Assembly (NCBI RefSeq): GCF_041227145.1
Contig: NZ_JBGFSP010000003.1
Coordinates: 558,001-622,000, forward strand
DNA: 64,000 nucleotides
Origin: Bacteroides sp. AN502(2024)
Lineage (GTDB): Bacteria; Bacteroidota; Bacteroidia; Bacteroidales; Bacteroidaceae
Direction of reading: 5' to 3'
Below the pieces are notes generated by a model that had not been told where the DNA came from, did not search any database, and worked only from the letters and a program-made list of their open reading frames with translations. The first letter of the stretch is position 1, and the number at the start of each line of letters is the position of its first letter. A program made the position numbers and the translations under genes. This document shows positions 1-64,000 of this stretch, in pieces.

Positions 1-94
1 GCGCATTTTGACACACCTTCTCTTTTTTCTTTTTTTATCATAGGACATGAGAAAAAACTTCTCGCCAACCTTATATAAAAAAAACAAAAGAAGA
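1..94. repeat. Partial end of a third 94-bp-type repeat plus spacer
   Basis: At 9-17 the sequence TGACACACC, followed by TTCTC, matches the right terminus of the repeat described at 95-188 with one changed base. The body of that third copy would lie off the left edge of the window. The bases from about 24 to 90 are AT-rich with no gene or promoter that I can support. The TGACACACC at 9-17 and the GGTGTGTCA within 95-104 form an inverted pair. Confidence 0.45.
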
Positions 95-188
95 GGGTGT
101 GTCAAAATTCCCTTTTTGAAGAAATGACCCCTGCTATAGCTATCTGTAGCAGGGGTAAATCTTTATATTCAGGCATTATGACACACCC
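95..188. repeat. MITE-like 94-bp repeat with internal hairpin, copy 1
   Basis: The element begins GGGTGTGTCA (95-104) and ends TGACACACCC (179-188), a perfect 10-bp terminal inverted repeat that extends to 14 bp with the flanking AAGA and TCTT. Its centre holds a hairpin, ACCCCTGCT, a 12-nt loop, then AGCAGGGGT. A second copy about 56 kb away (56248-56340) is nearly identical over its whole length. Both copies sit just downstream of a minus-strand gene (here the decarboxylase beta subunit), so the hairpin may act as a 3' end or terminator. It could instead be a small non-autonomous transposable element; no transposase gene is attached. Confidence 0.75.
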
Positions 189-254
189 TCTTTTATTCAT
201 TTAAGGCTTTTCAAATATTCAGCCTCTTTACTACTCATATCAGTTGCTTCAGCA

Positions 255-1490
255 TTACGCAAGGAAAGAAATCAACACACCCGCAGCTACGGCAGAACCG
301 ATTACTCCGGAGATGTTGCTTGCCATACAATATTGCAATACGTGATTCTTCGGATCGTATTTCAAAGCTATCTCATTGGCAACACGGCTCGCCATCGGAA
401 CGGCACTCAAACCGGTTGCACCGATAAGCGGATTGATTTTCTTCTTCGAGAAAAGATTTACGAGTTTTACAAAGAAGATGCCACCGGTAATGGAAAGAGC
501 GAATGCAAGGAACCCACCGATCACGATACCGATTGTTGTCCAGTTAAGAAATGCTTCAGCCGTCATCGTTGCCCCAACAGACAATCCGAGGAAAATGGTT
601 GCAGCATTCATGATACTGTTGGAAGCTGCATCGAACAAGCGGAATGTGTTGGTACCGATTTCTTTCACCAAGTTACCAAACATCAGCATACCAATCAAAG
701 GCACTGCACTTGGCACGAAGAGAGCAACAACGGTAGTTACCACAATCGGGAAGATAATCTTCAACACACGCAGGTTCTTGATTTCAGTCTTTGAAGGATA
801 CATTTTTTCCTGTTCTTTCATGTTAATGCTCAACTCCTTCTTAGTGCAGAACAGTTTCACTACCAACGGAATAATCACAGGGACAAGCGCCATGTACGAA
901 TAAGCTGCAATGGCAATCGGGCCCAGCAGATGTGGTGCCAGCTTGATGGTTGTAAAGATGGCTGTCGGACCATCCGCACCACCGATAATACCCAAAGAAG
1001 CAGCTTCTTTCGGAGTGAATCCCATCAGAATAGCTACCAGCAATACGGTAAAGATACCCAACTGTGCGGCTGCACCGAAAATAGAAAGACGCAGGTTGCG
1101 TAACATCGGTCCGAAATCTGTCAACGCACCGACCCCCATAAAAATAACCGGAGGCAGGAAACCTGTTTTAATCAGCATATAGTAAATAAAGTTCATCAGA
1201 CCCAATTCATGGGCAATGTCATGCAAAGGCATTTCCCAGATGTTCTTCAACACTCCGTTTACCATCACCATACCATTCTCATCGGCCTGAATCACGCCCA
1301 TATCTCCTCCGGGAAAGTTGGCTAACAACACACCGAAAGCAATAGGAACAAGCAACAACGGCTCGTACTGTTTCTTAATACCCAGATAGAGCAAAACGAA
1401 CGCAATAGCATACATTATCAGAAACTGCGGATCGGCAATGATATTGCTGAACGCAGTCATGTCATACAAATTCTCAAATATTTCGTTCAT
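255..1490 (-). CDS. oadB: Na+-transporting oxaloacetate decarboxylase-type beta subunit
   Basis: This 411-residue integral membrane protein belongs to the OadB/GcdB/MmdB family, the beta subunit that decarboxylates carboxybiotin and pumps Na+ across the inner membrane. Supporting features are the many hydrophobic segments and the family motifs GIIGGADGPTAIF (about 167-179) and the C-terminal NHVLQYCMASNISGVIGSA stretch. Length is normal for Bacteroidetes members, which carry an N-terminal extension. Its start codon overlaps the stop of the alpha subunit gene (TAATG), which suggests translational coupling. Together with the alpha and gamma genes it forms a three-gene operon. Substrate cannot be settled from the beta subunit alone, since oxaloacetate, methylmalonyl-CoA and glutaconyl-CoA systems share it. 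Confidence 0.93.
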   Translation of the reverse strand: MNEIFENLYDMTAFSNIIADPQFLIMYAIAFVLLYLGIKKQYEPLLLVPIAFGVLLANFPGGDMGVIQADENGMVMVNGVLKNIWEMPLHDIAHELGLMNFIYYMLIKTGFLPPVIFMGVGALTDFGPMLRNLRLSIFGAAAQLGIFTVLLVAILMGFTPKEAASLGIIGGADGPTAIFTTIKLAPHLLGPIAIAAYSYMALVPVIIPLVVKLFCTKKELSINMKEQEKMYPSKTEIKNLRVLKIIFPIVVTTVVALFVPSAVPLIGMLMFGNLVKEIGTNTFRLFDAASNSIMNAATIFLGLSVGATMTAEAFLNWTTIGIVIGGFLAFALSITGGIFFVKLVNLFSKKKINPLIGATGLSAVPMASRVANEIALKYDPKNHVLQYCMASNISGVIGSAVAAGVLISFLA

Positions 1491-3319
1491 TATCCTATCT
1501 TCATTAATACATCATCTTCTGAAACAGCATCTCCCGGGTTGGCACAGATAGCAGTCACCGTACCACCAAACTCTGCACGAATAGCATTGTAGGTCTTCAT
1601 CGCTTCCACATAGCAGATTACATCCCCTTCTTTCACGGTGTCACCCACTTTCAAAGCGGTTTCCTGCGCATTCTTCACCAAGAAGAACTTGCCTTCCAAC
1701 GGAGAAAGCACTTCTTTGCCCTCTCCTGCCGGAGCAGCACCCGCAGGAGCAACGGGAAGTTCGGTATCGCCGTAAGCCACCGTCACACGATAAGCCTGTC
1801 CGTCTACCTGCACGGTCAGTGTTTTCGGTTTGGCATCCTCTGTCGGTGATTTATCTTTTTCGACACGGCGTTTAGCCACATCTTCCAAGAAGTCTTTTTT
1901 GGCTTTACCACTCTTATAAGCCTCATATTGGGCTGGATGCATGGCATATTCAAAGAGTTCTTCATCATCCTGTCCCACTTCCCATTTATTCTCTTTCATC
2001 ATCTTGCGATATTTATCGAGAGCATCGGGATAGTTATCCTGTGGATTGCCTTCGAAGAACTTACGGCCTTCACGCTCTGCCTTTTCTATGATTTCAGGAG
2101 CAAGTTTGCCCGGTAAACGTCCGGCTTTACCCAAAATCATATCCCAAATATCATCGGCAATCATTCCCCAGCGCTCTTTTCCCTTTTCCATTGCCATCAC
2201 GTTCATCATTGCAAGATTCTTGACATATTGGCTAAACGGAGTCACCAATGGAGGATAACCCACACGAGGCCATACATAAGCTACTTCATCAAACAGTTTG
2301 ATGAGAAGCTGATCTTGTGTCATAAACGGCAAATTGCGTTTTGCCTTATACTTATTGATAGATTCCAGATTGGATTCGAGATCGGCCATCAAACTACCCA
2401 TCATGCCGCCGGGAAGTCCGGGAGCAATCAGCAAGGAGTTCATCAGGCGATTTTTCGGACTGATATACAAGCCAAGAAAGTCGTCCATAAATTCCTGAAT
2501 CATGCCGCGCACCTTCATGTAGGCTTCCATATTGATTTCAGGCACTTGATATCCGGCATCTTTCAACATCGCCTGCACGCTAAGCAAGTCTGCATGACCT
2601 GTTCCCCATGAAAGCGGTTCCATACCCACATCGATATAGTCGCAACCGGCTTCACATACTTCGAGGATGCTTGCCATATTGAATCCGGGACCTGCATGGC
2701 TATGATACTGAACGGGGATTTCGGGATGTGTAGCCTTGATATTTGCCACGATTTTGCCTAATGATACGGGGCGACCGATGCCTGCCATGTCTTTGATACA
2801 GATTTCGTCTGCTCCCAGTTTGATAAGTTCCAATGCCATATTAGTGTAGTACTCTACGGTATGGATAGGCGAATGAGTGATACAAAGAGAACATTGTGAA
2901 ATCATGCCTGCTTCCTTTGCATATTTGATGGAGGGAGCAATATTACGTACATCGTTCAATCCGCAGAACGTACGGGTGATATCTGTTCCTTGTGCTTTCT
3001 TTACTTTATAGAATAATTTGCGGACGTCTGCCGGAACAGGGCTCATACGGAGTCCGTTCAGTGCGCGGTCGAGCATATGAGTTTGAATACCGGCTTCATG
3101 GAACGGTTTTGTCCATTCGCGCACAGCTTTATTCGGGTTTTCACCAAACAATAAATTTACCTGTTCAAAACCTCCGCCATTTGTTTCTACACGGGCAAAA
3201 CAGCCCATTTCAATAATGGCAGGAGCTACCTTTACGAGTTGATCTACACGAGGTACGTATTTTCCGGCAGATTGCCACATATCTCGGAAAACCAGACTAA
3301 ACTTAACTTCTCTTTTCAT
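1490..3319 (-). CDS. oadA: Oxaloacetate decarboxylase alpha / pyruvate carboxylase B-type subunit with biotin domain
   Basis: The 609-residue protein has an N-terminal carboxyltransferase TIM-barrel, a conserved C-terminal carboxylase region, a flexible Ala/Pro/Gly linker near 525-540 and a biotinyl domain. Visible motifs are the KDMAG lysine (K176, carbamylated in the family), the metal-binding HSH pair (H206, H208) and the biotin site EAMKT (K575). It transfers CO2 from the 2-oxoacid to biotin, which the beta subunit then decarboxylates. The usual N-terminal TxLRDAHQS motif is replaced by SLVFRDMWQS, so this is a divergent branch; the metal-binding Asp is kept. No biotin carboxylase gene is adjacent, which favours a decarboxylase role over an ATP-dependent carboxylase. 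Confidence 0.88.
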   Translation of the reverse strand: MKREVKFSLVFRDMWQSAGKYVPRVDQLVKVAPAIIEMGCFARVETNGGGFEQVNLLFGENPNKAVREWTKPFHEAGIQTHMLDRALNGLRMSPVPADVRKLFYKVKKAQGTDITRTFCGLNDVRNIAPSIKYAKEAGMISQCSLCITHSPIHTVEYYTNMALELIKLGADEICIKDMAGIGRPVSLGKIVANIKATHPEIPVQYHSHAGPGFNMASILEVCEAGCDYIDVGMEPLSWGTGHADLLSVQAMLKDAGYQVPEINMEAYMKVRGMIQEFMDDFLGLYISPKNRLMNSLLIAPGLPGGMMGSLMADLESNLESINKYKAKRNLPFMTQDQLLIKLFDEVAYVWPRVGYPPLVTPFSQYVKNLAMMNVMAMEKGKERWGMIADDIWDMILGKAGRLPGKLAPEIIEKAEREGRKFFEGNPQDNYPDALDKYRKMMKENKWEVGQDDEELFEYAMHPAQYEAYKSGKAKKDFLEDVAKRRVEKDKSPTEDAKPKTLTVQVDGQAYRVTVAYGDTELPVAPAGAAPAGEGKEVLSPLEGKFFLVKNAQETALKVGDTVKEGDVICYVEAMKTYNAIRAEFGGTVTAICANPGDAVSEDDVLMKIG

Positions 3320-3344
3320 GTCTTTTTGTGATATTCTTTATAAA

Positions 3345-3605
3345 TTATAACTTTTCTACTTTAGTGATTTTTCCTTTACCATGTGTCACCACGTTCACAG
3401 CAGCTGTAATGGCGGCCAAGATGTTTCCCGGAATAGGGGCAGAACCCTGTGATGCTTCCCGCTTCACAGGAGCTATTTCTTCAGGGGCGTACTTATTGAC
3501 CAATGCAATCAATAACTTACCTAAATAAATCACAATCAGCAGAATAACAAACACGGTAGCCATTCCGACCACCATCAGCAGGATCGCTGTTTCGATATTT
3601 TCCAT
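3345..3605 (-). CDS. oadG: Oxaloacetate decarboxylase gamma-type subunit
   Basis: This small protein starts at the Met of MENIETAILL (3605), giving 86 residues; an upstream in-frame extension to 3662 lacks family character. One N-terminal transmembrane helix (about 6-30) is followed by a soluble tail. OadG family proteins anchor the alpha subunit to the membrane beta subunit. It is the first gene of the operon, 25 bp upstream of the alpha subunit gene. Sequence conservation in this family is low, so the call rests on size, topology and position. Confidence 0.82.
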   Translation of the reverse strand: MENIETAILLMVVGMATVFVILLIVIYLGKLLIALVNKYAPEEIAPVKREASQGSAPIPGNILAAITAAVNVVTHGKGKITKVEKL

Positions 3606-3863
3606 ATAATAAACTATTAATATTTTAAATTGTTCGTCTAAAAAAACGTCCGAAAATACCAAATTCTTACTATAAAATAAATTAAGAAAGGATTATAAAG
3701 TATAAAAACGTCATTTCTCTGATTGGCAACCAGATGATCTGCGATTGGACGACTCATGGCAGTTCCCTAATTATCGTCTCTTCAAAAAATATAAGAGAAA
3801 GCCCCTCAACTTTCTCTCACACTCTGACAACACAATCATTAAATAAAATCAACGGAATATACC

Positions 3864-5447
3864 CTAAAATTCACTTGTAAAGTGGAATTTGATGTGTTTA
3901 AAATCCATCTGAGCCATCTGAAGCACATAACCGGAGTCTGCCAGAAACACATCGCGCCCTTCTCTATCCTTTGCCATATACTGGTATTTACGTTTCTTGA
4001 AGGCTTCCAGTTCTGCGGGATCATCGCTTTCTATCCAGCAGGCCTTGTAAAGACTTACCGGTTCCCAGCGACAGGACGCATTGTACTCATTCAACAAACG
4101 ATACTGAATCACCTCAAACTGTAACTGCCCCACCGTACCGATAATCTTACGACCATTGAACTGATTGACAAACAACTGTGCAACACCTTCATCCATCAAC
4201 TGGTCAACCCCTTTTGCCAACTGTTTCTGTTTCATAGGATCCGCATTTTCGATATATTTGAACATCTCCGGTGAGAAACTTGGCAACCCGCGAAAATGAA
4301 GCATTTCACCTTCTGTCAGCGTATCGCCAATCTTAAAGGTTCCATTATCAGGCAAACCGATAATATCTCCTGCATAGGCTTCGTCAATCGTTGTTTTACG
4401 CTGTGCCATAAATTGGGTGGGCGATGAAAAACGCATAGTCTTTCCATGACGGACATGCATATAAGGAGCATTGCGCACAAACTTACCGGAACAAATCTTA
4501 CAAAATGCCACACAAGAGCGATGGTTGGGATCGATATTGGCGGTTATCTTAAAGATGAAGCCGGTAAATTTCGGTTCGTCGGGGTTCACTTCGCGCTCTT
4601 CCGCCTGTACAGGGCGAGGGCTGGGAGCTATCTCTACGAAACAGTTCAGCAACTCTTGTACACCGAAATTGTTCAACGCTGAACCAAAGAATACAGGTGC
4701 ACAGTCTCCTGCCAAGTAGGATTCCGAATCAAATTCGGGATAAACGCCTTCGATCAGTTCCAGATCGCCACGCAGCTTATCTGCCAATGGCTTGCCGATT
4801 TGCCGGTCCAGTTCTTCTGTATGAATATCAACCGCAACTTTTTCCGTTACCATTTGTTTGGAAGGCTGATACAGGTCCAGTTTCTGTTCATAGATATTGT
4901 ATACTCCTTTGAAACGCGCTCCCTGCTCGATGGGCCAGGACAAGGGACGAACCTGAATCATCAGTTCTTCTTCAAGTTCATCAAGCAAGTCGAACGGGTC
5001 TTTTCCTTCACGGTCCATTTTGTTAACAAAGATAATTACCGGAGTTTTTCTCATACGGCATACCTCCATCAGTTTACGCGTCTGCGTTTCCACACCTTTC
5101 GCACCGTCCACAACAATGATTACGCTGTCCACAGCAGTCAGTGTGCGGTATGTATCTTCGGCAAAGTCCTGGTGTCCCGGAGTATCGAGGATATTGATTT
5201 TATAACCCCGATAATCGAACTCCATCACGGAAGTCGTTACCGAAATTCCACGCTGTTTCTCGATTTCCATCCAGTCGGACGTAGCCGTCTTTTTTATTTT
5301 ATTACTTTTTACAGCACCTGCAACCTGTATCTGACCACCGAAAAGTAATAGCTTTTCCGTCAATGATGTCTTACCGGCATCCGGATGCGCAATAATGGCG
5401 AACGTCCGCCTTCTCAAAATTTCTGTATTATCTGCCATATATATCAT
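3864..5447 (-). CDS. prfC: Peptide chain release factor 3
   Basis: A 527-residue translational GTPase that removes RF1/RF2 from the ribosome after peptide release. The G1 motif AHPDAGKT lies at about 20-27, followed by DTPGHQDF (G3) and [10 protein letters not shown] (G4), which is diagnostic of RF3. The ATG at 5445-5447 overlaps the stop of the upstream rhamnose reductase gene (ATGA); a second ATG three codons later (MADNTE) is equally plausible. The 200-bp gap downstream to the decarboxylase operon shows no clear gene. Function and length are standard. Confidence 0.96.
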
Positions 5448-6292
5448 AAGGTGTCAATGCATCGTTTAAGACTCTCCTCCCAATGAGGAATCTCGATGCC
5501 GAACATTGTTTTTATCTTTGTCTTATCAAGTACGGAATAGGCGGGACGGTTGGCCTTGGCCGGATATTCCGCCGTATGCAAAGGTCTTACCTTGCACGAA
5601 GTGATTCCTGCCAGACGATGGATAGCTATCGTAAAGTCATACCACGAACAGACTCCCTCGTTAGTGAAATGATAGATGCCACGAACTATACCTTTATTGA
5701 TAATAGTATAGATGGCCCGCGCCAGATCATTAGCATACGTCGGGGTTCCAATCTGGTCGAAAACAACTCCCAAGCTATCACGCTCCTTTCCGAGACGGAT
5801 CATCGTCTTCACGAAATTATTGCCAAAAGTAGAATAGAGCCATGCAGTACGGATAACGACCGCTTTCTCGCAGTTATTCATCACAGCATACTCACCTTCC
5901 AGCTTGGTGGCACCGTATACGGAGTCCGGACAAGGGGCACAGTCTTCGGTGTATGGAATGTGTGCAGCACCATCGAACACATAGTCAGTAGACACTTGTA
6001 TCATGGCAGCCCCATTGGCTTGCGCAGCACTTGCTAACTGCTTCGGTGCTTCACAATTCAATTTGTATGCTAATTCCTGATTATCTTCCGCCTTGTCTAC
6101 TGCTGTATAAGCGGCACAATTCACGACAAGTTCAATCCGTTTCTCTGCTATATAAGTCCAAACAGCTTGCGCATCACAGATATCGAGCTCCTGCACATCT
6201 GTGAAGTAATACGTATGTTGCGGATTCTCTTTTGCAAGCACCTGCATCTCATTGCCAAGCTGACCGTTGGCACCTGTTACCAAAATTCTCAT
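5444..6292 (-). CDS. rfbD: dTDP-4-dehydrorhamnose reductase
   Basis: A 282-residue SDR-family protein catalysing the last step of dTDP-L-rhamnose synthesis, reduction of dTDP-4-dehydrorhamnose with NAD(P)H. The Rossmann motif [10 protein letters not shown] is at 7-16, DYVFDG at about 104-109, and the catalytic YGATK (Y, K) near 126-130. Other rhamnose genes (rfbA, B, C) are not in the window, so the enzyme probably works with genes elsewhere, or the gene has a housekeeping location. It starts directly after the stop of the upstream gene and overlaps prfC by 4 bp. Confidence 0.93.
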
Positions 6293-6838
6293 TTATTCAT
6301 CCAGTTTTAATTCACCTTTACGGTCTTTATCATAATAGTTTGCCAACATTGAAAGGAAACTGGTAATAGCCTCCACCGCCTTAGCAGTCCCTTCGCTGAT
6401 AGATTTCTTTTGAAGACGAAGCAGGAGCACTCCGTACAACGCTTCAAAGCAAGTTTCTAATTCTGGTTCGTCTTTCTTGCCGTTTTTATTTCGCAATTCT
6501 ACGATAAATGGCAATGCTTTGAAATAGGCGGCACTGTAAAACGGGAATTTAGGGGAAGAAGCCAATACATTGTGTAAATCAGTCAGATTGATAATCACAT
6601 TCTTATTGATCTGCAGATGACCTTTTTCCCGTACTCCTTCCTCGCTCATCATCGTTATCAGATTAGTATACCATTCTCTCATAGCAGGCTGCCGATCTTG
6701 CGGATATCGGGCTATCACATTTGCCTCCATCTCTTCCAGTTCACAATGATTGGCACGGATCAAATCTTCCTCTTGCCACATATATATAAGGTATTCGGCA
6801 ATATTCTTTTCCTTCAAATGTTGTGCTATCTGATTCAT
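6293..6838 (-). CDS. Conserved Bacteroidetes protein, DUF4924-like
   Basis: The start is taken at MNQIAQHLKE (6838), giving 181 residues; upstream in-frame sequence overlaps the LysE gene and reads as out-of-frame translation. The protein is predicted soluble, helical and charged, with no catalytic motif I can identify. It resembles the DUF4924 family by memory of its start (IAQxLKEKNIAEYLIYMWQxEDLIR). It lies between the LysE-type gene (12 bp upstream) and rfbD (0 bp), so it is co-transcribed with both. No function is proposed. Confidence 0.8.
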   Translation of the reverse strand: MNQIAQHLKEKNIAEYLIYMWQEEDLIRANHCELEEMEANVIARYPQDRQPAMREWYTNLITMMSEEGVREKGHLQINKNVIINLTDLHNVLASSPKFPFYSAAYFKALPFIVELRNKNGKKDEPELETCFEALYGVLLLRLQKKSISEGTAKAVEAITSFLSMLANYYDKDRKGELKLDE

Positions 6839-6849
6839 TATGTTATCTC

Positions 6850-7503
6850 TTAATAAAGTGACTCTCCCAACAAAGTATAAATCAATCCGGCAACAGATAC
6901 CAGCATTACGATACTTCCTACAACGCGATTCAGTATCCAGATACCACGCAAGTTGAATTTTGTACGCACTTTGTTCACAAAGTAGGTAATGCCAAACCAC
7001 CAGGTCAATGCTCCTATAGCAATTGCAAGATACCCTGTGATCTCTTCAAATACCAGAACTCCCGGCTGCACAAAGGCAAAGCGGGCAAAAAGTCCGATAA
7101 ACAGAAAGATTATCAAGGGATTGGATAGAGTAACGAAAAAGGCGGTAATAAAATTATGGAAATAAGAGCCTTTGCTGGACGAAGCCGGACGAATGGATTG
7201 CACCGGATTACTACGAAAGGTATATATACCAAAAAGGAGTAGCATGACACTCCCCAATAACTGCAGATAGAAAATATTCTTATTGATATAATCGAACACA
7301 AAACTCATCCCGTAACCGGTAAGCAAAGCGTATGCTATATCGCTTAACGAGGCTCCCAGCCCCGTTACAAATCCGTACCAACGCCCTTTATTCAGAGTCC
7401 TCTGGATACATAATACGCCCACCGGACCGAGAGGTGCGGACACAACAACGCCAATAATAAAGCCTTTCACTAATATATCGAATATGGTCTCTATCTGAAT
7501 CAT
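6850..7503 (-). CDS. LysE/RhtB-family transporter
   Basis: Starting at MIQIETIFDI (7503) the protein has 217 residues and about six hydrophobic segments. The family signature GVVVSAPLGPVGVLCIQRTL lies near 18-37, and GLGASLSDIAYALL follows. Family members export amino acids or related small molecules across the inner membrane; the substrate here is unknown. It heads the tightly spaced minus-strand run LysE, DUF4924-like, rfbD, prfC, whose promoter must lie in the 258-bp region shared with purL. Confidence 0.85.
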   Translation of the reverse strand: MIQIETIFDILVKGFIIGVVVSAPLGPVGVLCIQRTLNKGRWYGFVTGLGASLSDIAYALLTGYGMSFVFDYINKNIFYLQLLGSVMLLLFGIYTFRSNPVQSIRPASSSKGSYFHNFITAFFVTLSNPLIIFLFIGLFARFAFVQPGVLVFEEITGYLAIAIGALTWWFGITYFVNKVRTKFNLRGIWILNRVVGSIVMLVSVAGLIYTLLGESLY

Positions 7504-7673
7504 GTCGCAAATATCGCACTTTTTTGTGATATGGGGATAGTATATTAACGTTTTTTCCACACAAGAATCACTATATATAGCGCCAATAAGTAAAATGTAC
7601 ATCGAAAATAAACATATTAAATAAGGTATAGGAATTTATTCTCATTTTTTTTCCTACCACCAACGAAATTGAT

Positions 7674-7681
7674 TATCTTTG
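7674..7681 (+). promoter_or_regulatory. Promoter -7 element for purL
   Basis: TATCTTTG fits the Bacteroides -7 consensus TAnnTTTG. A clear TTTG -33 box is not present at the expected distance; a T-rich tract lies there instead. Transcription would start near 7688, giving a leader of about 75 nt before the purL ATG. Confidence 0.6.
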
Positions 7682-7722
7682 CGCCACAGAAAAAGAGAAG
7701 AGTTTCTCCTACAGGAACTTCA

Positions 7723-7753
7723 ATCGTAAAATCGTAAATCGTAAAATTGTAAA
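7723..7753 (+). repeat. Short tandem repeats in the purL leader
   Basis: Four copies of ATCGTAAA or ATTGTAAA begin at 7723, 7731, 7738 and 7746, ending 8 bp before the purL start codon. The repeats are AT-rich and would keep the ribosome-binding region unstructured. There is no Shine-Dalgarno sequence, as is usual for Bacteroides. Confidence 0.6.
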
Positions 7754-7761
7754 TATACAAC

Positions 7762-10700
7762 ATGATTCTTTTTTTCAGAACCCCTTCCAGGAGCGTGATT
7801 GCCGTAGAGAGCAACCATCAGCTCATCCCTGACGAAAGTAATAAACTCTGCTGGCTTTTTGGCGAAGCCGTGATGGAAAGTGAAGAAAACCTGAAAGGCT
7901 GTTTCGTTGGCCCGCGCCGCGAAATGATCACTCCTTGGAGTACAAACGCAGTAGAAATCACCCAGAACATGGGGCTCGAAGGCATCAGCCGCATCGAGGA
8001 ATACTTCCCTGTTAAGGACGAAAACGCAGACTACGACCCAATGCTCCAACGCATGTATAAAGGACTCGACCCAAATGTATTCACGACAAACCGTCAGCCG
8101 GAACCGCTCATCTACATCGAAGATCTCGAAGTGTACAACGAACAAGAAGGCCTGGCTCTTTCTAAGGAAGAAATGGACTATCTGAAGAAGGTAGAAAAGG
8201 ATCTCGGACGAAAACTGACTGACTCCGAAGTATTCGGTTTCGCCCAAATCAACTCCGAACACTGCCGCCACAAAATCTTCGGCGGAACGTTTATCATCGA
8301 CGGTGTAGAACAGGAGTCTTCCCTGTTCCAGATGATTAAAAAGACGACGCAGGAAAATCCGAATAAAATCATCTCTGCTTATAAAGACAATGTAGCTTTT
8401 GCCGAAGGTCCGGTTGTTGAACAGTTTGCTCCGGCAGATCATTCAAAACCTGATTTTTTCCAGATAAAGGACATCAAGAGTGTAATCTCGCTGAAAGCGG
8501 AAACACATAACTTCCCGACTACCGTAGAACCATTCAACGGTGCTTCAACCGGTACCGGTGGTGAAATCCGCGACCGTATGGGGGGTGGTAAAGGTTCATG
8601 GCCGATTGCAGGTACTGCTGTCTACATGACTTCTTACCCGCGCACCGATGAAGGACGCGAATGGGAAGAAATTCTTCCGGTACGCAAATGGTTGTACCAG
8701 ACTCCGGAACAGATTCTTATCAAAGCATCAAACGGTGCTTCCGACTTCGGTAACAAGTTCGGGCAGCCGCTGATCTGCGGTTCGGTACTGACTTTCGAAC
8801 ATGCGGAAAACAAGGAAGTTTATGGTTACGACAAAGTAATCATGCTTGCCGGCGGTGTAGGTTACGGCACACAACGTGACTGTCTGAAAGGCACACCGGA
8901 AGCAGGAAACAAAGTGGTAGTAATCGGTGGTGACAACTATCGTATTGGACTGGGTGGCGGTTCCGTATCTTCTGTTGATACCGGTCGTTACAGCAGCGGT
9001 ATTGAGTTGAATGCCGTACAACGCGCTAACGCTGAAATGCAGAAACGTGCCAACAACGTGGTACGCGCTCTTTGTGAAGAAGAGGTGAATCCGGTGGTTT
9101 CCATCCATGACCACGGTTCTGCCGGACACGTAAACTGTCTGTCCGAACTCGTGGAAGAATGTGGTGGCTTGATCGACATGAGCAAATTGCCTATCGGTGA
9201 CAAAACTTTGTCTGCCAAAGAAATCATCGCTAACGAGAGCCAGGAACGTATGGGTCTGTTGATTAAGGAAGAAGCCATCGAACATGTACGCAAGATTGCC
9301 GAACGCGAACGCGCTCCGATGTACGTAGTCGGTGAAACCACCGGCGATCATCGTTTCGCTTTCCAACAGGCTGACGGTGTACGTCCGTTTGATCTTGCCG
9401 TAGAACAGATGTTCGGCTCTTCTCCCAAGACATATATGGTAGACAAAACAGTGGAACGTCATTACGAAATGCCGAAATACGAATTGTCTAAGCTACACGA
9501 ATATCTGACGAATGTATTACAGCTTGAAGCTGTTGCCTGCAAAGACTGGTTGACGAATAAGGTAGACCGTTCCGTAACAGGTAAAGTGGCTCGTCAGCAA
9601 TGCCAGGGAGAACTTCAGTTGCCGTTGAGTGACTGTGGTGTCGTAGCACTTGACTACCGTGGCGAAAAAGGCATCGCTACTTCTATCGGACATGCTCCAC
9701 AAGCAGCATTGGCTGATCCGGCCGCCGGTTCTATTCTTTCTGTATCCGAAGCACTGACTAATCTTGTCTGGGCTCCGATGGCGGAAGGCATGGACAGCAT
9801 TTCTCTGTCTGCCAACTGGATGTGGCCTTGCCGTTCTCAAGAAGGTGAAAATGCGCGTCTATACACAGCAGTGAAAGCATTGAGCGATTTTTGTTGTGCA
9901 CTGCAAATCAATGTTCCTACCGGAAAAGACTCTCTGTCTATGACACAGAAATATCCGAACGGTGAAAAAGTGATTTCTCCGGGAACTGTGATTGTTTCAG
10001 CCGGCGGTGAAGTTTCCGATGTGAAGAAAGTGGTATCCCCGGTATTGGTTAACAATGAAAAGACTACGCTTTATCATATTGACTTCAGTTTCGACGAACT
10101 GAAGTTAGGAGGTTCGGCTTTCGCACAATCTTTGGGTAAAGTGGGTGATGAAGTACCTTGCGTACAGGATGCCGAATATTTCCGTGACGCTTTCCTTGCT
10201 GTACAGGAACTTGTGAACAAAGGGTTGATTCTTGCAGGACATGATATTTCTGCCGGTGGTTTGATTACGACATTACTCGAAATGTGCTTCTCTAATGTAG
10301 AAGGCGGTATGGAAATCAGCCTCGACAAAATGAAGGAAGAAGATATCGTTAAGATTCTGTTTGCAGAAAATCCGGGTATCGTTATCCAGATCAGCGATAA
10401 ACATAAAGATGAAGTGAAGAAGATTCTGGAAGAAGCGGGTGTAGGCTATATAAAGTTAGGTAAACCGACTGACGAACGCCACATTTTGGTATCTAAAGGC
10501 GGTGCTACTTATCAGTTTGGTATCGATTACATGCGTGATGTTTGGTACTCTTCTTCTTACCTGCTCGATCGCAAACAATCAATGAACGGTTGTGCTAAAG
10601 CACGTTTCGAAAATTATAAGATGCAACCTGTTGAATTCGCTTTCATGCCGGAATTCAAAGGTAAGCTTTCTCAATATGGTATCACTCCGGACCGTCGTAC

Positions 10701-11466
10701 ACCAAGCGGTATCTGTGCGGCTATCATCCGTGAGAAGGGTACAAACGGTGAGCGCGAAATGGCTTACTCGCTCTATTTGGCCGGTTTCGATGTAAAAGAT
10801 GTTACGATGACCGACCTCATCAGCGGACGCGAAACATTGGAAGACGTAAACATGATCGTTTACTGTGGTGGTTTCTCTAACTCCGATGTACTGGGCTCTG
10901 CCAAAGGATGGGCAGGCGCCTTCTTGTTCAACCCGAAAGCTAAAGAGGCATTGGATAAATACTATGCACGCGAAGATACATTGTCATTAGGTGTCTGCAA
11001 CGGTTGCCAGCTGATGATGGAACTCAACCTTATCAACCCGGAATTGAAGAAGAAAGGCAAGATGCTGCATAACAATTCGCACAAATTCGAATCACGCTTC
11101 CTCGGCCTTACTATCCCGACCAACCGCAGTGTGATGTTCGGCTCTTTGAGTGGAAACAAACTGGGCATCTGGGTAGCTCACGGAGAAGGAAAATTCTCTT
11201 TGCCGTATGATGAAGACAAATACAATGTAGTGGCGAAGTATAGCTATGACGAATATCCGGGCAACCCGAACGGTTCCGATTATTCTATCGCAGCACTGGC
11301 TAGCGCAGACGGACGTCACCTGGCTATCATGCCTCATCTGGAACGTTCGATCTTCCCATGGCAAAACGGTTATTATCCGGCTGACCGCAAGAATAGCGAT
11401 CAGGTTACTCCATGGATAGAAGCGTTTGTTAATGCCCGCAAGTGGGTGGAAGCAAAAATGAAATAA
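7762..11466 (+). CDS. purL: Phosphoribosylformylglycinamidine synthase, large single-chain form
   Basis: This 1234-residue enzyme converts FGAR, glutamine and ATP to FGAM in purine synthesis. It is the long form seen in Proteobacteria and Bacteroides, with an N-terminal PurS-like domain, a linker domain (NSEHCRHKIF near 168-177), two PurM-like halves and a C-terminal glutaminase domain with nucleophile C1079 in GVCNGCQ. The family motif ETHNFPTTVEPFNGASTGTG is at about 248-267. It is a stand-alone gene with its own promoter and terminator. Length and motifs are complete. Confidence 0.97.
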   Translation: MILFFRTPSRSVIAVESNHQLIPDESNKLCWLFGEAVMESEENLKGCFVGPRREMITPWSTNAVEITQNMGLEGISRIEEYFPVKDENADYDPMLQRMYKGLDPNVFTTNRQPEPLIYIEDLEVYNEQEGLALSKEEMDYLKKVEKDLGRKLTDSEVFGFAQINSEHCRHKIFGGTFIIDGVEQESSLFQMIKKTTQENPNKIISAYKDNVAFAEGPVVEQFAPADHSKPDFFQIKDIKSVISLKAETHNFPTTVEPFNGASTGTGGEIRDRMGGGKGSWPIAGTAVYMTSYPRTDEGREWEEILPVRKWLYQTPEQILIKASNGASDFGNKFGQPLICGSVLTFEHAENKEVYGYDKVIMLAGGVGYGTQRDCLKGTPEAGNKVVVIGGDNYRIGLGGGSVSSVDTGRYSSGIELNAVQRANAEMQKRANNVVRALCEEEVNPVVSIHDHGSAGHVNCLSELVEECGGLIDMSKLPIGDKTLSAKEIIANESQERMGLLIKEEAIEHVRKIAERERAPMYVVGETTGDHRFAFQQADGVRPFDLAVEQMFGSSPKTYMVDKTVERHYEMPKYELSKLHEYLTNVLQLEAVACKDWLTNKVDRSVTGKVARQQCQGELQLPLSDCGVVALDYRGEKGIATSIGHAPQAALADPAAGSILSVSEALTNLVWAPMAEGMDSISLSANWMWPCRSQEGENARLYTAVKALSDFCCALQINVPTGKDSLSMTQKYPNGEKVISPGTVIVSAGGEVSDVKKVVSPVLVNNEKTTLYHIDFSFDELKLGGSAFAQSLGKVGDEVPCVQDAEYFRDAFLAVQELVNKGLILAGHDISAGGLITTLLEMCFSNVEGGMEISLDKMKEEDIVKILFAENPGIVIQISDKHKDEVKKILEEAGVGYIKLGKPTDERHILVSKGGATYQFGIDYMRDVWYSSSYLLDRKQSMNGCAKARFENYKMQPVEFAFMPEFKGKLSQYGITPDRRTPSGICAAIIREKGTNGEREMAYSLYLAGFDVKDVTMTDLISGRETLEDVNMIVYCGGFSNSDVLGSAKGWAGAFLFNPKAKEALDKYYAREDTLSLGVCNGCQLMMELNLINPELKKKGKMLHNNSHKFESRFLGLTIPTNRSVMFGSLSGNKLGIWVAHGEGKFSLPYDEDKYNVVAKYSYDEYPGNPNGSDYSIAALASADGRHLAIMPHLERSIFPWQNGYYPADRKNSDQVTPWIEAFVNARKWVEAKMK

Positions 11467-11485
11467 ATCATTTCTACATTTATAG

Positions 11486-11522
11486 AGGCTGGTACTTTCA
11501 ATAGTACCTGCCTTTTGTTTTA
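11486..11522 (+). terminator. Intrinsic terminator after purL
   Basis: An inverted repeat AGGCTGGTAC and GTACCTGCCT separated by 7 nt, followed by TTTGTTTT, lies 20 bp past the purL stop codon. Confidence 0.75.
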
Positions 11523-11650
11523 TTGAGTTTCTACTCTACCCAAAGGCGTCTGACAAATACCAAAACACTGAAAACAAACAGTATATACAAATAGCTATAA
11601 AATAGTCTGTTTTCTTAATTTTGGGGGGCGATGTTATCTTCCACCAAAAT

Positions 11651-11681
11651 TTTGTAATATAGGATTTTTTTCTTAATTTTG
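11651..11681 (+). promoter_or_regulatory. Promoter for the hybrid two-component regulator
   Basis: TTTG at 11651-11654 and TAATTTTG at 11674-11681 are separated by 19 nt, matching the Bacteroides -33/-7 consensus. The ATG at 11734 lies about 45 nt past the predicted start site. A second TAATTTTG in the same TTCTTAATTTTG context occurs at 11616-11623 but lacks a -33 box. Confidence 0.75.
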
Positions 11682-11733
11682 TCAAACTTTCCCTCTCATT
11701 AAAGATTCAGTAACCCTTAAAGGTCCTATTTAT

Positions 11734-14700
11734 ATGAAAAAATGGCTTTTTCTAATCTTATTGTTTCCTCTAACTTGTGTCGCACAGACATATCGATATC
11801 TCGGAGTGGAGGATGGGTTAAGTAACCGGCGGGTCTACTGCATTCAAAAAGATAAAACCGGATATATGTGGTTCCTCACACACGAAGGTATTGATCGATA
11901 CAATGGAAAAGAATTTAAACGATATAAGCTAATGGATGGTGACACGGAAGTGAACTCTCTATTAAATCTAAACTGGCTTTATATCGATCAGAAAGGAGTC
12001 TTATGGGAAATCGGGAAAAAAGGAAAAGTATTCCAATATGACCCAATTCACGACTGCTTCAATCTGGTATACAAATTACCCATGGAAAGCTTTAGTGAAC
12101 AACCAGATCCAGTAACTTATGCTTGGTGCGATGAGAGCAAGCATATCTGGCTGTGCAATGAAGATACCATCTTTCTCTATAACACAGAAACCCAACAAGT
12201 CACCCATATAAAAAATGAAATAAGTGAAGATATCACTAATATTGAGCAAATAGACAGATCACATTTCTTCATCGGTACGGAATTGGGCATTCATTATGCC
12301 AAACTGGAAAATAACACACTGGAACTTATCAATTGCGATAAGCTGGATAATGTGAAAGTTCAAGTTATCGATCTACATTTCGACAAAAAGATTCGTAAAC
12401 TATTCATCGGAACTTTCCTGCAGGGAATTATCGTTTACGATATGAATACCCAATCTGTCATACGACCGGAAAATAATCTAAAAGACATCAGCATCAAACG
12501 ATTCAAACCGCTAAATGATAAAGAGTTATTGATAGCGACCGATGGCGGAGGAGTACACAAGATAAATATGGATACTTATCAAATAGTACCCGAAATTGTG
12601 GCTGATTATAACAGTAATTGTGGCATGAACGGTAACAGTATCAATGACATTTTCGTGGATGATGAAGAACGGATATGGCTGGCTAATTATCCCATCGGAA
12701 TCACGATACAAAACAATCGTTATACGAGCTACAAATGGATTAAGCACTCCATCGGTAATAAGCAGTCTTTAATCAACGATCAGGTGAACGCCATTATTGA
12801 AGACAGAGACGGAGATTTATGGTTTGCAACGAACAATGGCATCAGTTTTCTTAACTCAAAAACCGGACAATGGAGATCGGTACTTAGTGCTTTTGAAGAG
12901 TCACAAGATAACAAAAGTCACATTTTTCTCACGATATGTGAAGTGGCTCCCGGAACTATCTGGGCAGGCGGATACTCTTCCGGTATTTACCAGATAGATA
13001 AGAAAACGTTCAGTGTTGGTTATTTCATGCCCCCTTTGTACACTCATACAAACAAGCGACCAGACAAATATATACGTGATATCCATACAGATATGCAGGG
13101 TTATATATGGTCGGGAGGATTCTACAACCTCAAACGTATAAATCTGAGAACTCAGGAAGTACGATTTTATGATGGATTAAATTCCATAACCGCCATCATT
13201 GAGAAGAATGAAAAAAGTATGTGGATTGGTAGCGCTACCGGCTTATGTCTGTTAGATAAAGAGTCCGGTAAATTTGAACGAATAAAACTTCCAGTAGAGT
13301 CAAGTTATATCTACTCCTTGTATCAGGCAAAAAACGGTTTATTGTATATAGGTACCAGTGGGTCAGGACTATTGATTTATGATATTAACAAGAAATTGTT
13401 CACTCATTACTACTCTGAAAACTGTGCTTTAATATCCAATAATATCTATACCATCCTATCGGATGAGGACAAAAACATGATAATGAGTACAGAAAGCGGA
13501 CTGACAAGTTTCTATCCCGAAGAAAAAAAATTCCATAACTGGACCAAAGATATGGGATTGATGACCACCCATTTCAATGCGTTGTCAGGCACATTGCGAA
13601 AAAACAATAAATTCATTTTAGGCAGCTTGGACGGAGCAGTTGAATTTGATAAGGACATGAAATTTCCAAGGAGTTATTCCTCCAAAATGATTTTCAGCGA
13701 TTTCAAACTTTTCTATCAGACAATCTATCTGGGTGATGAAGATTCTCCGTTAAAAGCAAGCATCAATGAAACAAAGGAACTGAAGTTAAAATACAATCAG
13801 AACATCTTCTCTTTACAGGTTTCCTCCATCAATTACGATTATCCCGCCAACATCCTTTATTCCTGGAGATTAGAAGGCTTTTATGATGAATGGAGCAAAC
13901 CTGGAACCGAGAATACGATTCGTTACACCAATCTTGCACCGGGCAAATATACACTAAGAGTACGTACTATCTCCAATGAAGACAAACGCATCGTACTTGA
14001 AGAAAGAAGTATGGACATTATTATCTCCCGACCTTTCTGGCTGACAATTTGGGCTATGCTACTTTATGCAGCCTTTCTTTGTCTCATCGCTATCATTCTA
14101 TTACGTATCCTGATTTTGAGAAAGCAGCGTAAAGTCTCTGACGAGAAAATACATTTCTTTATCAATACGGCACATGATATCCGTACCCCATTGACGCTTA
14201 TCAAAGCACCTTTGGAAGAACTACGTGAAAAAGAAGAGTTGAGCAAAGAAGGGATTTCAAACATGAATACGGCATTACGAAACGTCAATGCTCTGCTGCG
14301 CCTGACGACCAATCTTATCAACTTTGAAAGAGCAGACGTATATTCTTCCGAACTATATATTTCAGAACATGAACTAAACGCGTTTACGAATGAAATATTC
14401 AATGCATTTCAACAATACGCCAACATCAAACACATCAACTTCACTTATAAAAGTAATTTCAAATATATGAATGTATGGTTTGATAAAGAGAAGATGGAGT
14501 CTATTTTTAAGAACATCATTACGAATGCATTGAAATATACTCCCGAAAATGGAGATGTACAGGTTTTCGTTTCTGAATCAACGGATTCATGGAGTATGGA
14601 AGTCAGAGACACAGGAATCGGAATTCCGGCTAACGAACAAAAGAAGTTGTTCAAACTACATTTCCGTGGCAGCAATGCTATTAATTCCAAAATAACGGGA

Positions 14701-15738
14701 AGTGGTATCGGACTGATGCTTGTATGGAAGTTAGTCCGATTACACAAAGGAAAGATCAACCTGTCAAGTATCGAAAACCAAGGTTCTGTTATCAAAATAA
14801 CGTTCCCCAAAGATAGCAAGCGTTTCCGAAAAGCACATTTGGCAACTCCAAGCAAACAGCGCATAGCAATCGACAACGTTCCGTCCTCATCACCTGAGAT
14901 TCACGAAACCACACAGAAGAAAGAGAACAGAAATCATCACCGTATCTTGATTGTGGAAGATAATGATGAGTTGCGCAGCTATCTGTCGCAAACATTATCC
15001 AAAGAGTATGTCGTACAGGTTTGTTCCAATGGAAAAGAAGCACTGACGATTATTCCCGAGTACAAACCTGAATTGGTTATTTCAGACATTATGATGCCGG
15101 AAATGCGGGGTGATGAATTATGTCAGGCTATCAAGAATAACATCGAGACTTCCCACATCCCTGTTATCCTGCTGACTGCTTTAAATAATGAAAAAGATAT
15201 CCTCTCGGGACTTCAAATCGGTGCGGATGAATACATTGTGAAGCCATTCAACATCGGTATATTGAAAGCAAATGTGGCCAATCTGCTGGCTAATCGTGCA
15301 CTCCTGCGCAGTAAATACGCAAATCCAGATCTGGATGATGAGGAAAATGATGAAGACTGCATCAACTATTCACAGAATATCGACTGGAAGTTTATCGCAA
15401 ACGTCAAAAAGAATGTGAAAGACAACATCGGCAATCCCGATCTCACGGTAGATGTGTTATGTAACCTGATGGGAATGAGTCGCACAAGTTTTTACAATAA
15501 ATTAAGGGCATTGACCGATCAGGCACCGGGAGATTATATCCGGCTGATTCGTCTGAAACGTGCCGTACAATTATTAAAAGAGGGCACACATAGCATAACA
15601 GAGATTGCAGAGATGACGGGATTCAGTGACGTCAAGTACTTCCGCGAAGTATTTAAGAAGCATTTTAATGTAAGCCCCAGTCAATATGGCAAAGAGAAAA
15701 AAACAGTTAGTAAGGAAGGAGGAGAAAAGAAAGAATGA
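11734..15738 (+). CDS. Hybrid two-component system sensor/regulator (HTCS)
   Basis: This 1334-residue one-protein two-component system has a signal peptide (1-18), periplasmic two-bladed propeller repeats (about 19-690), a Y_Y_Y domain (about 690-765), one transmembrane helix (about 769-793), a histidine kinase with phosphoacceptor H814 in AHDIRTPLTL, an ATPase domain, a receiver with phosphoacceptor D1118 (SDIMMPE) and a C-terminal AraC-type DNA-binding domain (about 1225-1325). Such proteins usually sense a glycan breakdown product and activate a polysaccharide locus. No susCD or glycosidase genes follow here; instead its stop overlaps the ATG of a chrA gene by 4 bp. The ligand is unknown. 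All catalytic residues are present. Confidence 0.93.
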   Translation: MKKWLFLILLFPLTCVAQTYRYLGVEDGLSNRRVYCIQKDKTGYMWFLTHEGIDRYNGKEFKRYKLMDGDTEVNSLLNLNWLYIDQKGVLWEIGKKGKVFQYDPIHDCFNLVYKLPMESFSEQPDPVTYAWCDESKHIWLCNEDTIFLYNTETQQVTHIKNEISEDITNIEQIDRSHFFIGTELGIHYAKLENNTLELINCDKLDNVKVQVIDLHFDKKIRKLFIGTFLQGIIVYDMNTQSVIRPENNLKDISIKRFKPLNDKELLIATDGGGVHKINMDTYQIVPEIVADYNSNCGMNGNSINDIFVDDEERIWLANYPIGITIQNNRYTSYKWIKHSIGNKQSLINDQVNAIIEDRDGDLWFATNNGISFLNSKTGQWRSVLSAFEESQDNKSHIFLTICEVAPGTIWAGGYSSGIYQIDKKTFSVGYFMPPLYTHTNKRPDKYIRDIHTDMQGYIWSGGFYNLKRINLRTQEVRFYDGLNSITAIIEKNEKSMWIGSATGLCLLDKESGKFERIKLPVESSYIYSLYQAKNGLLYIGTSGSGLLIYDINKKLFTHYYSENCALISNNIYTILSDEDKNMIMSTESGLTSFYPEEKKFHNWTKDMGLMTTHFNALSGTLRKNNKFILGSLDGAVEFDKDMKFPRSYSSKMIFSDFKLFYQTIYLGDEDSPLKASINETKELKLKYNQNIFSLQVSSINYDYPANILYSWRLEGFYDEWSKPGTENTIRYTNLAPGKYTLRVRTISNEDKRIVLEERSMDIIISRPFWLTIWAMLLYAAFLCLIAIILLRILILRKQRKVSDEKIHFFINTAHDIRTPLTLIKAPLEELREKEELSKEGISNMNTALRNVNALLRLTTNLINFERADVYSSELYISEHELNAFTNEIFNAFQQYANIKHINFTYKSNFKYMNVWFDKEKMESIFKNIITNALKYTPENGDVQVFVSESTDSWSMEVRDTGIGIPANEQKKLFKLHFRGSNAINSKITGSGIGLMLVWKLVRLHKGKINLSSIENQGSVIKITFPKDSKRFRKAHLATPSKQRIAIDNVPSSSPEIHETTQKKENRNHHRILIVEDNDELRSYLSQTLSKEYVVQVCSNGKEALTIIPEYKPELVISDIMMPEMRGDELCQAIKNNIETSHIPVILLTALNNEKDILSGLQIGADEYIVKPFNIGILKANVANLLANRALLRSKYANPDLDDEENDEDCINYSQNIDWKFIANVKKNVKDNIGNPDLTVDVLCNLMGMSRTSFYNKLRALTDQAPGDYIRLIRLKRAVQLLKEGTHSITEIAEMTGFSDVKYFREVFKKHFNVSPSQYGKEKKTVSKEGGEKKE

Positions 15739-16280
15739 ACATTTATCTCAAAGCATTTGGAATCTTTTTTAAAATAGGAGCCTTTACTATTGGAGGAGGA
15801 TATGCAATGGTGCCGCTGATTGAAAATGAAATTGTCACCAAGCGAAAATGGATTGCACAGGAAGATTTTATAGATCTGTTGGCTATCGCCCAATCCGCTC
15901 CGGGAATTCTGGCAGTCAATATTTCTATCTTCATAGGATATAAACTGCGTGGTATTCGGGGAAGTATTATCACAGCGTTGGGGACTATTTTACCGTCTTT
16001 CGTTATCATATTGGCTATCGCCTTGTTTTTCCATAGTTTTCAGGACAATCCGATAGTGGAACGTATTTTTAAAGGAATCCGGCCGGCAGTAGTAGCACTC
16101 ATCGCGGCACCGACCTTTACCATGGGACGATCTGCTAAAATCAACCGCTACAATCTATGGATTCCTGTTGTTTCGGCCTTATTAATCTGGCTGTTAGGGT
16201 TCTCCCCTATCTGGATTATTATTGCTGCCGGTGTAGGAGGTTTCCTATGGGGAAAATTCAAGAAAGTTAAGAACAAATGA
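15735..16280 (+). CDS. chrA: ChrA-family transporter, half-size, first of pair
   Basis: A 181-residue membrane protein of the chromate ion transporter family, equivalent to one half of the long ChrA protein. The repeat-domain motifs FKIGAFTIGGGYAMVPLIE (about 11-29) and AIAQSAPGILAVN (about 53-65) are clear. Short ChrA proteins come in pairs that function together, as found here with the next gene. The first codon overlaps the end of the regulator gene (ATGA), so translation of transporter and regulator is probably coupled. The natural substrate may be chromate, sulfate or another anion. Confidence 0.9.
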   Translation: MNIYLKAFGIFFKIGAFTIGGGYAMVPLIENEIVTKRKWIAQEDFIDLLAIAQSAPGILAVNISIFIGYKLRGIRGSIITALGTILPSFVIILAIALFFHSFQDNPIVERIFKGIRPAVVALIAAPTFTMGRSAKINRYNLWIPVVSALLIWLLGFSPIWIIIAAGVGGFLWGKFKKVKNK

Positions 16281-16302
16281 GCATGATATCATTATTAATT
16301 AT

Positions 16303-16851
16303 ATGATTTACTTAGAGTTATTCTATACATTTTTCAAAATCGGCCTCTTTGGGTTCGGTGGTGGGTACGCCATGCTTTCCATGATCCAAGGTGAAGTGGT
16401 TACCCGCCACGAATGGGTGAGTTCACAGGAGTTTACTGATATTGTAGCAATCAGTCAGATGACCCCGGGACCTATCGGCATTAATGCAGCGACCTATGTA
16501 GGATTTACTTCTACCGGAAGTGTTTTAGGGTCCATCATTGCAACTTTTGCAGTGGTTCTCCCCTCTTTTATCTTGATACTAACCATTAGTAAATTCTTTT
16601 TAAGGTACCAGAAGCACCCTGTGGTGGAATCTATCTTCGACGGACTGCGCCCGGCAGTAGTGGGACTGCTCGCTTCCGCTGCGCTGCTATTAATGAATGT
16701 GGAAAATTTCGGTTCTCCTACGGAAGATACTTATTCATTCGTTATCAGTGTCATTATATTCCTGATTGTTTTCATCGGAACAAGGAGATACAAAGCCAAC
16801 CCGATAGCAATGATTATCGCCTGTGGCATTGCAGGACTACTACTTTACTAA
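16303..16851 (+). CDS. chrA: ChrA-family transporter, half-size, second of pair
   Basis: A 182-residue partner to the preceding gene, 22 bp downstream. It has the same half-domain layout, with FKIGLFGFGGGYAMLSMIQ (about 11-29) and AISQMTPGPIGINAATYVG (about 49-67), the second being closer to the canonical ChrA motif. The two halves differ enough to be ancient paralogues and would assemble as an antiparallel pair. No obvious terminator follows in the 100-bp convergent gap with the next minus-strand gene. Confidence 0.9.
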   Translation: MIYLELFYTFFKIGLFGFGGGYAMLSMIQGEVVTRHEWVSSQEFTDIVAISQMTPGPIGINAATYVGFTSTGSVLGSIIATFAVVLPSFILILTISKFFLRYQKHPVVESIFDGLRPAVVGLLASAALLLMNVENFGSPTEDTYSFVISVIIFLIVFIGTRRYKANPIAMIIACGIAGLLLY

Positions 16852-16951
16852 CTGGTAACGATTGCACGATATACCATGAACTGTAAAAAAACAGTGAACA
16901 AACTGCACAATCTTGGCAGAGTATTCACCGTTTATCGTTCATTCTATGTCT

Positions 16952-18463
16952 TTACAGCTTCATCTTCTTACTTACAGATTTGGATTCATTATGCAAGCGG
17001 TCTAAAGCTGTCACTACATAACGGCATTTCGTTTTTCCTGTTTCATAAGGAAGTTTGTAAAACGGATTGCGTGTGATAGCTACAATATGAGAAGGGTCGT
17101 CCAGATTCACCTTTTCTTTACTGCCAAAACGATAGACTACATATTGAACAGCCTTATCCATCTCCGTATCAGCTTTTGGAGCTGTCCAGAAAAGGATATA
17201 ACCATCTTCTGTCCATACTTTTTTCATTTTGCGCACCTTGCCCGGAGCTTTATCATCCATAAAATCAAAGACTGGAATCAAGGCAGGATATTTATGATAT
17301 TCACTGATTAAAGCATCGCGATATCTACCCTGATTCTCAACAACGGCTGTCGCATACCATTGACAGCTGCCTCCGATTGTCTGGTAGGCACGTTGCAAAG
17401 CCATCTTTCGAGGAAGCTGATTGATAGAAGGATTCTTCGGATCGGCAAACTGAACAGTCTTCGGTACGGACTGACCGATAAACAACGGCCGGTTTTCCGA
17501 ATGAGTAGCCCACCATTTCACCAATGTCTCATAGTCGGCAGCTTTATGGCCGATCTCCCAATAAATTTGCGGAATATTATAATCAATCCATCCTTCACGT
17601 GCCCAAAGAAGTACATCAGCATAAAGATCATCATAGTTCTGCAAGCCATTGGTGTTACTTCCCAACGGATCGCTCTTCTGATTCCGATAGATGCCAAACG
17701 GACTAACACCGAACTTCACCCATGGTTTGATGCCACGAATCGTTTCGTGAAGCTTCTTTATCAACACATTCACATTACTACGACGCCAATCCGCCTTATT
17801 GGTGAAACCTCCACCGTAGCGGGCGAAACTTGCATCATCCGGAAAATCCAATCCATTAACCGGATAAGGATAGAAATAATCATCCATGTGAATAGCATCT
17901 ACATCATAACGAGACACAATATCGGTCACAATCTTACAGATATGCTCCCGGCTTTCAGGAAGTGCCGGATCGAAATACAGTTGATCACCATAAGTAACAA
18001 ACCATTCCGGATGCTGGTGATAAATATGTTCCGGTGCTAACTTATTCTTTAACGAGGTCTTCACTCGGTAAGGATTGATCCAGGCATGAAATTCCAGATT
18101 CCGCTTCTGACATTCTTCAATCATAAACTGCATCGGATCCCACATAGGAGAAGGCATCTGCCCTTGTGTCCCTGTCAGGAAACGGCTCCACGGCTCATGC
18201 TGGGAAGCGTATAATGCATCCGCCTCAGGACGTACTTGAAAGATGATTGCGTTAATGCCGGCTTCCTGAAGAGAGTTCAGCTGACTAATCAACATTTGTT
18301 TCAGCCTCTCTGTGGGAATGCCATGAAACTGACCGTTAACAGCTTGTATCCACGCTCCACGGAATTCACGTTTAGGATATTGATTGCCTGATGGCACCTG
18401 TGCCCTCACTCCTACTACCAGAAGAAGAGCTAAAAGTAAAAGATAGTTTTTCAGCTTCATCAT
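16952..18463 (-). CDS. Secreted glycosyl hydrolase-like 10 (GHL10/DUF187) protein, copy A
   Basis: The start is taken at MMKLKNYLLL (18463; the adjacent ATG at 18460 is equal), giving about 503 residues with a signal peptide ending near VRAQ. The GHL10 domain follows, with FRGAWIQAV, NAIIFQVRPEADALY and DAIHMDDYFYPYP motifs, and a C-terminal fibronectin-like region after about residue 400. The family includes the E. coli enzyme DigH, a glycosidase acting on denuded peptidoglycan, so a cell-wall role is likely but the substrate is not shown. A second member sits at 26579-28045. It is transcribed divergently from uvrA. Confidence 0.87.
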   Translation of the reverse strand: MMKLKNYLLLLALLLVVGVRAQVPSGNQYPKREFRGAWIQAVNGQFHGIPTERLKQMLISQLNSLQEAGINAIIFQVRPEADALYASQHEPWSRFLTGTQGQMPSPMWDPMQFMIEECQKRNLEFHAWINPYRVKTSLKNKLAPEHIYHQHPEWFVTYGDQLYFDPALPESREHICKIVTDIVSRYDVDAIHMDDYFYPYPVNGLDFPDDASFARYGGGFTNKADWRRSNVNVLIKKLHETIRGIKPWVKFGVSPFGIYRNQKSDPLGSNTNGLQNYDDLYADVLLWAREGWIDYNIPQIYWEIGHKAADYETLVKWWATHSENRPLFIGQSVPKTVQFADPKNPSINQLPRKMALQRAYQTIGGSCQWYATAVVENQGRYRDALISEYHKYPALIPVFDFMDDKAPGKVRKMKKVWTEDGYILFWTAPKADTEMDKAVQYVVYRFGSKEKVNLDDPSHIVAITRNPFYKLPYETGKTKCRYVVTALDRLHNESKSVSKKMKL

Positions 18464-18488
18464 ATTCTTAAATCGTAATAATGTGACG

Positions 18489-18527
18489 CAAAGATAATAC
18501 AAACTCCCGATAAATTCGCTAACTTTG
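18489..18527. promoter_or_regulatory. Divergent -7 elements for GHL10 copy A (minus) and uvrA (plus)
   Basis: On the minus strand TATCTTTG is read from 18496 to 18489, about 26 bp before the GHL10 start. On the plus strand TAACTTTG at 18520-18527 lies 28 bp before the uvrA ATG. Both fit TAnnTTTG; neither has a good TTTG -33 box. Confidence 0.6.
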
Positions 18528-18555
18528 CCGACTACCATAAAACAAGAAGTATTTT

Positions 18556-21327
18556 ATGTCAGAGAATAACTATATTTCGATCAAAGGTGCACGCGTAAAT
18601 AACCTAAAAAACATTGATGTAGATATACCACGCAATAAACTTGTTGTCATCACCGGATTATCAGGTTCGGGAAAATCATCCCTTGCTTTTGATACGCTCT
18701 ATGCAGAAGGACAACGCCGCTACGTGGAAAGTTTAAGCAGCTATGCGCGTCAGTTCCTAGGGCGAATGAGTAAACCGGAGTGTGACTTTATCAAAGGAAT
18801 TCCTCCCGCCATTGCTATCGAACAAAAAGTGAACAGCCGCAACCCCCGTTCCACCGTGGGCACCTCGACTGAAATTTACGAATATCTACGCCTGTTATAT
18901 TCACGGGTAGGGAAAACATATAGTCCCATCAGTGGACAAGAAGTGAAGAAACACTCTACAGAAGATATTGTCAACTGTATGCTCTCATACCCGGAAGGTA
19001 CAAGATATACTGTACTGACGCTTATCCGCCTACGCGAAGACCGCACCTTACAACAGCAACTGGAGATAGACCTGAAACAAGGATTCAACCGCATCGAGGT
19101 GAACGGTGAAATGAAACGTATTGATGAATATACACCTATGGCAGGTGATGAAGTATATCTGCTGGTGGACCGTATGGCGGTTGCCAAAAGCAAGGATGCC
19201 ATCAGCCGACTCACCGATTCTGCCGAAACAGCCATGTATGAAGGTGACGGAACCTGTATGCTACGTTTTTATCTATCGGGCGGAACCACGAAACTACATA
19301 CTTTCAGCACTAAATTCGAAGCAGACGGTATCATCTTTGAAGAGCCGAATGACCAGATGTTTTCATTCAACTCTCCTATCGGTGCTTGTCCCGTATGTGA
19401 AGGGTTCGGTAAAGTGATCGGTATTGATGAGCACTTAGTTGTTCCGGATCGTTCCTTATCCGTATATGAAGGTGCTATCGTATGCTGGCGCGGTGAAAAG
19501 ATGGGTGAATGGAAAGAAGAACTGATTCACAATGCGGCTAAATTCGACTTCCCGATTTTCACTCCTTATTATGAGTTGACAGATGCACAACGCCGGTTAC
19601 TTTGGGAAGGCAACCAATATTTCCATGGCATCAATGCTTTCTTCAAGATGCTGGAAGAAAATCAATATAAGATACAGTATCGGGTCATGTTGGCACGTTA
19701 CCGCGGAAAGACACTTTGCCCGAAATGCCATGGCACCCGCCTGAAACCGGAGGCCTGCTATGTTCGGGTAGGTGGAAAAAATATTTCCGAACTGGTGGAT
19801 TTGCCAATCACTGAGCTGAAGCAATTCTTCGATCATCTGGAGTTAGACGAGCATGACGCCAATGTATCCCAACGTATCCTGATTGAAATAAATAACCGAA
19901 TTCGCTTCCTGATCGATGTTGGTTTGGGTTATCTGACGTTGAACAGGCTCAGTAATTCTCTATCGGGTGGAGAAAGCCAGCGTATCAATCTGGCAACCTC
20001 ACTGGGAAGTAGCCTGGTAGGTAGCCTTTATATTCTCGACGAACCAAGTATCGGACTGCATAGTCGCGATACAGACCGTCTGCTCTACGTCTTGCGCCAA
20101 CTGCAACAATTAGGCAATACAGTAGTAGTGGTAGAGCACGATGAAGAAATTATCCGTGCCGCAGATTACATTATTGATATAGGTCCTAATGCCGGACGCC
20201 TGGGTGGAGAGATTGTCTATCAAGGCGATATGAAGGATTTGAAAAAGGGAAGTAACAGCTATACGGTACGTTATCTTTTGGGAGAAGATGAAATTCCCGT
20301 TCCGGAACATCGCCGGCCATGGAATAATTATATAGAATTAAAAGGTGCACGTGAGAATAACCTGAAAGGAGTAAACGTACGTATTCCACTTAATGTGATG
20401 ACAGTCGTTACCGGTGTTTCCGGTTCCGGAAAGAGTACATTGGTGAGAGATATTTTCTTCCGGGCATTGAAACGTGAGTTGGATGAATGCAGCGACCGAC
20501 CGGGAGAATTCTCCTCCATCGGAGGAAGTTTGCGCGACTTGCGGAATGTGGAATTCGTAGACCAGAACCCTATTGGTAAATCGTCACGTTCTAATCCGGT
20601 GACTTACATCAGGGCTTACGACGAAATCCGCAAATTATGGTCCGAACAACCGCTAGCCAAACAAATGGGATATGCCCCCGGATTCTTCAGTTTCAATAGT
20701 GAAGGCGGACGCTGCGAAGAGTGTAAAGGAGAAGGAACCATCACTGTCGAAATGCAATTCATGGCAGACTTAGTACTGAAGTGTGAATCTTGTCACGGAA
20801 AACGTTTCAAGTCTGATACGCTGGAAGTGAAATTCCACGATAAAAGCATCTACGATATATTGGAGATGACCGTCAACCAAGCGATTGAGTTCTTCAGTGA
20901 ACATGGACAAAAGAAAATTGTAAAGAAGTTGCTTCCTTTACAGGACGTAGGACTGGGATATATTAAATTGGGACAGTCGTCTTCTACTCTCTCCGGTGGT
21001 GAAAACCAACGTGTCAAACTGGCATTCTATTTAAGTCAGGAGAAAGCCGACCCGACCATGTTTATCTTTGACGAGCCGACTACCGGACTTCATTTCCATG
21101 ATATTCGCAAACTTCTGGATGCTTTCGACGCACTGATTCGCCGGGGACACAGCATCGTTATCATCGAGCATAACATGGACGTCATCAAGTGCGCCGATTA
21201 TGTAATCGATCTCGGACCGGAAGGTGGAGATAAAGGTGGAAACATTGTAGCAGTGGGCACACCGGAAGAGATTGCCGCTTGTGGAGCAAGCTATACAGGA
21301 CAGTTCCTGAAAGAGAAACTGGGATAA
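18556..21327 (+). CDS. uvrA: UvrABC excinuclease subunit A
   Basis: A 923-residue ABC-type ATPase that finds bulky DNA lesions for nucleotide excision repair. Two Walker A motifs ([20 protein letters not shown] near 35 and GVSGSGKST near 624), two LSGGE signatures and CxxC zinc-finger pairs (CPVC near 279, CPKCHG near 394, CEECKGEG near 725) are all present. Length is typical. It is a single gene with its own promoter. Bacteroides commonly carry more than one uvrA, so this may not be the only copy. Confidence 0.96.
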
Positions 21328-21366
21328 AATAATAAACCTCCCAAGATTTGTTATATCTTCCACATA

Positions 21367-21417
21367 CGTAAGGCCTTTGTACTTCCTGCTTTTTGCAAGG
21401 ATGCTCAAAGCCTTACG
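21367..21417 (+). terminator. Long inverted repeat downstream of uvrA
   Basis: CGTAAGGCCTTTG (21367-21379) pairs with CAAAGCCTTACG (21406-21417) with one bulged base; the 26-nt loop contains a weaker inner pairing CCTGC/GCAAGG. It is 40 bp after the uvrA stop. No strong T-run follows, so it may be an mRNA 3' end structure rather than a classical terminator. Confidence 0.45.
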
Positions 21418-21573
21418 CCTATTGACTTGTATTCGAATTCATTCTTAACGAGACTGATTCTTTTCAATGTTTCCATATTCCTCAATACATAAATCCAACG
21501 TTCAAAATCTTCGAGACAATGTGCAAAGTCAAAACAAAGTGTTCACCATATTGAAACAGAGCATTTCGCTGCA

Positions 21574-21771
21574 GGATCTACTCCGTCGCGCGTATGCCGT
21601 AACCAACGCATACTCATTCACAAGAATTTCGAGGGACTTGCCGAGAGGGGCAAATGCTCCATGGGTTGGTTCTTCGGATTCAAGCTGCACCTGATAATCA
21701 ATGACAAGGGGTATATCGGACAAGCATTGTTTGAAAACCTATTCCTTAACGGCATACAACTGACCACACAA
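21574..21771 (+). pseudogene. IS982-family transposase relic with internal deletion
   Basis: One frame reads STPSRVCRNQRILIHKNFEG, then GLAERGKCSMGWFFGFKLHL, and continues to GYIGQALFENLFLNGIQL, which is the central DDE region of IS982-type transposases known in Bacteroides. Between IINDKG and GYIGQ the segment holding the middle of the catalytic core is missing; the junction falls in a short word, GACAAGGGG, that resembles both ends. The N-terminus and C-terminus are absent and the flanks are unrelated AT-rich DNA. The element is dead. It ends just before the sigma/barrel gene. Confidence 0.75.
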
Positions 21772-21865
21772 AGAATACGAATGTTAAAATATCGAATAGT
21801 ATGCAGTCTTTTGGACTTATATCTATCATATTTAAAACGGAGTGTCGTATAGAACTTAAAAACAC

Positions 21866-23377
21866 ATGAAACAAAAAAAACTTATAGAATTATGCAAAAA
21901 AGGAGATAAGCAAGCTTTAAGCTGGCTCTACCAAACCTATGCCGATAAGATGATAAAAATATGTTTTCATTACGTTACTGACAGGCAAATTGCACAAGAC
22001 CTTCTACACGACGGTTTTATCATCATCTTCACCTCTATAAATTCACTGCGTTCTCCTGAAAAATTAGAATACTGGATGGGAACGATTATGAAAAATATAT
22101 CTTTAAGATATTTGAAACAATGCAGTTCGATATCCACAACCCCTTTAGAAGAAATGAGCGAAGATGAAGAGCCTATTGATACATTTCCCTCTAATGATTT
22201 CCCAGCTTACAAAATAATGCTCAAAATGATAGAGTCACTTCCGGAAGGCTATAACAAAGTTTTCAAATTAGCTGTACTAGAAGGATTATCTCACAAGGAA
22301 ATCGGTTTATTGTTAAATATAGCTCCTCATTCTTCCTCATCGCAATTATCAAGAGCAAAAGATTTATTGCGCAAACTCATCTCCCAATACTATACTATGA
22401 TTGGATTAGTCATATTGTCATCTATTATTTTTATACAAATATGGCTATACACATATAAAAAAAACATTACTGCAGAACATTGTATTACAACTACACAGAA
22501 CGAAAAAAAACAAAAAAACGAAGACTTATTGCCAAAAGATTCTATAAAAACTATTTCGAATCATGCAATTACTATCCCCCAGTATGCAGATTCTAAATCT
22601 ATAAGAAAGATACCCAAACAAATGATTATTTTACAAGACAGTGTCGCAGAAGGACAAGATAGCATTAAACTCTTTAATCAGCAGATAATAGAAAATCAAG
22701 AAACCAAAGAACGGAAAGAGTCTTATAGCACCTATACCCCCCAACAACCATCCAACGATAAAAGAAATTGGTCGTTGGCTTTATCTTATTCAGGTGGAGA
22801 AAAACGAATCAACTCTCACCAATCAAGAATTCCCAGTGATATTTCATCCGGACATTCCAAGGAGGTACTGGAAGAATCACACCATCATTCCCCTATCACA
22901 TTATCGCTTTCGCTACGTAAGAATATAAATGAGTATTGGGGTATAGAAACCGGGATACAATACACATACCTGCGTTCCGACTTCACTGTCATTAGCGATT
23001 CTTATTTAGAGAAAACATGCAAAATTAATTACATAGGAATCCCGATCAAAGGTTCTTTCAATATATGGAAGAAACAAAAATTCTCTCTATATACTTCTGC
23101 AGGAACGACTTTGGATATACCTATAAGGGCTACTTCAGAAGAGCTCACATCTAAAAATGGGCAAATTATATTTCAAAAGAAGAGTAGCCTATATCCACAT
23201 TTACAGTGGTCAGCCGATTTTGGTATAGGCATCCAGTATCACATAACTCCTTCTATCGGAATTTATGCAGAACCTAATTTACGATATTATTTTCATAATG
23301 GAGATAGACTGAATACAATCCGGAGCGCAAAGCCATTCAATGTAACATTGCCTATAGGTATTCGACTATCTTGGTAA
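21866..23377 (+). CDS. ECF sigma factor fused to a transmembrane helix and outer-membrane beta-barrel
   Basis: This 503-residue protein combines parts that are normally separate. Residues about 14-85 form sigma region 2 (IAQDLLHDGFIIIFTSI) and about 115-172 sigma region 4 with the helix-turn-helix EGLSHKEIGLLLNI. Residues about 177-196 are one transmembrane helix, about 197-298 a polar Lys/Gln-rich periplasmic linker, and about 299-503 an outer-membrane barrel with alternating strands ending in the aromatic GIRLSW. The natural reading is a sigma domain held at the inner membrane by a protein that also spans the outer membrane. Separate Dma-type dual-membrane anti-sigma factors are known in B. 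thetaiotaomicron; here the sigma factor itself carries the barrel. Activation by cleavage is inference. The gene is AT-rich compared with its neighbours. Confidence 0.85.
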   Translation: MKQKKLIELCKKGDKQALSWLYQTYADKMIKICFHYVTDRQIAQDLLHDGFIIIFTSINSLRSPEKLEYWMGTIMKNISLRYLKQCSSISTTPLEEMSEDEEPIDTFPSNDFPAYKIMLKMIESLPEGYNKVFKLAVLEGLSHKEIGLLLNIAPHSSSSQLSRAKDLLRKLISQYYTMIGLVILSSIIFIQIWLYTYKKNITAEHCITTTQNEKKQKNEDLLPKDSIKTISNHAITIPQYADSKSIRKIPKQMIILQDSVAEGQDSIKLFNQQIIENQETKERKESYSTYTPQQPSNDKRNWSLALSYSGGEKRINSHQSRIPSDISSGHSKEVLEESHHHSPITLSLSLRKNINEYWGIETGIQYTYLRSDFTVISDSYLEKTCKINYIGIPIKGSFNIWKKQKFSLYTSAGTTLDIPIRATSEELTSKNGQIIFQKKSSLYPHLQWSADFGIGIQYHITPSIGIYAEPNLRYYFHNGDRLNTIRSAKPFNVTLPIGIRLSW

Positions 23378-23462
23378 AAAAACAACAATTATCATGCAGT
23401 CTTTCGAAGAATAATTTATCATAATTATAGAGAGTAAATTATATCAATTTAAAACTATTATT

Positions 23463-24245
23463 ATGCAAGATCGACATGAGAACCGAAATATCTATTTCAA
23501 AGAGTTGTCTATAACAAGCAGAAACTATTTTATCCCCTATATCCAATGCTGGCATCCGGTAGAGGCTACAATGAATGTGTTGGAAATCGGTTGTGGTGAG
23601 GGAGGGAATTTACTTCCTTTCTCTGAAATAGGATGTAATACCACCGGGGTTGATTTGGCAGAAAGTCGTATTAAAGATGCAAGAACTTTTTTTAACGAAT
23701 CCCATACAAAGGGCGAATTTATAGCATCAGACATATTCAAACTAAAGAAGTTGAATCGGAGTTTTGATATTATCATCTGCCATGATGTACTTGAGCATAT
23801 TACCCGGAAAGAACTGTTCTTATCTGATTTGAGCAAATATCTGAAACCACAAGGCATTGTTTTTATCTCCTTCCCGGCATGGCAAATGCCATTTGGAGGT
23901 CACCAACAAATATGCAGGAATCGGATCTTATCCCATCTGCCTTTTATTCATTTACTCCCCGTTTCTATATACCGATTACTTTTAAAAGTTTTCAAAGTAG
24001 ATGCAGATTGTATCAAAGAATTGCTGTCCATCAAAAAGACCAGTGTATCAATAGAATCATTTGAAAGATTAATAAGAAAAACAAATCTAAGCATACTAAA
24101 TAGGCAACTATGGTTCATTAATCCTCACTATGAAATAAAATTCGGGCTACCTCCCTATAAATTGAATCATACGATTTCCCAAATACCTTATCTGAGGGAT
24201 TTTGCAAGTACTAGTTGTTTCTATCTCTTAAAAGAAAAAGAATAA
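23463..24245 (+). CDS. Class I SAM-dependent methyltransferase
   Basis: A 260-residue protein whose SAM-binding motif I is VLEIGCGEGGNLLPF (about 40-54), followed by the acidic GVDLAESRI (motif II) and IIICHDVLEHI (motif IV region). The C-terminal half resembles methyltransferases of small molecules or sugars rather than rRNA, but no substrate can be assigned. It lies 85 bp after the sigma/barrel gene on the same strand and is similarly AT-rich, so the two may have been acquired together. Confidence 0.85.
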   Translation: MQDRHENRNIYFKELSITSRNYFIPYIQCWHPVEATMNVLEIGCGEGGNLLPFSEIGCNTTGVDLAESRIKDARTFFNESHTKGEFIASDIFKLKKLNRSFDIIICHDVLEHITRKELFLSDLSKYLKPQGIVFISFPAWQMPFGGHQQICRNRILSHLPFIHLLPVSIYRLLLKVFKVDADCIKELLSIKKTSVSIESFERLIRKTNLSILNRQLWFINPHYEIKFGLPPYKLNHTISQIPYLRDFASTSCFYLLKEKE

Positions 24246-24262
24246 ACCGATAAGAAAAAAAA

Positions 24263-24295
24263 TCCCTCCTAATAAACTTCTACTTACTAAGAGGG
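24263..24295 (-). terminator. Terminator between methyltransferase and barrel protein genes
   Basis: TCCCTCCTAATAA and TTACTAAGAGGGA pair with two wobble positions around an 8-nt loop. On the minus strand the stem is followed by a run of eight or more T, so it ends the barrel-protein transcript; it may also work for the plus-strand gene. Confidence 0.7.
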
Positions 24296-24323
24296 ACAAT
24301 TATATATCAAATTCTCAACTTAT

Positions 24324-24809
24324 TTAAAAATAGAATCCGAATCCTATCTTCACACCGAAACGTGAGTTATCGGAGTCATCAAAACGCCATTTGTAATAAA
24401 CAGCCGGTTCGATCGTTACTGTTTTGGAGAGGAAGTACGCATATCCGGCTTCAATGCCCAATCCCCAATCGCTGTTATGGCTACCACCCTTATAGCGGAC
24501 ACGTTCCCAGTCAAAACCACCCCCGAGATAAATCCCCGTAGTATTGAAATAACAACGCATTCCTGTACCTAGTGTATATCTATCCTTCGGCTGCGACCAG
24601 TCTGCTTCAAGATTCACCATTAATGCAAAACCATCTGCCAAAAATGTACCGGCTTGCGCACCAATAGCCAATTTGGCATCCTCATTTTTACTGTAGGAAA
24701 AATCCAGTCCTGTCACGGAAGGATTGAGAATCATCGTTCCTTTCTCAAATTGTGCCTGTGCAGTGAAAGAGACTGCCAATAAGCAAAGTGCCAAAGCTAA
24801 TTTCTTCAT
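24324..24809 (-). CDS. Small outer-membrane beta-barrel protein
   Basis: A 161-residue protein with a signal peptide cleaved after AQA (about residue 20), then alternating short strands rich in Gly and aromatics (IYLGGGFDWERV, WGLGIEAGYAYF) ending in FGFYF, an outer-membrane C-terminal signal. It is probably an eight-stranded barrel of the OMP_b-brl or OmpA-like type. Function is unknown. It is 12 bp downstream of the small membrane gene and probably belongs to the cstA transcript. Confidence 0.82.
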   Translation of the reverse strand: MKKLALALCLLAVSFTAQAQFEKGTMILNPSVTGLDFSYSKNEDAKLAIGAQAGTFLADGFALMVNLEADWSQPKDRYTLGTGMRCYFNTTGIYLGGGFDWERVRYKGGSHNSDWGLGIEAGYAYFLSKTVTIEPAVYYKWRFDDSDNSRFGVKIGFGFYF

Positions 24810-24821
24810 AAACTTACTTTT

Positions 24822-25043
24822 TTAATGAATAGATTGTTCGTCTTTTTTGCGGCGTTCGCGCATTTGTTCCTTCTTACGAAGTACCAGCCAAAGAAGGAAA
24901 ACAATAACATAAGAAACTGCCACCGTTATTATTTTTTCTTTCAGGCTAACCTCAGTGTTACGTGGCAACAGATAAGCCGCCGTTACTGATACATAAATAA
25001 GGAATGCAAGCGCAACTCCCGTTGATTTCTTTATTTTCTTCAT
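24822..25043 (-). CDS. Small two-helix membrane protein downstream of cstA
   Basis: The start is taken at MKKIKKSTGV (25043), giving 73 residues with two predicted transmembrane helices (about 8-24 and 35-54) and a highly charged C-terminus. The ATG overlaps the cstA stop (ATGA), which points to translational coupling. It does not resemble the YjiX/YbdD proteins that accompany CstA in enterobacteria, but could play a comparable accessory role. No family was recognised. Confidence 0.72.
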   Translation of the reverse strand: MKKIKKSTGVALAFLIYVSVTAAYLLPRNTEVSLKEKIITVAVSYVIVFLLWLVLRKKEQMRERRKKDEQSIH

Positions 25044-26470
25044 GCTGATAATTTTCTTGTTTTCTGCTTGCCCAGCCAAACATAGAACCAAGCTGTCGCT
25101 ATCACCACACACACTATTCCGATGCCATAGGAAACTGCATGCGAAAGTCCCAGTCCTTCGGGAGCGATACATATATAAGTAGAACATACACATGTCATAA
25201 ACAGTGCCGGTATCAAAGTGATGATATATGGTTTCCGGGATACCGCTAAAAATGCCGTTATAGCCCATAGGGTAAACACAGCCAATGTCTGGTTAGCCCA
25301 AGCAAAATACCGCCATATCATATTAAATCCGTTTGCGTCACGCAAGCTATATAACAGCAGACCGATAGCAACTACGAACATCGGAATGCAAATATATAAA
25401 CGGTGGCGCATACTTTTTTGTTCCATCCCCAGAAAATCCGCCACAATCAAACGCGCTGAACGAAAAGCTGTATCTCCCGAAGTTATGGGAGCTGCAATCA
25501 CTCCCAAAATAGCAAGAACCCCGCCGATTGCCCCCAACCATTCTTTGGTTATGGCATCAACAATAACGGAAGCATTGCTTTCTCCCATTCCGTTTTCATG
25601 GAAAAAATAAGTAGCGGCAGCAGCCCAGATAAGAGCAACGATACCTTCGGTAATCATTGCACCATAAAATACCGGACGACCGTGCCGTTCGGAAGTCATA
25701 CAACGAGCCATCAAAGGACTTTGTGTAGCATGAAAACCGGAAATGGCCCCACATGCGATACTCACAAACATGATCGGAAAAATAGGGAGTTCACCGGCAT
25801 CGGGATTTGTATTTTGCAATCCGTCCCAAAGTTCAGGCAAAGCCGGATGATTGACATAAAGCATCACCAAAATACCTACTGCCATAAACAACAAGGCGAC
25901 CGCAAACAACGGATAGACTTTACCTATTATCTTATCAACAGGTAACAACGTTGCCAAAATATAATAGGCAAACACAACGATAATCCAAAACGTAGCATCC
26001 ATACTTTCCGGAGTGAGTTTTGCCAACAATCCAGCAGGTCCTGCAACGAAAACCGACCCTACCAGAATCATTAGAATGACAGTGAATCCTCTCATCACCT
26101 GCTTGGTAGTCAGTCCCAAATAACGGCCTATTATTTCCGGCAAGCTTTCACCCCCATTACGCAAAGAAAGCATTCCGGCAAAATAATCATGCACGGCCCC
26201 CGCAAAAATACTTCCCAGCACGATCCACAAGTATGAAGAGCTACCAAATTTTGCCCCCATGATTGCTCCGAAAATAGGACCTAATCCCGCGATATTAAGA
26301 AATTGAATCATGAAAATCTTCCAAGTGGGCAATGGAATATAGTCCACTCCATCCGCCTTGGTAAGAGCCGGTGTTTTACGGCCATCGGGACCAAAGACGC
26401 ATTCCATCAGGCGTCCGTACGTAAAATAGCCTGCTATCAGTGCCAGCAGGCATAGAGTAAATGTAATCAT
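25040..26470 (-). CDS. cstA: CstA-family carbon starvation transporter
   Basis: Starting at MITFTLCLLA (26470) the protein has 476 residues and many hydrophobic helices. CstA family motifs visible are the FLNIAGLGPIFGAIMGAKFG region (about 60-79), GAVHDYFAGMLSLRNGGESLPE and GFHATQSPLMARC. The family imports peptides or pyruvate under carbon limitation. This is the short Bacteroides/Firmicutes-like form. It is transcribed divergently from the second GHL10 gene, with a -7 element TACATTTG on the minus strand at 26500-26493. Confidence 0.9.
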   Translation of the reverse strand: MITFTLCLLALIAGYFTYGRLMECVFGPDGRKTPALTKADGVDYIPLPTWKIFMIQFLNIAGLGPIFGAIMGAKFGSSSYLWIVLGSIFAGAVHDYFAGMLSLRNGGESLPEIIGRYLGLTTKQVMRGFTVILMILVGSVFVAGPAGLLAKLTPESMDATFWIIVVFAYYILATLLPVDKIIGKVYPLFAVALLFMAVGILVMLYVNHPALPELWDGLQNTNPDAGELPIFPIMFVSIACGAISGFHATQSPLMARCMTSERHGRPVFYGAMITEGIVALIWAAAATYFFHENGMGESNASVIVDAITKEWLGAIGGVLAILGVIAAPITSGDTAFRSARLIVADFLGMEQKSMRHRLYICIPMFVVAIGLLLYSLRDANGFNMIWRYFAWANQTLAVFTLWAITAFLAVSRKPYIITLIPALFMTCVCSTYICIAPEGLGLSHAVSYGIGIVCVVIATAWFYVWLGKQKTRKLSA

Positions 26471-26492
26471 AGCGTGTCGTTTTTTAACTTGG

Positions 26493-26550
26493 CAAATGTA
26501 ACATAATCTCACGAAACAGCCCAACAATACCGACACTTTTACTAACTTTG
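26493..26550. promoter_or_regulatory. Divergent -7 elements for cstA (minus) and GHL10 copy B (plus)
   Basis: The minus strand reads TACATTTG at 26500-26493, 23 bp before the cstA ATG. The plus strand reads TAACTTTG at 26543-26550, 28 bp before the GHL10 ATG. Both match TAnnTTTG, without clear -33 boxes. Confidence 0.6.
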
Positions 26551-26578
26551 CAGGGATTTAAAACAAAAAATAAAGAAT

Positions 26579-28045
26579 ATGCGCTATACTATTTTCATTC
26601 TTTCACTTTTGTTTCCTTTCCTCTCTGTAGCTGCGCAGCCCAAACACGAAGTTCGTGCCGCATGGGTGACAGCGGTGTATGGACTGGACTGGCCTCGCAC
26701 ACGTGCGACAACTCCTCAAACAATCCGCAAGCAGAAAGAAGAATTAACAGATATTCTTGATAAGTTGAAGGCTGCCAACTTCAACACGGTCCTATTCCAA
26801 ACCCGTACTCGTGGAGATGTTTTATATCCTTCAGCAATCGAACCTTTCAACTCGATCCTGACCGGAAAGATAGGAGGAAACCCGGGATATGATCCGCTGG
26901 CCTTTGCCGTTGAAGAATGCCATAAACGGGGAATGGAATGTCATGCCTGGATGGTAACGATCCCATTGGGGAATAAGAAGCATGTTGCTTCTCTCGGCAG
27001 TCGGTCTGTCACCAAGCGGATGAAAGATATCTGCGTTCCTTACAAAAGCGAATATTTCCTCAATCCGGGACATCCGGCAACGAAGGAGTATTTGATGAAA
27101 CTGGTGCGGGAAGTCGTAAGCGGTTATGATGTGGACGGAGTGCATTTTGACTATCTGCGTTATCCGGAGAATGCTCCTTTTTTCCCTGATAAATATGATT
27201 TCCACCGATATAATAAAGGACGCACACTGGAGCAGTGGCGCCGGGATAATATCTCCGAGATTGTACGTTATATATATAAAGGTGTAAAGGCCATGAAGCC
27301 TTGGGTCAAAGTAAGTACCTGTCCGGTAGGCAAATACCGGGATACTTCGCGTTATCCTTCCCGTGGATGGAATGCTTTCTTTACCGTTTATCAGGACCCG
27401 CAAGGTTGGATGGGAGAAGGAATTATGGACCAGATTTATCCGATGATGTATTTCCGGGGAAACAATTTCTATCCTTTTGCCCTCGACTGGCAGGAACAGA
27501 GTAACGGACGACAGGTCATTCCGGGACTTGGCATTTATTTTCTTCATCCCGATGAAGGCAAATGGACACGTGATGAAATAGATCGTCAGATGAACTTCAT
27601 CCGCAATCAGAAAATGGCAGGTGAAGGGCATTACCGGGTGAAATACCTGACGGAAAACACGCAGGGTATTTATGACGAATTAGCCGAGAATTTTTATGCA
27701 TATCCTGCCCTACAACCTCCTATGCCATGGCTGGATGATATTGCACCTACAGCTCCTTCTGCGCTGAAAATTACTCATACCGATCATGGATATACCGAAT
27801 TAACCTGGCAAGCGGCTACTGACAATGACCGGCGCAACCAACCCATGTATGTTATTTATGCTTCTAACGATTATCCGGTAGATACCAACCGACCGGAAAA
27901 TATCGTCGCACAAAATATCCGGGAGCCCGGTTATGTGTATGCCCCTATCCTGCCTTGGAATGCAAAAAAGCACTTCGCAGTGACGGCTGTTGACCGCTAT
28001 GGAAATGAAAGTATAGCGACGCAGGAACAAACGGATCAGCCGTAA
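26579..28045 (+). CDS. Secreted glycosyl hydrolase-like 10 (GHL10/DUF187) protein, copy B
   Basis: A 488-residue protein with a signal peptide ending near SVAAQ. The GHL10 domain is shown by VRAAWVTAVYGLDWPRT (about 26-42), NTVLFQTRTRGDVLYPS and DGVHFDYLRYPENAPFF, and a fibronectin-like C-terminal region begins near residue 395. It is a diverged paralogue of the protein at 16952-18463, with the same layout. A role in peptidoglycan or exopolysaccharide turnover is plausible from the family; the substrate is unknown. Confidence 0.87.
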   Translation: MRYTIFILSLLFPFLSVAAQPKHEVRAAWVTAVYGLDWPRTRATTPQTIRKQKEELTDILDKLKAANFNTVLFQTRTRGDVLYPSAIEPFNSILTGKIGGNPGYDPLAFAVEECHKRGMECHAWMVTIPLGNKKHVASLGSRSVTKRMKDICVPYKSEYFLNPGHPATKEYLMKLVREVVSGYDVDGVHFDYLRYPENAPFFPDKYDFHRYNKGRTLEQWRRDNISEIVRYIYKGVKAMKPWVKVSTCPVGKYRDTSRYPSRGWNAFFTVYQDPQGWMGEGIMDQIYPMMYFRGNNFYPFALDWQEQSNGRQVIPGLGIYFLHPDEGKWTRDEIDRQMNFIRNQKMAGEGHYRVKYLTENTQGIYDELAENFYAYPALQPPMPWLDDIAPTAPSALKITHTDHGYTELTWQAATDNDRRNQPMYVIYASNDYPVDTNRPENIVAQNIREPGYVYAPILPWNAKKHFAVTAVDRYGNESIATQEQTDQP

Positions 28046-28590
28046 ACCAGGTGTTTAGAATCGACTTATTTGTTTCAGAGCAGTATAAATATGAATTAAA
28101 TTTCCAATATCTGCATCTAAACCTGTCCAAACCCTCCTATTGAATTTTCATACTATAATCCGCCTTCAGCGCTTTCAGTTTTATCCGCAAACGCCTTGCC
28201 AGAAGGAGATAGCGGCTGAAACCGGAAAATATTGACCCTTGCAGGAAGGTACTGTAGGCAGGGGGTAGTGCTTTCAGCGCTTTCAGCTTTTTCAAACTTG
28301 CCGGTTCGGTATGTCCGCCACACCGGATAGATAGATTCATCCCGCAGGCAAAAGTGAGGTAAAATGCAGGCTCTGTTTGGCTATAACAGAGCCTCTGTTA
28401 CAATGAAATACAGGCTCTGTTTGGCCATCATAGAGCCTCTGTTAAGAAGGAGCTGGAGCTATACACTTTCACTTTCAAGAGTGCCTTCAGGAGTGGTTTC
28501 AGAAAAAAACACCGATGAAAAGGGACTTTTTTGAAGAACTGAAGGCTGAAGGCGGTTTTTCTATCTGTTGAGTAACTCAAGCAGATGAAA
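28046..28590. repeat. Gene-free region with tandem hairpins and short repeats
   Basis: No convincing gene lies here. Two tandem copies of a roughly 40-bp unit start near 28367 and 28410; each folds as GGCTCTGTT/AACAGAGCC (first copy) or GGCTCTGT/ATAGAGCC (second), separated by a TTGGCTAT-type loop. Upstream, AGCGCTTTCAG occurs near 28169 and again near 28274, giving a short minus-strand reading frame with KLKALKA-type repeats that is probably not a protein. Near 28545-28560 a related CTGAAGGCTGAAGGCGG repeat precedes TTTTTC. The region may hold transcript 3' ends of the two converging genes. Confidence 0.5.
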
Positions 28591-29793
28591 TCAGAAACCA
28601 TCAGGAGTTACCCATATCCACGCACGATAACAACTTCTCCTATGAACAGGAACCAAAGGTAAATAACCGGAGTACACTCTACCTTCCCTGATTTCCAACG
28701 GATAAGTTGCAGACATCCGTTCATGTTCCTGCAAAGTCTCACCTTCCGAAGGATGATAATCAATCCCGAAACGCCCCGTTGAATCCGGATGTACATAGCG
28801 GTCATATAGAAAACGCGCAACAACTCCCATATTCATGCGCAGATTGATTTCCACACAGGGATGAATCCGAAAAACCGGATCTTCACTTTCCGGAAACCGG
28901 CAAATCATCATATCAACTCCCAAATAACCTTTATAAACAGCTCCTATCAAGATAGAAAGTTTGCATTTCAAACGGCTCTCCAAGTCCGTCAAAGCTCCTA
29001 AAGGAACATATTTCGAAAGTTGTTTCCGGATAGCCTCATCAGAAAGCAGACAGTTCCCTTCATACATTCCACTCTTTCCGGTACGGAAGAGGGAATATCC
29101 CGCCAATCTCACCCCACCCGCTCCATCAGAATAAAACTCCATGGCAAAATCTTCCACCTTATTATATACGGGTTCTGCAACGACTCCGCCCTGCGAAGCC
29201 GCCACACGGACACACCAACCGGAGATAAAAGGAGTCAACAGACCTTTGCACCAGTTCAACCCCTTACCACTTCCCGAAAGCGGAGCTTTCAACAGACAGC
29301 TTTCCCGCTCTTCTACAAAAGTCTTCCATTCTTCCGGTGTTTTCAAGTAATAAGATGCTCCGCAGAAATGTTCATCCAACCGCAATTCCGGAAGCAATGA
29401 AACGGCTTTGGAACGATGGGAATATTCCCTCAAACCGTTTAGTTGCTCCATAGAAGGGAGCAAGGCTTCATCCACGCCCAGCAGCGAAAGCCGTTTACGC
29501 AAAGCCACGTCCCAGCCCCAAGGGTAAATATCCAAATCCGGTTCAGAAGCCAGTTCCGGTTCCGTCATCAAATGAACCGGAATATCCAGCAATTCCCGCA
29601 TTTGTCTCAAATAATTAAAATTATAGGCAGAAGAAGCCAATACCGCACTCCCCTCTTCCGCATACCACATCGGTAGCAAAGACAGCTCGGAAGCCATACG
29701 CCTGGCGGAAGCCGGAGCCATATAGTTCGCTTCCCCGCTGGCAAGTGCCAAATCATGTTCCGGATTGAATATATAAAGAGCCCTTTTTGTCAT
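28591..29793 (-). CDS. Conserved Bacteroides protein with ATP-grasp-like features
   Basis: The start is taken at MTKRALYIFN (29793), giving 400 residues; upstream in-frame sequence looks like translated non-coding DNA. The segment LLKAPLSGSGKGLNWC (about 195-210) resembles the glycine-rich nucleotide loop of ATP-grasp enzymes, and CVEINLRMNMG near 335 resembles their metal-binding E-x-N motif. This would make it a carboxylate-amine/thiol ligase, but no substrate is evident. It is transcribed divergently from the AAA ATPase gene. Confidence 0.7.
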   Translation of the reverse strand: MTKRALYIFNPEHDLALASGEANYMAPASARRMASELSLLPMWYAEEGSAVLASSAYNFNYLRQMRELLDIPVHLMTEPELASEPDLDIYPWGWDVALRKRLSLLGVDEALLPSMEQLNGLREYSHRSKAVSLLPELRLDEHFCGASYYLKTPEEWKTFVEERESCLLKAPLSGSGKGLNWCKGLLTPFISGWCVRVAASQGGVVAEPVYNKVEDFAMEFYSDGAGGVRLAGYSLFRTGKSGMYEGNCLLSDEAIRKQLSKYVPLGALTDLESRLKCKLSILIGAVYKGYLGVDMMICRFPESEDPVFRIHPCVEINLRMNMGVVARFLYDRYVHPDSTGRFGIDYHPSEGETLQEHERMSATYPLEIREGRVYSGYLPLVPVHRRSCYRAWIWVTPDGF

Positions 29794-29900
29794 TTCAAAC
29801 GTATTCAAAACATTATTCTGCAAATATATACAGGAAATAGTCAGGAATAACCACAATAAACAGAAAGTTGAAATAAAAAACACAATTTTGCCATCTCTAC

Positions 29901-29931
29901 TTTGCAATTCATAAAAAAAGCACTATATTTG
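29901..29931 (+). promoter_or_regulatory. Consensus promoter for the AAA ATPase gene
   Basis: TTTG at 29901-29904 and TATATTTG at 29924-29931 with exactly 19 nt between, an excellent match to the Bacteroides promoter. The ATG at 29956 is about 18 nt beyond the predicted start site. Confidence 0.8.
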
Positions 29932-29955
29932 CCATCCGAAAAATAAAGAACTGAA

Positions 29956-31134
29956 ATGGAATCATTCTATCGCACACACGCTTACCTCGTTGAGCATACC
30001 AATGCTCCCGTTCGCCGCGATCTTATGGACGAGATCGACTGGAGCGACCGCCTGATTGGTATCAAAGGGACACGTGGCGTAGGAAAAACCACTTTCCTTC
30101 TTCAATACGCCAAAGAGAAATTCGGGAACGACCGTTCCTGTCTGTTCATCAACATGAACAATTTCTACTTCTCCGGTCACAGCATTGTAGACTTTGCCAA
30201 CGAATTCCAGAAACGTGGCGGAAAGGTACTGTTGATTGACCAGATGTTCAAACATCCGGAGTGGAGCAAAGAGCTGCGCATGTGTTACGATCGTTTTCCT
30301 AATCTGAAGATTATCTTTACCGGCTCATCCGTGATGCGACTGAAAGAAGAGAATCTGGAATTACGCGATATTGTAAAAAGCTATAACCTGCGCGGATTCT
30401 CGTTCCGTGAATTCCTGAACTTGCAAACAGGCATGAAATTCAGGGCATACAGTCTCGAAGAGATTCTTAGCGCTCACGAACAGATTGCCAAAGGGGTACT
30501 CTCCAAAGTTCGTCCGCTCGATTATTTTCAGGATTACCTGCATCACGGATTCTATCCGTTCTTCCTCGAGAAACGTAATTTCTCGGAGAATTTGCTAAAA
30601 ACGATGAACATGATGGTGGAAGTAGATATCCTGCTCATCAAACAAATCGAACTGAAATATCTTTCAAAGATAAAAAAATTACTATATTTGCTCGCTGTCG
30701 ACGGGCCGAAAGCTCCGAATGTGAGCCAACTGGCAAGTGACATACAGACATCTCGCGCTACGGTAATGAATTATATCAAGTATCTGGCAGATGCGCGACT
30801 CATTAACCTGGTTTATCCGAAAGGGGAAGAATTCCCTAAAAAACCTTCGAAGATAATGATGCACAACTCTAATCTGATGTATTCCATCTATCCGGTGAAA
30901 GTGGACGAGCAAGATGTGCTCGACACATTCTTTGTAAATTCTTTATGGAAAGACCATAAGGTACATAAAGGCGATAAGAATGTCTCTTTTATGGTGGACG
31001 AAGTAATGCCGTTCAAAATTTGCCCGGAAGGAGCAAAAATAAAGAACAATCCGAATGTAACGTACGCGTTGCATAAGGCTGAAATAGGTCGAGGCAACCA
31101 AATACCTCTCTGGATGTTCGGCTTTTTATATTAA
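29956..31134 (+). CDS. AAA family ATPase with C-terminal DUF4143-like domain
   Basis: A 392-residue protein with Walker A GTRGVGKT (38-45), a Walker B strand VLLIDQ (91-96), sensor-like IIFTGSSVMRL (about 118-128), and a C-terminal winged-helix/nuclease-like region of the DUF4143 kind. In most relatives Walker B ends in DE; here codon 30241-30243 is CAG, so the catalytic Glu position is Gln (Q96). ATP binding should be normal, while hydrolysis may be slow or use another residue. Family function is unclear; roles in DNA or toxin-antitoxin-like systems have been suggested. It is 32 bp upstream of nifJ. Confidence 0.85.
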   Translation: MESFYRTHAYLVEHTNAPVRRDLMDEIDWSDRLIGIKGTRGVGKTTFLLQYAKEKFGNDRSCLFINMNNFYFSGHSIVDFANEFQKRGGKVLLIDQMFKHPEWSKELRMCYDRFPNLKIIFTGSSVMRLKEENLELRDIVKSYNLRGFSFREFLNLQTGMKFRAYSLEEILSAHEQIAKGVLSKVRPLDYFQDYLHHGFYPFFLEKRNFSENLLKTMNMMVEVDILLIKQIELKYLSKIKKLLYLLAVDGPKAPNVSQLASDIQTSRATVMNYIKYLADARLINLVYPKGEEFPKKPSKIMMHNSNLMYSIYPVKVDEQDVLDTFFVNSLWKDHKVHKGDKNVSFMVDEVMPFKICPEGAKIKNNPNVTYALHKAEIGRGNQIPLWMFGFLY

Positions 31135-31166
31135 AAGATTTATTTACTTAAATATTTAATTTAGTT

Positions 31167-34100
31167 ATGACTAAACAGAAGAAATTCATCACTTGTGATG
31201 GTAATCAAGCTGCAGCACATATCTCGTATATGTTCTCTGAAGTAGCAGCGATCTACCCCATCACTCCTTCTTCGACTATGGCTGAGTACGTAGACGAATG
31301 GGCTGCCGCAGGACGTAAGAACATCTTCGGCGAAACAGTATTGGTGCAAGAAATGCAATCTGAAGGTGGTGCTGCCGGTGCAGTTCACGGTTCTCTTCAG
31401 GCTGGTGCATTGACTACTACTTACACTGCTTCTCAGGGGCTTCTCCTGATGATCCCTAATATGTACAAAATTGCGGGTGAGTTCTTGCCTTGCGTATTCC
31501 ATGTATCTGCCCGTACATTGGCTTCTCATGCCTTGTGTATCTTCGGTGACCACCAAGACGTAATGTCGGCTCGTCAGACAGGCTTTGCCATGTTGGCTGA
31601 AGGCTCTGTACAGGAAGTTATGGATTTGGCTGGTGTTGCTCACTTGGCTACCATCAAATCTCGTGTTCCGTTCATTAACTTCTTCGATGGTTTCCGTACA
31701 TCTCACGAAATCCAGAAGATTGAAATGTTGGAAAACGATGACCTTGCTCCGCTGATCGATCAGGAAGCTTTGGCTGAATTCCGTGCCCGCGCACTGAACC
31801 CGATGAAACCGGTGGCTCGTGGTATGGCTGAAAACCCTGATCACTTCTTCCAGCATCGTGAATCATGCAACAACTACTATGAAGCAGTTCCTGCTATCGT
31901 AGAAGAATACATGAATGAAATTTCTAAGATTACAGGTCGTAAATACGGTTTGTTCGATTACTATGGTGCAGAAGATGCAGAACGTGTAATCATCGCTATG
32001 GGTTCGGTAACGGAAGCTGCCCGCGAAGCTATCGACTACCTGGTAGCAAACGGTGAAAAAGTGGGTATGGTTGCTGTACACCTGTATCGTCCGTTCTCGG
32101 CTAAACACTTCCTGGCTGCAGTACCTAAGACTGCCAAGAGTGTCGCAGTTCTCGACCGTACTAAAGAACCGGGTGCTAACGGTGAGCCGCTTTATCTTGA
32201 CGTTAAAAACTGCTTCTACGGTACAGAAAATGCTCCGATTGTCGTTGGTGGTCGCTACGGTTTGGGTTCTAAAGATACGACTCCTGCTCAAATCCTTTCA
32301 GTATTCGAAAACTTGGCGATGCCAATGCCGAAGAACCACTTTACTATCGGTATCGTAGACGACGTTACCTTCACTTCTCTTCCTCAAAAAGAAGAAATCG
32401 CTTTGGGTGGAGAAGGTATGTTCGAAGCTAAATTCTACGGTTTGGGCGCTGACGGTACTGTAGGTGCTAACAAGAACTCTGTAAAGATTATCGGTGACAA
32501 TACCGACAAACACTGTCAGGCTTACTTCTCTTACGACTCTAAGAAGTCAGGTGGTTTCACCTGTTCTCACTTGCGTTTCGGTGATAAACCGATCCGTTCC
32601 ACTTATCTGGTAAATACTCCGAACTTCGTTGCTTGTCACGTTCAGGCTTACCTGCACATGTACGATGTAACTCGCGGTTTGCGTAAGAACGGTTCTTTCT
32701 TGCTGAACACGATCTGGGAAGGTGAAGAACTGGCTAAGAATCTGCCAAATAAAGTGAAGAAATATTTCGCACAGAACAATATTTCTGTATACTATATCAA
32801 CGCAACACAGATTGCACAGGAAATTGGTTTGGGTAACCGTACCAACACGATCCTTCAATCTGCATTCTTCCGTATCACAGGCGTTATTCCTGTAGAACAG
32901 GCTGTTGAACAGATGAAGAAGTTCATCGTTAAGTCTTACGGTAAGAAGGGTGAAGATGTTGTTAACAAGAACTATGCTGCCGTTGACCGTGGTAGTGAAT
33001 ACAAGACGTTGGTCGTTGATCCTGCTTGGGCTAATCTGCCGGATGACGCAAAAGCCGAAAACAACGATCCTGCATTCATCAACGAAGTGGTTCGCCCGAT
33101 CAATGCACAAGACGGTGACTTGTTGCCTGTATCTACATTCAAAGGCATCGAAGACGGTACTTGGCATCAAGGTACTGCCAAATACGAAAAACGTGGTGTG
33201 GCAGCATTCGTTCCTGAATGGAATCCGGAAAACTGTATCCAGTGTAACAAGTGTGCATACGTTTGTCCTCACGCTTCTATCCGTCCGTTCGTACTCGATG
33301 CCGAGGAGCAGAAGGGTGCTAAGTTCGAGCAACTGAAAGCAGTAGGTAAAGTATTCGACGGTATGACATTCCGTGTCCAAGTGGACGTTCTCGACTGTCT
33401 GGGTTGCGGCAACTGTGCCGACATCTGTCCGGGCAATCCGAAGAAAGGTGGCAAAGCGTTGACAATGAAACACCTCGAAAGCCAATTGGCTGAAGCTGAC
33501 AACTGGACTTACTGTGTAGACAACGTGAAGACTAAACAACATCTTGTTGACATCAAGTCTAACGTGAAAAACTCACAGTTCGCTACTCCGTTGTTTGAGT
33601 TCTCTGGTGCCTGCGCCGGTTGTGGTGAAACTCCGTATGTGAAATTGATTTCTCAATTGTTCGGTGACCGTGAAATGGTTGCTAACGCTACCGGATGTTC
33701 TTCTATCTACTCGGGTTCTGTTCCTTCTACTCCGTATACGACAAACGAAAACGGACACGGTCCTGCTTGGGCTAACTCACTGTTTGAAGACTTCTGTGAA
33801 TTCGGTTTGGGTATGGAATTGGCCAACGAAAAGATGCGTGCCCGTATCGTGAAAGTGATGAACGAAGCTATTGCTGCCGACTGCACTCCTGCAGAAGTAA
33901 AAGAACTGTTCTCAGAATGGATCAACAATATGCTGGATGCAGACAAGACGAAGGAATTAGCTGCTAAGATCATTCCGGTTGTTGAAGCCAATAAGGATAA
34001 ATGCAACTACTGCAAACAAATCGCCGAACTGCAGCAATATCTTGTAAAACGCAGCCAGTGGATCATTGGTGGTGACGGTGCTTCTTATGATATCGGCTAC

Positions 34101-34715
34101 GGTGGTCTTGACCATGTAATCGCTTCCGGTAAGGATGTTAACATCCTCGTTCTGGATACTGAGGTTTACTCTAACACAGGTGGTCAGTCTTCTAAGGCTA
34201 CTCCGGTAGGTGCTATCGCCAAGTTCGCTGCTGCCGGTAAGCGTGTACGTAAGAAAGACCTCGGTCTGATGGCTACTACTTACGGTTATGTATATGTTGC
34301 ACAGATCGCTATGGGTGCCGACCAAGCGCAAACTCTGAAGGCTATCCGTGAAGCTGAAGCATATCCCGGACCCTCTTTGATTATCGCTTACGCTCCGTGT
34401 ATCAACCACGGTCTGAAAGCAGGTATGGGTAAGAGCCAGGAAGAAGAAGAAAAGGCTGTTAAGTGCGGTTACTGGCACTTGTGGCGTTACAACCCGGCTT
34501 TGGAAGAAGAAGGCAAGAACCCATTCCAATTGGATAGCAAAGAACCGAACTGGGAAGATTTCCAAAACTTCTTGAAGGGTGAAGTTCGTTACGCTTCTGT
34601 AATGAAACAATATCCTGCTGAAGCTGAAGAACTGTTCAAAGCTGCTGAAGAAAACGCTAAATGGCGTTACAACAGCTACAAACGTTTGGCTAGAGAAAAC
34701 TGGGGTGCTGAATAA
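31167..34715 (+). CDS. nifJ: Pyruvate:ferredoxin (flavodoxin) oxidoreductase
   Basis: This 1182-residue single-chain enzyme oxidatively decarboxylates pyruvate to acetyl-CoA and reduces ferredoxin, a central fermentation step in Bacteroides. Domain order is complete: N-terminal YPITPSSTMAE pyruvate-binding domain, middle domains, two ferredoxin-type clusters (CIQCNKCAYVCP near 692 and CLGCGNCADICP near 746), and the thiamine-diphosphate domain with GGDGASYDIGYGGLDH and the EVYSNTGGQSSKATP motif. Codon use is strongly biased, consistent with high expression. It may share the upstream AAA ATPase promoter or use a near-gene promoter not clearly visible. Confidence 0.97.
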   Translation: MTKQKKFITCDGNQAAAHISYMFSEVAAIYPITPSSTMAEYVDEWAAAGRKNIFGETVLVQEMQSEGGAAGAVHGSLQAGALTTTYTASQGLLLMIPNMYKIAGEFLPCVFHVSARTLASHALCIFGDHQDVMSARQTGFAMLAEGSVQEVMDLAGVAHLATIKSRVPFINFFDGFRTSHEIQKIEMLENDDLAPLIDQEALAEFRARALNPMKPVARGMAENPDHFFQHRESCNNYYEAVPAIVEEYMNEISKITGRKYGLFDYYGAEDAERVIIAMGSVTEAAREAIDYLVANGEKVGMVAVHLYRPFSAKHFLAAVPKTAKSVAVLDRTKEPGANGEPLYLDVKNCFYGTENAPIVVGGRYGLGSKDTTPAQILSVFENLAMPMPKNHFTIGIVDDVTFTSLPQKEEIALGGEGMFEAKFYGLGADGTVGANKNSVKIIGDNTDKHCQAYFSYDSKKSGGFTCSHLRFGDKPIRSTYLVNTPNFVACHVQAYLHMYDVTRGLRKNGSFLLNTIWEGEELAKNLPNKVKKYFAQNNISVYYINATQIAQEIGLGNRTNTILQSAFFRITGVIPVEQAVEQMKKFIVKSYGKKGEDVVNKNYAAVDRGSEYKTLVVDPAWANLPDDAKAENNDPAFINEVVRPINAQDGDLLPVSTFKGIEDGTWHQGTAKYEKRGVAAFVPEWNPENCIQCNKCAYVCPHASIRPFVLDAEEQKGAKFEQLKAVGKVFDGMTFRVQVDVLDCLGCGNCADICPGNPKKGGKALTMKHLESQLAEADNWTYCVDNVKTKQHLVDIKSNVKNSQFATPLFEFSGACAGCGETPYVKLISQLFGDREMVANATGCSSIYSGSVPSTPYTTNENGHGPAWANSLFEDFCEFGLGMELANEKMRARIVKVMNEAIAADCTPAEVKELFSEWINNMLDADKTKELAAKIIPVVEANKDKCNYCKQIAELQQYLVKRSQWIIGGDGASYDIGYGGLDHVIASGKDVNILVLDTEVYSNTGGQSSKATPVGAIAKFAAAGKRVRKKDLGLMATTYGYVYVAQIAMGADQAQTLKAIREAEAYPGPSLIIAYAPCINHGLKAGMGKSQEEEEKAVKCGYWHLWRYNPALEEEGKNPFQLDSKEPNWEDFQNFLKGEVRYASVMKQYPAEAEELFKAAEENAKWRYNSYKRLARENWGAE

Positions 34716-34736
34716 TTAATTACACTCTAATACATA

Positions 34737-34776
34737 TAAAATGGGAGTCTGCTCAATGCACGACTCCCATTTTTTG
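34737..34776 (+). terminator. Intrinsic terminator after nifJ
   Basis: AAATGGGAGTC pairs with GACTCCCATTT around a 12-nt loop and continues into TTTTTTG. It lies 22 bp after the nifJ stop and, being symmetric with an A-tract on the other side, may also end the opposing betaine operon. Confidence 0.88.
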
Positions 34777-34851
34777 TTTGAACCGGAGGGGGAATAGAAG
34801 TTAACACCGAATCAATTTTCTGGTTTCTGTTTATCCTTCGATTCAGTTTAT

Positions 34852-35727
34852 CTAGTTATTCTGTACATTCTTTGATTTCGGTATCCACCTATCGACTAAC
34901 TCACGATGTTCATCCCTCCATTTTCGGGCTATTTCTTCTTCATCCATCCGGGCATCCTTCATTGCAGTCATAAAAGAGCTAAGTTCTTCTGTTGTCAGTT
35001 TGAAGTTGCCCAAAAATTCAGCGGCAAACGGGTCTTTTTCACTGAAGCCTTTCCAGGCGATGGCATGTATTTCTTCCAAGTCTCCATACACCTTCTTCGG
35101 GTCATCCAGGAATTTCAAGTCATACTGATCAAACATCCAATGCGGTGTCCAGCCTGTGATCACAATCCATTCTCCTTTATCCATCGCCTTTTTCAAAGAG
35201 GCCACCATGGTGGAGCTACTCGAAGTCATGAGGTTATACCCGCCAAGTCCGTAAGCAGAGATAGCTTTATCCGTAGTTTTCATAATTCCCGCTCCGGCAT
35301 CGATTCCGACTATTTCAGAAGAAAAACGGTCTTTATTGGCTGCCAGTTCGTCTATGGAATTAATGGTAACATATTGGGGCACGACCAGTCCGACACGTGC
35401 TTCTCCATACACTTCACCTAGAAATTCTACGTTATCTCCGTATTGGTTCATATATTCTTTCATTGTTATCGGCAACCAGGCATCCAAAAAGACATCCGAT
35501 TTCTTTCCCGACATAGACACGAAAATCGGAGCAAGGTCCGCGTTTTGCAATTCAACTTCGTACCCTTGTTCTTCTAATACGACCTTAGCCAAGTGGCTCA
35601 TAGCAATACCCTCCAGCCAGTTAGCATAGGCTATTTTCACTTTCTTTTTGCCCATGTTCGGATTCATACAGGAAGCCAGCAAAAGCAGAGCGGAAAGTAT
35701 TATTCCCGCTAAGTTATATATTCTCAT
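34852..35727 (-). CDS. opuAC: Glycine betaine/choline ABC transporter substrate-binding lipoprotein
   Basis: A 291-residue protein with a lipoprotein signal (LLLLASC, Cys 20) and an OpuAC domain: VKIAYANWLEGIAMSHLA, SDVFLDAWLP (with the aromatic ligand Trp) and the C-terminal WIVITGWTPHWMFDQYDL region. It binds betaine-type osmolytes in the periplasm and delivers them to the permease encoded 18 bp upstream. It is last in the three-gene operon ATPase, permease, binding protein. Confidence 0.92.
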   Translation of the reverse strand: MRIYNLAGIILSALLLLASCMNPNMGKKKVKIAYANWLEGIAMSHLAKVVLEEQGYEVELQNADLAPIFVSMSGKKSDVFLDAWLPITMKEYMNQYGDNVEFLGEVYGEARVGLVVPQYVTINSIDELAANKDRFSSEIVGIDAGAGIMKTTDKAISAYGLGGYNLMTSSSSTMVASLKKAMDKGEWIVITGWTPHWMFDQYDLKFLDDPKKVYGDLEEIHAIAWKGFSEKDPFAAEFLGNFKLTTEELSSFMTAMKDARMDEEEIARKWRDEHRELVDRWIPKSKNVQNN

Positions 35728-35745
35728 TTTCGTTCCTTTCTTTTT

Positions 35746-36573
35746 TTAGTTTTTCTTATTCTTTCGTCCTGTTATACCTTGCGTGATACGGTCTAAGATA
35801 ATGGCTAAGATTACCACTGCTATACCACCCTCAAAGCCGAGTCCGATTTTCATTTGAGTAATACCTTTCAATACAATTTCCCCCAAACCACCGGCAGCAA
35901 TCATTGCAGCGATGACAACCATGGAGAGCGACATCATGATGGTTTGGTTTACTCCGGTCAGGATGGTAGGTAATGCCAAAGGAATCTGCACTTTATACAG
36001 CAACTGCCAACGGGTAGCTCCAAATGAACGGGAAGCTTCCACTACATTTTTAGGAACCTGTCGGATTCCCAATCCGGTAAGACGGACTACGGGCGGCATA
36101 GCGAAAATGATAGTTGCAAAAACCCCGGGAACCGCTCCCAAGCCGAAGAAAAGAACGGCAGGAATCAGGTAAACAAAAGCAGGCATCGTCTGCATCAAGT
36201 CGAGAACAGGACGGAGTATTTTCTCTGCACGCGGACTGTTTGCCGTCCACACTCCTAAAGGTACACCAACAATCAGAGCCAGACAGGTAGATGAAAAAAC
36301 AAGAGCCAGAGTTTGCATAGTAGCCTCCCAAAATCCCATTCCATAGATTAGTAATAATCCCAATACGGTAAAAATTGCCGTACCACGTCCTGCTTTCATC
36401 CATGCGAATGAAGCAAGTACCAGGATGGTGATATAAAAAGGTATTCCGAAAAGTATGTGTTGGAATCCTATGATAAAACTACCGATGCTCGCATTCACGG
36501 CATCAAAGAAAGTGGAAAAATGTACCATTAGCCAATTGATGGCCATCTCTATATATTGTCCCATATTTATCAT
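35746..36573 (-). CDS. opuAB: Glycine betaine/proline ABC transporter permease
   Basis: A 275-residue inner-membrane permease with six or so helices and the ABC coupling motif EASRSFGATRWQLLYKVQIPLALP (about 180-203, quoted in part: EASRSFGATRWQLLYKV). It belongs to the ProW/OpuAB family. Its ATG (36571-36573) overlaps the stop of the ATPase gene (ATGA). A second ATG at codon 4 is a possible alternative start. Confidence 0.93.
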   Translation of the reverse strand: MINMGQYIEMAINWLMVHFSTFFDAVNASIGSFIIGFQHILFGIPFYITILVLASFAWMKAGRGTAIFTVLGLLLIYGMGFWEATMQTLALVFSSTCLALIVGVPLGVWTANSPRAEKILRPVLDLMQTMPAFVYLIPAVLFFGLGAVPGVFATIIFAMPPVVRLTGLGIRQVPKNVVEASRSFGATRWQLLYKVQIPLALPTILTGVNQTIMMSLSMVVIAAMIAAGGLGEIVLKGITQMKIGLGFEGGIAVVILAIILDRITQGITGRKNKKN

Positions 36574-37796
36574 AAATCTATTGCGTTTTGAATTATTTCG
36601 TTTATTTCTTCTTTATCTTTCCCGGTCACTTCAATGATTAAAGAGGAAAGCGGGATGGTTCCTAAAAACTCGCGCGTCTCATCAATCACCCACACCGGCG
36701 AATTGCTCTTTGTCATTAAAGGAAGGATATCCTCCAACACTGTATCTTCCAACACTGAGTGTACTTCTGTACGCACAATCGTTTCAATGGATTTTTCTTG
36801 TCTGCTACGTAACTTGAGCAAATCGTTTAGACCTACTTCTCCAACCAGCTTATCATCGGCATCTATTACAGGTAATACGGTAATATTTTTAGCACGCATC
36901 TTACGAATCAACACTTCGGGGCCTTCTTTCTTCAGACGGGCAACCAATGGCTTGTCAATCATCAAGGATGAAGCAGTGATAATTTTACTCCTGTCCACAT
37001 TTTCAACAAAACGGGCCACATACTCGTTAGCCGGCTCAGTCAGTATTTCTTCTGACGTACCTACCTGCACCACCTCTCCATCTTTCATAATGGCAATACG
37101 GTCGCCCAGTTTAATCGCTTCACTCAAGTCATGGGTAATAAAGACAATCGTCTTTTTCATCTTTGACTGCAAGGCCAGTAGTTCGTCCTGCATCTGCACC
37201 CGAATCAGAGGATCGAGAGCAGAGAAAGCCTCATCCATTAAAAGTACTTCGGGATTATTGGCTAGGGCACGTGCCAGTCCGACACGCTGTTGCATTCCAC
37301 CGGAAAGTTCACCCACCATCTGATTCTCATACCCTTTCAGCCCGACTAGCTTCATACTTTCCATGGCTTTCTTTTCACGCTCCTCTTTCTTCACCCCCTG
37401 AAGTTCAAGGCCGAATGCAATATTGCTCAATACAGAACGGTGAGGCAACAAACCGAAATTCTGGAAAACCATCGCCAGCTCTTTCCGGCGAACCTGCAAC
37501 AACTCTTTTTCGGATATTTTAGATATATCTACTCCATTCACAAGTACTTGTCCGGCTGTGGGACGTATCAGACGATTGATACAACGCAGTAATGTCGATT
37601 TTCCACTTCCCGAGAGCCCCATTATCACAAAAAACTCTCCTTCATTTATTGAAAGATTGGCATCTTTCACTCCTACCGTGCAACCGGTATCTTTCAGTAT
37701 TTCCGCTTTACTCTTATCCTTTTTCAGCATCTCGAGTGCTTTCTGCTTCTCGTGACCAAAGATAAGATACAAATCCTTTATTTCTATTTTACTCAT
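36570..37796 (-). CDS. opuAA: Glycine betaine/proline ABC transporter ATPase with CBS domains
   Basis: A 408-residue ATPase of the ProV/OpuAA type. Walker [10 protein letters not shown] is at about 60-68, the signature LSGGMQQRVGLARAL near 167-181 and Walker B VLLMDEAFSALDP follows. Two C-terminal CBS domains (about 285-400) are the ionic-strength sensors of OpuA-type osmoporters. It is first in the operon, and the promoter at 38060-38091 gives it a leader of about 255 nt. Confidence 0.94.
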   Translation of the reverse strand: MSKIEIKDLYLIFGHEKQKALEMLKKDKSKAEILKDTGCTVGVKDANLSINEGEFFVIMGLSGSGKSTLLRCINRLIRPTAGQVLVNGVDISKISEKELLQVRRKELAMVFQNFGLLPHRSVLSNIAFGLELQGVKKEEREKKAMESMKLVGLKGYENQMVGELSGGMQQRVGLARALANNPEVLLMDEAFSALDPLIRVQMQDELLALQSKMKKTIVFITHDLSEAIKLGDRIAIMKDGEVVQVGTSEEILTEPANEYVARFVENVDRSKIITASSLMIDKPLVARLKKEGPEVLIRKMRAKNITVLPVIDADDKLVGEVGLNDLLKLRSRQEKSIETIVRTEVHSVLEDTVLEDILPLMTKSNSPVWVIDETREFLGTIPLSSLIIEVTGKDKEEINEIIQNAIDL

Positions 37797-38055
37797 ATAA
37801 TATATTGGTTTAGATTATAATATTTGTTTTATTTTCAACTGCTGCGTCCCTTATTCTCACTTACGATAAACAAGTTGAATATCCGCATGGCTCAATCCTG
37901 TCAGATGGCAAACATGACAATCCGATGAGTTTTTTAATGATAAAAACAGACTGAGTAGTTTAAAAGGAATAGAATTTGATAAGATTATCCTCTCAATGAA
38001 CAGTAAAAAACAGTATTTTCATGAATAAATAACAGTCTGTTCTTGCATATTGTTG
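37797..38055 (-). promoter_or_regulatory. Long 5' leader of the betaine transporter operon
   Basis: Between the predicted start site near 38053 and the ATPase ATG at 37796 there are about 255 nt without a reading frame. The start of the leader repeats ACTGTT-type words (AACAGACTGTT, ATACTGTT, TTACTGTTC on the minus strand). I could not match it to a known riboswitch. A role in osmotic control is inference. Confidence 0.4.
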
Positions 38056-38059
38056 ACAC

Positions 38060-38091
38060 AAAGATACGAAAAATAGATTAAACATGCAAAT
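38060..38091 (-). promoter_or_regulatory. Promoter of the betaine transporter operon
   Basis: On the minus strand TTTG (38091-38088) and TATCTTTG (38067-38060) are separated by 20 nt, a good Bacteroides promoter. It abuts the stop codon of the MGMT-type gene, so that gene's transcript may read into the operon. Confidence 0.7.
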
Positions 38092-38092
38092 T

Positions 38093-38434
38093 TTAGTCAG
38101 AAGTAGAGTAATTCCAAAGATGCCTTTTCAGGTCTACACATCCATTTTGTTTGAAAGAAATCCCCTCTTCCAACAAGAGCTGCTTTTGCTCTGCCCAACC
38201 AGGTACAAGGCGTCCCGACGCATTGACAACCCGGTGACAGGGTGCAAATAAATCATCCGGAATCTGCTTCAAAGCACGTCCCACCATACGGGAGCATTGA
38301 GGCATTCCCAATAATGCTGCGATTCCTCCATAGGTAGAAACCTTACCTATCGGAATTTCCCGGACAACCTGATACACCTCTTGGCAAAAGGAGGCGGAAA
38401 GGCTTGCCTTGTCTACTTTATAATCTTTCATCAC
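38093..38434 (-). CDS. MGMT-family DNA alkyltransferase domain protein
   Basis: A 113-residue protein containing only the C-terminal DNA-binding/active-site domain of O6-methylguanine-DNA methyltransferase. The motif PCHRVV (about 65-70) keeps the reactive Cys, unlike alkyltransferase-like proteins that carry Trp. VSTYGGIAALLG and the following arginine-finger region are present. It may repair O6-alkylguanine by itself or act as a lesion flag. It lies 76 bp downstream of the levan sensor gene on the same strand. Confidence 0.85.
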   Translation of the reverse strand: MMKDYKVDKASLSASFCQEVYQVVREIPIGKVSTYGGIAALLGMPQCSRMVGRALKQIPDDLFAPCHRVVNASGRLVPGWAEQKQLLLEEGISFKQNGCVDLKRHLWNYSTSD

Positions 38435-38510
38435 CTAAACTTTACTTATTCACTCCCCAAACATAGTATATACACTTAATTCACTATACCTCAATCAAAG
38501 AAAAAAAGTG

Positions 38511-41351
38511 CTATCCCTTCCGTTTCAGCAAATCCGTAGGACTCTCGCCAAACTGTTCCTTATAGCATTTGGTAAAATAAGAGGGAGAACTAAAGCCGAC
38601 TTCATAGCCAACCTCAGCCACAGTCATATCCGATGAAGCAAGCAGAGAGGCGGCTTTCTTCAAACGAGCCATGCGAAGCAATTCATTGGGAGAATAGTTA
38701 GTCAGGGATTTGATTTTGCGATAGAGTTGCACACGGCTCAGTCCCATATCTTTGCCCAAATCTTCCACATTCAGACCGGAATCTCCCATCTTCGCGTCAA
38801 TCAAGGCTTTAAACTTTTCTACAAAGTCCTTGTCCATATCGCAGACATCCTCTTTAGCCAATGTCTGCCCGTCACCGAAGAATTGTTTCAGCCGACGATG
38901 CGAGTCTATCAGGTTGCGGACACGTGCCAGTAGTAATTGTGCACTGAAAGGTTTGGCTATATAGGAATCCGCTCCACCGTCATATCCCTGAATCCGTTGC
39001 TCGTCCAGAGAACAGGCTGTCAGCAGAATGACAGGGATATGACACGTTTGCAATTCGCTTTTCAAGCGGCGACAACATTCTATTCCATCCATTCCGGGCA
39101 TCATCACGTCAGAGATAATCAAGTCCGGAACATATTTCATGGCTTTACGAATCCCCTCCGAACCATCTGCAGCTTCTATGACAGTATAATCGGTATGAAG
39201 CAGTCCGTGCACATATAAGCGGATATCAGCGTTATCATCAATAATCAGGACACAAGGTTTGGAAGAGTCGTAATTTTTTTCCAATTCCTCTTCTCCGTAA
39301 ATTAAAGCATCACCCAGGCTCGAAAAACCGGAATAACCGGAAGTTGCAGGAGTTGCGGGAGCCCCGGCAACGGCAGGGGTTACAACATCGGTAGAACTTA
39401 CAGAAGCAACAGGCACAGAGAATACCGGAGAGTTTTCTGACGCAACAGTCCCGCAAGTCTGTACAGGCAAATCAACAGTAAAGACAGTTCCTTGCTTTTC
39501 ATCACTTTCCACCGTGATGGAACCTTTATGCAATTCCACAAAAGCCTTTACCAATGCCAGTCCAATCCCCGAACCGGCATGGTGCATATCTATCTTATAG
39601 AAACGGTCAAAAATATTCCGGATATGCTCGGCGGAAATCATCGAACCGGAATTGGCAACGGTAAAGCGAATCCAACGATGCTCGTCTTTAGTCAAGGCCG
39701 ATAAGCGTACAGTTACCTTTCCGTTTTCCGGAGTAAATTTAAAAGCGTTGGAAAGAAGATTGAAATAGATACGTTCCAACTTTTCCACATCTGCCCATGT
39801 GCGGTAGTCCGTATCGGGCATATAATCGAATGAGAAATGAATATGTTTCTTCCGGGCTGCTGCCATGAAAGATTCGTTCCATCCTTCAAAAAAAGAAAGG
39901 ATGTCTGCCTGCACAGGCGTATATTCCATTTTCCCATTCTCGTATTTACGGAAGTCCAGAATCTGATTGACAAGACGCAAGAGGATATTCACGTTTCGCC
40001 GGACTAACGACAACATTCGGTGTTGGTCTGCACTCAAAGACGGATCAGCCAGTAAATGCTCAACCGGATCGGCAACCAATGTCAGTGGAGTACGGAAATC
40101 ATGCGATATATTTGTAAAGAAAACCAGCTTGGCATGAGTCGCTTCTTCCAGTTGATGAGAAAGCCGGATCAGCTGATCCCGCTGCTCTTCGAGTTTGTCG
40201 CGTTGCTGTTCTACTTGTCTCTTCTGTTCGGACAACTCTTTATTCAGGCGATTCTTGGAACGGAGGGACTTATAAACGACCAATAACAATCCTGCCACCA
40301 ATAAAAGAATGACCAGACCGCCATACATCACGACCTGTTGTGTAGCTACACGCGACAGATACCCATCGATACGTCCGTTCAATGTTTCAATCTTCTGATC
40401 CAGTTCCGAGATATGGGTAGTCTGAAGCTGCATCACATGCGCGTTCGTGCTATCCACAACGGCAGTATTCATAACCGTTTCGCGAGGATAAGGCTTCTTC
40501 TCCAGAATATTCATGGCCAGTTGCATCACTTTGTCTCCATTGGTCGGATAAATAAAAGTAGCATCCAGCACATTGTCAAGCACCAGTTCCAATCCATTTC
40601 CTTTGCCGGGCAGAGCGTCAATGCCCACAAAAATCATTTCCTTTTCGCGTCCTGCTTTCTTCGCAGCCCGATAAGCTCCCGGAGCGATACGGTCATTATG
40701 CGCATACACCGCATCAATCTTCGGATGTCGGCGAAGCATACTATCCATTTCCACTTCTGCCGGTTCGCTTTCCCAAGCAGCATCCGCTTGATCAATCAGC
40801 CTGATATCCGGATAGTTGCCGATAGCAGCCATAAATCCCTGATGGCGTTCCATGGCAGGAGTAGAGCCACCCAGTCCGGTAAGCTCCACCACATTCCCTT
40901 TCCCTTTCAGACTTGATGCGATATAATTTCCTACCGAACGGCCTATTTCATAATTATCGGCACCGATATAGGCGGTATATTTATCGGAAAGTGTCTTTCG
41001 GTCTACCAGAATGACGGGTATTCCTTTCTGATAGGCTTCCTCCACGATTGGAGTCATAGGAGCCGCTTCATTGGCGGAAATTATCAATAAATCGACTCCT
41101 TTATCCATAAAATAATGAACATCTTCCGCCTGCTTACGGTTATCATCGCCTGCCGAACGTATCTCTACCGACACTCCGTCATAAAACATGGCTTCGCGGA
41201 GAATCTCATCATTCATCTTGTGCCGCCAAGAATCATCACTACACTGAGCCACCCCAATACGGAAACGAGGCGCATCCTGCCGGCAAGCCGCCAAGCTCCA
41301 GAGACAACACAAGACAGTTATCCACTTCGTATATTTCATCGCTTCAATCAT
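38511..41351 (-). CDS. Fructose-sensing hybrid two-component regulator of the levan locus
   Basis: Taking the ATG at 41351 (MIEAMKYTKW; the ATG at 41339 is also possible) the protein has 946 residues. A signal peptide ending LAAC leads to a periplasmic sugar-binding domain of the ribose/xylose-binding type (about 27-305: FRIGVAQCSDD, GIPVILVDRKT, AHNDRIAPGAY), a transmembrane helix (about 341-362), a coiled coil, kinase with H417 (SHDFRTPLTL), ATPase domain, receiver with D748 (SDVMMPG) and an AraC-type domain. It corresponds to B. thetaiotaomicron BT1754, which binds free fructose and activates the levan genes. A Pro/Ala/Ser-rich linker lies between kinase and receiver. Confidence 0.93.
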   Translation of the reverse strand: MIEAMKYTKWITVLCCLWSLAACRQDAPRFRIGVAQCSDDSWRHKMNDEILREAMFYDGVSVEIRSAGDDNRKQAEDVHYFMDKGVDLLIISANEAAPMTPIVEEAYQKGIPVILVDRKTLSDKYTAYIGADNYEIGRSVGNYIASSLKGKGNVVELTGLGGSTPAMERHQGFMAAIGNYPDIRLIDQADAAWESEPAEVEMDSMLRRHPKIDAVYAHNDRIAPGAYRAAKKAGREKEMIFVGIDALPGKGNGLELVLDNVLDATFIYPTNGDKVMQLAMNILEKKPYPRETVMNTAVVDSTNAHVMQLQTTHISELDQKIETLNGRIDGYLSRVATQQVVMYGGLVILLLVAGLLLVVYKSLRSKNRLNKELSEQKRQVEQQRDKLEEQRDQLIRLSHQLEEATHAKLVFFTNISHDFRTPLTLVADPVEHLLADPSLSADQHRMLSLVRRNVNILLRLVNQILDFRKYENGKMEYTPVQADILSFFEGWNESFMAAARKKHIHFSFDYMPDTDYRTWADVEKLERIYFNLLSNAFKFTPENGKVTVRLSALTKDEHRWIRFTVANSGSMISAEHIRNIFDRFYKIDMHHAGSGIGLALVKAFVELHKGSITVESDEKQGTVFTVDLPVQTCGTVASENSPVFSVPVASVSSTDVVTPAVAGAPATPATSGYSGFSSLGDALIYGEEELEKNYDSSKPCVLIIDDNADIRLYVHGLLHTDYTVIEAADGSEGIRKAMKYVPDLIISDVMMPGMDGIECCRRLKSELQTCHIPVILLTACSLDEQRIQGYDGGADSYIAKPFSAQLLLARVRNLIDSHRRLKQFFGDGQTLAKEDVCDMDKDFVEKFKALIDAKMGDSGLNVEDLGKDMGLSRVQLYRKIKSLTNYSPNELLRMARLKKAASLLASSDMTVAEVGYEVGFSSPSYFTKCYKEQFGESPTDLLKRKG

Positions 41352-41542
41352 TCTCTGTCCTTCGTATATCAACAGACTTTTTATCCTGCATAGCATTTTG
41401 TTCATGGTATTCGACAAATTGATTGAGAACAAAAATAGAAATAAAACTGTGAATATGCTATCAATCACCCGATTATTCTCATTCTTATCTCCTGAAAAAG
41501 TGAGAGCTGCGGACGTTTTGCAAGCGTGCAAAATCGATTTTT

Positions 41543-42121
41543 TTAAAGCTGCGGGCATTCCGAAGAGTTCAAAAATACACTTTCCTGCATTTCTATCAAG
41601 CTACAGGGTAACATCATGGAAATATAATATATTCCATCCACAGGTTGACGAGGAATAGAAGTCACTTCTTTCATATTCCCATATTCTTTCAGATAATTAT
41701 CTATTTGTTCGAATACCTCAATGGGGATATGATCCAGTTTAATTGTACAAACATACATAATATGCAAAAACCTTCCATCCAATCCATGCCTAATCAAAAT
41801 CGTGAAATCATCATCTTCCTTTGTTAACTGCAGATCCTTCAAATAAGGTCCGACATAACGTTTCACTACATCACAAGGCTCCACATCACACAAGACAACC
41901 TTGTAATAGTCTTTCCAACACTCTTTGTTTTCTTTATCTACATCTTCAATAGTTCCCAATGCGATAGTCGTATAAGTTCCATAATTAAAATAGATCTTTT
42001 CATATACATTATGGTCCTTGGTCTTTAGATAAACAACGCTGTCCTTTATTGCAAACAGTTCCATATTTACAACTAAAAGACTGAATAATAATATCGTTCT
42101 CATAAGCATTTTATATTTCAT
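41543..42121 (-). CDS. Secreted protein of unknown function upstream of the levan sensor
   Basis: A 192-residue protein with an N-terminal signal peptide (about 1-24, ending near LFA) and no recognised domain. The C-terminal region GIYYISMMLPCSLIEMQ resembles short secreted Bacteroides proteins I cannot name. Its ATG overlaps the stop of the preceding broken gene (TAATG), so the two were a coupled pair. It ends about 190 bp before the sensor gene and may be unrelated to levan use. Confidence 0.68.
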   Translation of the reverse strand: MKYKMLMRTILLFSLLVVNMELFAIKDSVVYLKTKDHNVYEKIYFNYGTYTTIALGTIEDVDKENKECWKDYYKVVLCDVEPCDVVKRYVGPYLKDLQLTKEDDDFTILIRHGLDGRFLHIMYVCTIKLDHIPIEVFEQIDNYLKEYGNMKEVTSIPRQPVDGIYYISMMLPCSLIEMQESVFLNSSECPQL

Positions 42122-42587
42122 TATTCACAATCTTCCTTTATCAATCCCAATATTTTATTGAAAGCTATAGGAGTATAAAATTCGTTATATTTATATCCAT
42201 TAGTCATTGAATAAAAACGGTCGTAAATATAAAATAAAGAAGACCATTATGAGTCCAGCTACTCAAATCCGTACACATATAATCCACCTCCACTCCCATG
42301 CATTGTATATGGTACGGAATAATACATTCCATAATCACCGGAAGCCCCCCAACGGTATATTCATATAATGCAGCCTTATCAAACAGTAATTTTTCAAATC
42401 GTTCATAACTTCCTTTTTGTTCCTGCATCAATCGAATAAACTGCAACGCATCCGCTTTTTTACGTCTTCTGCCAAAGAAGAACATACGTCCATAAAGGAT
42501 CAAACAAAGATTTATATTATTTTGCAAAGATATATCTTTTCCATTCTGAACCAAATGGAAGACAGGTTTTAACAAAGGAACGGACAA
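42122..42587 (-). pseudogene. Frameshifted, 5'-truncated gene of unknown function
   Basis: One frame runs from about 42587 (no ATG; stop codons lie just upstream) to a stop at 42204. The next frame then continues without a break as YIYDRFYSMTNGYKY and onward to a stop TAA that overlaps the downstream ATG. The shift falls in the T-rich stretch near 42218-42230. The joined product of roughly 155 residues lacks a start and any known domain. It was probably a partner of the following secreted protein. Confidence 0.6.
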
Positions 42588-42778
42588 ATCACTCTATTAA
42601 TACAACAAAATCCCACGGTACAAATGTCATGCTAATTACCACCCGATTTTTCTACGAATGACTCTCTCCTAAAAGAAGATAAGCGTACAAATATTCATCG
42701 GTGAATTATTAAGAAAAGTGTAAAAGGCAGACAAAACGCTTAATCAATGTTATAAAACATCTCTTTTTAATTGGATTA

Positions 42779-42809
42779 TTTGCAGATATCACAGAATTCC
42801 GTACATTTG
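42779..42809 (+). promoter_or_regulatory. Consensus promoter of the candidate small RNA
   Basis: TTTG at 42779-42782 and TACATTTG at 42802-42809 are separated by exactly 19 nt, one of the best promoter matches in the window, although no protein-coding gene follows. Confidence 0.78.
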
Positions 42810-42814
42810 CAATG

Positions 42815-42877
42815 TGTTTTTCATAGTATTAGATTTAAGGTTAACAAAGGTTGGAGCAAGGCGTTGCTCCTTTTTTT
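42815..42877 (+). ncRNA. Candidate small RNA of about 60 nt
   Basis: From the predicted start near 42815 the transcript would run through ATTAGATTTAAGGTTAAC to a strong terminator, GGAGCAA (42853-42859), loop GGCG, TTGCTCC (42864-42870), then seven T. No start codon with a usable frame fits. The segment ATTAGATTTAAGGTTAAC AAAGG recalls a leader sequence repeated in many places in Bacteroides genomes, including families of paralogous small RNAs; that link is from memory and unverified. Its neighbours are IS relics. Confidence 0.62.
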
Positions 42878-43005
42878 ATGCCTATGCATCTCCTTACTAA
42901 CCGTAATCCGGGTCACCCGTAAAATATATCCTTGAATAATAAGAACATAGCAATAAAAGTATTCAATTTATAGTGTCCCCAAATAACATTTAAACGATCA
43001 CCACT

Positions 43006-43445
43006 ATGTTCTCAGAGGATAAAGCTACAGATATTTATTTTATGGCAGATGATTTCTGCTAAGAATCTGCATTGCAACAGGCAAAATATATGGTTGCGGA
43101 GAAGAACCATAAGCATCGTAATAAGGCTAACCGGTTGAGTGATACGGAAATCAGGGTTATTCTTATCTTGTTTCATTCCGGCGGTTTCAGATGCTTCAAG
43201 CATTATTACAAGGAGTAGGTGAGTAAACATCTGACCCACCTGTTCCCTAAACTTGTCTCCTAAATGACGAATTGAAGAATATCGCACAAATAGAGCATTC
43301 CAGGCATCGGTTTTTCAACAACTTTATCGCGAATGCACTCTGCCATCGCAGCGTATTGCTTCTTTGAGAAGAAGCCCGCCATTGAATTGAATTTCATCAA
43401 GGACAGGCAACTGAATTTGTTTTGAGTAATTTCGAACTTACATTA
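43006..43445 (+). pseudogene. IS982-family transposase relic with large internal deletion
   Basis: The frame starts MFSEDKATDIYFMADDFC, has an in-frame stop at 43060, then reads LSDTEIRVILILFHSGGFRC and FKHYYKEYVSKHLTHLFPKL through small shifts. After KLVS it jumps straight to NELKNIAQIEHSRHRFFNNF, the C-terminal part, so the whole catalytic core is missing. The end CCCGCCATTGAATTGAATTT and TCGAACTTACATTA is the 3' end of the element. It is inactive. Confidence 0.78.
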
Positions 43446-43592
43446 TATTATGAGCCATGGCAATGGAGCCTCTCTGATTGAGAATTGCATGATGAGGGCC
43501 CGTTGAGACGGTTCTATAGATGATGATTCCCACATGCATCTCTAATTGGGACAATTGCCAGCCAGGATGCTGTCCGTTAGGCAATTTTATTT

Positions 43593-43686
43593 CGTATAAC
43601 TATAGTGTACTTTGCGTATGACTATAGTTATACGCAAGGGAGACTATAGTCATGCGCAAGGGAAACTATAGTTATACGAAGTCGGA
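43593..43686. repeat. 22-bp tandem array with palindromic ACTATAGT cores
   Basis: The self-complementary octamer ACTATAGT starts at 43599, 43621, 43643 and 43665, a strict 22-bp period. Units are ACTATAGT followed by TATACGCAAGGGAG or variants; CGTATGACTATAGTTATACG (43615-43634) is a near-perfect 20-bp palindrome. The period is close to two helical turns, so each core faces the same side of DNA. It lies about 180 bp past the fructokinase stop, between two IS982 right ends. Confidence 0.75.
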
Positions 43687-43786
43687 ATAGGCAAAGCGAT
43701 GAATCCGATTAGGCAATCAAAGGAAACCGGATTGAATAAATCCGGAGAACTGATTTACTTATGAGTATCTGGTAATGTGTGATGCA

Positions 43787-43860
43787 ACCCGCCATTGATA
43801 TGAATTTTATCAATGACGGGTAACTTTTCATTTCCTGATTTTATATCGAACTTACGTTAA
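43787..43860 (+). pseudogene. Second IS982 right-end relic
   Basis: ACCCGCCATTGATATGAATTT, split here from the following TATCAATGACGGG, encodes the AIDMNFINDG C-terminal motif of the transposase and ends TCGAACTTACGTTAA, matching the end at 43374-43445 with several changes. The rest of this copy is gone. It stops 6 bp before the fructokinase stop codon. Confidence 0.65.
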
Positions 43861-43866
43861 ATAGAA

Positions 43867-44754
43867 TTACAATAACCTGTCTTTCAACCCCTGCGGAAGT
43901 TCGGGCATCGCCCCACTCTGCGTGCAGACAAAAGCAGAGACTTCCACAGCCAACTTATGAGCTTCGGGCACCGGCTTGCCATTCAATATGGAAGCACAGA
44001 AAGCAGCCGTGAAGGAATCGCCCGCTCCCACCGTATCCGCTACGGGCACTCTCGGTGTTTCCTGGAAAGAGACAACGCCCGGAGTAAATACATAACTGCC
44101 ATTGATGCCGCAAGTCAGAATCAAGATTTTCAGATTGTACTTAGCCAACAGAATCCAGCACTTATCCTGCAAGTCAATGCCCGGATAACCGAACATCCGA
44201 CTGATGGTCACCAGTTCTTCATCGTTTATCTTCAAGACATTACAACGTTGGAAAGAGTCGCGTAACACCTCTTTGGTATAGAAGTCCTGACGGAGATTGA
44301 TATCGAATATCTTTAATTGTCCGTCTATATCGGGCATTGTATCCAGAAAGCGGTTGATAGTGGTACGACTTACTTCATTGCGCTGCGCCAATGAACCGAA
44401 ACAAACGGCACGCGTGTTCAGAGCCAGCCGTTTCAATTCATCCGTAAAGGGAATGTTATCCCACGCTACGCCCTCTTTGATTTCATAACAAGGCACGCCT
44501 TGGTCATCGAGCGTTACCTGCACCGTACCGGTAGGATAATCGACCTGCTCAATCTGCATTTTCAACTTCTTCTCGTTGAATACTTTCAGGATTTCTTCCC
44601 CCAGTTCATCCCTGCCTACGGCACTCACTACACGACTGTCAAAACCAAACTGCGATACATGATAGGCAAAGTTTGCCGGAGCACCACCGATTTTCTTCCC
44701 TTCGGGCAGCACGTCCCAAAGTGCTTCGCCCATTCCTACTATTATATTATTCAT
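43867..44754 (-). CDS. Fructokinase (PfkB family) of the levan locus
   Basis: A 295-residue cytoplasmic sugar kinase converting fructose to fructose-6-phosphate. Motifs seen are GGAPANFAYHVSQFG (substrate side, about 23-37), and DTVGAGDSFTAAF (about 243-255) with the catalytic Asp and anion hole. It matches B. thetaiotaomicron BT1757. It is the distal gene of the catabolic block, 35 bp after the permease gene. Confidence 0.94.
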   Translation of the reverse strand: MNNIIVGMGEALWDVLPEGKKIGGAPANFAYHVSQFGFDSRVVSAVGRDELGEEILKVFNEKKLKMQIEQVDYPTGTVQVTLDDQGVPCYEIKEGVAWDNIPFTDELKRLALNTRAVCFGSLAQRNEVSRTTINRFLDTMPDIDGQLKIFDINLRQDFYTKEVLRDSFQRCNVLKINDEELVTISRMFGYPGIDLQDKCWILLAKYNLKILILTCGINGSYVFTPGVVSFQETPRVPVADTVGAGDSFTAAFCASILNGKPVPEAHKLAVEVSAFVCTQSGAMPELPQGLKDRLL

Positions 44755-44789
44755 GATAAACAGATTTTAATTGATTCCCAAATATAAAA

Positions 44790-45959
44790 TTATTTTCTGA
44801 TACGAAGCGTATAGAACAGCAGATAAAGCACACCGATTGTCATTACTGCAATCGCACCGTTCTGTCCCAGTGAGGTGTCCGAAGCTACTCCCATCGCCAA
44901 CGGGAATACCGTGCCACCGAAAAGGCCCATAATCATCAAGCCGGAAACTTCGTTTTTCTTACCCGGCAGATAAAGCAATGCCTGCGAGAAGATAACGGAA
45001 AATACATTGGAGTTACCGAAACCAATCAAAGCAATACAAGCATAGATAACCGCTTTCTCATGGAAAATGAACAAACCGATCATGGCAACCAGCATCATCC
45101 CTACGCTGATGGCGAAGAAAGACTTCGGAGACATCTTGCGCAGAATGAAAGAACCTAGAAAACAACCTGCCGTACGGAAGATAAAATAGAGGCTTGTCGC
45201 AAAAGCGGCATCATCCAGTCCCATGCCGATGCGTTCCATCAGAATCTTCGGGGCGGTAGTGTTCGTACCTACATCGATACCGACATGACACATGATACCG
45301 ATAAAGCAAAGCAGGATAAACGGTTTGCCGAGCAGGGCGATACACTGACCGAAAGTAGACGGTTTGCCTTCTTCTTTTTCTTCTTCAATCTGTGTGACGT
45401 TGAGCAGGAGAATGGCAACAACGGCAACTATCATATAAACAGGGAAGAGAATACGCCAGCCCAGGTCGAAAGACGGAATGGCTTGCGTCGCTCCCCACAT
45501 GGCAATGTATGGTGCCAGAAAAGAAGCGATGGCTTTCACAAACTGCCCGAAAGTCAGGCTGCTAGCCAGACGGTCACCCCGAACGATGTTAGAAAGCAAC
45601 GGATTCAAGGAGGTCTGCATCAGTGCATTTCCGATACCCAAAAGAGAAAAAGAAATCAACATCAGCATATAACTGTCTCCGAAAACCGGCAATAGCAAGG
45701 AAACGAAAGTCACAACCAAGCTAAGCAATACGGTTCTCTTCTGACCGATACGGCTCATCAGCATCCCCGTCGGTACGGAGAAAATCAAAAACCAGAAGAA
45801 GACAAGCGATGGGAAAATGTTTGCTTGTGAATCCGACAGGCCAAGGTCTGCCTTTACATAATTGGAGGCAATGCCTACCAAATCAACGAATCCCATGGCG
45901 AAGAAGCAAAGCATCACCGGGATAAGTTTGGAGAGAGAAGAGTTTTTACTGTTTTCCAT
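44790..45959 (-). CDS. Inner-membrane fructose permease (MFS, FucP-like)
   Basis: The start is taken at MENSKNSSLS (45959), giving 389 residues and about 12 transmembrane helices. It belongs to the fucose/sugar:H+ symporter branch of the major facilitator superfamily, with RIGQKRTVLLSL in the loop 2-3 position and GNALMQTSLNPLLSN near 125. It corresponds to BT1758, the fructose importer that feeds the adjacent kinase. Upstream in-frame residues back to 46001 lack support. Confidence 0.92.
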   Translation of the reverse strand: MENSKNSSLSKLIPVMLCFFAMGFVDLVGIASNYVKADLGLSDSQANIFPSLVFFWFLIFSVPTGMLMSRIGQKRTVLLSLVVTFVSLLLPVFGDSYMLMLISFSLLGIGNALMQTSLNPLLSNIVRGDRLASSLTFGQFVKAIASFLAPYIAMWGATQAIPSFDLGWRILFPVYMIVAVVAILLLNVTQIEEEKEEGKPSTFGQCIALLGKPFILLCFIGIMCHVGIDVGTNTTAPKILMERIGMGLDDAAFATSLYFIFRTAGCFLGSFILRKMSPKSFFAISVGMMLVAMIGLFIFHEKAVIYACIALIGFGNSNVFSVIFSQALLYLPGKKNEVSGLMIMGLFGGTVFPLAMGVASDTSLGQNGAIAVMTIGVLYLLFYTLRIRK

Positions 45960-46020
45960 TGTTTTATCTTTTATATAATTAAATACAGAGAAAGTACGCA
46001 TGAAGCGGAATAAAGCGGAC

Positions 46021-47856
46021 TTATGGCTTCAACTTGTAAACCACCAATGAGTCTACCTTATAAGCTCCTCCTTTACTATAAAAGTCGATATGATTGTAAG
46101 GTTCCGAAGGGAATATCTGATTGGTCATTGCAAAGCGCCCACCGTCTCCAAAGGCCTCAACGCTTGATTTGTCAACAAACAGACGAAGTTTTAACACTCC
46201 TTTTCCGCTTTCAATAGTCGTCCAGGTCAGCATCGGGAAATTTTCATTGAAACTGACTTCTCCGCTCTTGCGCCGATCCATCGAGAATTTCTTTTCTTTC
46301 ATGTCATACTGCATATCCACTTCTTCGCCTTTGTCATTGTAGAGACGGAAGCCAATTAGATCCGCATGTTGATTTTCGATTGTCAGTTCTATTTCGTATG
46401 CACCGTCATTGCCGGCAATCATCTCTTTGATTGTGCGTGTTCCGTTCACTTTGAACGAGCGTTTCTGGGAAACATCGCGCAAAGCCAGCAGCTCGGGAGA
46501 GGGAGCCGATTGAAGGTAAGTCTCACCGTCTATGGTAAACAGGCTCAAGTCGCGGGGAACGGAGTTTGAGCTACGGTATTGAGAAGTAGGAACATCATTT
46601 GCATATTGCCAGTTGCTCATCCATGCGATAGCGATACGACGGTTGCTGGGGGCATCACTCCAAGTCACAGTGGCGTAATGGTCTTTTCCCCAGTCCATCC
46701 ATTTGGTTTTGGAAGGCGATTCGTTTACAAATTCTTTTCCGTTAAATGTTCCGACAAAGTATTGAGTAGCCGAATCACCGAAAGGACCGTCGCCTAGGCT
46801 GCAAAGCAGTACCCATTTCTTTTCATTCGTTCCTTCTACCGGAAGTTCGAATAAGTCGGGACATTCCCAAACGTTTCCGTGTGCGCCATGTCCTTTGCCA
46901 AAGCTACTTTCAAATGTCCAGTCTTTCAGGTTGGGAGAAGAGAAGAATTGCATTTCCTGTCCTACTGCCAATACCATGATCCAGCGTTGGGTGCCTTCAT
47001 GCCAGAATACTTTCGGGTCGCGGAAGTCACGTGCTTCGGATACCAATACGGGATTGTTTTCGTATTTGGTGAAAGTACGTCCATTGTCTGTACTGTACGC
47101 AATGCTTTGTACCTGACGGTCGCTGTTTTGTGTATAGATGGCGACAATGGCACCTGCACCGAAACCAGCGGTATTGTGATGGTCTATCACAGCGGATCCG
47201 CTGAAGATAGTGCCGAGTGCATCCGGGGCGATTGCTACGGGGAGATGTCCCCAGTTTACGAGATCTTTGCTGACGGCATGTCCCCAGTTCATATTTCCCC
47301 ATTTGGAACCGTAAGGGTTGTATTGATAGAAAAGGTGATATTCACCATCTTTATATACCATTCCATTTGGGTCGTTCATCCATCCATAAAGGGGAGAGAA
47401 GTGATAAATGGGACGGAACTTTTCACGGTTACTTGTATCAAACGTATCGGACAATTTCATCTCCTTGCAGCAAGCAGTATTGTCCGGTGAAAGGTTGACA
47501 CGCACGGGGTCGTTGGAATTCATTTTAAATTTGAAAGAGATTCGTTTGCCGGAATAATCGGAAAGGTCTACCGGAACAAAGTAATCGACTTTATGGATGG
47601 CCAGACGGACATCGAAGTTCTTTACCTCTTTATTATTGACAATCATGCTGATACGTACATCGGGCGATGCATCTTCTACGGGCAATAACAGATACTTTTG
47701 GTTGGTATTGACGCGTACAAGACAATATCCTTCTCCTAAATCTTTAATGAATAGAGGAGAGTTGTCCGCACGGGCGGATAGAGAGATATTCATCACAATC
47801 ATACAAAACAAAACTGCGAAGGTTTGAATTTGCTTGGAAGAGAGTCTTAAGTTCAT
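46021..47856 (-). CDS. GH32 exo-fructanase of the levan locus
   Basis: A 611-residue secreted enzyme: signal peptide (about 1-30), a small N-terminal beta domain, a five-bladed propeller with WMNDPNG (nucleophile D162), FRDP (transition-state Asp) and ECPDLF (acid/base Glu), and a C-terminal beta-sandwich with DKSSVEAFGDGG. It removes terminal fructose from levan or other fructo-oligosaccharides in the periplasm. It matches BT1759. No lipobox is seen, consistent with a periplasmic location. Confidence 0.94.
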   Translation of the reverse strand: MNLRLSSKQIQTFAVLFCMIVMNISLSARADNSPLFIKDLGEGYCLVRVNTNQKYLLLPVEDASPDVRISMIVNNKEVKNFDVRLAIHKVDYFVPVDLSDYSGKRISFKFKMNSNDPVRVNLSPDNTACCKEMKLSDTFDTSNREKFRPIYHFSPLYGWMNDPNGMVYKDGEYHLFYQYNPYGSKWGNMNWGHAVSKDLVNWGHLPVAIAPDALGTIFSGSAVIDHHNTAGFGAGAIVAIYTQNSDRQVQSIAYSTDNGRTFTKYENNPVLVSEARDFRDPKVFWHEGTQRWIMVLAVGQEMQFFSSPNLKDWTFESSFGKGHGAHGNVWECPDLFELPVEGTNEKKWVLLCSLGDGPFGDSATQYFVGTFNGKEFVNESPSKTKWMDWGKDHYATVTWSDAPSNRRIAIAWMSNWQYANDVPTSQYRSSNSVPRDLSLFTIDGETYLQSAPSPELLALRDVSQKRSFKVNGTRTIKEMIAGNDGAYEIELTIENQHADLIGFRLYNDKGEEVDMQYDMKEKKFSMDRRKSGEVSFNENFPMLTWTTIESGKGVLKLRLFVDKSSVEAFGDGGRFAMTNQIFPSEPYNHIDFYSKGGAYKVDSLVVYKLKP

Positions 47857-47889
47857 GCTTTATGGTATTAAGATTGTTATGTTACTTTT

Positions 47890-49467
47890 CTATTCATACG
47901 TGCTCACTTGAATGTCTGATACAGTGATTTCACCTTTATAACAGCTGAGTGACCACGGATTCTTCTGCATTTGATAGATGCGGTTCGTAAAAGATAACTG
48001 CTCATTGATGTAGGTCACACAAACCGACTGGTCACTGTAAATCGTCACACGGAATTCATTATCCGCCGGGATATTGAATTTGTTATCAAACAAGTATTTG
48101 GCATTCTCACCGTCTTTCTCGAAATTGGCTTTACCTTCGTCAGCGTTGACGTGGATGCTATACCATGATTGGGAGTCCGTTCCACGAACAAAAGAGATTC
48201 CAAAACGATCTGTATTCGAGGATGCTTTTACAGTAAAGGAAATCTTGTTGTGCACTTTCAATCGGTTGAAGATGACGGAAGCCCCTTCGGCCAACGTATA
48301 GGTTTTACCACTTTCTGTTACGTTTCCAGCTTTAGCCATTACTTTTACTTCTTGTGCAGAAGTGTATTTACAGTCGATTGCCTCCGGAACTCCAAGGGTC
48401 AACACACCGTCTTCATGCTGAATGAGGCGTTGTGCCACCAAGTTGCCGGCCCATTCGGGTTCTGCATCTCCTACATTTCCATTATCATTGCCGGCACGGG
48501 TAGGACACCATCCCCAGATGTAACGGTGGGTTCCATCAGAAGCAGTCTTACCCGCATAGAATGCACGGCTGTCCAGCATACCCTCCCGATTGTCCGGCCA
48601 TATTCCGGCATCATTGGCGGTGGTTGCTTTCAGTTCTTCGAGTGTTCTGCCTTTGAAGTATTGTACCTTGCGCATGAAGGAAGCCTGTTCCGAATAGACC
48701 AGATACCACCAGTCTCCCATCTTAAATACATCCGGACATTCATAGAAACGGTCCCACATCATGGTCATAAACGTTCCGGCAGACTCCCACTCTTTCAGGT
48801 CACCGGAAGTAAATTCGGCAATGTGTCCTTTCCCGTTTTTACGAGTGGCAACCAACATGTGATAGACACCGTCTTCGGTCTGGAACAGGAACGGGTCACG
48901 GAAGTCATTCTTGTCATAGCCGTACGTATCTCCTTTCAGATAGAAAGTGCGGTTCTTGGTCCACGTTTTAAAGTCGGGAGAGGTGGCCAACATGACTACT
49001 TGCGCATTCTGGTCGGAAGAAGGTTTAAATTTATTGCCGGTGTAGAAGGTGTAGTAGAGTTTATCAGCCGGATTATAGATGGTACTACCTGTACCGATGG
49101 CGGCATCCTGCTCGTCACGACCTCCGCATGGAATCAGTTCGCCGAGAGATTCATAAGTAGCACCGTCTTTGGTGACCACCCCGAAAATGGGGTGGTAAGT
49201 AGCTTCAGGGTTCGGGCGATAATCTTGCAGATACATCACTTTAAAATCTTTGGCAACCGGATCATAGAATGGCATCGGGTCACCGATAAAGCCTACCTGC
49301 GGTTTATAATACATCGAGAAGCCATGCTCATCGGTCGATTGGAAGTAAGTGGCGGTACCGTCCCAGTCTTTTTGAGTCAATACGGGATCTATCTCATCAC
49401 TACAAGCGGTCATTGAAACCAACAGCGTGGTTAATACTATGTGTAAGATCATATTTTTCATAATCAT
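47890..49467 (-). CDS. Surface GH32 endo-levanase
   Basis: A 525-residue lipoprotein (LLVSMTAC followed by acidic SDEIDP, the Bacteroides surface-export context). The GH32 propeller uses VGFIGDPMPF in place of the usual WMNDPNG, FRDPF and YECPDVF, so all three catalytic acids are kept. This divergent nucleophile motif is that of the endo-acting levanase BT1760, which cuts levan outside the cell into oligosaccharides for SusCD. The start may be 49467 or the ATG at 49461. Confidence 0.93.
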   Translation of the reverse strand: MIMKNMILHIVLTTLLVSMTACSDEIDPVLTQKDWDGTATYFQSTDEHGFSMYYKPQVGFIGDPMPFYDPVAKDFKVMYLQDYRPNPEATYHPIFGVVTKDGATYESLGELIPCGGRDEQDAAIGTGSTIYNPADKLYYTFYTGNKFKPSSDQNAQVVMLATSPDFKTWTKNRTFYLKGDTYGYDKNDFRDPFLFQTEDGVYHMLVATRKNGKGHIAEFTSGDLKEWESAGTFMTMMWDRFYECPDVFKMGDWWYLVYSEQASFMRKVQYFKGRTLEELKATTANDAGIWPDNREGMLDSRAFYAGKTASDGTHRYIWGWCPTRAGNDNGNVGDAEPEWAGNLVAQRLIQHEDGVLTLGVPEAIDCKYTSAQEVKVMAKAGNVTESGKTYTLAEGASVIFNRLKVHNKISFTVKASSNTDRFGISFVRGTDSQSWYSIHVNADEGKANFEKDGENAKYLFDNKFNIPADNEFRVTIYSDQSVCVTYINEQLSFTNRIYQMQKNPWSLSCYKGEITVSDIQVSTYE

Positions 49468-49478
49468 TGTTTATTCTT

Positions 49479-50864
49479 TTATTTACATAAGTAATTGATT
49501 GCATTCAGAGTCATTTGCTCTACGTTGTAGTGGTAGTAGTCGGCAGAAGCATCTACACCTTTACTATACCAGTCGTAACAACCGGAGCCGATACAAATCG
49601 TGCGTCCGCTATTGGCGCGCGGCTCGAATTCGGCAATAACTACCGCACCGTCACCTCCACGTGCCACATCAATTCCTCCTGTCAGGTTACGCCATTCGTT
49701 CAAGTCGGCATAACCTCCCCAGTCCGTTCCGATATGCCATTGTGCTGTACTATTGGTTATCGCATAACCGGCATCACAAGTATATACTGTCGATTTGTCG
49801 CCATCTTTCCATCTTAAATGTTGGAACAATGGATGCGATTCGTTACCGAAAATCGGGAAGCTCCACGGAGAAGAGGTAATTTCGGGTGAGTCCTCGTTTC
49901 CTCCCCAACTGTTGTTCGGCACACGCTCGTCTTTTGCAATGCTAAGGTCCCTAATATAGAAAGTTGCATAGCGGGTCAACAGAAGATTACCACCGTTTTG
50001 ATAGTAGACTTTAAACTTCTCTACGGCAGCTTTTGCATCGTCCGGCAAAGGAGGATTATCACCATTGTCTGCATGGAAATGCCACCAGATTGCAGTATAT
50101 TTACCTAAATCCACTTTTCCGTCTACCACATCTTTAAATGAAATGTATTCAGACATTGATACATTATCCATCATCCACTGGGCAGCGGTTTTTTCTTCCA
50201 GACTTGTAAGTTGGCTCACCGAAGAAGCTGTGCCGATAAAAGCAGTCGGAATCACATTCCCTTGAGTAACTGTTACTACATAAGGAGTCACTGCCGAACG
50301 GTAACTTGCCGTATAGGTAACAGGGTTGGTAAAGTCCTGAATACTGCCGGATGACGGAGTCACGGTGGTTCCCTCCGTTACGGTGAACGTACCTTTCAAC
50401 TGGGTGATATCCACTGTCAGCGGAACAACTACGGAGATTGTTTTAGATAACTGGTCTACTTTTCCTACATAAGTATCATTCAACTTAAAGGTCAGTATCT
50501 TCGCCTCATCCCTCTTTACGGTAATCGTATAGCTCATTTGCACGTCACCATTCTTCACGATCAAAGATACGGGAAGAGAAAAGTCGATTGTTTGACCGAC
50601 AGCGATGCTCGTTGTAGCACCTTCGGAAAGGTTGATTTCGCTGACGACCATCCGGGTAATATCATAATCGTAAGGCACTCCTACTACGATTGTCTTATTC
50701 CGGTAATCGATCGTTCCTGCATATTCATCCAATTTGATCGAATTCACCCATACATCTCCGTCCAGACGAAGATTGGATTTAAAGTCATCACTACATCCCG
50801 CAACTATCAGGCATGCTACAGCTACCGACAGGATGATATAGAGTTGTTTTATGATAGATTTCAT
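49479..50864 (-). CDS. Surface glycan-binding lipoprotein of the levan locus
   Basis: Starting at MKSIIKQLYI (50864) the protein has 461 residues, with lipobox IVAGC then SDD. Two Ig-like domains (about 30-110 and 115-205) precede a DUF4960-type C-terminal domain (about 215-461). It matches BT1761, the levan-binding surface protein. It is 12 bp upstream of the endo-levanase gene and 27 bp from the SusD gene in the operon. Confidence 0.9.
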   Translation of the reverse strand: MKSIIKQLYIILSVAVACLIVAGCSDDFKSNLRLDGDVWVNSIKLDEYAGTIDYRNKTIVVGVPYDYDITRMVVSEINLSEGATTSIAVGQTIDFSLPVSLIVKNGDVQMSYTITVKRDEAKILTFKLNDTYVGKVDQLSKTISVVVPLTVDITQLKGTFTVTEGTTVTPSSGSIQDFTNPVTYTASYRSAVTPYVVTVTQGNVIPTAFIGTASSVSQLTSLEEKTAAQWMMDNVSMSEYISFKDVVDGKVDLGKYTAIWWHFHADNGDNPPLPDDAKAAVEKFKVYYQNGGNLLLTRYATFYIRDLSIAKDERVPNNSWGGNEDSPEITSSPWSFPIFGNESHPLFQHLRWKDGDKSTVYTCDAGYAITNSTAQWHIGTDWGGYADLNEWRNLTGGIDVARGGDGAVVIAEFEPRANSGRTICIGSGCYDWYSKGVDASADYYHYNVEQMTLNAINYLCK

Positions 50865-50890
50865 TTTATTCTTTGTTTTAAGATTGATGA

Positions 50891-52603
50891 TTACCACCCG
50901 AAATTCTGCGTATAATTCCCGTTACTGGCACTGATCTGTTCGAATGGAATAGGGAGATATTCGTTCTTATTGTCTGTGAAACCTGCATTCTTGTAAATAG
51001 AACAACGGGCTGCTTCGGTCACATAATAAGCATTGATGACCTCTTTGGCTTCTCCCCATCTTACGAGGTCAAAGAAGCGTGAGCTTTCCATTCCGAACTC
51101 CATACGGCGTTCCCATTTCAGCATTTTCATGGCTTCGTTCTGTGGATAAGTTTTCTGTTCATAAGGAGTTACTTTGAAGTTTACTCCGTACTCTTCTTTA
51201 TAATTGAAGATCAGCATTGTACTTCCGGCTGCACGAATGCGCACATCATTGATGAGTGAGATGGCATCGGCAATACGTCCGTCGTTCAACTGTATCAGGG
51301 CCTCGGCACGCATCAGCAATACATCTGCATAACGGATAACGATATGATTCAGAGAACTTGCCCAATAAGAACCTTTCTTCAAACAGTCACAGTCCGGATC
51401 TACATTCTCTTTAAGCGAAACATAATACCCGTAAAGTCCCTTGCTACGGCTCCAGTCATCATTCTTCTGAATCATGTAGCCTTCGTTGTATTTATAAGGG
51501 AAGCCCGGCATGCCTACCGTGTGAAATAAACGAGGATCTACATTGTCTGTGGTAACTTCGTAGTTTTCATTATCGTATGTGCTGAACAACGGTTTCCCTT
51601 GCGAGTCGGTTTTGAAAGCATTTACCAGATTCTGACTTGGTTTGTGGAAGTCACAGCAACCGAGTATCTGCGGAGTTGTCAGTCCCATTCCCCAGTTCAG
51701 GTTACCGTTATATGTTCCATCGTTGATAGAATATTGAATCGCCCATACAGACTCTACGCCATTTTCGTATTGAGGCAGGAAGTTCATGCTATAATCATTT
51801 TCCAATCCGTAACCGGCTTTAGCCATGATGAGAGGATCGGTATATTTCACTACCTGTTTCAGGTCTTCTTCGTTGATGCTGGTAAGATTATTGTTCACTC
51901 CATCCTGGCGATAAGCCTTATATAAGTAAGTCTTTGCCAGATAAGCGGCAGCGGCAGCTTGTGTGGGACGCCCTTTCTCCATTTGCACTTCCGGCAGATT
52001 ATCATAGGCAAACTGGAAGTCATCTGCTATCTTTTGCCATTGTTCGTTATTGGTATAAGTAGTATTCGAAAGTTCGTTGTAAGCATCCGGTTCCATGTTT
52101 TCATCGTCTACTATAACGATCTTTTTAAACAGTTGCTTCAACATGAAGTGAGCATGTCCGCGCAGGAATCTCATTTCAGCAATACGCTGGTTCTTCAGCG
52201 GATAAATCTTTTCATCCACCTGATCGAGTGACTGCAAAGCTGTATTGGCACGGGTGATGCATTGATACAGTCTTTTCCATATATCGTTGATGTTCCAGTC
52301 GGTAGTGTTGATACCTTTAGAAATTTCCAGTGCGTTGAATACACCACCGTCTTCCGTACCGGAACCACCTTTATAACAATCGTCAGAACGTACGTCATAA
52401 TTCCAAAGCGAGAAAGAAGAGTTGATGTCATCACCTGTTGCCCAAATGGCATAGGCTGAAATCACGAGATTGTCCACGTATTCGGGAGAAGCGATCTGAT
52501 CACCGGTCACAATACCCTGCGGAACCTGACGATCCAGGAAATCGTTGCAACTGCTCGTCAGCAAGATAAATCCGATGGCTGCTATGTATAATCTATTTTT
52601 CAT
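50891..52603 (-). CDS. SusD-family fructan-binding lipoprotein
   Basis: A 570-residue SusD homologue with lipobox LLTSSC (Cys 19) followed by NDFLD, the usual SusD start, helical TPR-like repeats (FLRGHAHFMLKQLFKK near 145), and the RYADVLLMRAEAL and WERRMEFGMESSRFFDLVRWG motifs. It is the lid of the SusCD levan importer and matches BT1762. It appears intact, unlike its SusC partner directly upstream. Confidence 0.95.
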   Translation of the reverse strand: MKNRLYIAAIGFILLTSSCNDFLDRQVPQGIVTGDQIASPEYVDNLVISAYAIWATGDDINSSFSLWNYDVRSDDCYKGGSGTEDGGVFNALEISKGINTTDWNINDIWKRLYQCITRANTALQSLDQVDEKIYPLKNQRIAEMRFLRGHAHFMLKQLFKKIVIVDDENMEPDAYNELSNTTYTNNEQWQKIADDFQFAYDNLPEVQMEKGRPTQAAAAAYLAKTYLYKAYRQDGVNNNLTSINEEDLKQVVKYTDPLIMAKAGYGLENDYSMNFLPQYENGVESVWAIQYSINDGTYNGNLNWGMGLTTPQILGCCDFHKPSQNLVNAFKTDSQGKPLFSTYDNENYEVTTDNVDPRLFHTVGMPGFPYKYNEGYMIQKNDDWSRSKGLYGYYVSLKENVDPDCDCLKKGSYWASSLNHIVIRYADVLLMRAEALIQLNDGRIADAISLINDVRIRAAGSTMLIFNYKEEYGVNFKVTPYEQKTYPQNEAMKMLKWERRMEFGMESSRFFDLVRWGEAKEVINAYYVTEAARCSIYKNAGFTDNKNEYLPIPFEQISASNGNYTQNFGW

Positions 52604-52630
52604 GATAGTTCGTTTTATAAATAAAGTGAA

Positions 52631-55600
52631 TTAAAATCCGATGTTAAGTCCGAAAGTGATATTCACAGGAATCGGATAAGAGAAGTTCGGGTTCTCCGGA
52701 TCTTCTCCCGTAAAGTTTTTACTCTTTATCGTCAACAGGTTTTGTGCACTGCAATAGAAGCGTAAACGTTCCATTCTCAACTTCTTGGAAATTACTGCCG
52801 GAACCGTATAGCCTAATTGGATATTACGCAGTTTCAGGAAAGAGCCGTTTTCAACAAAGTAAGTAGAGACACGCTGTTCATTGTTTGTATCGCTACGGGT
52901 CAATGCCGGAATAGTAGAGTTAGGATTAGTAGGCGACCAGGCATTGAGCAGGCGGGTTCCTTTGTTCAGGAAGCCGACGTTGGATGCACTCCAGAAGTCA
53001 CTTTTCTTCTTCACGTCGCTGATGATATCTACTCCTTGAACGCCTTGCCAGAACATAGTCAGATCCAAATTCTTATATTCCAAATAGATATTCAATCCAT
53101 AGCTGAAAGCAGGAGTCGGATCGTAAATCCATTCCTGATCTTTTTCATCAATCACTCCGTTATGATCAATGTCACGGTAGCGGATACGACCCATAGCCGC
53201 ACCTTCTTGCGTAGCGTGATTGTCAACTTCCTCTTGTGACTTAAAAATACCGTCGGCAATGTAGCCTACTTGCGCACCATACGTATGGCCCACTACACTC
53301 TTTACTCCATTACCTCCAAACTTCCCATTAGCAGCCACTGTCTCCGGTAATTCAAGAATCTCATTCCGGTAAGTGGAAATGTTTCCATTCAAATCGTAAA
53401 TCAGTCCGAAGGCCGTTTTATTGCGGTAGCCTAAGTTGAATTCAAAACCCTGGTTTTTCATTGCACCTGAATTAATCCAACGACTACCCCCTTCCCCCAA
53501 GACTCCCACACCTGCCATTTCAGTCAGGATATCGGTTGTTTTCTTGTAGTAGTATTCCAATGAGCCATACAAAGATTGCTTAAACAGACTGAAGTCAATA
53601 CCGACATTGGTCTGTGTAGTTGTCTCCCACTTGATATTATCATTGCCGATCTGGTTGCGTTTGAATCCGGAAGGCAGAGTAGCACCTCCGTTAGAACCTG
53701 TAATATCATATGCCGTACCATAACTTTGACCACCAAATGAATCCGTTGTTCCATAATTGGGAGCGTAGATAGTGTAACGGGCAAGATTGGAGATCTCCTG
53801 ATTACCGGTCTGTCCCCATGAAGCACGCAGTTTCAGATCATCAAGCCAAGTCAGTCCCTTCATAAAACTTTCCTGTGTAATGCGCCACCCCAAAGAAACG
53901 GAAGGGAAAGTGGCATAACGATGTTTTTTACCGAAGCGAGAAGAGCCGTCACGACGGAGAGTCAATGAAAGCAGATATTTGTCAGCATAAGAATAGTTCA
54001 TTTTACCGAAGAAAGAGACAAGCGAGTAACCTTCACCTGCACCGTAAGCCTGTGCCGTGCCGCTACCTGCATCGGGCCACATATAGTCGGGAGTAAGAAT
54101 AGAGAAGTCCTCTTTATATCCGGAGAAATGACTGTCGTCTTCCCGATTCAGTTCCATACCTACCATAATATCTCCACGATGTTTACCTATTTCCAACTGG
54201 TAGGTAGCAATGGCATTCCACATCCATTTGGTCCAGTGCTCCTGTTTGGCTTCTACGGCGCTCTTGCCGTTGTTAGTCTGTGTTCCTTCCCTGATAAGGA
54301 TAGGTAAAATAACGGGCTTGCTTGTTAGCATAGTCCAAACCAAAAGTAGAGCGGACATTGAATCCTTTGAAGAGGCTTAGATTCACATAAGCATCACCGA
54401 ACATACGCCAATAAGTATATCGGTTATCTTTGTTGTATTCGAGTACCGCGCGAGGGTTACGACGGTCCGGCCATCCACCTACCGGTCCTCCCCATGAACC
54501 ATCCGAAGCATAAACAGGGATAGCGGAAGGAATGTCTAAAGCTGTTTCGATAATTCCACCGGGAGCTTGTACTTCCGAAGTACGGTTTAAAGTGAAATGC
54601 TGGCCGATGGTCAATATATCATCTATTAATTTGTAATCGCTGTTCATACGGGCGGAGAAACGGTCGAAATCCGTATCTTTGATTACACCCAAGTTTTTGT
54701 AATATCCCAAAGAAAAGAAGGAAGAGCCTTTCTCCGAACCGTTGCTGACAGAAAGATTATATTGTTGGATGACACCTGTACGGGTGATTTCATCAAACCA
54801 GTCGGTATCTGCCACAGGCATTGTGTTCTTTGAATCCAGGTATTTGGAAAGAGTCATACCGTACAGTACAGGATTTCCATTGCCATCGTAGCCCCAATTA
54901 TAGTTATATCCCAAAGCATTACCATTCGGATTCTCACCATCGTTTACATAAGCTTGCCACATGGCACGTCCGTACTGTTCCGTATTCAACACATCCATTT
55001 TACTTTGATACATGGAAGCTGAAACCGAAGCATCAAAGTTGATTTTGATCTGACCCTTCTTACCTTGTTTGGTAGTTATGATGATAACACCATTTGCGGC
55101 ACGCGAACCGTAGATAGATGCCGAAGCTGCATCTTTCAGTACTTGAATAGATTCTATGTCGTTCCCGTTCAATTCGTGCATGCCGGCTTTGGTTGGAACT
55201 CCATCGATGATATAAAGAGGATCATTGTTGTTCAGTGTACCTATACCGCGAATACGCACGGTAGCCGATCCGCTCGGATTTCCATCCGCTATAATGTTCA
55301 TACCGGGCACACGACCTTGGAGCGCTTTCACCGGGTTGTTTTCCCCCTGCTTTTGAATTTCGTCAACTTTCACTACAGAAACAGCACCGGTCAAGTCGGC
55401 TTTACGCTGAGTGGTATAACCTGTTACGACCACTTCATCTACCATTTGAGTATCTTCTTCCAATAATACATTAACGATAGCAGCCGATTTTACGGTCACC
55501 GGTTTATAACCAATATACGTAATCTTTAAATAAGAATGAACCGGAACCGAAAGGGTGAAGTTACCGTCTAAATCGGTAATAGTTCCAATTGACTTAGAAT

Positions 55601-55757
55601 CGTTTTGCACGACAGAAGCACCAATAATCGGTTGCCCATCAGTCTTTGAAGTAACGTTTCCTTTCACCGTAATGTTTTGTCCCCAAAGGGTTGACATGAA
55701 AGCAAACAGGAAACAAACGCTGCAAAGAAGTTTTTTGTTCTCCATAATACTAAGCAT
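52631..55757 (-). pseudogene. SusC-family TonB-dependent transporter, split by a one-base insertion
   Basis: The N-terminal part (55757 or ATG 55745 down to 54273) has a signal peptide, a CarboxypepD_reg domain (ITVKGNVTSKTDGQPIIGAS), a TonB plug (MVDEVVVTGYTTQRKADLTG) and the first barrel strands, then stops after PYQGRNTD. The C-terminal part continues from about 54310 in another frame to a normal FGLNIGF end. The shift lies at a GGG run (plus-strand CCC, 54289-54291): with GG the frame reads PYQEGTQTNNG and the full protein is 1037 residues, a normal SusC size. It corresponds to BT1763, the levan oligosaccharide importer. A sequencing error is the alternative. Confidence 0.87.
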
Positions 55758-55926
55758 TAGTTTGATGTTATTAAATTAAAAGTACGAATTTTATCTTTAT
55801 CGATGATGCAAATTACGGTTGATTTATGTCAATCGACTAAAACAAATGTTTCAAAGCTTATAACATTTGTTACATAGAACGCTATTTTATAGGGTTTTAT
55901 ACATTATTTTTCTCATCGCAAGAATA
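55758..55926. other. Upstream region of the levan operon
   Basis: About 170 bp before the SusC start codon must contain the promoter and the binding sites of the levan sensor/regulator. The minus strand contains GTAATTTGC near 55815, a poor match to TAnnTTTG, and the region is AT-rich. I cannot point to an operator with confidence. Confidence 0.35.
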
Positions 55927-56043
55927 ATGACTTTCTTATGTATCGAACCTTGGTACGAACGTTGCGACCATACGGACTATACAGGTGAATATAAAGATGA
56001 AGACCGATTACTCCTAAAGAAGGCTTGCTCAATTCTGACGTAA
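55927..56043 (+). pseudogene. C-terminal remnant of an aldose 1-epimerase-like gene
   Basis: The frame from 55927 reads FLCIEPWYERCDHTDYTGEY, close to the conserved CIEPWYGxxD and Gly-Glu/Asp segment near the C-terminus of LacX/YeaD-type aldose 1-epimerases, then degenerates and stops at 56043. Nothing upstream continues it. It looks like the leftover end of a deleted gene next to the levan operon promoter. Confidence 0.55.
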
Positions 56044-56237
56044 CTGAAAGTTCACTCTATGGAAATGAGCATAAGAAATTGAAAGAATATGCAGAAGATA
56101 ACCTGAAACTGAAACAATTCCGCCGAAAAAACTTTAATGAACAAAAGAATGGAACCGCACCATTCGATCACACGAAACGTGTGTATGATGAGTTTATCAA
56201 AGAAGATTATGTAGTAGCATCTAAAGGCAATAAATGA
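56025..56237 (+). pseudogene. Unrecognised gene fragment
   Basis: A 70-codon frame starts with TTG and has no good ATG. The translation is charged (KLKEYAEDNLKLKQFRRKN, then EFIKEDYVVASKGNK) and does not match any family I know. It abuts the left end of the 94-bp repeat. It may be a fragment of a larger gene removed by deletion. Confidence 0.35.
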
Positions 56238-56247
56238 TAAAGAAGAA

Positions 56248-56340
56248 GGGTGTGTCAAAATTCCCTTTTTGAGGAAATCACCCCTGCTATAGCTATCTGT
56301 GGCAGGGGTAAATCTTTATATTTAGGCATATAACACACTC
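56248..56340. repeat. MITE-like 94-bp repeat with internal hairpin, copy 2
   Basis: GGGTGTGTCA at 56248-56257 opens a copy almost identical to 95-188. The internal hairpin is ACCCCTGCT/GGCAGGGGT, where the changed base replaces an A-U with a G-U pair, so folding as RNA is preserved. The right end is degenerate (TAACACACTC). It lies 12 bp after the stop of a minus-strand gene. Confidence 0.75.
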
Positions 56341-56352
56341 TTATACTATTAT

Positions 56353-57558
56353 CTATTTTAATTTAGCTCTGTAAGTCTTTTCCGAGAAAGTGATATTCAG
56401 AAAGAAAGCCAGTTTCTGTCCTTGAAACCTCCCCGGACTTACCTTAATTTGATCTGTATATTTTACCCCTAACGAAAGCGTACTGCGGTTACGGTATTCA
56501 AAATTAATTCCGGTACTGAGATAATAATTAGTGGTCGTCTTTTTCTGAATAGAAATATACGAATTCCCTATTCCTGCCCCGAGCAACAGACGTACAGGTT
56601 TCCGATAGGGATTCCCTAATGTATAACTTCCCCCCAACATCAAACGGTGCTGGTTACGAAAACTAACACTAGAACGAGAAGACTCCAACCGACTCCAGTC
56701 AACAAACTTATAATCGGCGGAAGCCATCCAACGCAACGTATTATAAGATACCCCTACTCCGAAAAACTGCGGTAAGCAGGTATGATACTTCTTACCTTTT
56801 TCTGTAATACTCCCACTACTACTGCTACTACTTACCGAATGATCGTTGTCTTGAAGCAAATCCTGGGAATATCCATATACAGCACCCGCTACCAACGAAC
56901 GGTCACGCTCTATCTCATAAATATACTGTAATCCGAAATCAGCATACACCGTATGTTTATACGAACTGTTTGTTTCCGTAGCACTTCCCTGACTCTCCGA
57001 TTGCGTAACAGTACCGCCCACATAAGAAAAGTTAGCTCCCAGCGAAAGTCCTTTCCACAACTGATGAGCAACGCTGATTCCAACTTTGGATAATCCGCCT
57101 TCCCCTTGAAAAAGTGAAGTCACAGTCTCGCCATTCGTACCCGCCACATCCTGATCGAGCGATATGGCATACCCCACACTACAGACAGGAGCCATAAAAA
57201 TAGCCCCATACCACCGGGGAACAATACGAAACCCGATACCCCAATTATTAAGATTGCCATTAAAAGAATGATTGTTTGCACCGGACTGTGAATACCTTTC
57301 ATATGATCCGCTAACTCCCAAATCGAAGAAAAAATACTGCGGCATCAATCCTGTCAGAGAAGCCGGGTTCGCACTATTATAAACATTTTCTCCCCGCAAT
57401 GCGATACCCACTCCCCCCATACCGGAATAAACTCCTCCTTCTCCGGTAGACAATTCACCCAGTCCGAACATAGAAGCCGGAGAGTTCGTCATGTTTTGAG
57501 CAGTAAGATTCAATAAGTTTACACCTAATATGAAGATAGATAAAACTTTTCTTTTCAT
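56353..57558 (-). CDS. FadL/PorV-like outer-membrane barrel protein
   Basis: A 401-residue protein with signal peptide (about 1-20) and Gly/aromatic-rich strands throughout. The N-terminal region GMGGVGIALRGENVYNSANP is typical of the OmpP1/FadL/TodX-like fold seen in Bacteroidetes. It may carry hydrophobic compounds or act as an outer-membrane scaffold. Its ATG overlaps the stop of the DUF4270 gene by 4 bp, so the two are translated together. Confidence 0.8.
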   Translation of the reverse strand: MKRKVLSIFILGVNLLNLTAQNMTNSPASMFGLGELSTGEGGVYSGMGGVGIALRGENVYNSANPASLTGLMPQYFFFDLGVSGSYERYSQSGANNHSFNGNLNNWGIGFRIVPRWYGAIFMAPVCSVGYAISLDQDVAGTNGETVTSLFQGEGGLSKVGISVAHQLWKGLSLGANFSYVGGTVTQSESQGSATETNSSYKHTVYADFGLQYIYEIERDRSLVAGAVYGYSQDLLQDNDHSVSSSSSSGSITEKGKKYHTCLPQFFGVGVSYNTLRWMASADYKFVDWSRLESSRSSVSFRNQHRLMLGGSYTLGNPYRKPVRLLLGAGIGNSYISIQKKTTTNYYLSTGINFEYRNRSTLSLGVKYTDQIKVSPGRFQGQKLAFFLNITFSEKTYRAKLK

Positions 57559-58889
57559 TTCGTATATGTCTTGTAATAAATGGTGAGAGATACATTATTA
57601 TGGTCATTCACGAGGTGTTTACTATCTCCGAAAACGACTCCCTGAACAGTGTTATAAAAATCATTGTCGGAGAGAAACAACTGTAATTTTTCGCGGCTCT
57701 GTCCTGCTGTCCCCAGGTTATTCCGAATGAACGAGGTAATATCAAATGAATAATGAGTATCCTCATAATAGACATTGTCTTCTACCAGATTTCCTGTTTG
57801 TACGGAATTTCCGGAAAGGTCCGTTATGACACTTTGGGTTGAATTGTTCTGGTCTGCCGTATAGAGAGTCAACGATTTCGGCAACGGATATTTCCCGTTA
57901 TAAGTACCTTTTATAGGATAGAGTTTAAGTAACGCACTTTCAATGGAAACAAGTCTCCCTTTCTGGTTCAAATTATTCAGATATGGAAATTCGAAATTGA
58001 TATACATGCCGGTCAATCCTTGCAGATATACCTGGTGCTCACTTTCGGAGGAAAAAAGATTATAATCAGTACCGGCTCTGAGAGATTCTATGGGAGTCCC
58101 GGTACGGTCGTGTTCCACCTTTGTATAATTCAATGAGCTGCTGGCCTTAAACACCAAAGTCTGTTCCGTAGGCTTCTCCTTGAGTTCGTGGTAATAAAGA
58201 GTCAGGCAAAGACTGGAATCATTTACCTGAAATCCGTTAATGCACGTCCCATTTTCATCGGGTATAAAAGCTATTCCTTTAAAAAAAGCGCGGAAACGCT
58301 CCTGCGATTCCATGCATGCTTCATCTTCCAACATCAGGTTAAACCATTTTCTCCCCCATTCGTCAGGCAGGCGTAATTCATGCATCTCGTTACGATGTCC
58401 GGGAGTAGGACGTATAGAAAGAACAGCAAGAAGATTATCCCGGTTATAATTAACATTGGTCTTATTAAAAAGGTAACCGTTATCTTCCAAAGAGATTCCT
58501 TGTGACAAACTAAACAACTCAATACGATGATAAACCAGTGTATCACCCAGATAATTCCCTGAAGAATACCATTTGAAAGTAATAGAGTCAAACTGATATT
58601 CAGTTGTTTCATTAAGAGAATGAGAAGGTACTTCATATTCCGCATAAAACGAAGTCTTAATTTCTCCATATAGATTGTCTTTATACCGCCCGATCTGGCA
58701 AACCGTATCTCCCGAGGTTGCCAGAGAGTCACTTAGCAAAGTACTTAACGTTACTGTACACGTATCTGTCACAGCATTCATAAAAGAACTATCCACCCAT
58801 TTAGTCCCAATGGAAGAGGATTCATCCCTGCAAGAGAATAGGATACAAGACAACAGTAAAGAATAAAAAAGTGTAATAAATAGTCTCAT
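57555..58889 (-). CDS. DUF4270-type lipoprotein
   Basis: A 444-residue protein with lipobox ILFSC followed by RDESSSIGTKW, and many beta strands. The beginning DTCTVTLSTLLSDSLATSGD and the C-terminal DFYNTVQGVVFGDSKH pattern fit the DUF4270 family of Bacteroidetes surface or periplasmic proteins. Function is unknown. It is co-expressed with the barrel protein and divergent from the Kelch/DUF4907 pair; the four gene types tend to occur together, by my recollection. Confidence 0.78.
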   Translation of the reverse strand: MRLFITLFYSLLLSCILFSCRDESSSIGTKWVDSSFMNAVTDTCTVTLSTLLSDSLATSGDTVCQIGRYKDNLYGEIKTSFYAEYEVPSHSLNETTEYQFDSITFKWYSSGNYLGDTLVYHRIELFSLSQGISLEDNGYLFNKTNVNYNRDNLLAVLSIRPTPGHRNEMHELRLPDEWGRKWFNLMLEDEACMESQERFRAFFKGIAFIPDENGTCINGFQVNDSSLCLTLYYHELKEKPTEQTLVFKASSSLNYTKVEHDRTGTPIESLRAGTDYNLFSSESEHQVYLQGLTGMYINFEFPYLNNLNQKGRLVSIESALLKLYPIKGTYNGKYPLPKSLTLYTADQNNSTQSVITDLSGNSVQTGNLVEDNVYYEDTHYSFDITSFIRNNLGTAGQSREKLQLFLSDNDFYNTVQGVVFGDSKHLVNDHNNVSLTIYYKTYTK

Positions 58890-59042
58890 AACGAATCTTA
58901 TTTTTGAGTAACAAAGGAACCTCTTTAGGAAAATATCCCCAAAATTTATCGACTATTACCCGCTATTTATAGACTCACATTTTTTAGATAGAGGAAATAA
59001 AGCTGTTTGTCGATAACTTTTTTCTCCAAATGCATTGATAGC

Positions 59043-59050
59043 TACATTTG
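59043..59050 (+). promoter_or_regulatory. Promoter -7 element for the Kelch-protein operon
   Basis: TACATTTG matches the Bacteroides -7 box and lies 27 bp before the ATG. A TTTG at 59006-59009 is too far to be its -33 box. Confidence 0.6.
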
Positions 59051-59077
59051 CGCCAAGTTTAAAATATAATAAAACGA

Positions 59078-60175
59078 ATGGAAATAATGAAAAAACTACA
59101 ACTATTATTAGTATCGGTAGCTATGCTATCAATTTTCTCATGTTCGGATGATGATGATGACACATTAGGAGTGTGGTATCGCCGTTCCGATTTCGACGGA
59201 AGGGCAAGAGAGGATGCTGCCGGATTTGTGATAGGTAACCGGGGATACTTATGCGGAGGATATCGGGGAAAAGAGCAACGGGAAAAAGACTGTTGGGAAT
59301 ATAATATTGACAATGACTGGTGGACACAATGTAGAGATATGCCCGACGATGCAGCAGCCCGGAATGGCGCTGCCGGATTCGCAGTAGGCTCGAAAGGATA
59401 TGTGACCACCGGATACACCGTATATAAAGATAATGATCCGATGCATACCGGAGGATACGCATATCTAAAAGACACATGGGAATATGACCCGGCAACAAAT
59501 GAATGGAGACAAATGGATGATTATCCCGGAGATGCACGAATGAATGCAATAGCCTTCACTATCGGCAACTATGGTTATGTGGGAACCGGACAATCCAAAG
59601 ACGATAAACAGACAAAGGATTTTTATCGTTTCGACCCGACAGCCCCTTCCGGCAGCCAGTGGAGCATAGTAAACGGATTCGGCGGTCAGAAAAGAACCGG
59701 CGGCTTGTCCTTTATCATCGACAATGTAGCATACATCGTAGGAGGAACCAACAATGGTCAGAATGTTACCGACTTCTGGAAATTCGATCCCAGCAAGAGT
59801 GAAGAAAACAAATGGACCCGTCTCCGCGAAATCAAAGATGACAGCAGTGATGATTATGATGATGATTATAATTCAATCACCCGAACATACGGCTGCGCTT
59901 TTGTCATAGACGGCCAAGCTTATATCACTTTAGGGCAGACATCCGGTTCAAGCCTACGAAATAACTACTGGATATATGATCCCGACACAGATTTATGGCG
60001 TAGTAGTGACACGGAAGATGATTTTAACTATACCCCTTTCGAAGGAAGTGCACGTACAAAAGCGATTTGTTTCTCTACCGGCAAACGGGGTATTATAACT
60101 ACCGGAGGAAGCAGTGGATACTATTATGACGACACTTGGGAATTACATCCGTATGAATGGGAAGAAGATGACTAA
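59078..60175 (+). CDS. Kelch-repeat lipoprotein
   Basis: A 365-residue lipoprotein (MLSIFSC followed by SDDDDDT, a strongly acidic surface-export context). At least five Kelch repeats form a beta-propeller, with recurring GxxGYxxxG and DxWEYDPATNEW patterns (for example DTWEYDPATNEWRQM near 135). It probably binds a glycan or protein on the cell surface. The start may be at codon 1 or codon 4 (59087). It is coupled with the following small gene by overlap. Confidence 0.83.
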   Translation: MEIMKKLQLLLVSVAMLSIFSCSDDDDDTLGVWYRRSDFDGRAREDAAGFVIGNRGYLCGGYRGKEQREKDCWEYNIDNDWWTQCRDMPDDAAARNGAAGFAVGSKGYVTTGYTVYKDNDPMHTGGYAYLKDTWEYDPATNEWRQMDDYPGDARMNAIAFTIGNYGYVGTGQSKDDKQTKDFYRFDPTAPSGSQWSIVNGFGGQKRTGGLSFIIDNVAYIVGGTNNGQNVTDFWKFDPSKSEENKWTRLREIKDDSSDDYDDDYNSITRTYGCAFVIDGQAYITLGQTSGSSLRNNYWIYDPDTDLWRSSDTEDDFNYTPFEGSARTKAICFSTGKRGIITTGGSSGYYYDDTWELHPYEWEEDD

Positions 60176-60494
60176 GAAAAACAGCATCCGACTCTTTATT
60201 GCAGGAATATTAACAGCTGCCATTTGCCTGGCGTTTTCCATAGCAGCCACCTCCGACACGCATTATTCGATCGAAATAATCAAAGTAAACGGAGGATACG
60301 GTTATCAAATATCCCACAACAACCATATCACTATATTCCAGCCTTTTATTCCCGCCATTTCGGGGAAAAAGCCTTTCATGGAAAAAGAGGATGCCCAAAA
60401 GGTAGGGCAATTAGTCATGAGACGCATGAAAACCGGAGAAAACTATACTGTTACCTGTCATGATTTAAAGAATCTCGGAATTAAAATAAAATAA
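60168..60494 (+). CDS. Small DUF4907-type membrane-anchored protein
   Basis: Starting at MTKKNSIRLF (60168) the protein has 108 residues: a signal/anchor helix (about 6-24) and an exported domain with NGGYGYQISHNNHITIFQPF and a PFMEKEDAQKVGQLV segment characteristic of DUF4907. The ATG overlaps the end of the Kelch gene by 8 bp. An ATG at 60153 (MNGKKMTKKN) is the alternative start. Function is unknown; context ties it to the Kelch protein. Confidence 0.78.
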   Translation: MTKKNSIRLFIAGILTAAICLAFSIAATSDTHYSIEIIKVNGGYGYQISHNNHITIFQPFIPAISGKKPFMEKEDAQKVGQLVMRRMKTGENYTVTCHDLKNLGIKIK

Positions 60495-60573
60495 ATAATA
60501 GAATATACACTATTTTTTATTCTTTTTTTATGCAAATTGTATACAGGAATATGGAATTACCCCAAGGATTCTC

Positions 60574-60581
60574 TATCTTTG
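60574..60581 (+). promoter_or_regulatory. Promoter -7 element for the C1-family peptidase gene
   Basis: TATCTTTG fits TAnnTTTG and lies 34 bp before the ATG at 60616. The -33 position has no TTTG. Confidence 0.6.
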
Positions 60582-60615
60582 TAACCAAAACAAATTTAAT
60601 ATTAATGTCATAAGA

Positions 60616-61800
60616 ATGAAAAAGAGTATCCTTATCGCTGTTCTAGGCTTATTCAGCCTAAGTACAATGGCACAAGACGCAAAACCCGAAAAGGGCTTCG
60701 TTTTCACGACAGTGAAAGAAAACCCTATTACTTCTATCAAGAACCAGAACCGTTCGAGTACGTGTTGGAGTTTCTCCACTCTCGGATTCGTAGAGTCGGA
60801 ATTACTCCGTATGGGCAAAGGCGAATATGACCTGGCCGAAATGTTTGTAGTACACAAAACAATGCAGGATCGCGGAGTGAACTATGTACGCTACCACGGT
60901 GACAGCTCTTTCTCTCCGGGCGGAAGTTTCTATGATGTAATGTACTGTATCAAGAATTACGGTATCGTTCCGCAGGAAGTAATGCCGGGAATCATGTACG
61001 GCGATACTCTGCCGGTACACAACGAATTGGACGCTGTTGCTTCCGGCTACATTAATGCTATCGCCAAAGGTAAACTAAGTAAACTGACTCCGGTATGGAA
61101 GAATGGTCTGGCAGCCATTTACGACACATATCTAGGAAAATGTCCCGAAAACTTCACTTACAAAGGTAAGGAATATACTCCGAAGTCCTTTGCTGAATCA
61201 TTGGAATTGAATCCTGACGATTACGTATCACTGACCTCTTATACGCATCATCCGTTCTATTCCCAATTCGCTATCGAAATTCAAGATAACTGGCGCAACG
61301 GTTTGTCTTACAACCTGCCAATCGATGAACTGATGGCTGTAATGGACAATGCAGTAAAGAAAGGTTATACTTTCGCATGGGGTAGCGACGTCAGCGAACA
61401 AGGATTTTCACGCGATGGTATCGCCGTTATGCCGGACGCTGCAAAAGAATCGGAACTGTCTGGTTCGGACATGGCTCGATGGACTGGTCTGACTGCCGCC
61501 GACAAGCGCAGAGAATTGTTCACCAAACCTTTCCCGGAAAAGGATATTACCCAGGAAATGCGTCAGGTTGCTTTCGACAATTGGGAAACAACAGATGACC
61601 ACGGAATGATTATCTACGGTATCGCTAAAGACCAGAACGGAAAAGAATACTTCATGGTGAAGAACTCTTGGGGCAAATCCGGCAAATACAACGGTATCTG
61701 GTATGCTTCCAAAGCATTCGTAGCCTACAAGACTATGAATATTCTGGTACACAAAGATGCGCTTCCAAAGGAAATCGCCAAGAAGTTGGGTATCAAATAA
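60616..61800 (+). CDS. Secreted C1B-family cysteine aminopeptidase (bleomycin hydrolase/PepC-like)
   Basis: A 394-residue protein with a signal peptide (about 1-19). The papain-like catalytic residues are in place: C50 in SSTCWSFST, H329 in DDHGMIIYG and N350 in VKNSWG. The layout resembles PepC/bleomycin hydrolase, but with a signal peptide, so it acts in the periplasm or outside. It would trim peptides for nutrition. Single gene with its own promoter; codon bias suggests good expression. Confidence 0.9.
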   Translation: MKKSILIAVLGLFSLSTMAQDAKPEKGFVFTTVKENPITSIKNQNRSSTCWSFSTLGFVESELLRMGKGEYDLAEMFVVHKTMQDRGVNYVRYHGDSSFSPGGSFYDVMYCIKNYGIVPQEVMPGIMYGDTLPVHNELDAVASGYINAIAKGKLSKLTPVWKNGLAAIYDTYLGKCPENFTYKGKEYTPKSFAESLELNPDDYVSLTSYTHHPFYSQFAIEIQDNWRNGLSYNLPIDELMAVMDNAVKKGYTFAWGSDVSEQGFSRDGIAVMPDAAKESELSGSDMARWTGLTAADKRRELFTKPFPEKDITQEMRQVAFDNWETTDDHGMIIYGIAKDQNGKEYFMVKNSWGKSGKYNGIWYASKAFVAYKTMNILVHKDALPKEIAKKLGIK

Positions 61801-61831
61801 ATAATATCCTTATCAAGAAAGATACTGTTTC

Positions 61832-62563
61832 TTAAGAAAGGCGGCTCAGTTTTCCGATATATTCGGTGAATTTATCCTTATAATTATCACTGACAGGAAT
61901 ATAAGTATTCTTATCGAAGATAATACGGAGACGGGAAATTTCGGTAATCTTTCGAAGATTGACAATATAAGAACGGTGAACCCGCATGAAATGCGTGGGA
62001 AGCCGTTCTTCCATTTTCTGGAGGCTGGCAAGCGTGATAACCGCTCTCTCCTCTCCTTCTACAAAGATACGCACGTATTCACTCATACCTTCTATATAGC
62101 GGATATTGTTCACATCGATGCGGATTACCTTATAATCGCTCTTCACAAACAGCGAGTCCCCTTTTATCTGCGAAACGTTCCCCAATTCTCCCTGCTGTTC
62201 CAGTAACCGGTATTCAAACTGTTTGCGGGCTTTGTCCGCCGCCTTCAGCAAATCCTGAAACTCGAACGGTTTCAACAGATAATCCACGGCATCCAGTTTA
62301 AAGCCGTCTACCGCATATTCCGAATAGGCAGTAGTGAAAATAACCAATGGCGGACTAATCAGCGACCGTACAAAGTCCAGTCCGTTCAAATCGGGCATAT
62401 GGATATCCACGAATATCAGGTCTACTTCTTCTTCCGCCAATACCTTCATTGCTTCGAAAGCATCCTGGCAGGATTTCACTAAAGACAAAAAGGGGACACG
62501 GGATATATAATCCGAGATTTGTGCCAATGCCAATGGTTCGTCATCTATTGCTAAACATTTCAT
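61832..62563 (-). CDS. LytTR-family response regulator
   Basis: A 243-residue regulator with an N-terminal receiver (phosphoacceptor Asp in FVDIHMPDLNG, about position 54) and a C-terminal LytTR DNA-binding domain (VNNIRYIEGMSEYVRIF onward, ending KFTEYIGKLSRLS). It is the output partner of the histidine kinase directly upstream; the genes overlap by one base (TAATG). Targets are unknown. Confidence 0.93.
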   Translation of the reverse strand: MKCLAIDDEPLALAQISDYISRVPFLSLVKSCQDAFEAMKVLAEEEVDLIFVDIHMPDLNGLDFVRSLISPPLVIFTTAYSEYAVDGFKLDAVDYLLKPFEFQDLLKAADKARKQFEYRLLEQQGELGNVSQIKGDSLFVKSDYKVIRIDVNNIRYIEGMSEYVRIFVEGEERAVITLASLQKMEERLPTHFMRVHRSYIVNLRKITEISRLRIIFDKNTYIPVSDNYKDKFTEYIGKLSRLS

Positions 62564-63777
62564 TATAATAAAGGTATAATAAGTAACACATCAAAAGTTT
62601 GCTTTTCGTCCGTAATGGAAAGTGTATAATCATTGCCGAACAGTAGCCGCAGACGCTTCCGGATGTTCTCGAGCCCGATACCGTGATGCTGTTCATCCGA
62701 CGAGCCGTTGTTACTGTTCGTGCAACGGAAAGACAGCCGGTTTTCTTCTTCCCACTGTACAAGGACACGAATGAAAGACTCATTCCGGTAACTGACACCA
62801 TGCTTGAAGGCATTCTCTACAAAAGAGATAAAGAGCAAAGGGGGAATCTCTACTTCGGGCACTTCGGCAGGGAAGTTCATCTTGATAAAAACGTTGTTGG
62901 TATAGCGCAGACTCATCAAGCCGACATAGTTTTCGAGAAACTGCACCTCACGTGAAAGCAGGGTGGTTTTATTGCTCGCTTCATACAGCACATAGCGCAT
63001 CAATTTAGAGAGTTCGACAATCGTGTTTTTCGCTTTCCCCGTATCAATGTCCACCAATGCATGAATATTATTGAGCGTATTCATGAAAAAATGAGGGTTG
63101 ATTTGATATTTGAGGTACTGCAATTCGGACTGCAAACGCTGATGTTCGAGCTCTTTCAGCATCTCTTCATCGCGGAAAGACTTAAAGAAAAGTTTGATGG
63201 CAATATTGAAACCTACCATCAGAAAAGCAATGGCGAAATGAATGAGGTGATGAATACCCAAGGGGGGATAAAGAAGAGGTTCCCGTTTGAGAAAAACGTT
63301 GTAACTGCCTTTAGAGCTTTCCATTTCCATAGGTAGCTTTTCACGCTCAGCCTCGTTCCAAGATGTCTCTCCCTCCTCCCTACTCTGCTCCCTCATCTTA
63401 ATAATCCGATCCCTTAAGATTTCTTTCACGTCATGATGCAAGCTCTCATGCTTGAAGTCTTTCGTAAAGCGTTCCATAGAAGGGGGCGGAACGCACCAGC
63501 AGGCAACAATTATCAACAAAAACAATGCAACAAAATACTGCCCGTATTTTTTCTTAAAAAGGAAATAAGGAACCAGTCCGTAATTGTTCAACAAAAAGAG
63601 CATGAAGAAAGGAAAGATCCCCAACCATGAGTCGCGAATAATCATGCGGATTTCTTCTCTTTCAAGTCCGCCACTCACAGCAAAGTATCCACCTACCAAA
63701 GGAAGAAGGTATATTACAACCCAAATGGCTCCATAAATGCCCTGCTCCAGCAATTGTTGTTTATGCAGTCTCCTCAT
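62563..63777 (-). CDS. LytS/YehU-type sensor histidine kinase
   Basis: A 404-residue membrane kinase with about four transmembrane helices (three in the first 100 residues, one near 180-200), a long charged periplasmic or cytoplasmic loop between them, a short coiled coil, and the His_kinase domain with the phosphoacceptor in YQINPHFFMNTLNNIHAL. The ATPase segment GIGLENIRKRLRLLFG is near the C-terminus. It has no recognised ligand-binding domain. It pairs with the LytTR regulator downstream. Confidence 0.92.
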   Translation of the reverse strand: MRRLHKQQLLEQGIYGAIWVVIYLLPLVGGYFAVSGGLEREEIRMIIRDSWLGIFPFFMLFLLNNYGLVPYFLFKKKYGQYFVALFLLIIVACWCVPPPSMERFTKDFKHESLHHDVKEILRDRIIKMREQSREEGETSWNEAEREKLPMEMESSKGSYNVFLKREPLLYPPLGIHHLIHFAIAFLMVGFNIAIKLFFKSFRDEEMLKELEHQRLQSELQYLKYQINPHFFMNTLNNIHALVDIDTGKAKNTIVELSKLMRYVLYEASNKTTLLSREVQFLENYVGLMSLRYTNNVFIKMNFPAEVPEVEIPPLLFISFVENAFKHGVSYRNESFIRVLVQWEEENRLSFRCTNSNNGSSDEQHHGIGLENIRKRLRLLFGNDYTLSITDEKQTFDVLLIIPLL

Positions 63778-64000
63778 GCTTCATTGATTCAAATTAGCAG
63801 GACAAAGGTAGGACTGGCACTCCTTTATCCCAAATAGAATCGACCAAAGGACAGATTTCAACGGTAAACTGCCTTTTATACTCCCATCCGCCGGGGATGC
63901 CGCCATACTGACTTACAGATGTTTTTATCCATATTCTCACATGGAAACCAGAACAGTCACACCAAAGTTAATTTCAATGCCGGGTGGATTTAGCTTATTT

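Follow-up and report, generated by a model that had tools for sequence, protein, structure and literature searches.

The window, the whole 64,000-nt stretch of Bacteroides sp. AN502(2024) DNA that was analyzed, harbors a gene in which an ECF sigma factor, a transmembrane helix, a linker and a predicted outer-membrane beta-barrel are joined in one intact reading frame, followed by a methyltransferase gene (Table 1). The ECF sigma identity of the N-terminus is based on Pfam scores above the cut-off and on a match of 65.8 bits to TIGR02937 (cut-off 42.9), and the fold agrees. In the AF2 model a single helix spans residues 154-217 and covers the membrane segment. The pLDDT lies below 50 over residues 204-298, which marks the linker (about 100 residues) as disordered, and the OmpA/OprF-like barrel has tryptophan as its last residue. 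The membrane helix directly follows sigma region 4, and profile models detected no anti-sigma domain in between. A previous reading based on the sequence only had proposed sigma regions 2 and 4, a helix at residues 177-196, a linker of roughly 100 residues and a barrel with an aromatic end, all of which were confirmed by Pfam, AF2 and the intact frame of 503 aa. It had also called for a structure prediction of the chain, and both the AF2 model and the fold assign residues 299-503 to a barrel. A chance beta pattern was rejected on the basis of Pfam, the AF2 model and the fold.

Table 1. Features of the fusion locus; positions refer to the window and residues to the fused protein.
Feature	Position	Strand	Basis or remark
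Predicted ECF-type promoter of the fusion, TGCAGTCTTT-N13-ATCAT	21802..21829	+	64 nt 5' of the ATG; own-genome pattern match
Fused sigma / transmembrane / linker / barrel gene	21866..23377	+	503 aa, single intact frame
Sigma-70 region 2 (residues 21-85)	21926..22120	+	Pfam
Sigma-70 region 4 (residues 117-166)	22214..22363	+	Pfam
Transmembrane helix (residues 177-196)	22394..22453	+	Homologue hydropathy, AF2 helix, flank charges
Disordered linker, presumably periplasmic (residues 197-298)	22454..22759	+	Low pLDDT, weak conservation
Predicted outer-membrane beta-barrel (residues 299-503), C-terminal Trp	22760..23374	+	Pfam, AF2, fold, homology to Dma barrels
Second predicted promoter copy, TGCAGTCTTT-N13-MTC type	23395..23422	+	Between fusion stop and methyltransferase ATG; own-genome match
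Payload: class I SAM-dependent methyltransferase	23463..24245	+	260 aa; Pfam Methyltransf_11, E 2e-17

A protein search with the window protein scored 7998 candidates, 1653 of them at E <= 0.001, and a scan of named genomes yielded 145 relatives, from which 80 loci were retained. The search for the same fusion in other Bacteroidales that the sequence-only reading had suggested was thereby successful, as sigma domain, helix and barrel are encoded in one frame at 77 of these 80 loci. They derive from Bacteroides (B. faecis, B. salyersiae, B. muris), Parabacteroides faecis, Prevotella, Segatella copri, Hoylesella, Muribaculaceae and others. Since the frame is intact in the window as well as across the relatives, a frameshift or stop between sigma domain and barrel is excluded and neither a frameshift nor a chimeric assembly is accepted as the source of the fusion, which is thus real. 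The closest named-genome relative of the window protein belongs to a record labelled as a Bacillota MAG (Lachnoclostridium sp. UBA7122), most likely a misbinned Bacteroidales contig. At E <= 1e-45 matches were found in 12 of 101 genomes of the same family, the own genome included, with the match broken or in two pieces in G013 and G088. An order-wide search at this threshold, which distant fusions escape, recovered 3 of 247 genomes, again including the own.

A positively charged N-terminal flank of the helix is expected for a cytoplasmic N-terminus, and a terminal tryptophan for the end of a BAM-type barrel. Both the more positive N-flank and the C-terminal tryptophan were found in 72 of 76 intact homologues (the 77 intact loci with L093 additionally omitted). 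In an alignment of 68 of the best 120 of the 1653 relatives, sharing 41-84% identity with the window protein, the commonest residue averages 76% in sigma residues 1-88, 80% in sigma residues 113-172, 63% in the barrel and only 31% in the linker, where the gap share is 7%. Because the columns of sigma domain and barrel are conserved while the linker drifts, both ends look to be under selection, and the tether chiefly for its existence.

The closest known counterparts of the fused protein are found in the same order. Dma of Bacteroides thetaiotaomicron is described as a dual membrane-spanning anti-sigma factor with the ECF21 sigma factor Das (PMC13088901), and a similar sigma factor with a barrel-bearing anti-sigma factor is reported for Phocaeicola vulgatus (PMC9308784). 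The own genome contains, in addition to the fusion, two split pairs that match the Das/Dma layout described in B. thetaiotaomicron (PMC13088901): a sigma factor of 185-186 aa, directly followed by a helix and barrel protein of 349-400 aa with a short N-terminal domain. Split sigma factors (15 in total) and fused ones (12 in total, plus one broken copy) occur together in each of the 11 named genomes searched. Each of the 15 split sigma genes is followed by a Dma-like gene, as judged on length, N-terminus and helix; they are therefore termed Das-like here, a label taken from gene order. A tree was built from 100 sigma domains, of which 68 are fused, 17 split and 15 from other ECF sigma factors of the own genome. 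Each of the three sets forms one group, with SH-aLRT values of 89, 99 and 98, respectively; the fused sigma factors are sister to the Das-like group instead of being nested inside it, and the other ECF sigma factors fall outside both. This was a quick tree with long-branch warnings among the other ECF sigma factors, from which 14 of the 80 loci had been omitted (near-duplicates by eye as well as L068, L085 and L095). The barrel profiles of fused and Dma proteins align with an hhalign probability of 100 (E 5e-56, 165 columns, 33% identity). The sequence-only claim that a sigma factor and a Dma-type dual-membrane sensor are fused therefore holds for the barrel by homology and for the sigma domain by its sister position.

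The fusion shares with Dma the arrangement of transmembrane helix, disordered tether and C-terminal barrel. According to profile models, the N-terminal anti-sigma domain of Dma is missing from the fused family: E 0.66 was the best score that a model of this domain gave for any of 200 fused-family sequences (the best 120 of the 1653 proteins plus the 80 loci, some partial or redundant). In a first control the model recovered 112 of 113 Dma proteins at E < 1e-5, a weak result because these proteins are all closely related to a single training lineage and one of them duplicates a training row exactly. It is replaced by a leave-out control, in which training rows with >= 60% identity to the tested Dma were removed. 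Here 17 of 17 Dma proteins ranked above all 200 fused-family sequences and 16 of them scored E 5e-5 or better; the weakest (L112, E 0.077) was still above every fused sequence. Sister sigma factors, homologous barrels and a negative anti-sigma model with a working control thus make it well supported that the fused protein is the equivalent of Das and Dma combined, less the anti-sigma domain, and that region 4 is joined straight to the membrane helix. In three near-complete genomes with fused genes (G021, G067 and G071, 97-100% complete) searches for split Das (E <= 1e-18) and for a split Dma barrel (E <= 0.01) were negative, so the split partner is not always present. The sequence-only statement that no anti-sigma protein is needed is borne out to this extent: the domain is absent and three genomes have fusions without detected split Das/Dma.

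Three further candidates for fusions were not accepted. C3:2906298-2908046 carries a stop between sigma factor and Dma and hence is a split pair. P0138 (TetR-Dma) and P0143 (Das-Dma) were set aside as likely chimeras, each being one sequence on one contig, with the join inside the anti-sigma domain in the former and a part of sigma region 4 lost by eye in the latter. If real, P0138 would be of interest, as a TetR-type domain is joined to the transmembrane and barrel part of Dma on this metagenome contig.

The regions upstream of many fused genes have the pattern TGCAGTCTTT-N13-(A/C)TC in common. In its strict form, TGCAGT-N17-MTC, the motif is present in 38 of the 67 upstream regions of 200 bp that remain when those of >= 70% identity are removed from a set of 79, compared to a mean of 0.065 and a maximum of 2 in dinucleotide shuffles. 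When two additional -10 letters are required, 36 regions show a spacing of 17 and seven a spacing of 18, with three at most for any other spacing from 10 to 25. Of 78 loci (81 loci, with L068, L085 and L095 omitted beforehand), 49 have the strict motif in the first 150 nt after the stop of the fusion, against a mean of 0.09 and a maximum of 2 under a Markov model. The remainder of the loci, 738 kb on the same strand, contains the strict motif five times; two of these are plausible further sites. The first precedes the L099 fusion by about 300 nt, and the second lies in L037 within the called CotH frame but, by eye, ahead of the likely lipoprotein start of that gene. In the own genome, TGCAGTNNTT-N13-MTCHW matches four times (reversed control, one match): the sites at 21802 and 23395 flank the fusion and the other two lie inside long open frames elsewhere. 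TGCAGTCTTT-N13-MTCWT, a pattern whose strictness excludes clades with a different -10, has five matches in four of the 101 family genomes, and its reversed control two. Two of the five are at the window locus and one is just past a fused gene (G103), while the G026 match lies an estimated 0.6 kb past the fused frame and the G108 match is in a genome without a detected fusion. Between clades the -10 element varies and includes TATCAT, CTCCTT and GGACTATA. The strict motif is absent from 29 of the 67 upstream regions (15 lack even TGCAGT) and from 29 of the 78 downstream regions (21 lack even TGCAGT). Nine of the 10 loci in a rumen Prevotella clade have no TGCAGT in the 200 nt upstream, and the same nine have none past the stop. 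Taken together, matching predicted ECF-type promoters upstream of the fusion and just past its stop are well supported at the sequence level. In L141 a third TGCAGT was observed at 2657, some 660 nt beyond the stop of the fusion; its -10 is changed in a similar way, and by eye an inverted partial self-copy follows it.

The promoters also point to the sigma factor that reads them. Both promoters are present at 41 loci, and at 38 of these the self and the payload copy begin their -10 with the same base. The identity over the 8-nt -10 element is 5.78 within loci versus 4.63 +- 0.19 for mispaired copies (2000 mispairings, maximum 5.34), an excess that is partly due to shared ancestry, which mispairing leaves in; the spacer shows no excess (3.73 within loci, 3.71 mispaired). 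In the three genomes G021, G067 and G071, all five fused genes have TGCAGTCTTT somewhere upstream and three of the five also just past the stop; in two of these loci, L137 and L141, the -10 has been altered to a GGAC form in both copies. Since the -10 elements covary and the promoter is kept where no Das/Dma was detected, the fused sigma factor is likely the reader of both promoters, and it appears to activate itself and one neighboring gene. TGCAGTA is present in 5 of 16 Das-like upstream regions, including that of one own-genome pair (L002), so that split Das could cross-read these promoters.

The gene behind the second promoter differs between loci. According to automatic ORF calling, 27 of 81 loci, including that of the window, have a methyltransferase of one cluster close to the fusion (21 as next gene, four as second gene and two on the opposite strand). 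A radical SAM-SPASM gene is next in 19 of 81 loci, and a Gfo/Idh/MocA oxidoreductase gene follows the radical SAM gene in 18 of 20 loci holding that cluster. CotH kinase genes are next in nine of 81; 13 loci have other same-strand genes, ten have no same-strand gene and three no complete next gene. Further payloads are a glycosyltransferase 2 with a PMT_2 protein, a PBP-like lipoprotein, a serpin, an acyltransferase and a large protein with a weak match to a secretion tail. The strict downstream motif accompanies 18 of 19 radical SAM, eight of nine CotH and 17 of 27 methyltransferase loci, three of 13 loci with other genes, one of ten without a same-strand gene and all three contig-end cases. 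On a tree of 78 full fusions, again a quick tree with long-branch warnings, the payload label requires 22 changes with the remaining loci pooled as one class, and strongly supported branches force at least eight changes for methyltransferase, 10 for radical SAM and four for CotH. In the close relatives L057 (7714-10580) and L067 (2871-4404) the flanks are 86% and 93% identical and the payloads between them differ; between L043 and L039 similarity stops 86 nt past the fusion stop. These comparisons indicate repeated exchange among relatives of the gene that follows the second promoter. Pairs with the same payload exceed the barrel identity expected from their sigma identity by 0.020, more than in all 1000 label shuffles (maximum 0.0137), but as labels are clustered by descent an association between barrel and payload is only suggestive. 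With the paired promoters, the methyltransferase as target, the exchange of target genes and the broad distribution of the family, the locus goes well beyond the sequence-only reading, which had recognized the fusion of sigma factor and sensor and missed all four.

PADLOC gave no match for the fusion protein. The matches of the methyltransferase to mad2 (E 9e-19, residues 31-140) and of a radical SAM payload to pVip (3.5e-5) were read as generic superfamily similarity. The methyltransferase probably acts on a surface or envelope molecule. The 161-aa outer-membrane barrel protein (OMP_b-brl) encoded just beyond the methyltransferase at 24324-24809 on the minus strand was rejected as a target, as the own-genome pattern search found no promoter match there. 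On the other side of the fusion, positions 21493-21849 contain what is left of a DDE transposase gene (Pfam DDE_Tnp_1_3, E 1.5e-21), and its reading frame extends into the promoter region of the fusion. In the Prevotellaceae loci L050, L053, L054 and L057, AbiEi/AbiEii type genes (identified by PADLOC in L054 and by clustering in the others) and a gene that resembles a recombinase by eye are located upstream of the fusion, which suggests a mobile setting in these four loci.

On the whole we consider it probable that the fused protein is a one-protein switch from the surface to the promoter, which is silent while tethered, is freed by proteolysis upon an envelope signal and then activates itself and the adjacent payload. 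The ECF sigma domain would be cytoplasmic and anchored in the inner membrane through the helix that continues from region 4, and a disordered tether would cross the periplasm to the OmpA-like barrel in the outer membrane. This localization, the inactivity while tethered, the proteolytic release and the signal are what we infer. Tethering would keep the sigma factor from productive promoter use until barrel assembly fails, the barrel is disturbed or a ligand binds. The periplasmic part would then be cut first, followed by a site-2 protease cut in the membrane, and the freed sigma factor would take RNA polymerase to its own promoter in a positive feedback and to the payload promoter, here that of the methyltransferase. 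Release of this kind is described for IutY, a membrane protein that combines a sigma factor with a periplasmic part and from which Prc and RseP free the sigma factor (PMC5411451). The own genome encodes one M50 site-2 protease, which says little, as M50 proteases matched in 14 of 14 control genomes. Because the sensor is itself a barrel, failed or disturbed barrel assembly is a reasonable guess for the signal, if a tentative one. In P. vulgatus a sigma gene paired with a barrel-bearing anti-sigma factor is induced by an envelope-acting toxin (PMC9308784).

The strongest alternative, although unlikely, is that the uncut sigma factor works at the membrane and the barrel acts through conformation or clustering. 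ToxR and CadC are regulators that are active at the membrane without cleavage. Region 4 of the fused protein runs into the helix without an inhibitory domain, so that only its position visibly restrains the sigma factor. However, only about ten residues would separate region 4 from the bilayer, which should be awkward for the holoenzyme, a disordered linker is a poor relay of conformational change, and IutY as the nearest studied design found uses cleavage (PMC5411451). Control in trans, in which an anti-sigma domain such as that of split Dma holds the fused sigma factor and the barrel represents half of a two-protein sensor, would be in line with the joint presence of fused and split forms in all 11 named genomes and with the sister position of their sigma groups. 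It is rendered improbable by G021, G067 and G071, which have fusions and the promoter without detected split Das/Dma, even if a more distant anti-sigma factor would have escaped detection. Still less credible is a scenario in which split Das reads both promoters while the fused protein acts as a decoy or sink: the 5 of 16 Das-like regions with TGCAGTA show that a similar -35 can occur, but the -10 of the Das operons with TGCAGTA differs by eye, the motif is retained where no Das was detected, and the self and payload -10 covary. A decaying or artefactual fusion without function, to which the broken copies in L068, L095, L127 and G013 might point, can practically be dismissed in view of intact frames at 77 of 80 loci and of conserved sigma and barrel ends with a drifting linker.

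Compared to Das and Dma, the proposed switch combines sigma factor and sensor in one protein without an anti-sigma domain, and its loci add a second promoter for an adjacent, exchangeable payload; the helix, the tether, the homologous barrel, the sister sigma factors and, in the minority of Das-like regions noted above, a similar -35 are shared. With IutY (ECF243) of Pseudomonas putida, a sigma and anti-sigma factor in one protein (PMC5411451; PMC8999054), it shares the layout: cytosolic ECF sigma factor, membrane segment and periplasmic regulatory part form one chain in both, the periplasmic side of the fusion being suggested by flank charges. IutY, however, works with the separate outer-membrane receptor IutA, whereas the fusion carries its own barrel. 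ECF48, ECF52 and ECF53 likewise have a fused C-terminal transmembrane regulatory extension (PMC8999054), but they are actinobacterial and contain a zinc-finger domain, and the word "barrel" does not occur in the main text of PMC8999054. In Pseudomonas aeruginosa the OprF barrel is linked to the response of the ECF sigma factor SigX, but SigX, OprF and CmpX are separate proteins for which a non-covalent complex is proposed (PMC8999054). Word searches of open-licence literature matched no title or abstract opening that describes a fusion of sigma factor and barrel. The parts are thus known from Dma and IutY and the combination is absent from the titles and abstract openings matched, which is not a claim of absence from print; the newest part is the cassette behavior, with paired promoters and exchanged payloads.

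It is on balance likely that the locus represents a portable cassette, composed of a protein that reaches from the surface to the polymerase, its own promoter and a matching promoter for any gene placed behind it, of which the payload, perhaps together with the barrel, is exchanged among Bacteroidales. A single sensing design would in this way serve many different responses at the surface. Outer-membrane signals are normally relayed by several proteins before they reach a sigma factor. A single chain from surface to promoter would, if true, be an unusually short route and provide a clean system for how a tethered sigma factor stays silent. As the predicted regulon in the own genome consists of two promoters at one locus, the whole circuit is within reach of two reporters, and the gene might serve as a single-gene biosensor part. 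The exchange of payloads suggests that the fusion is a general sensor module of gut and oral Bacteroidales.
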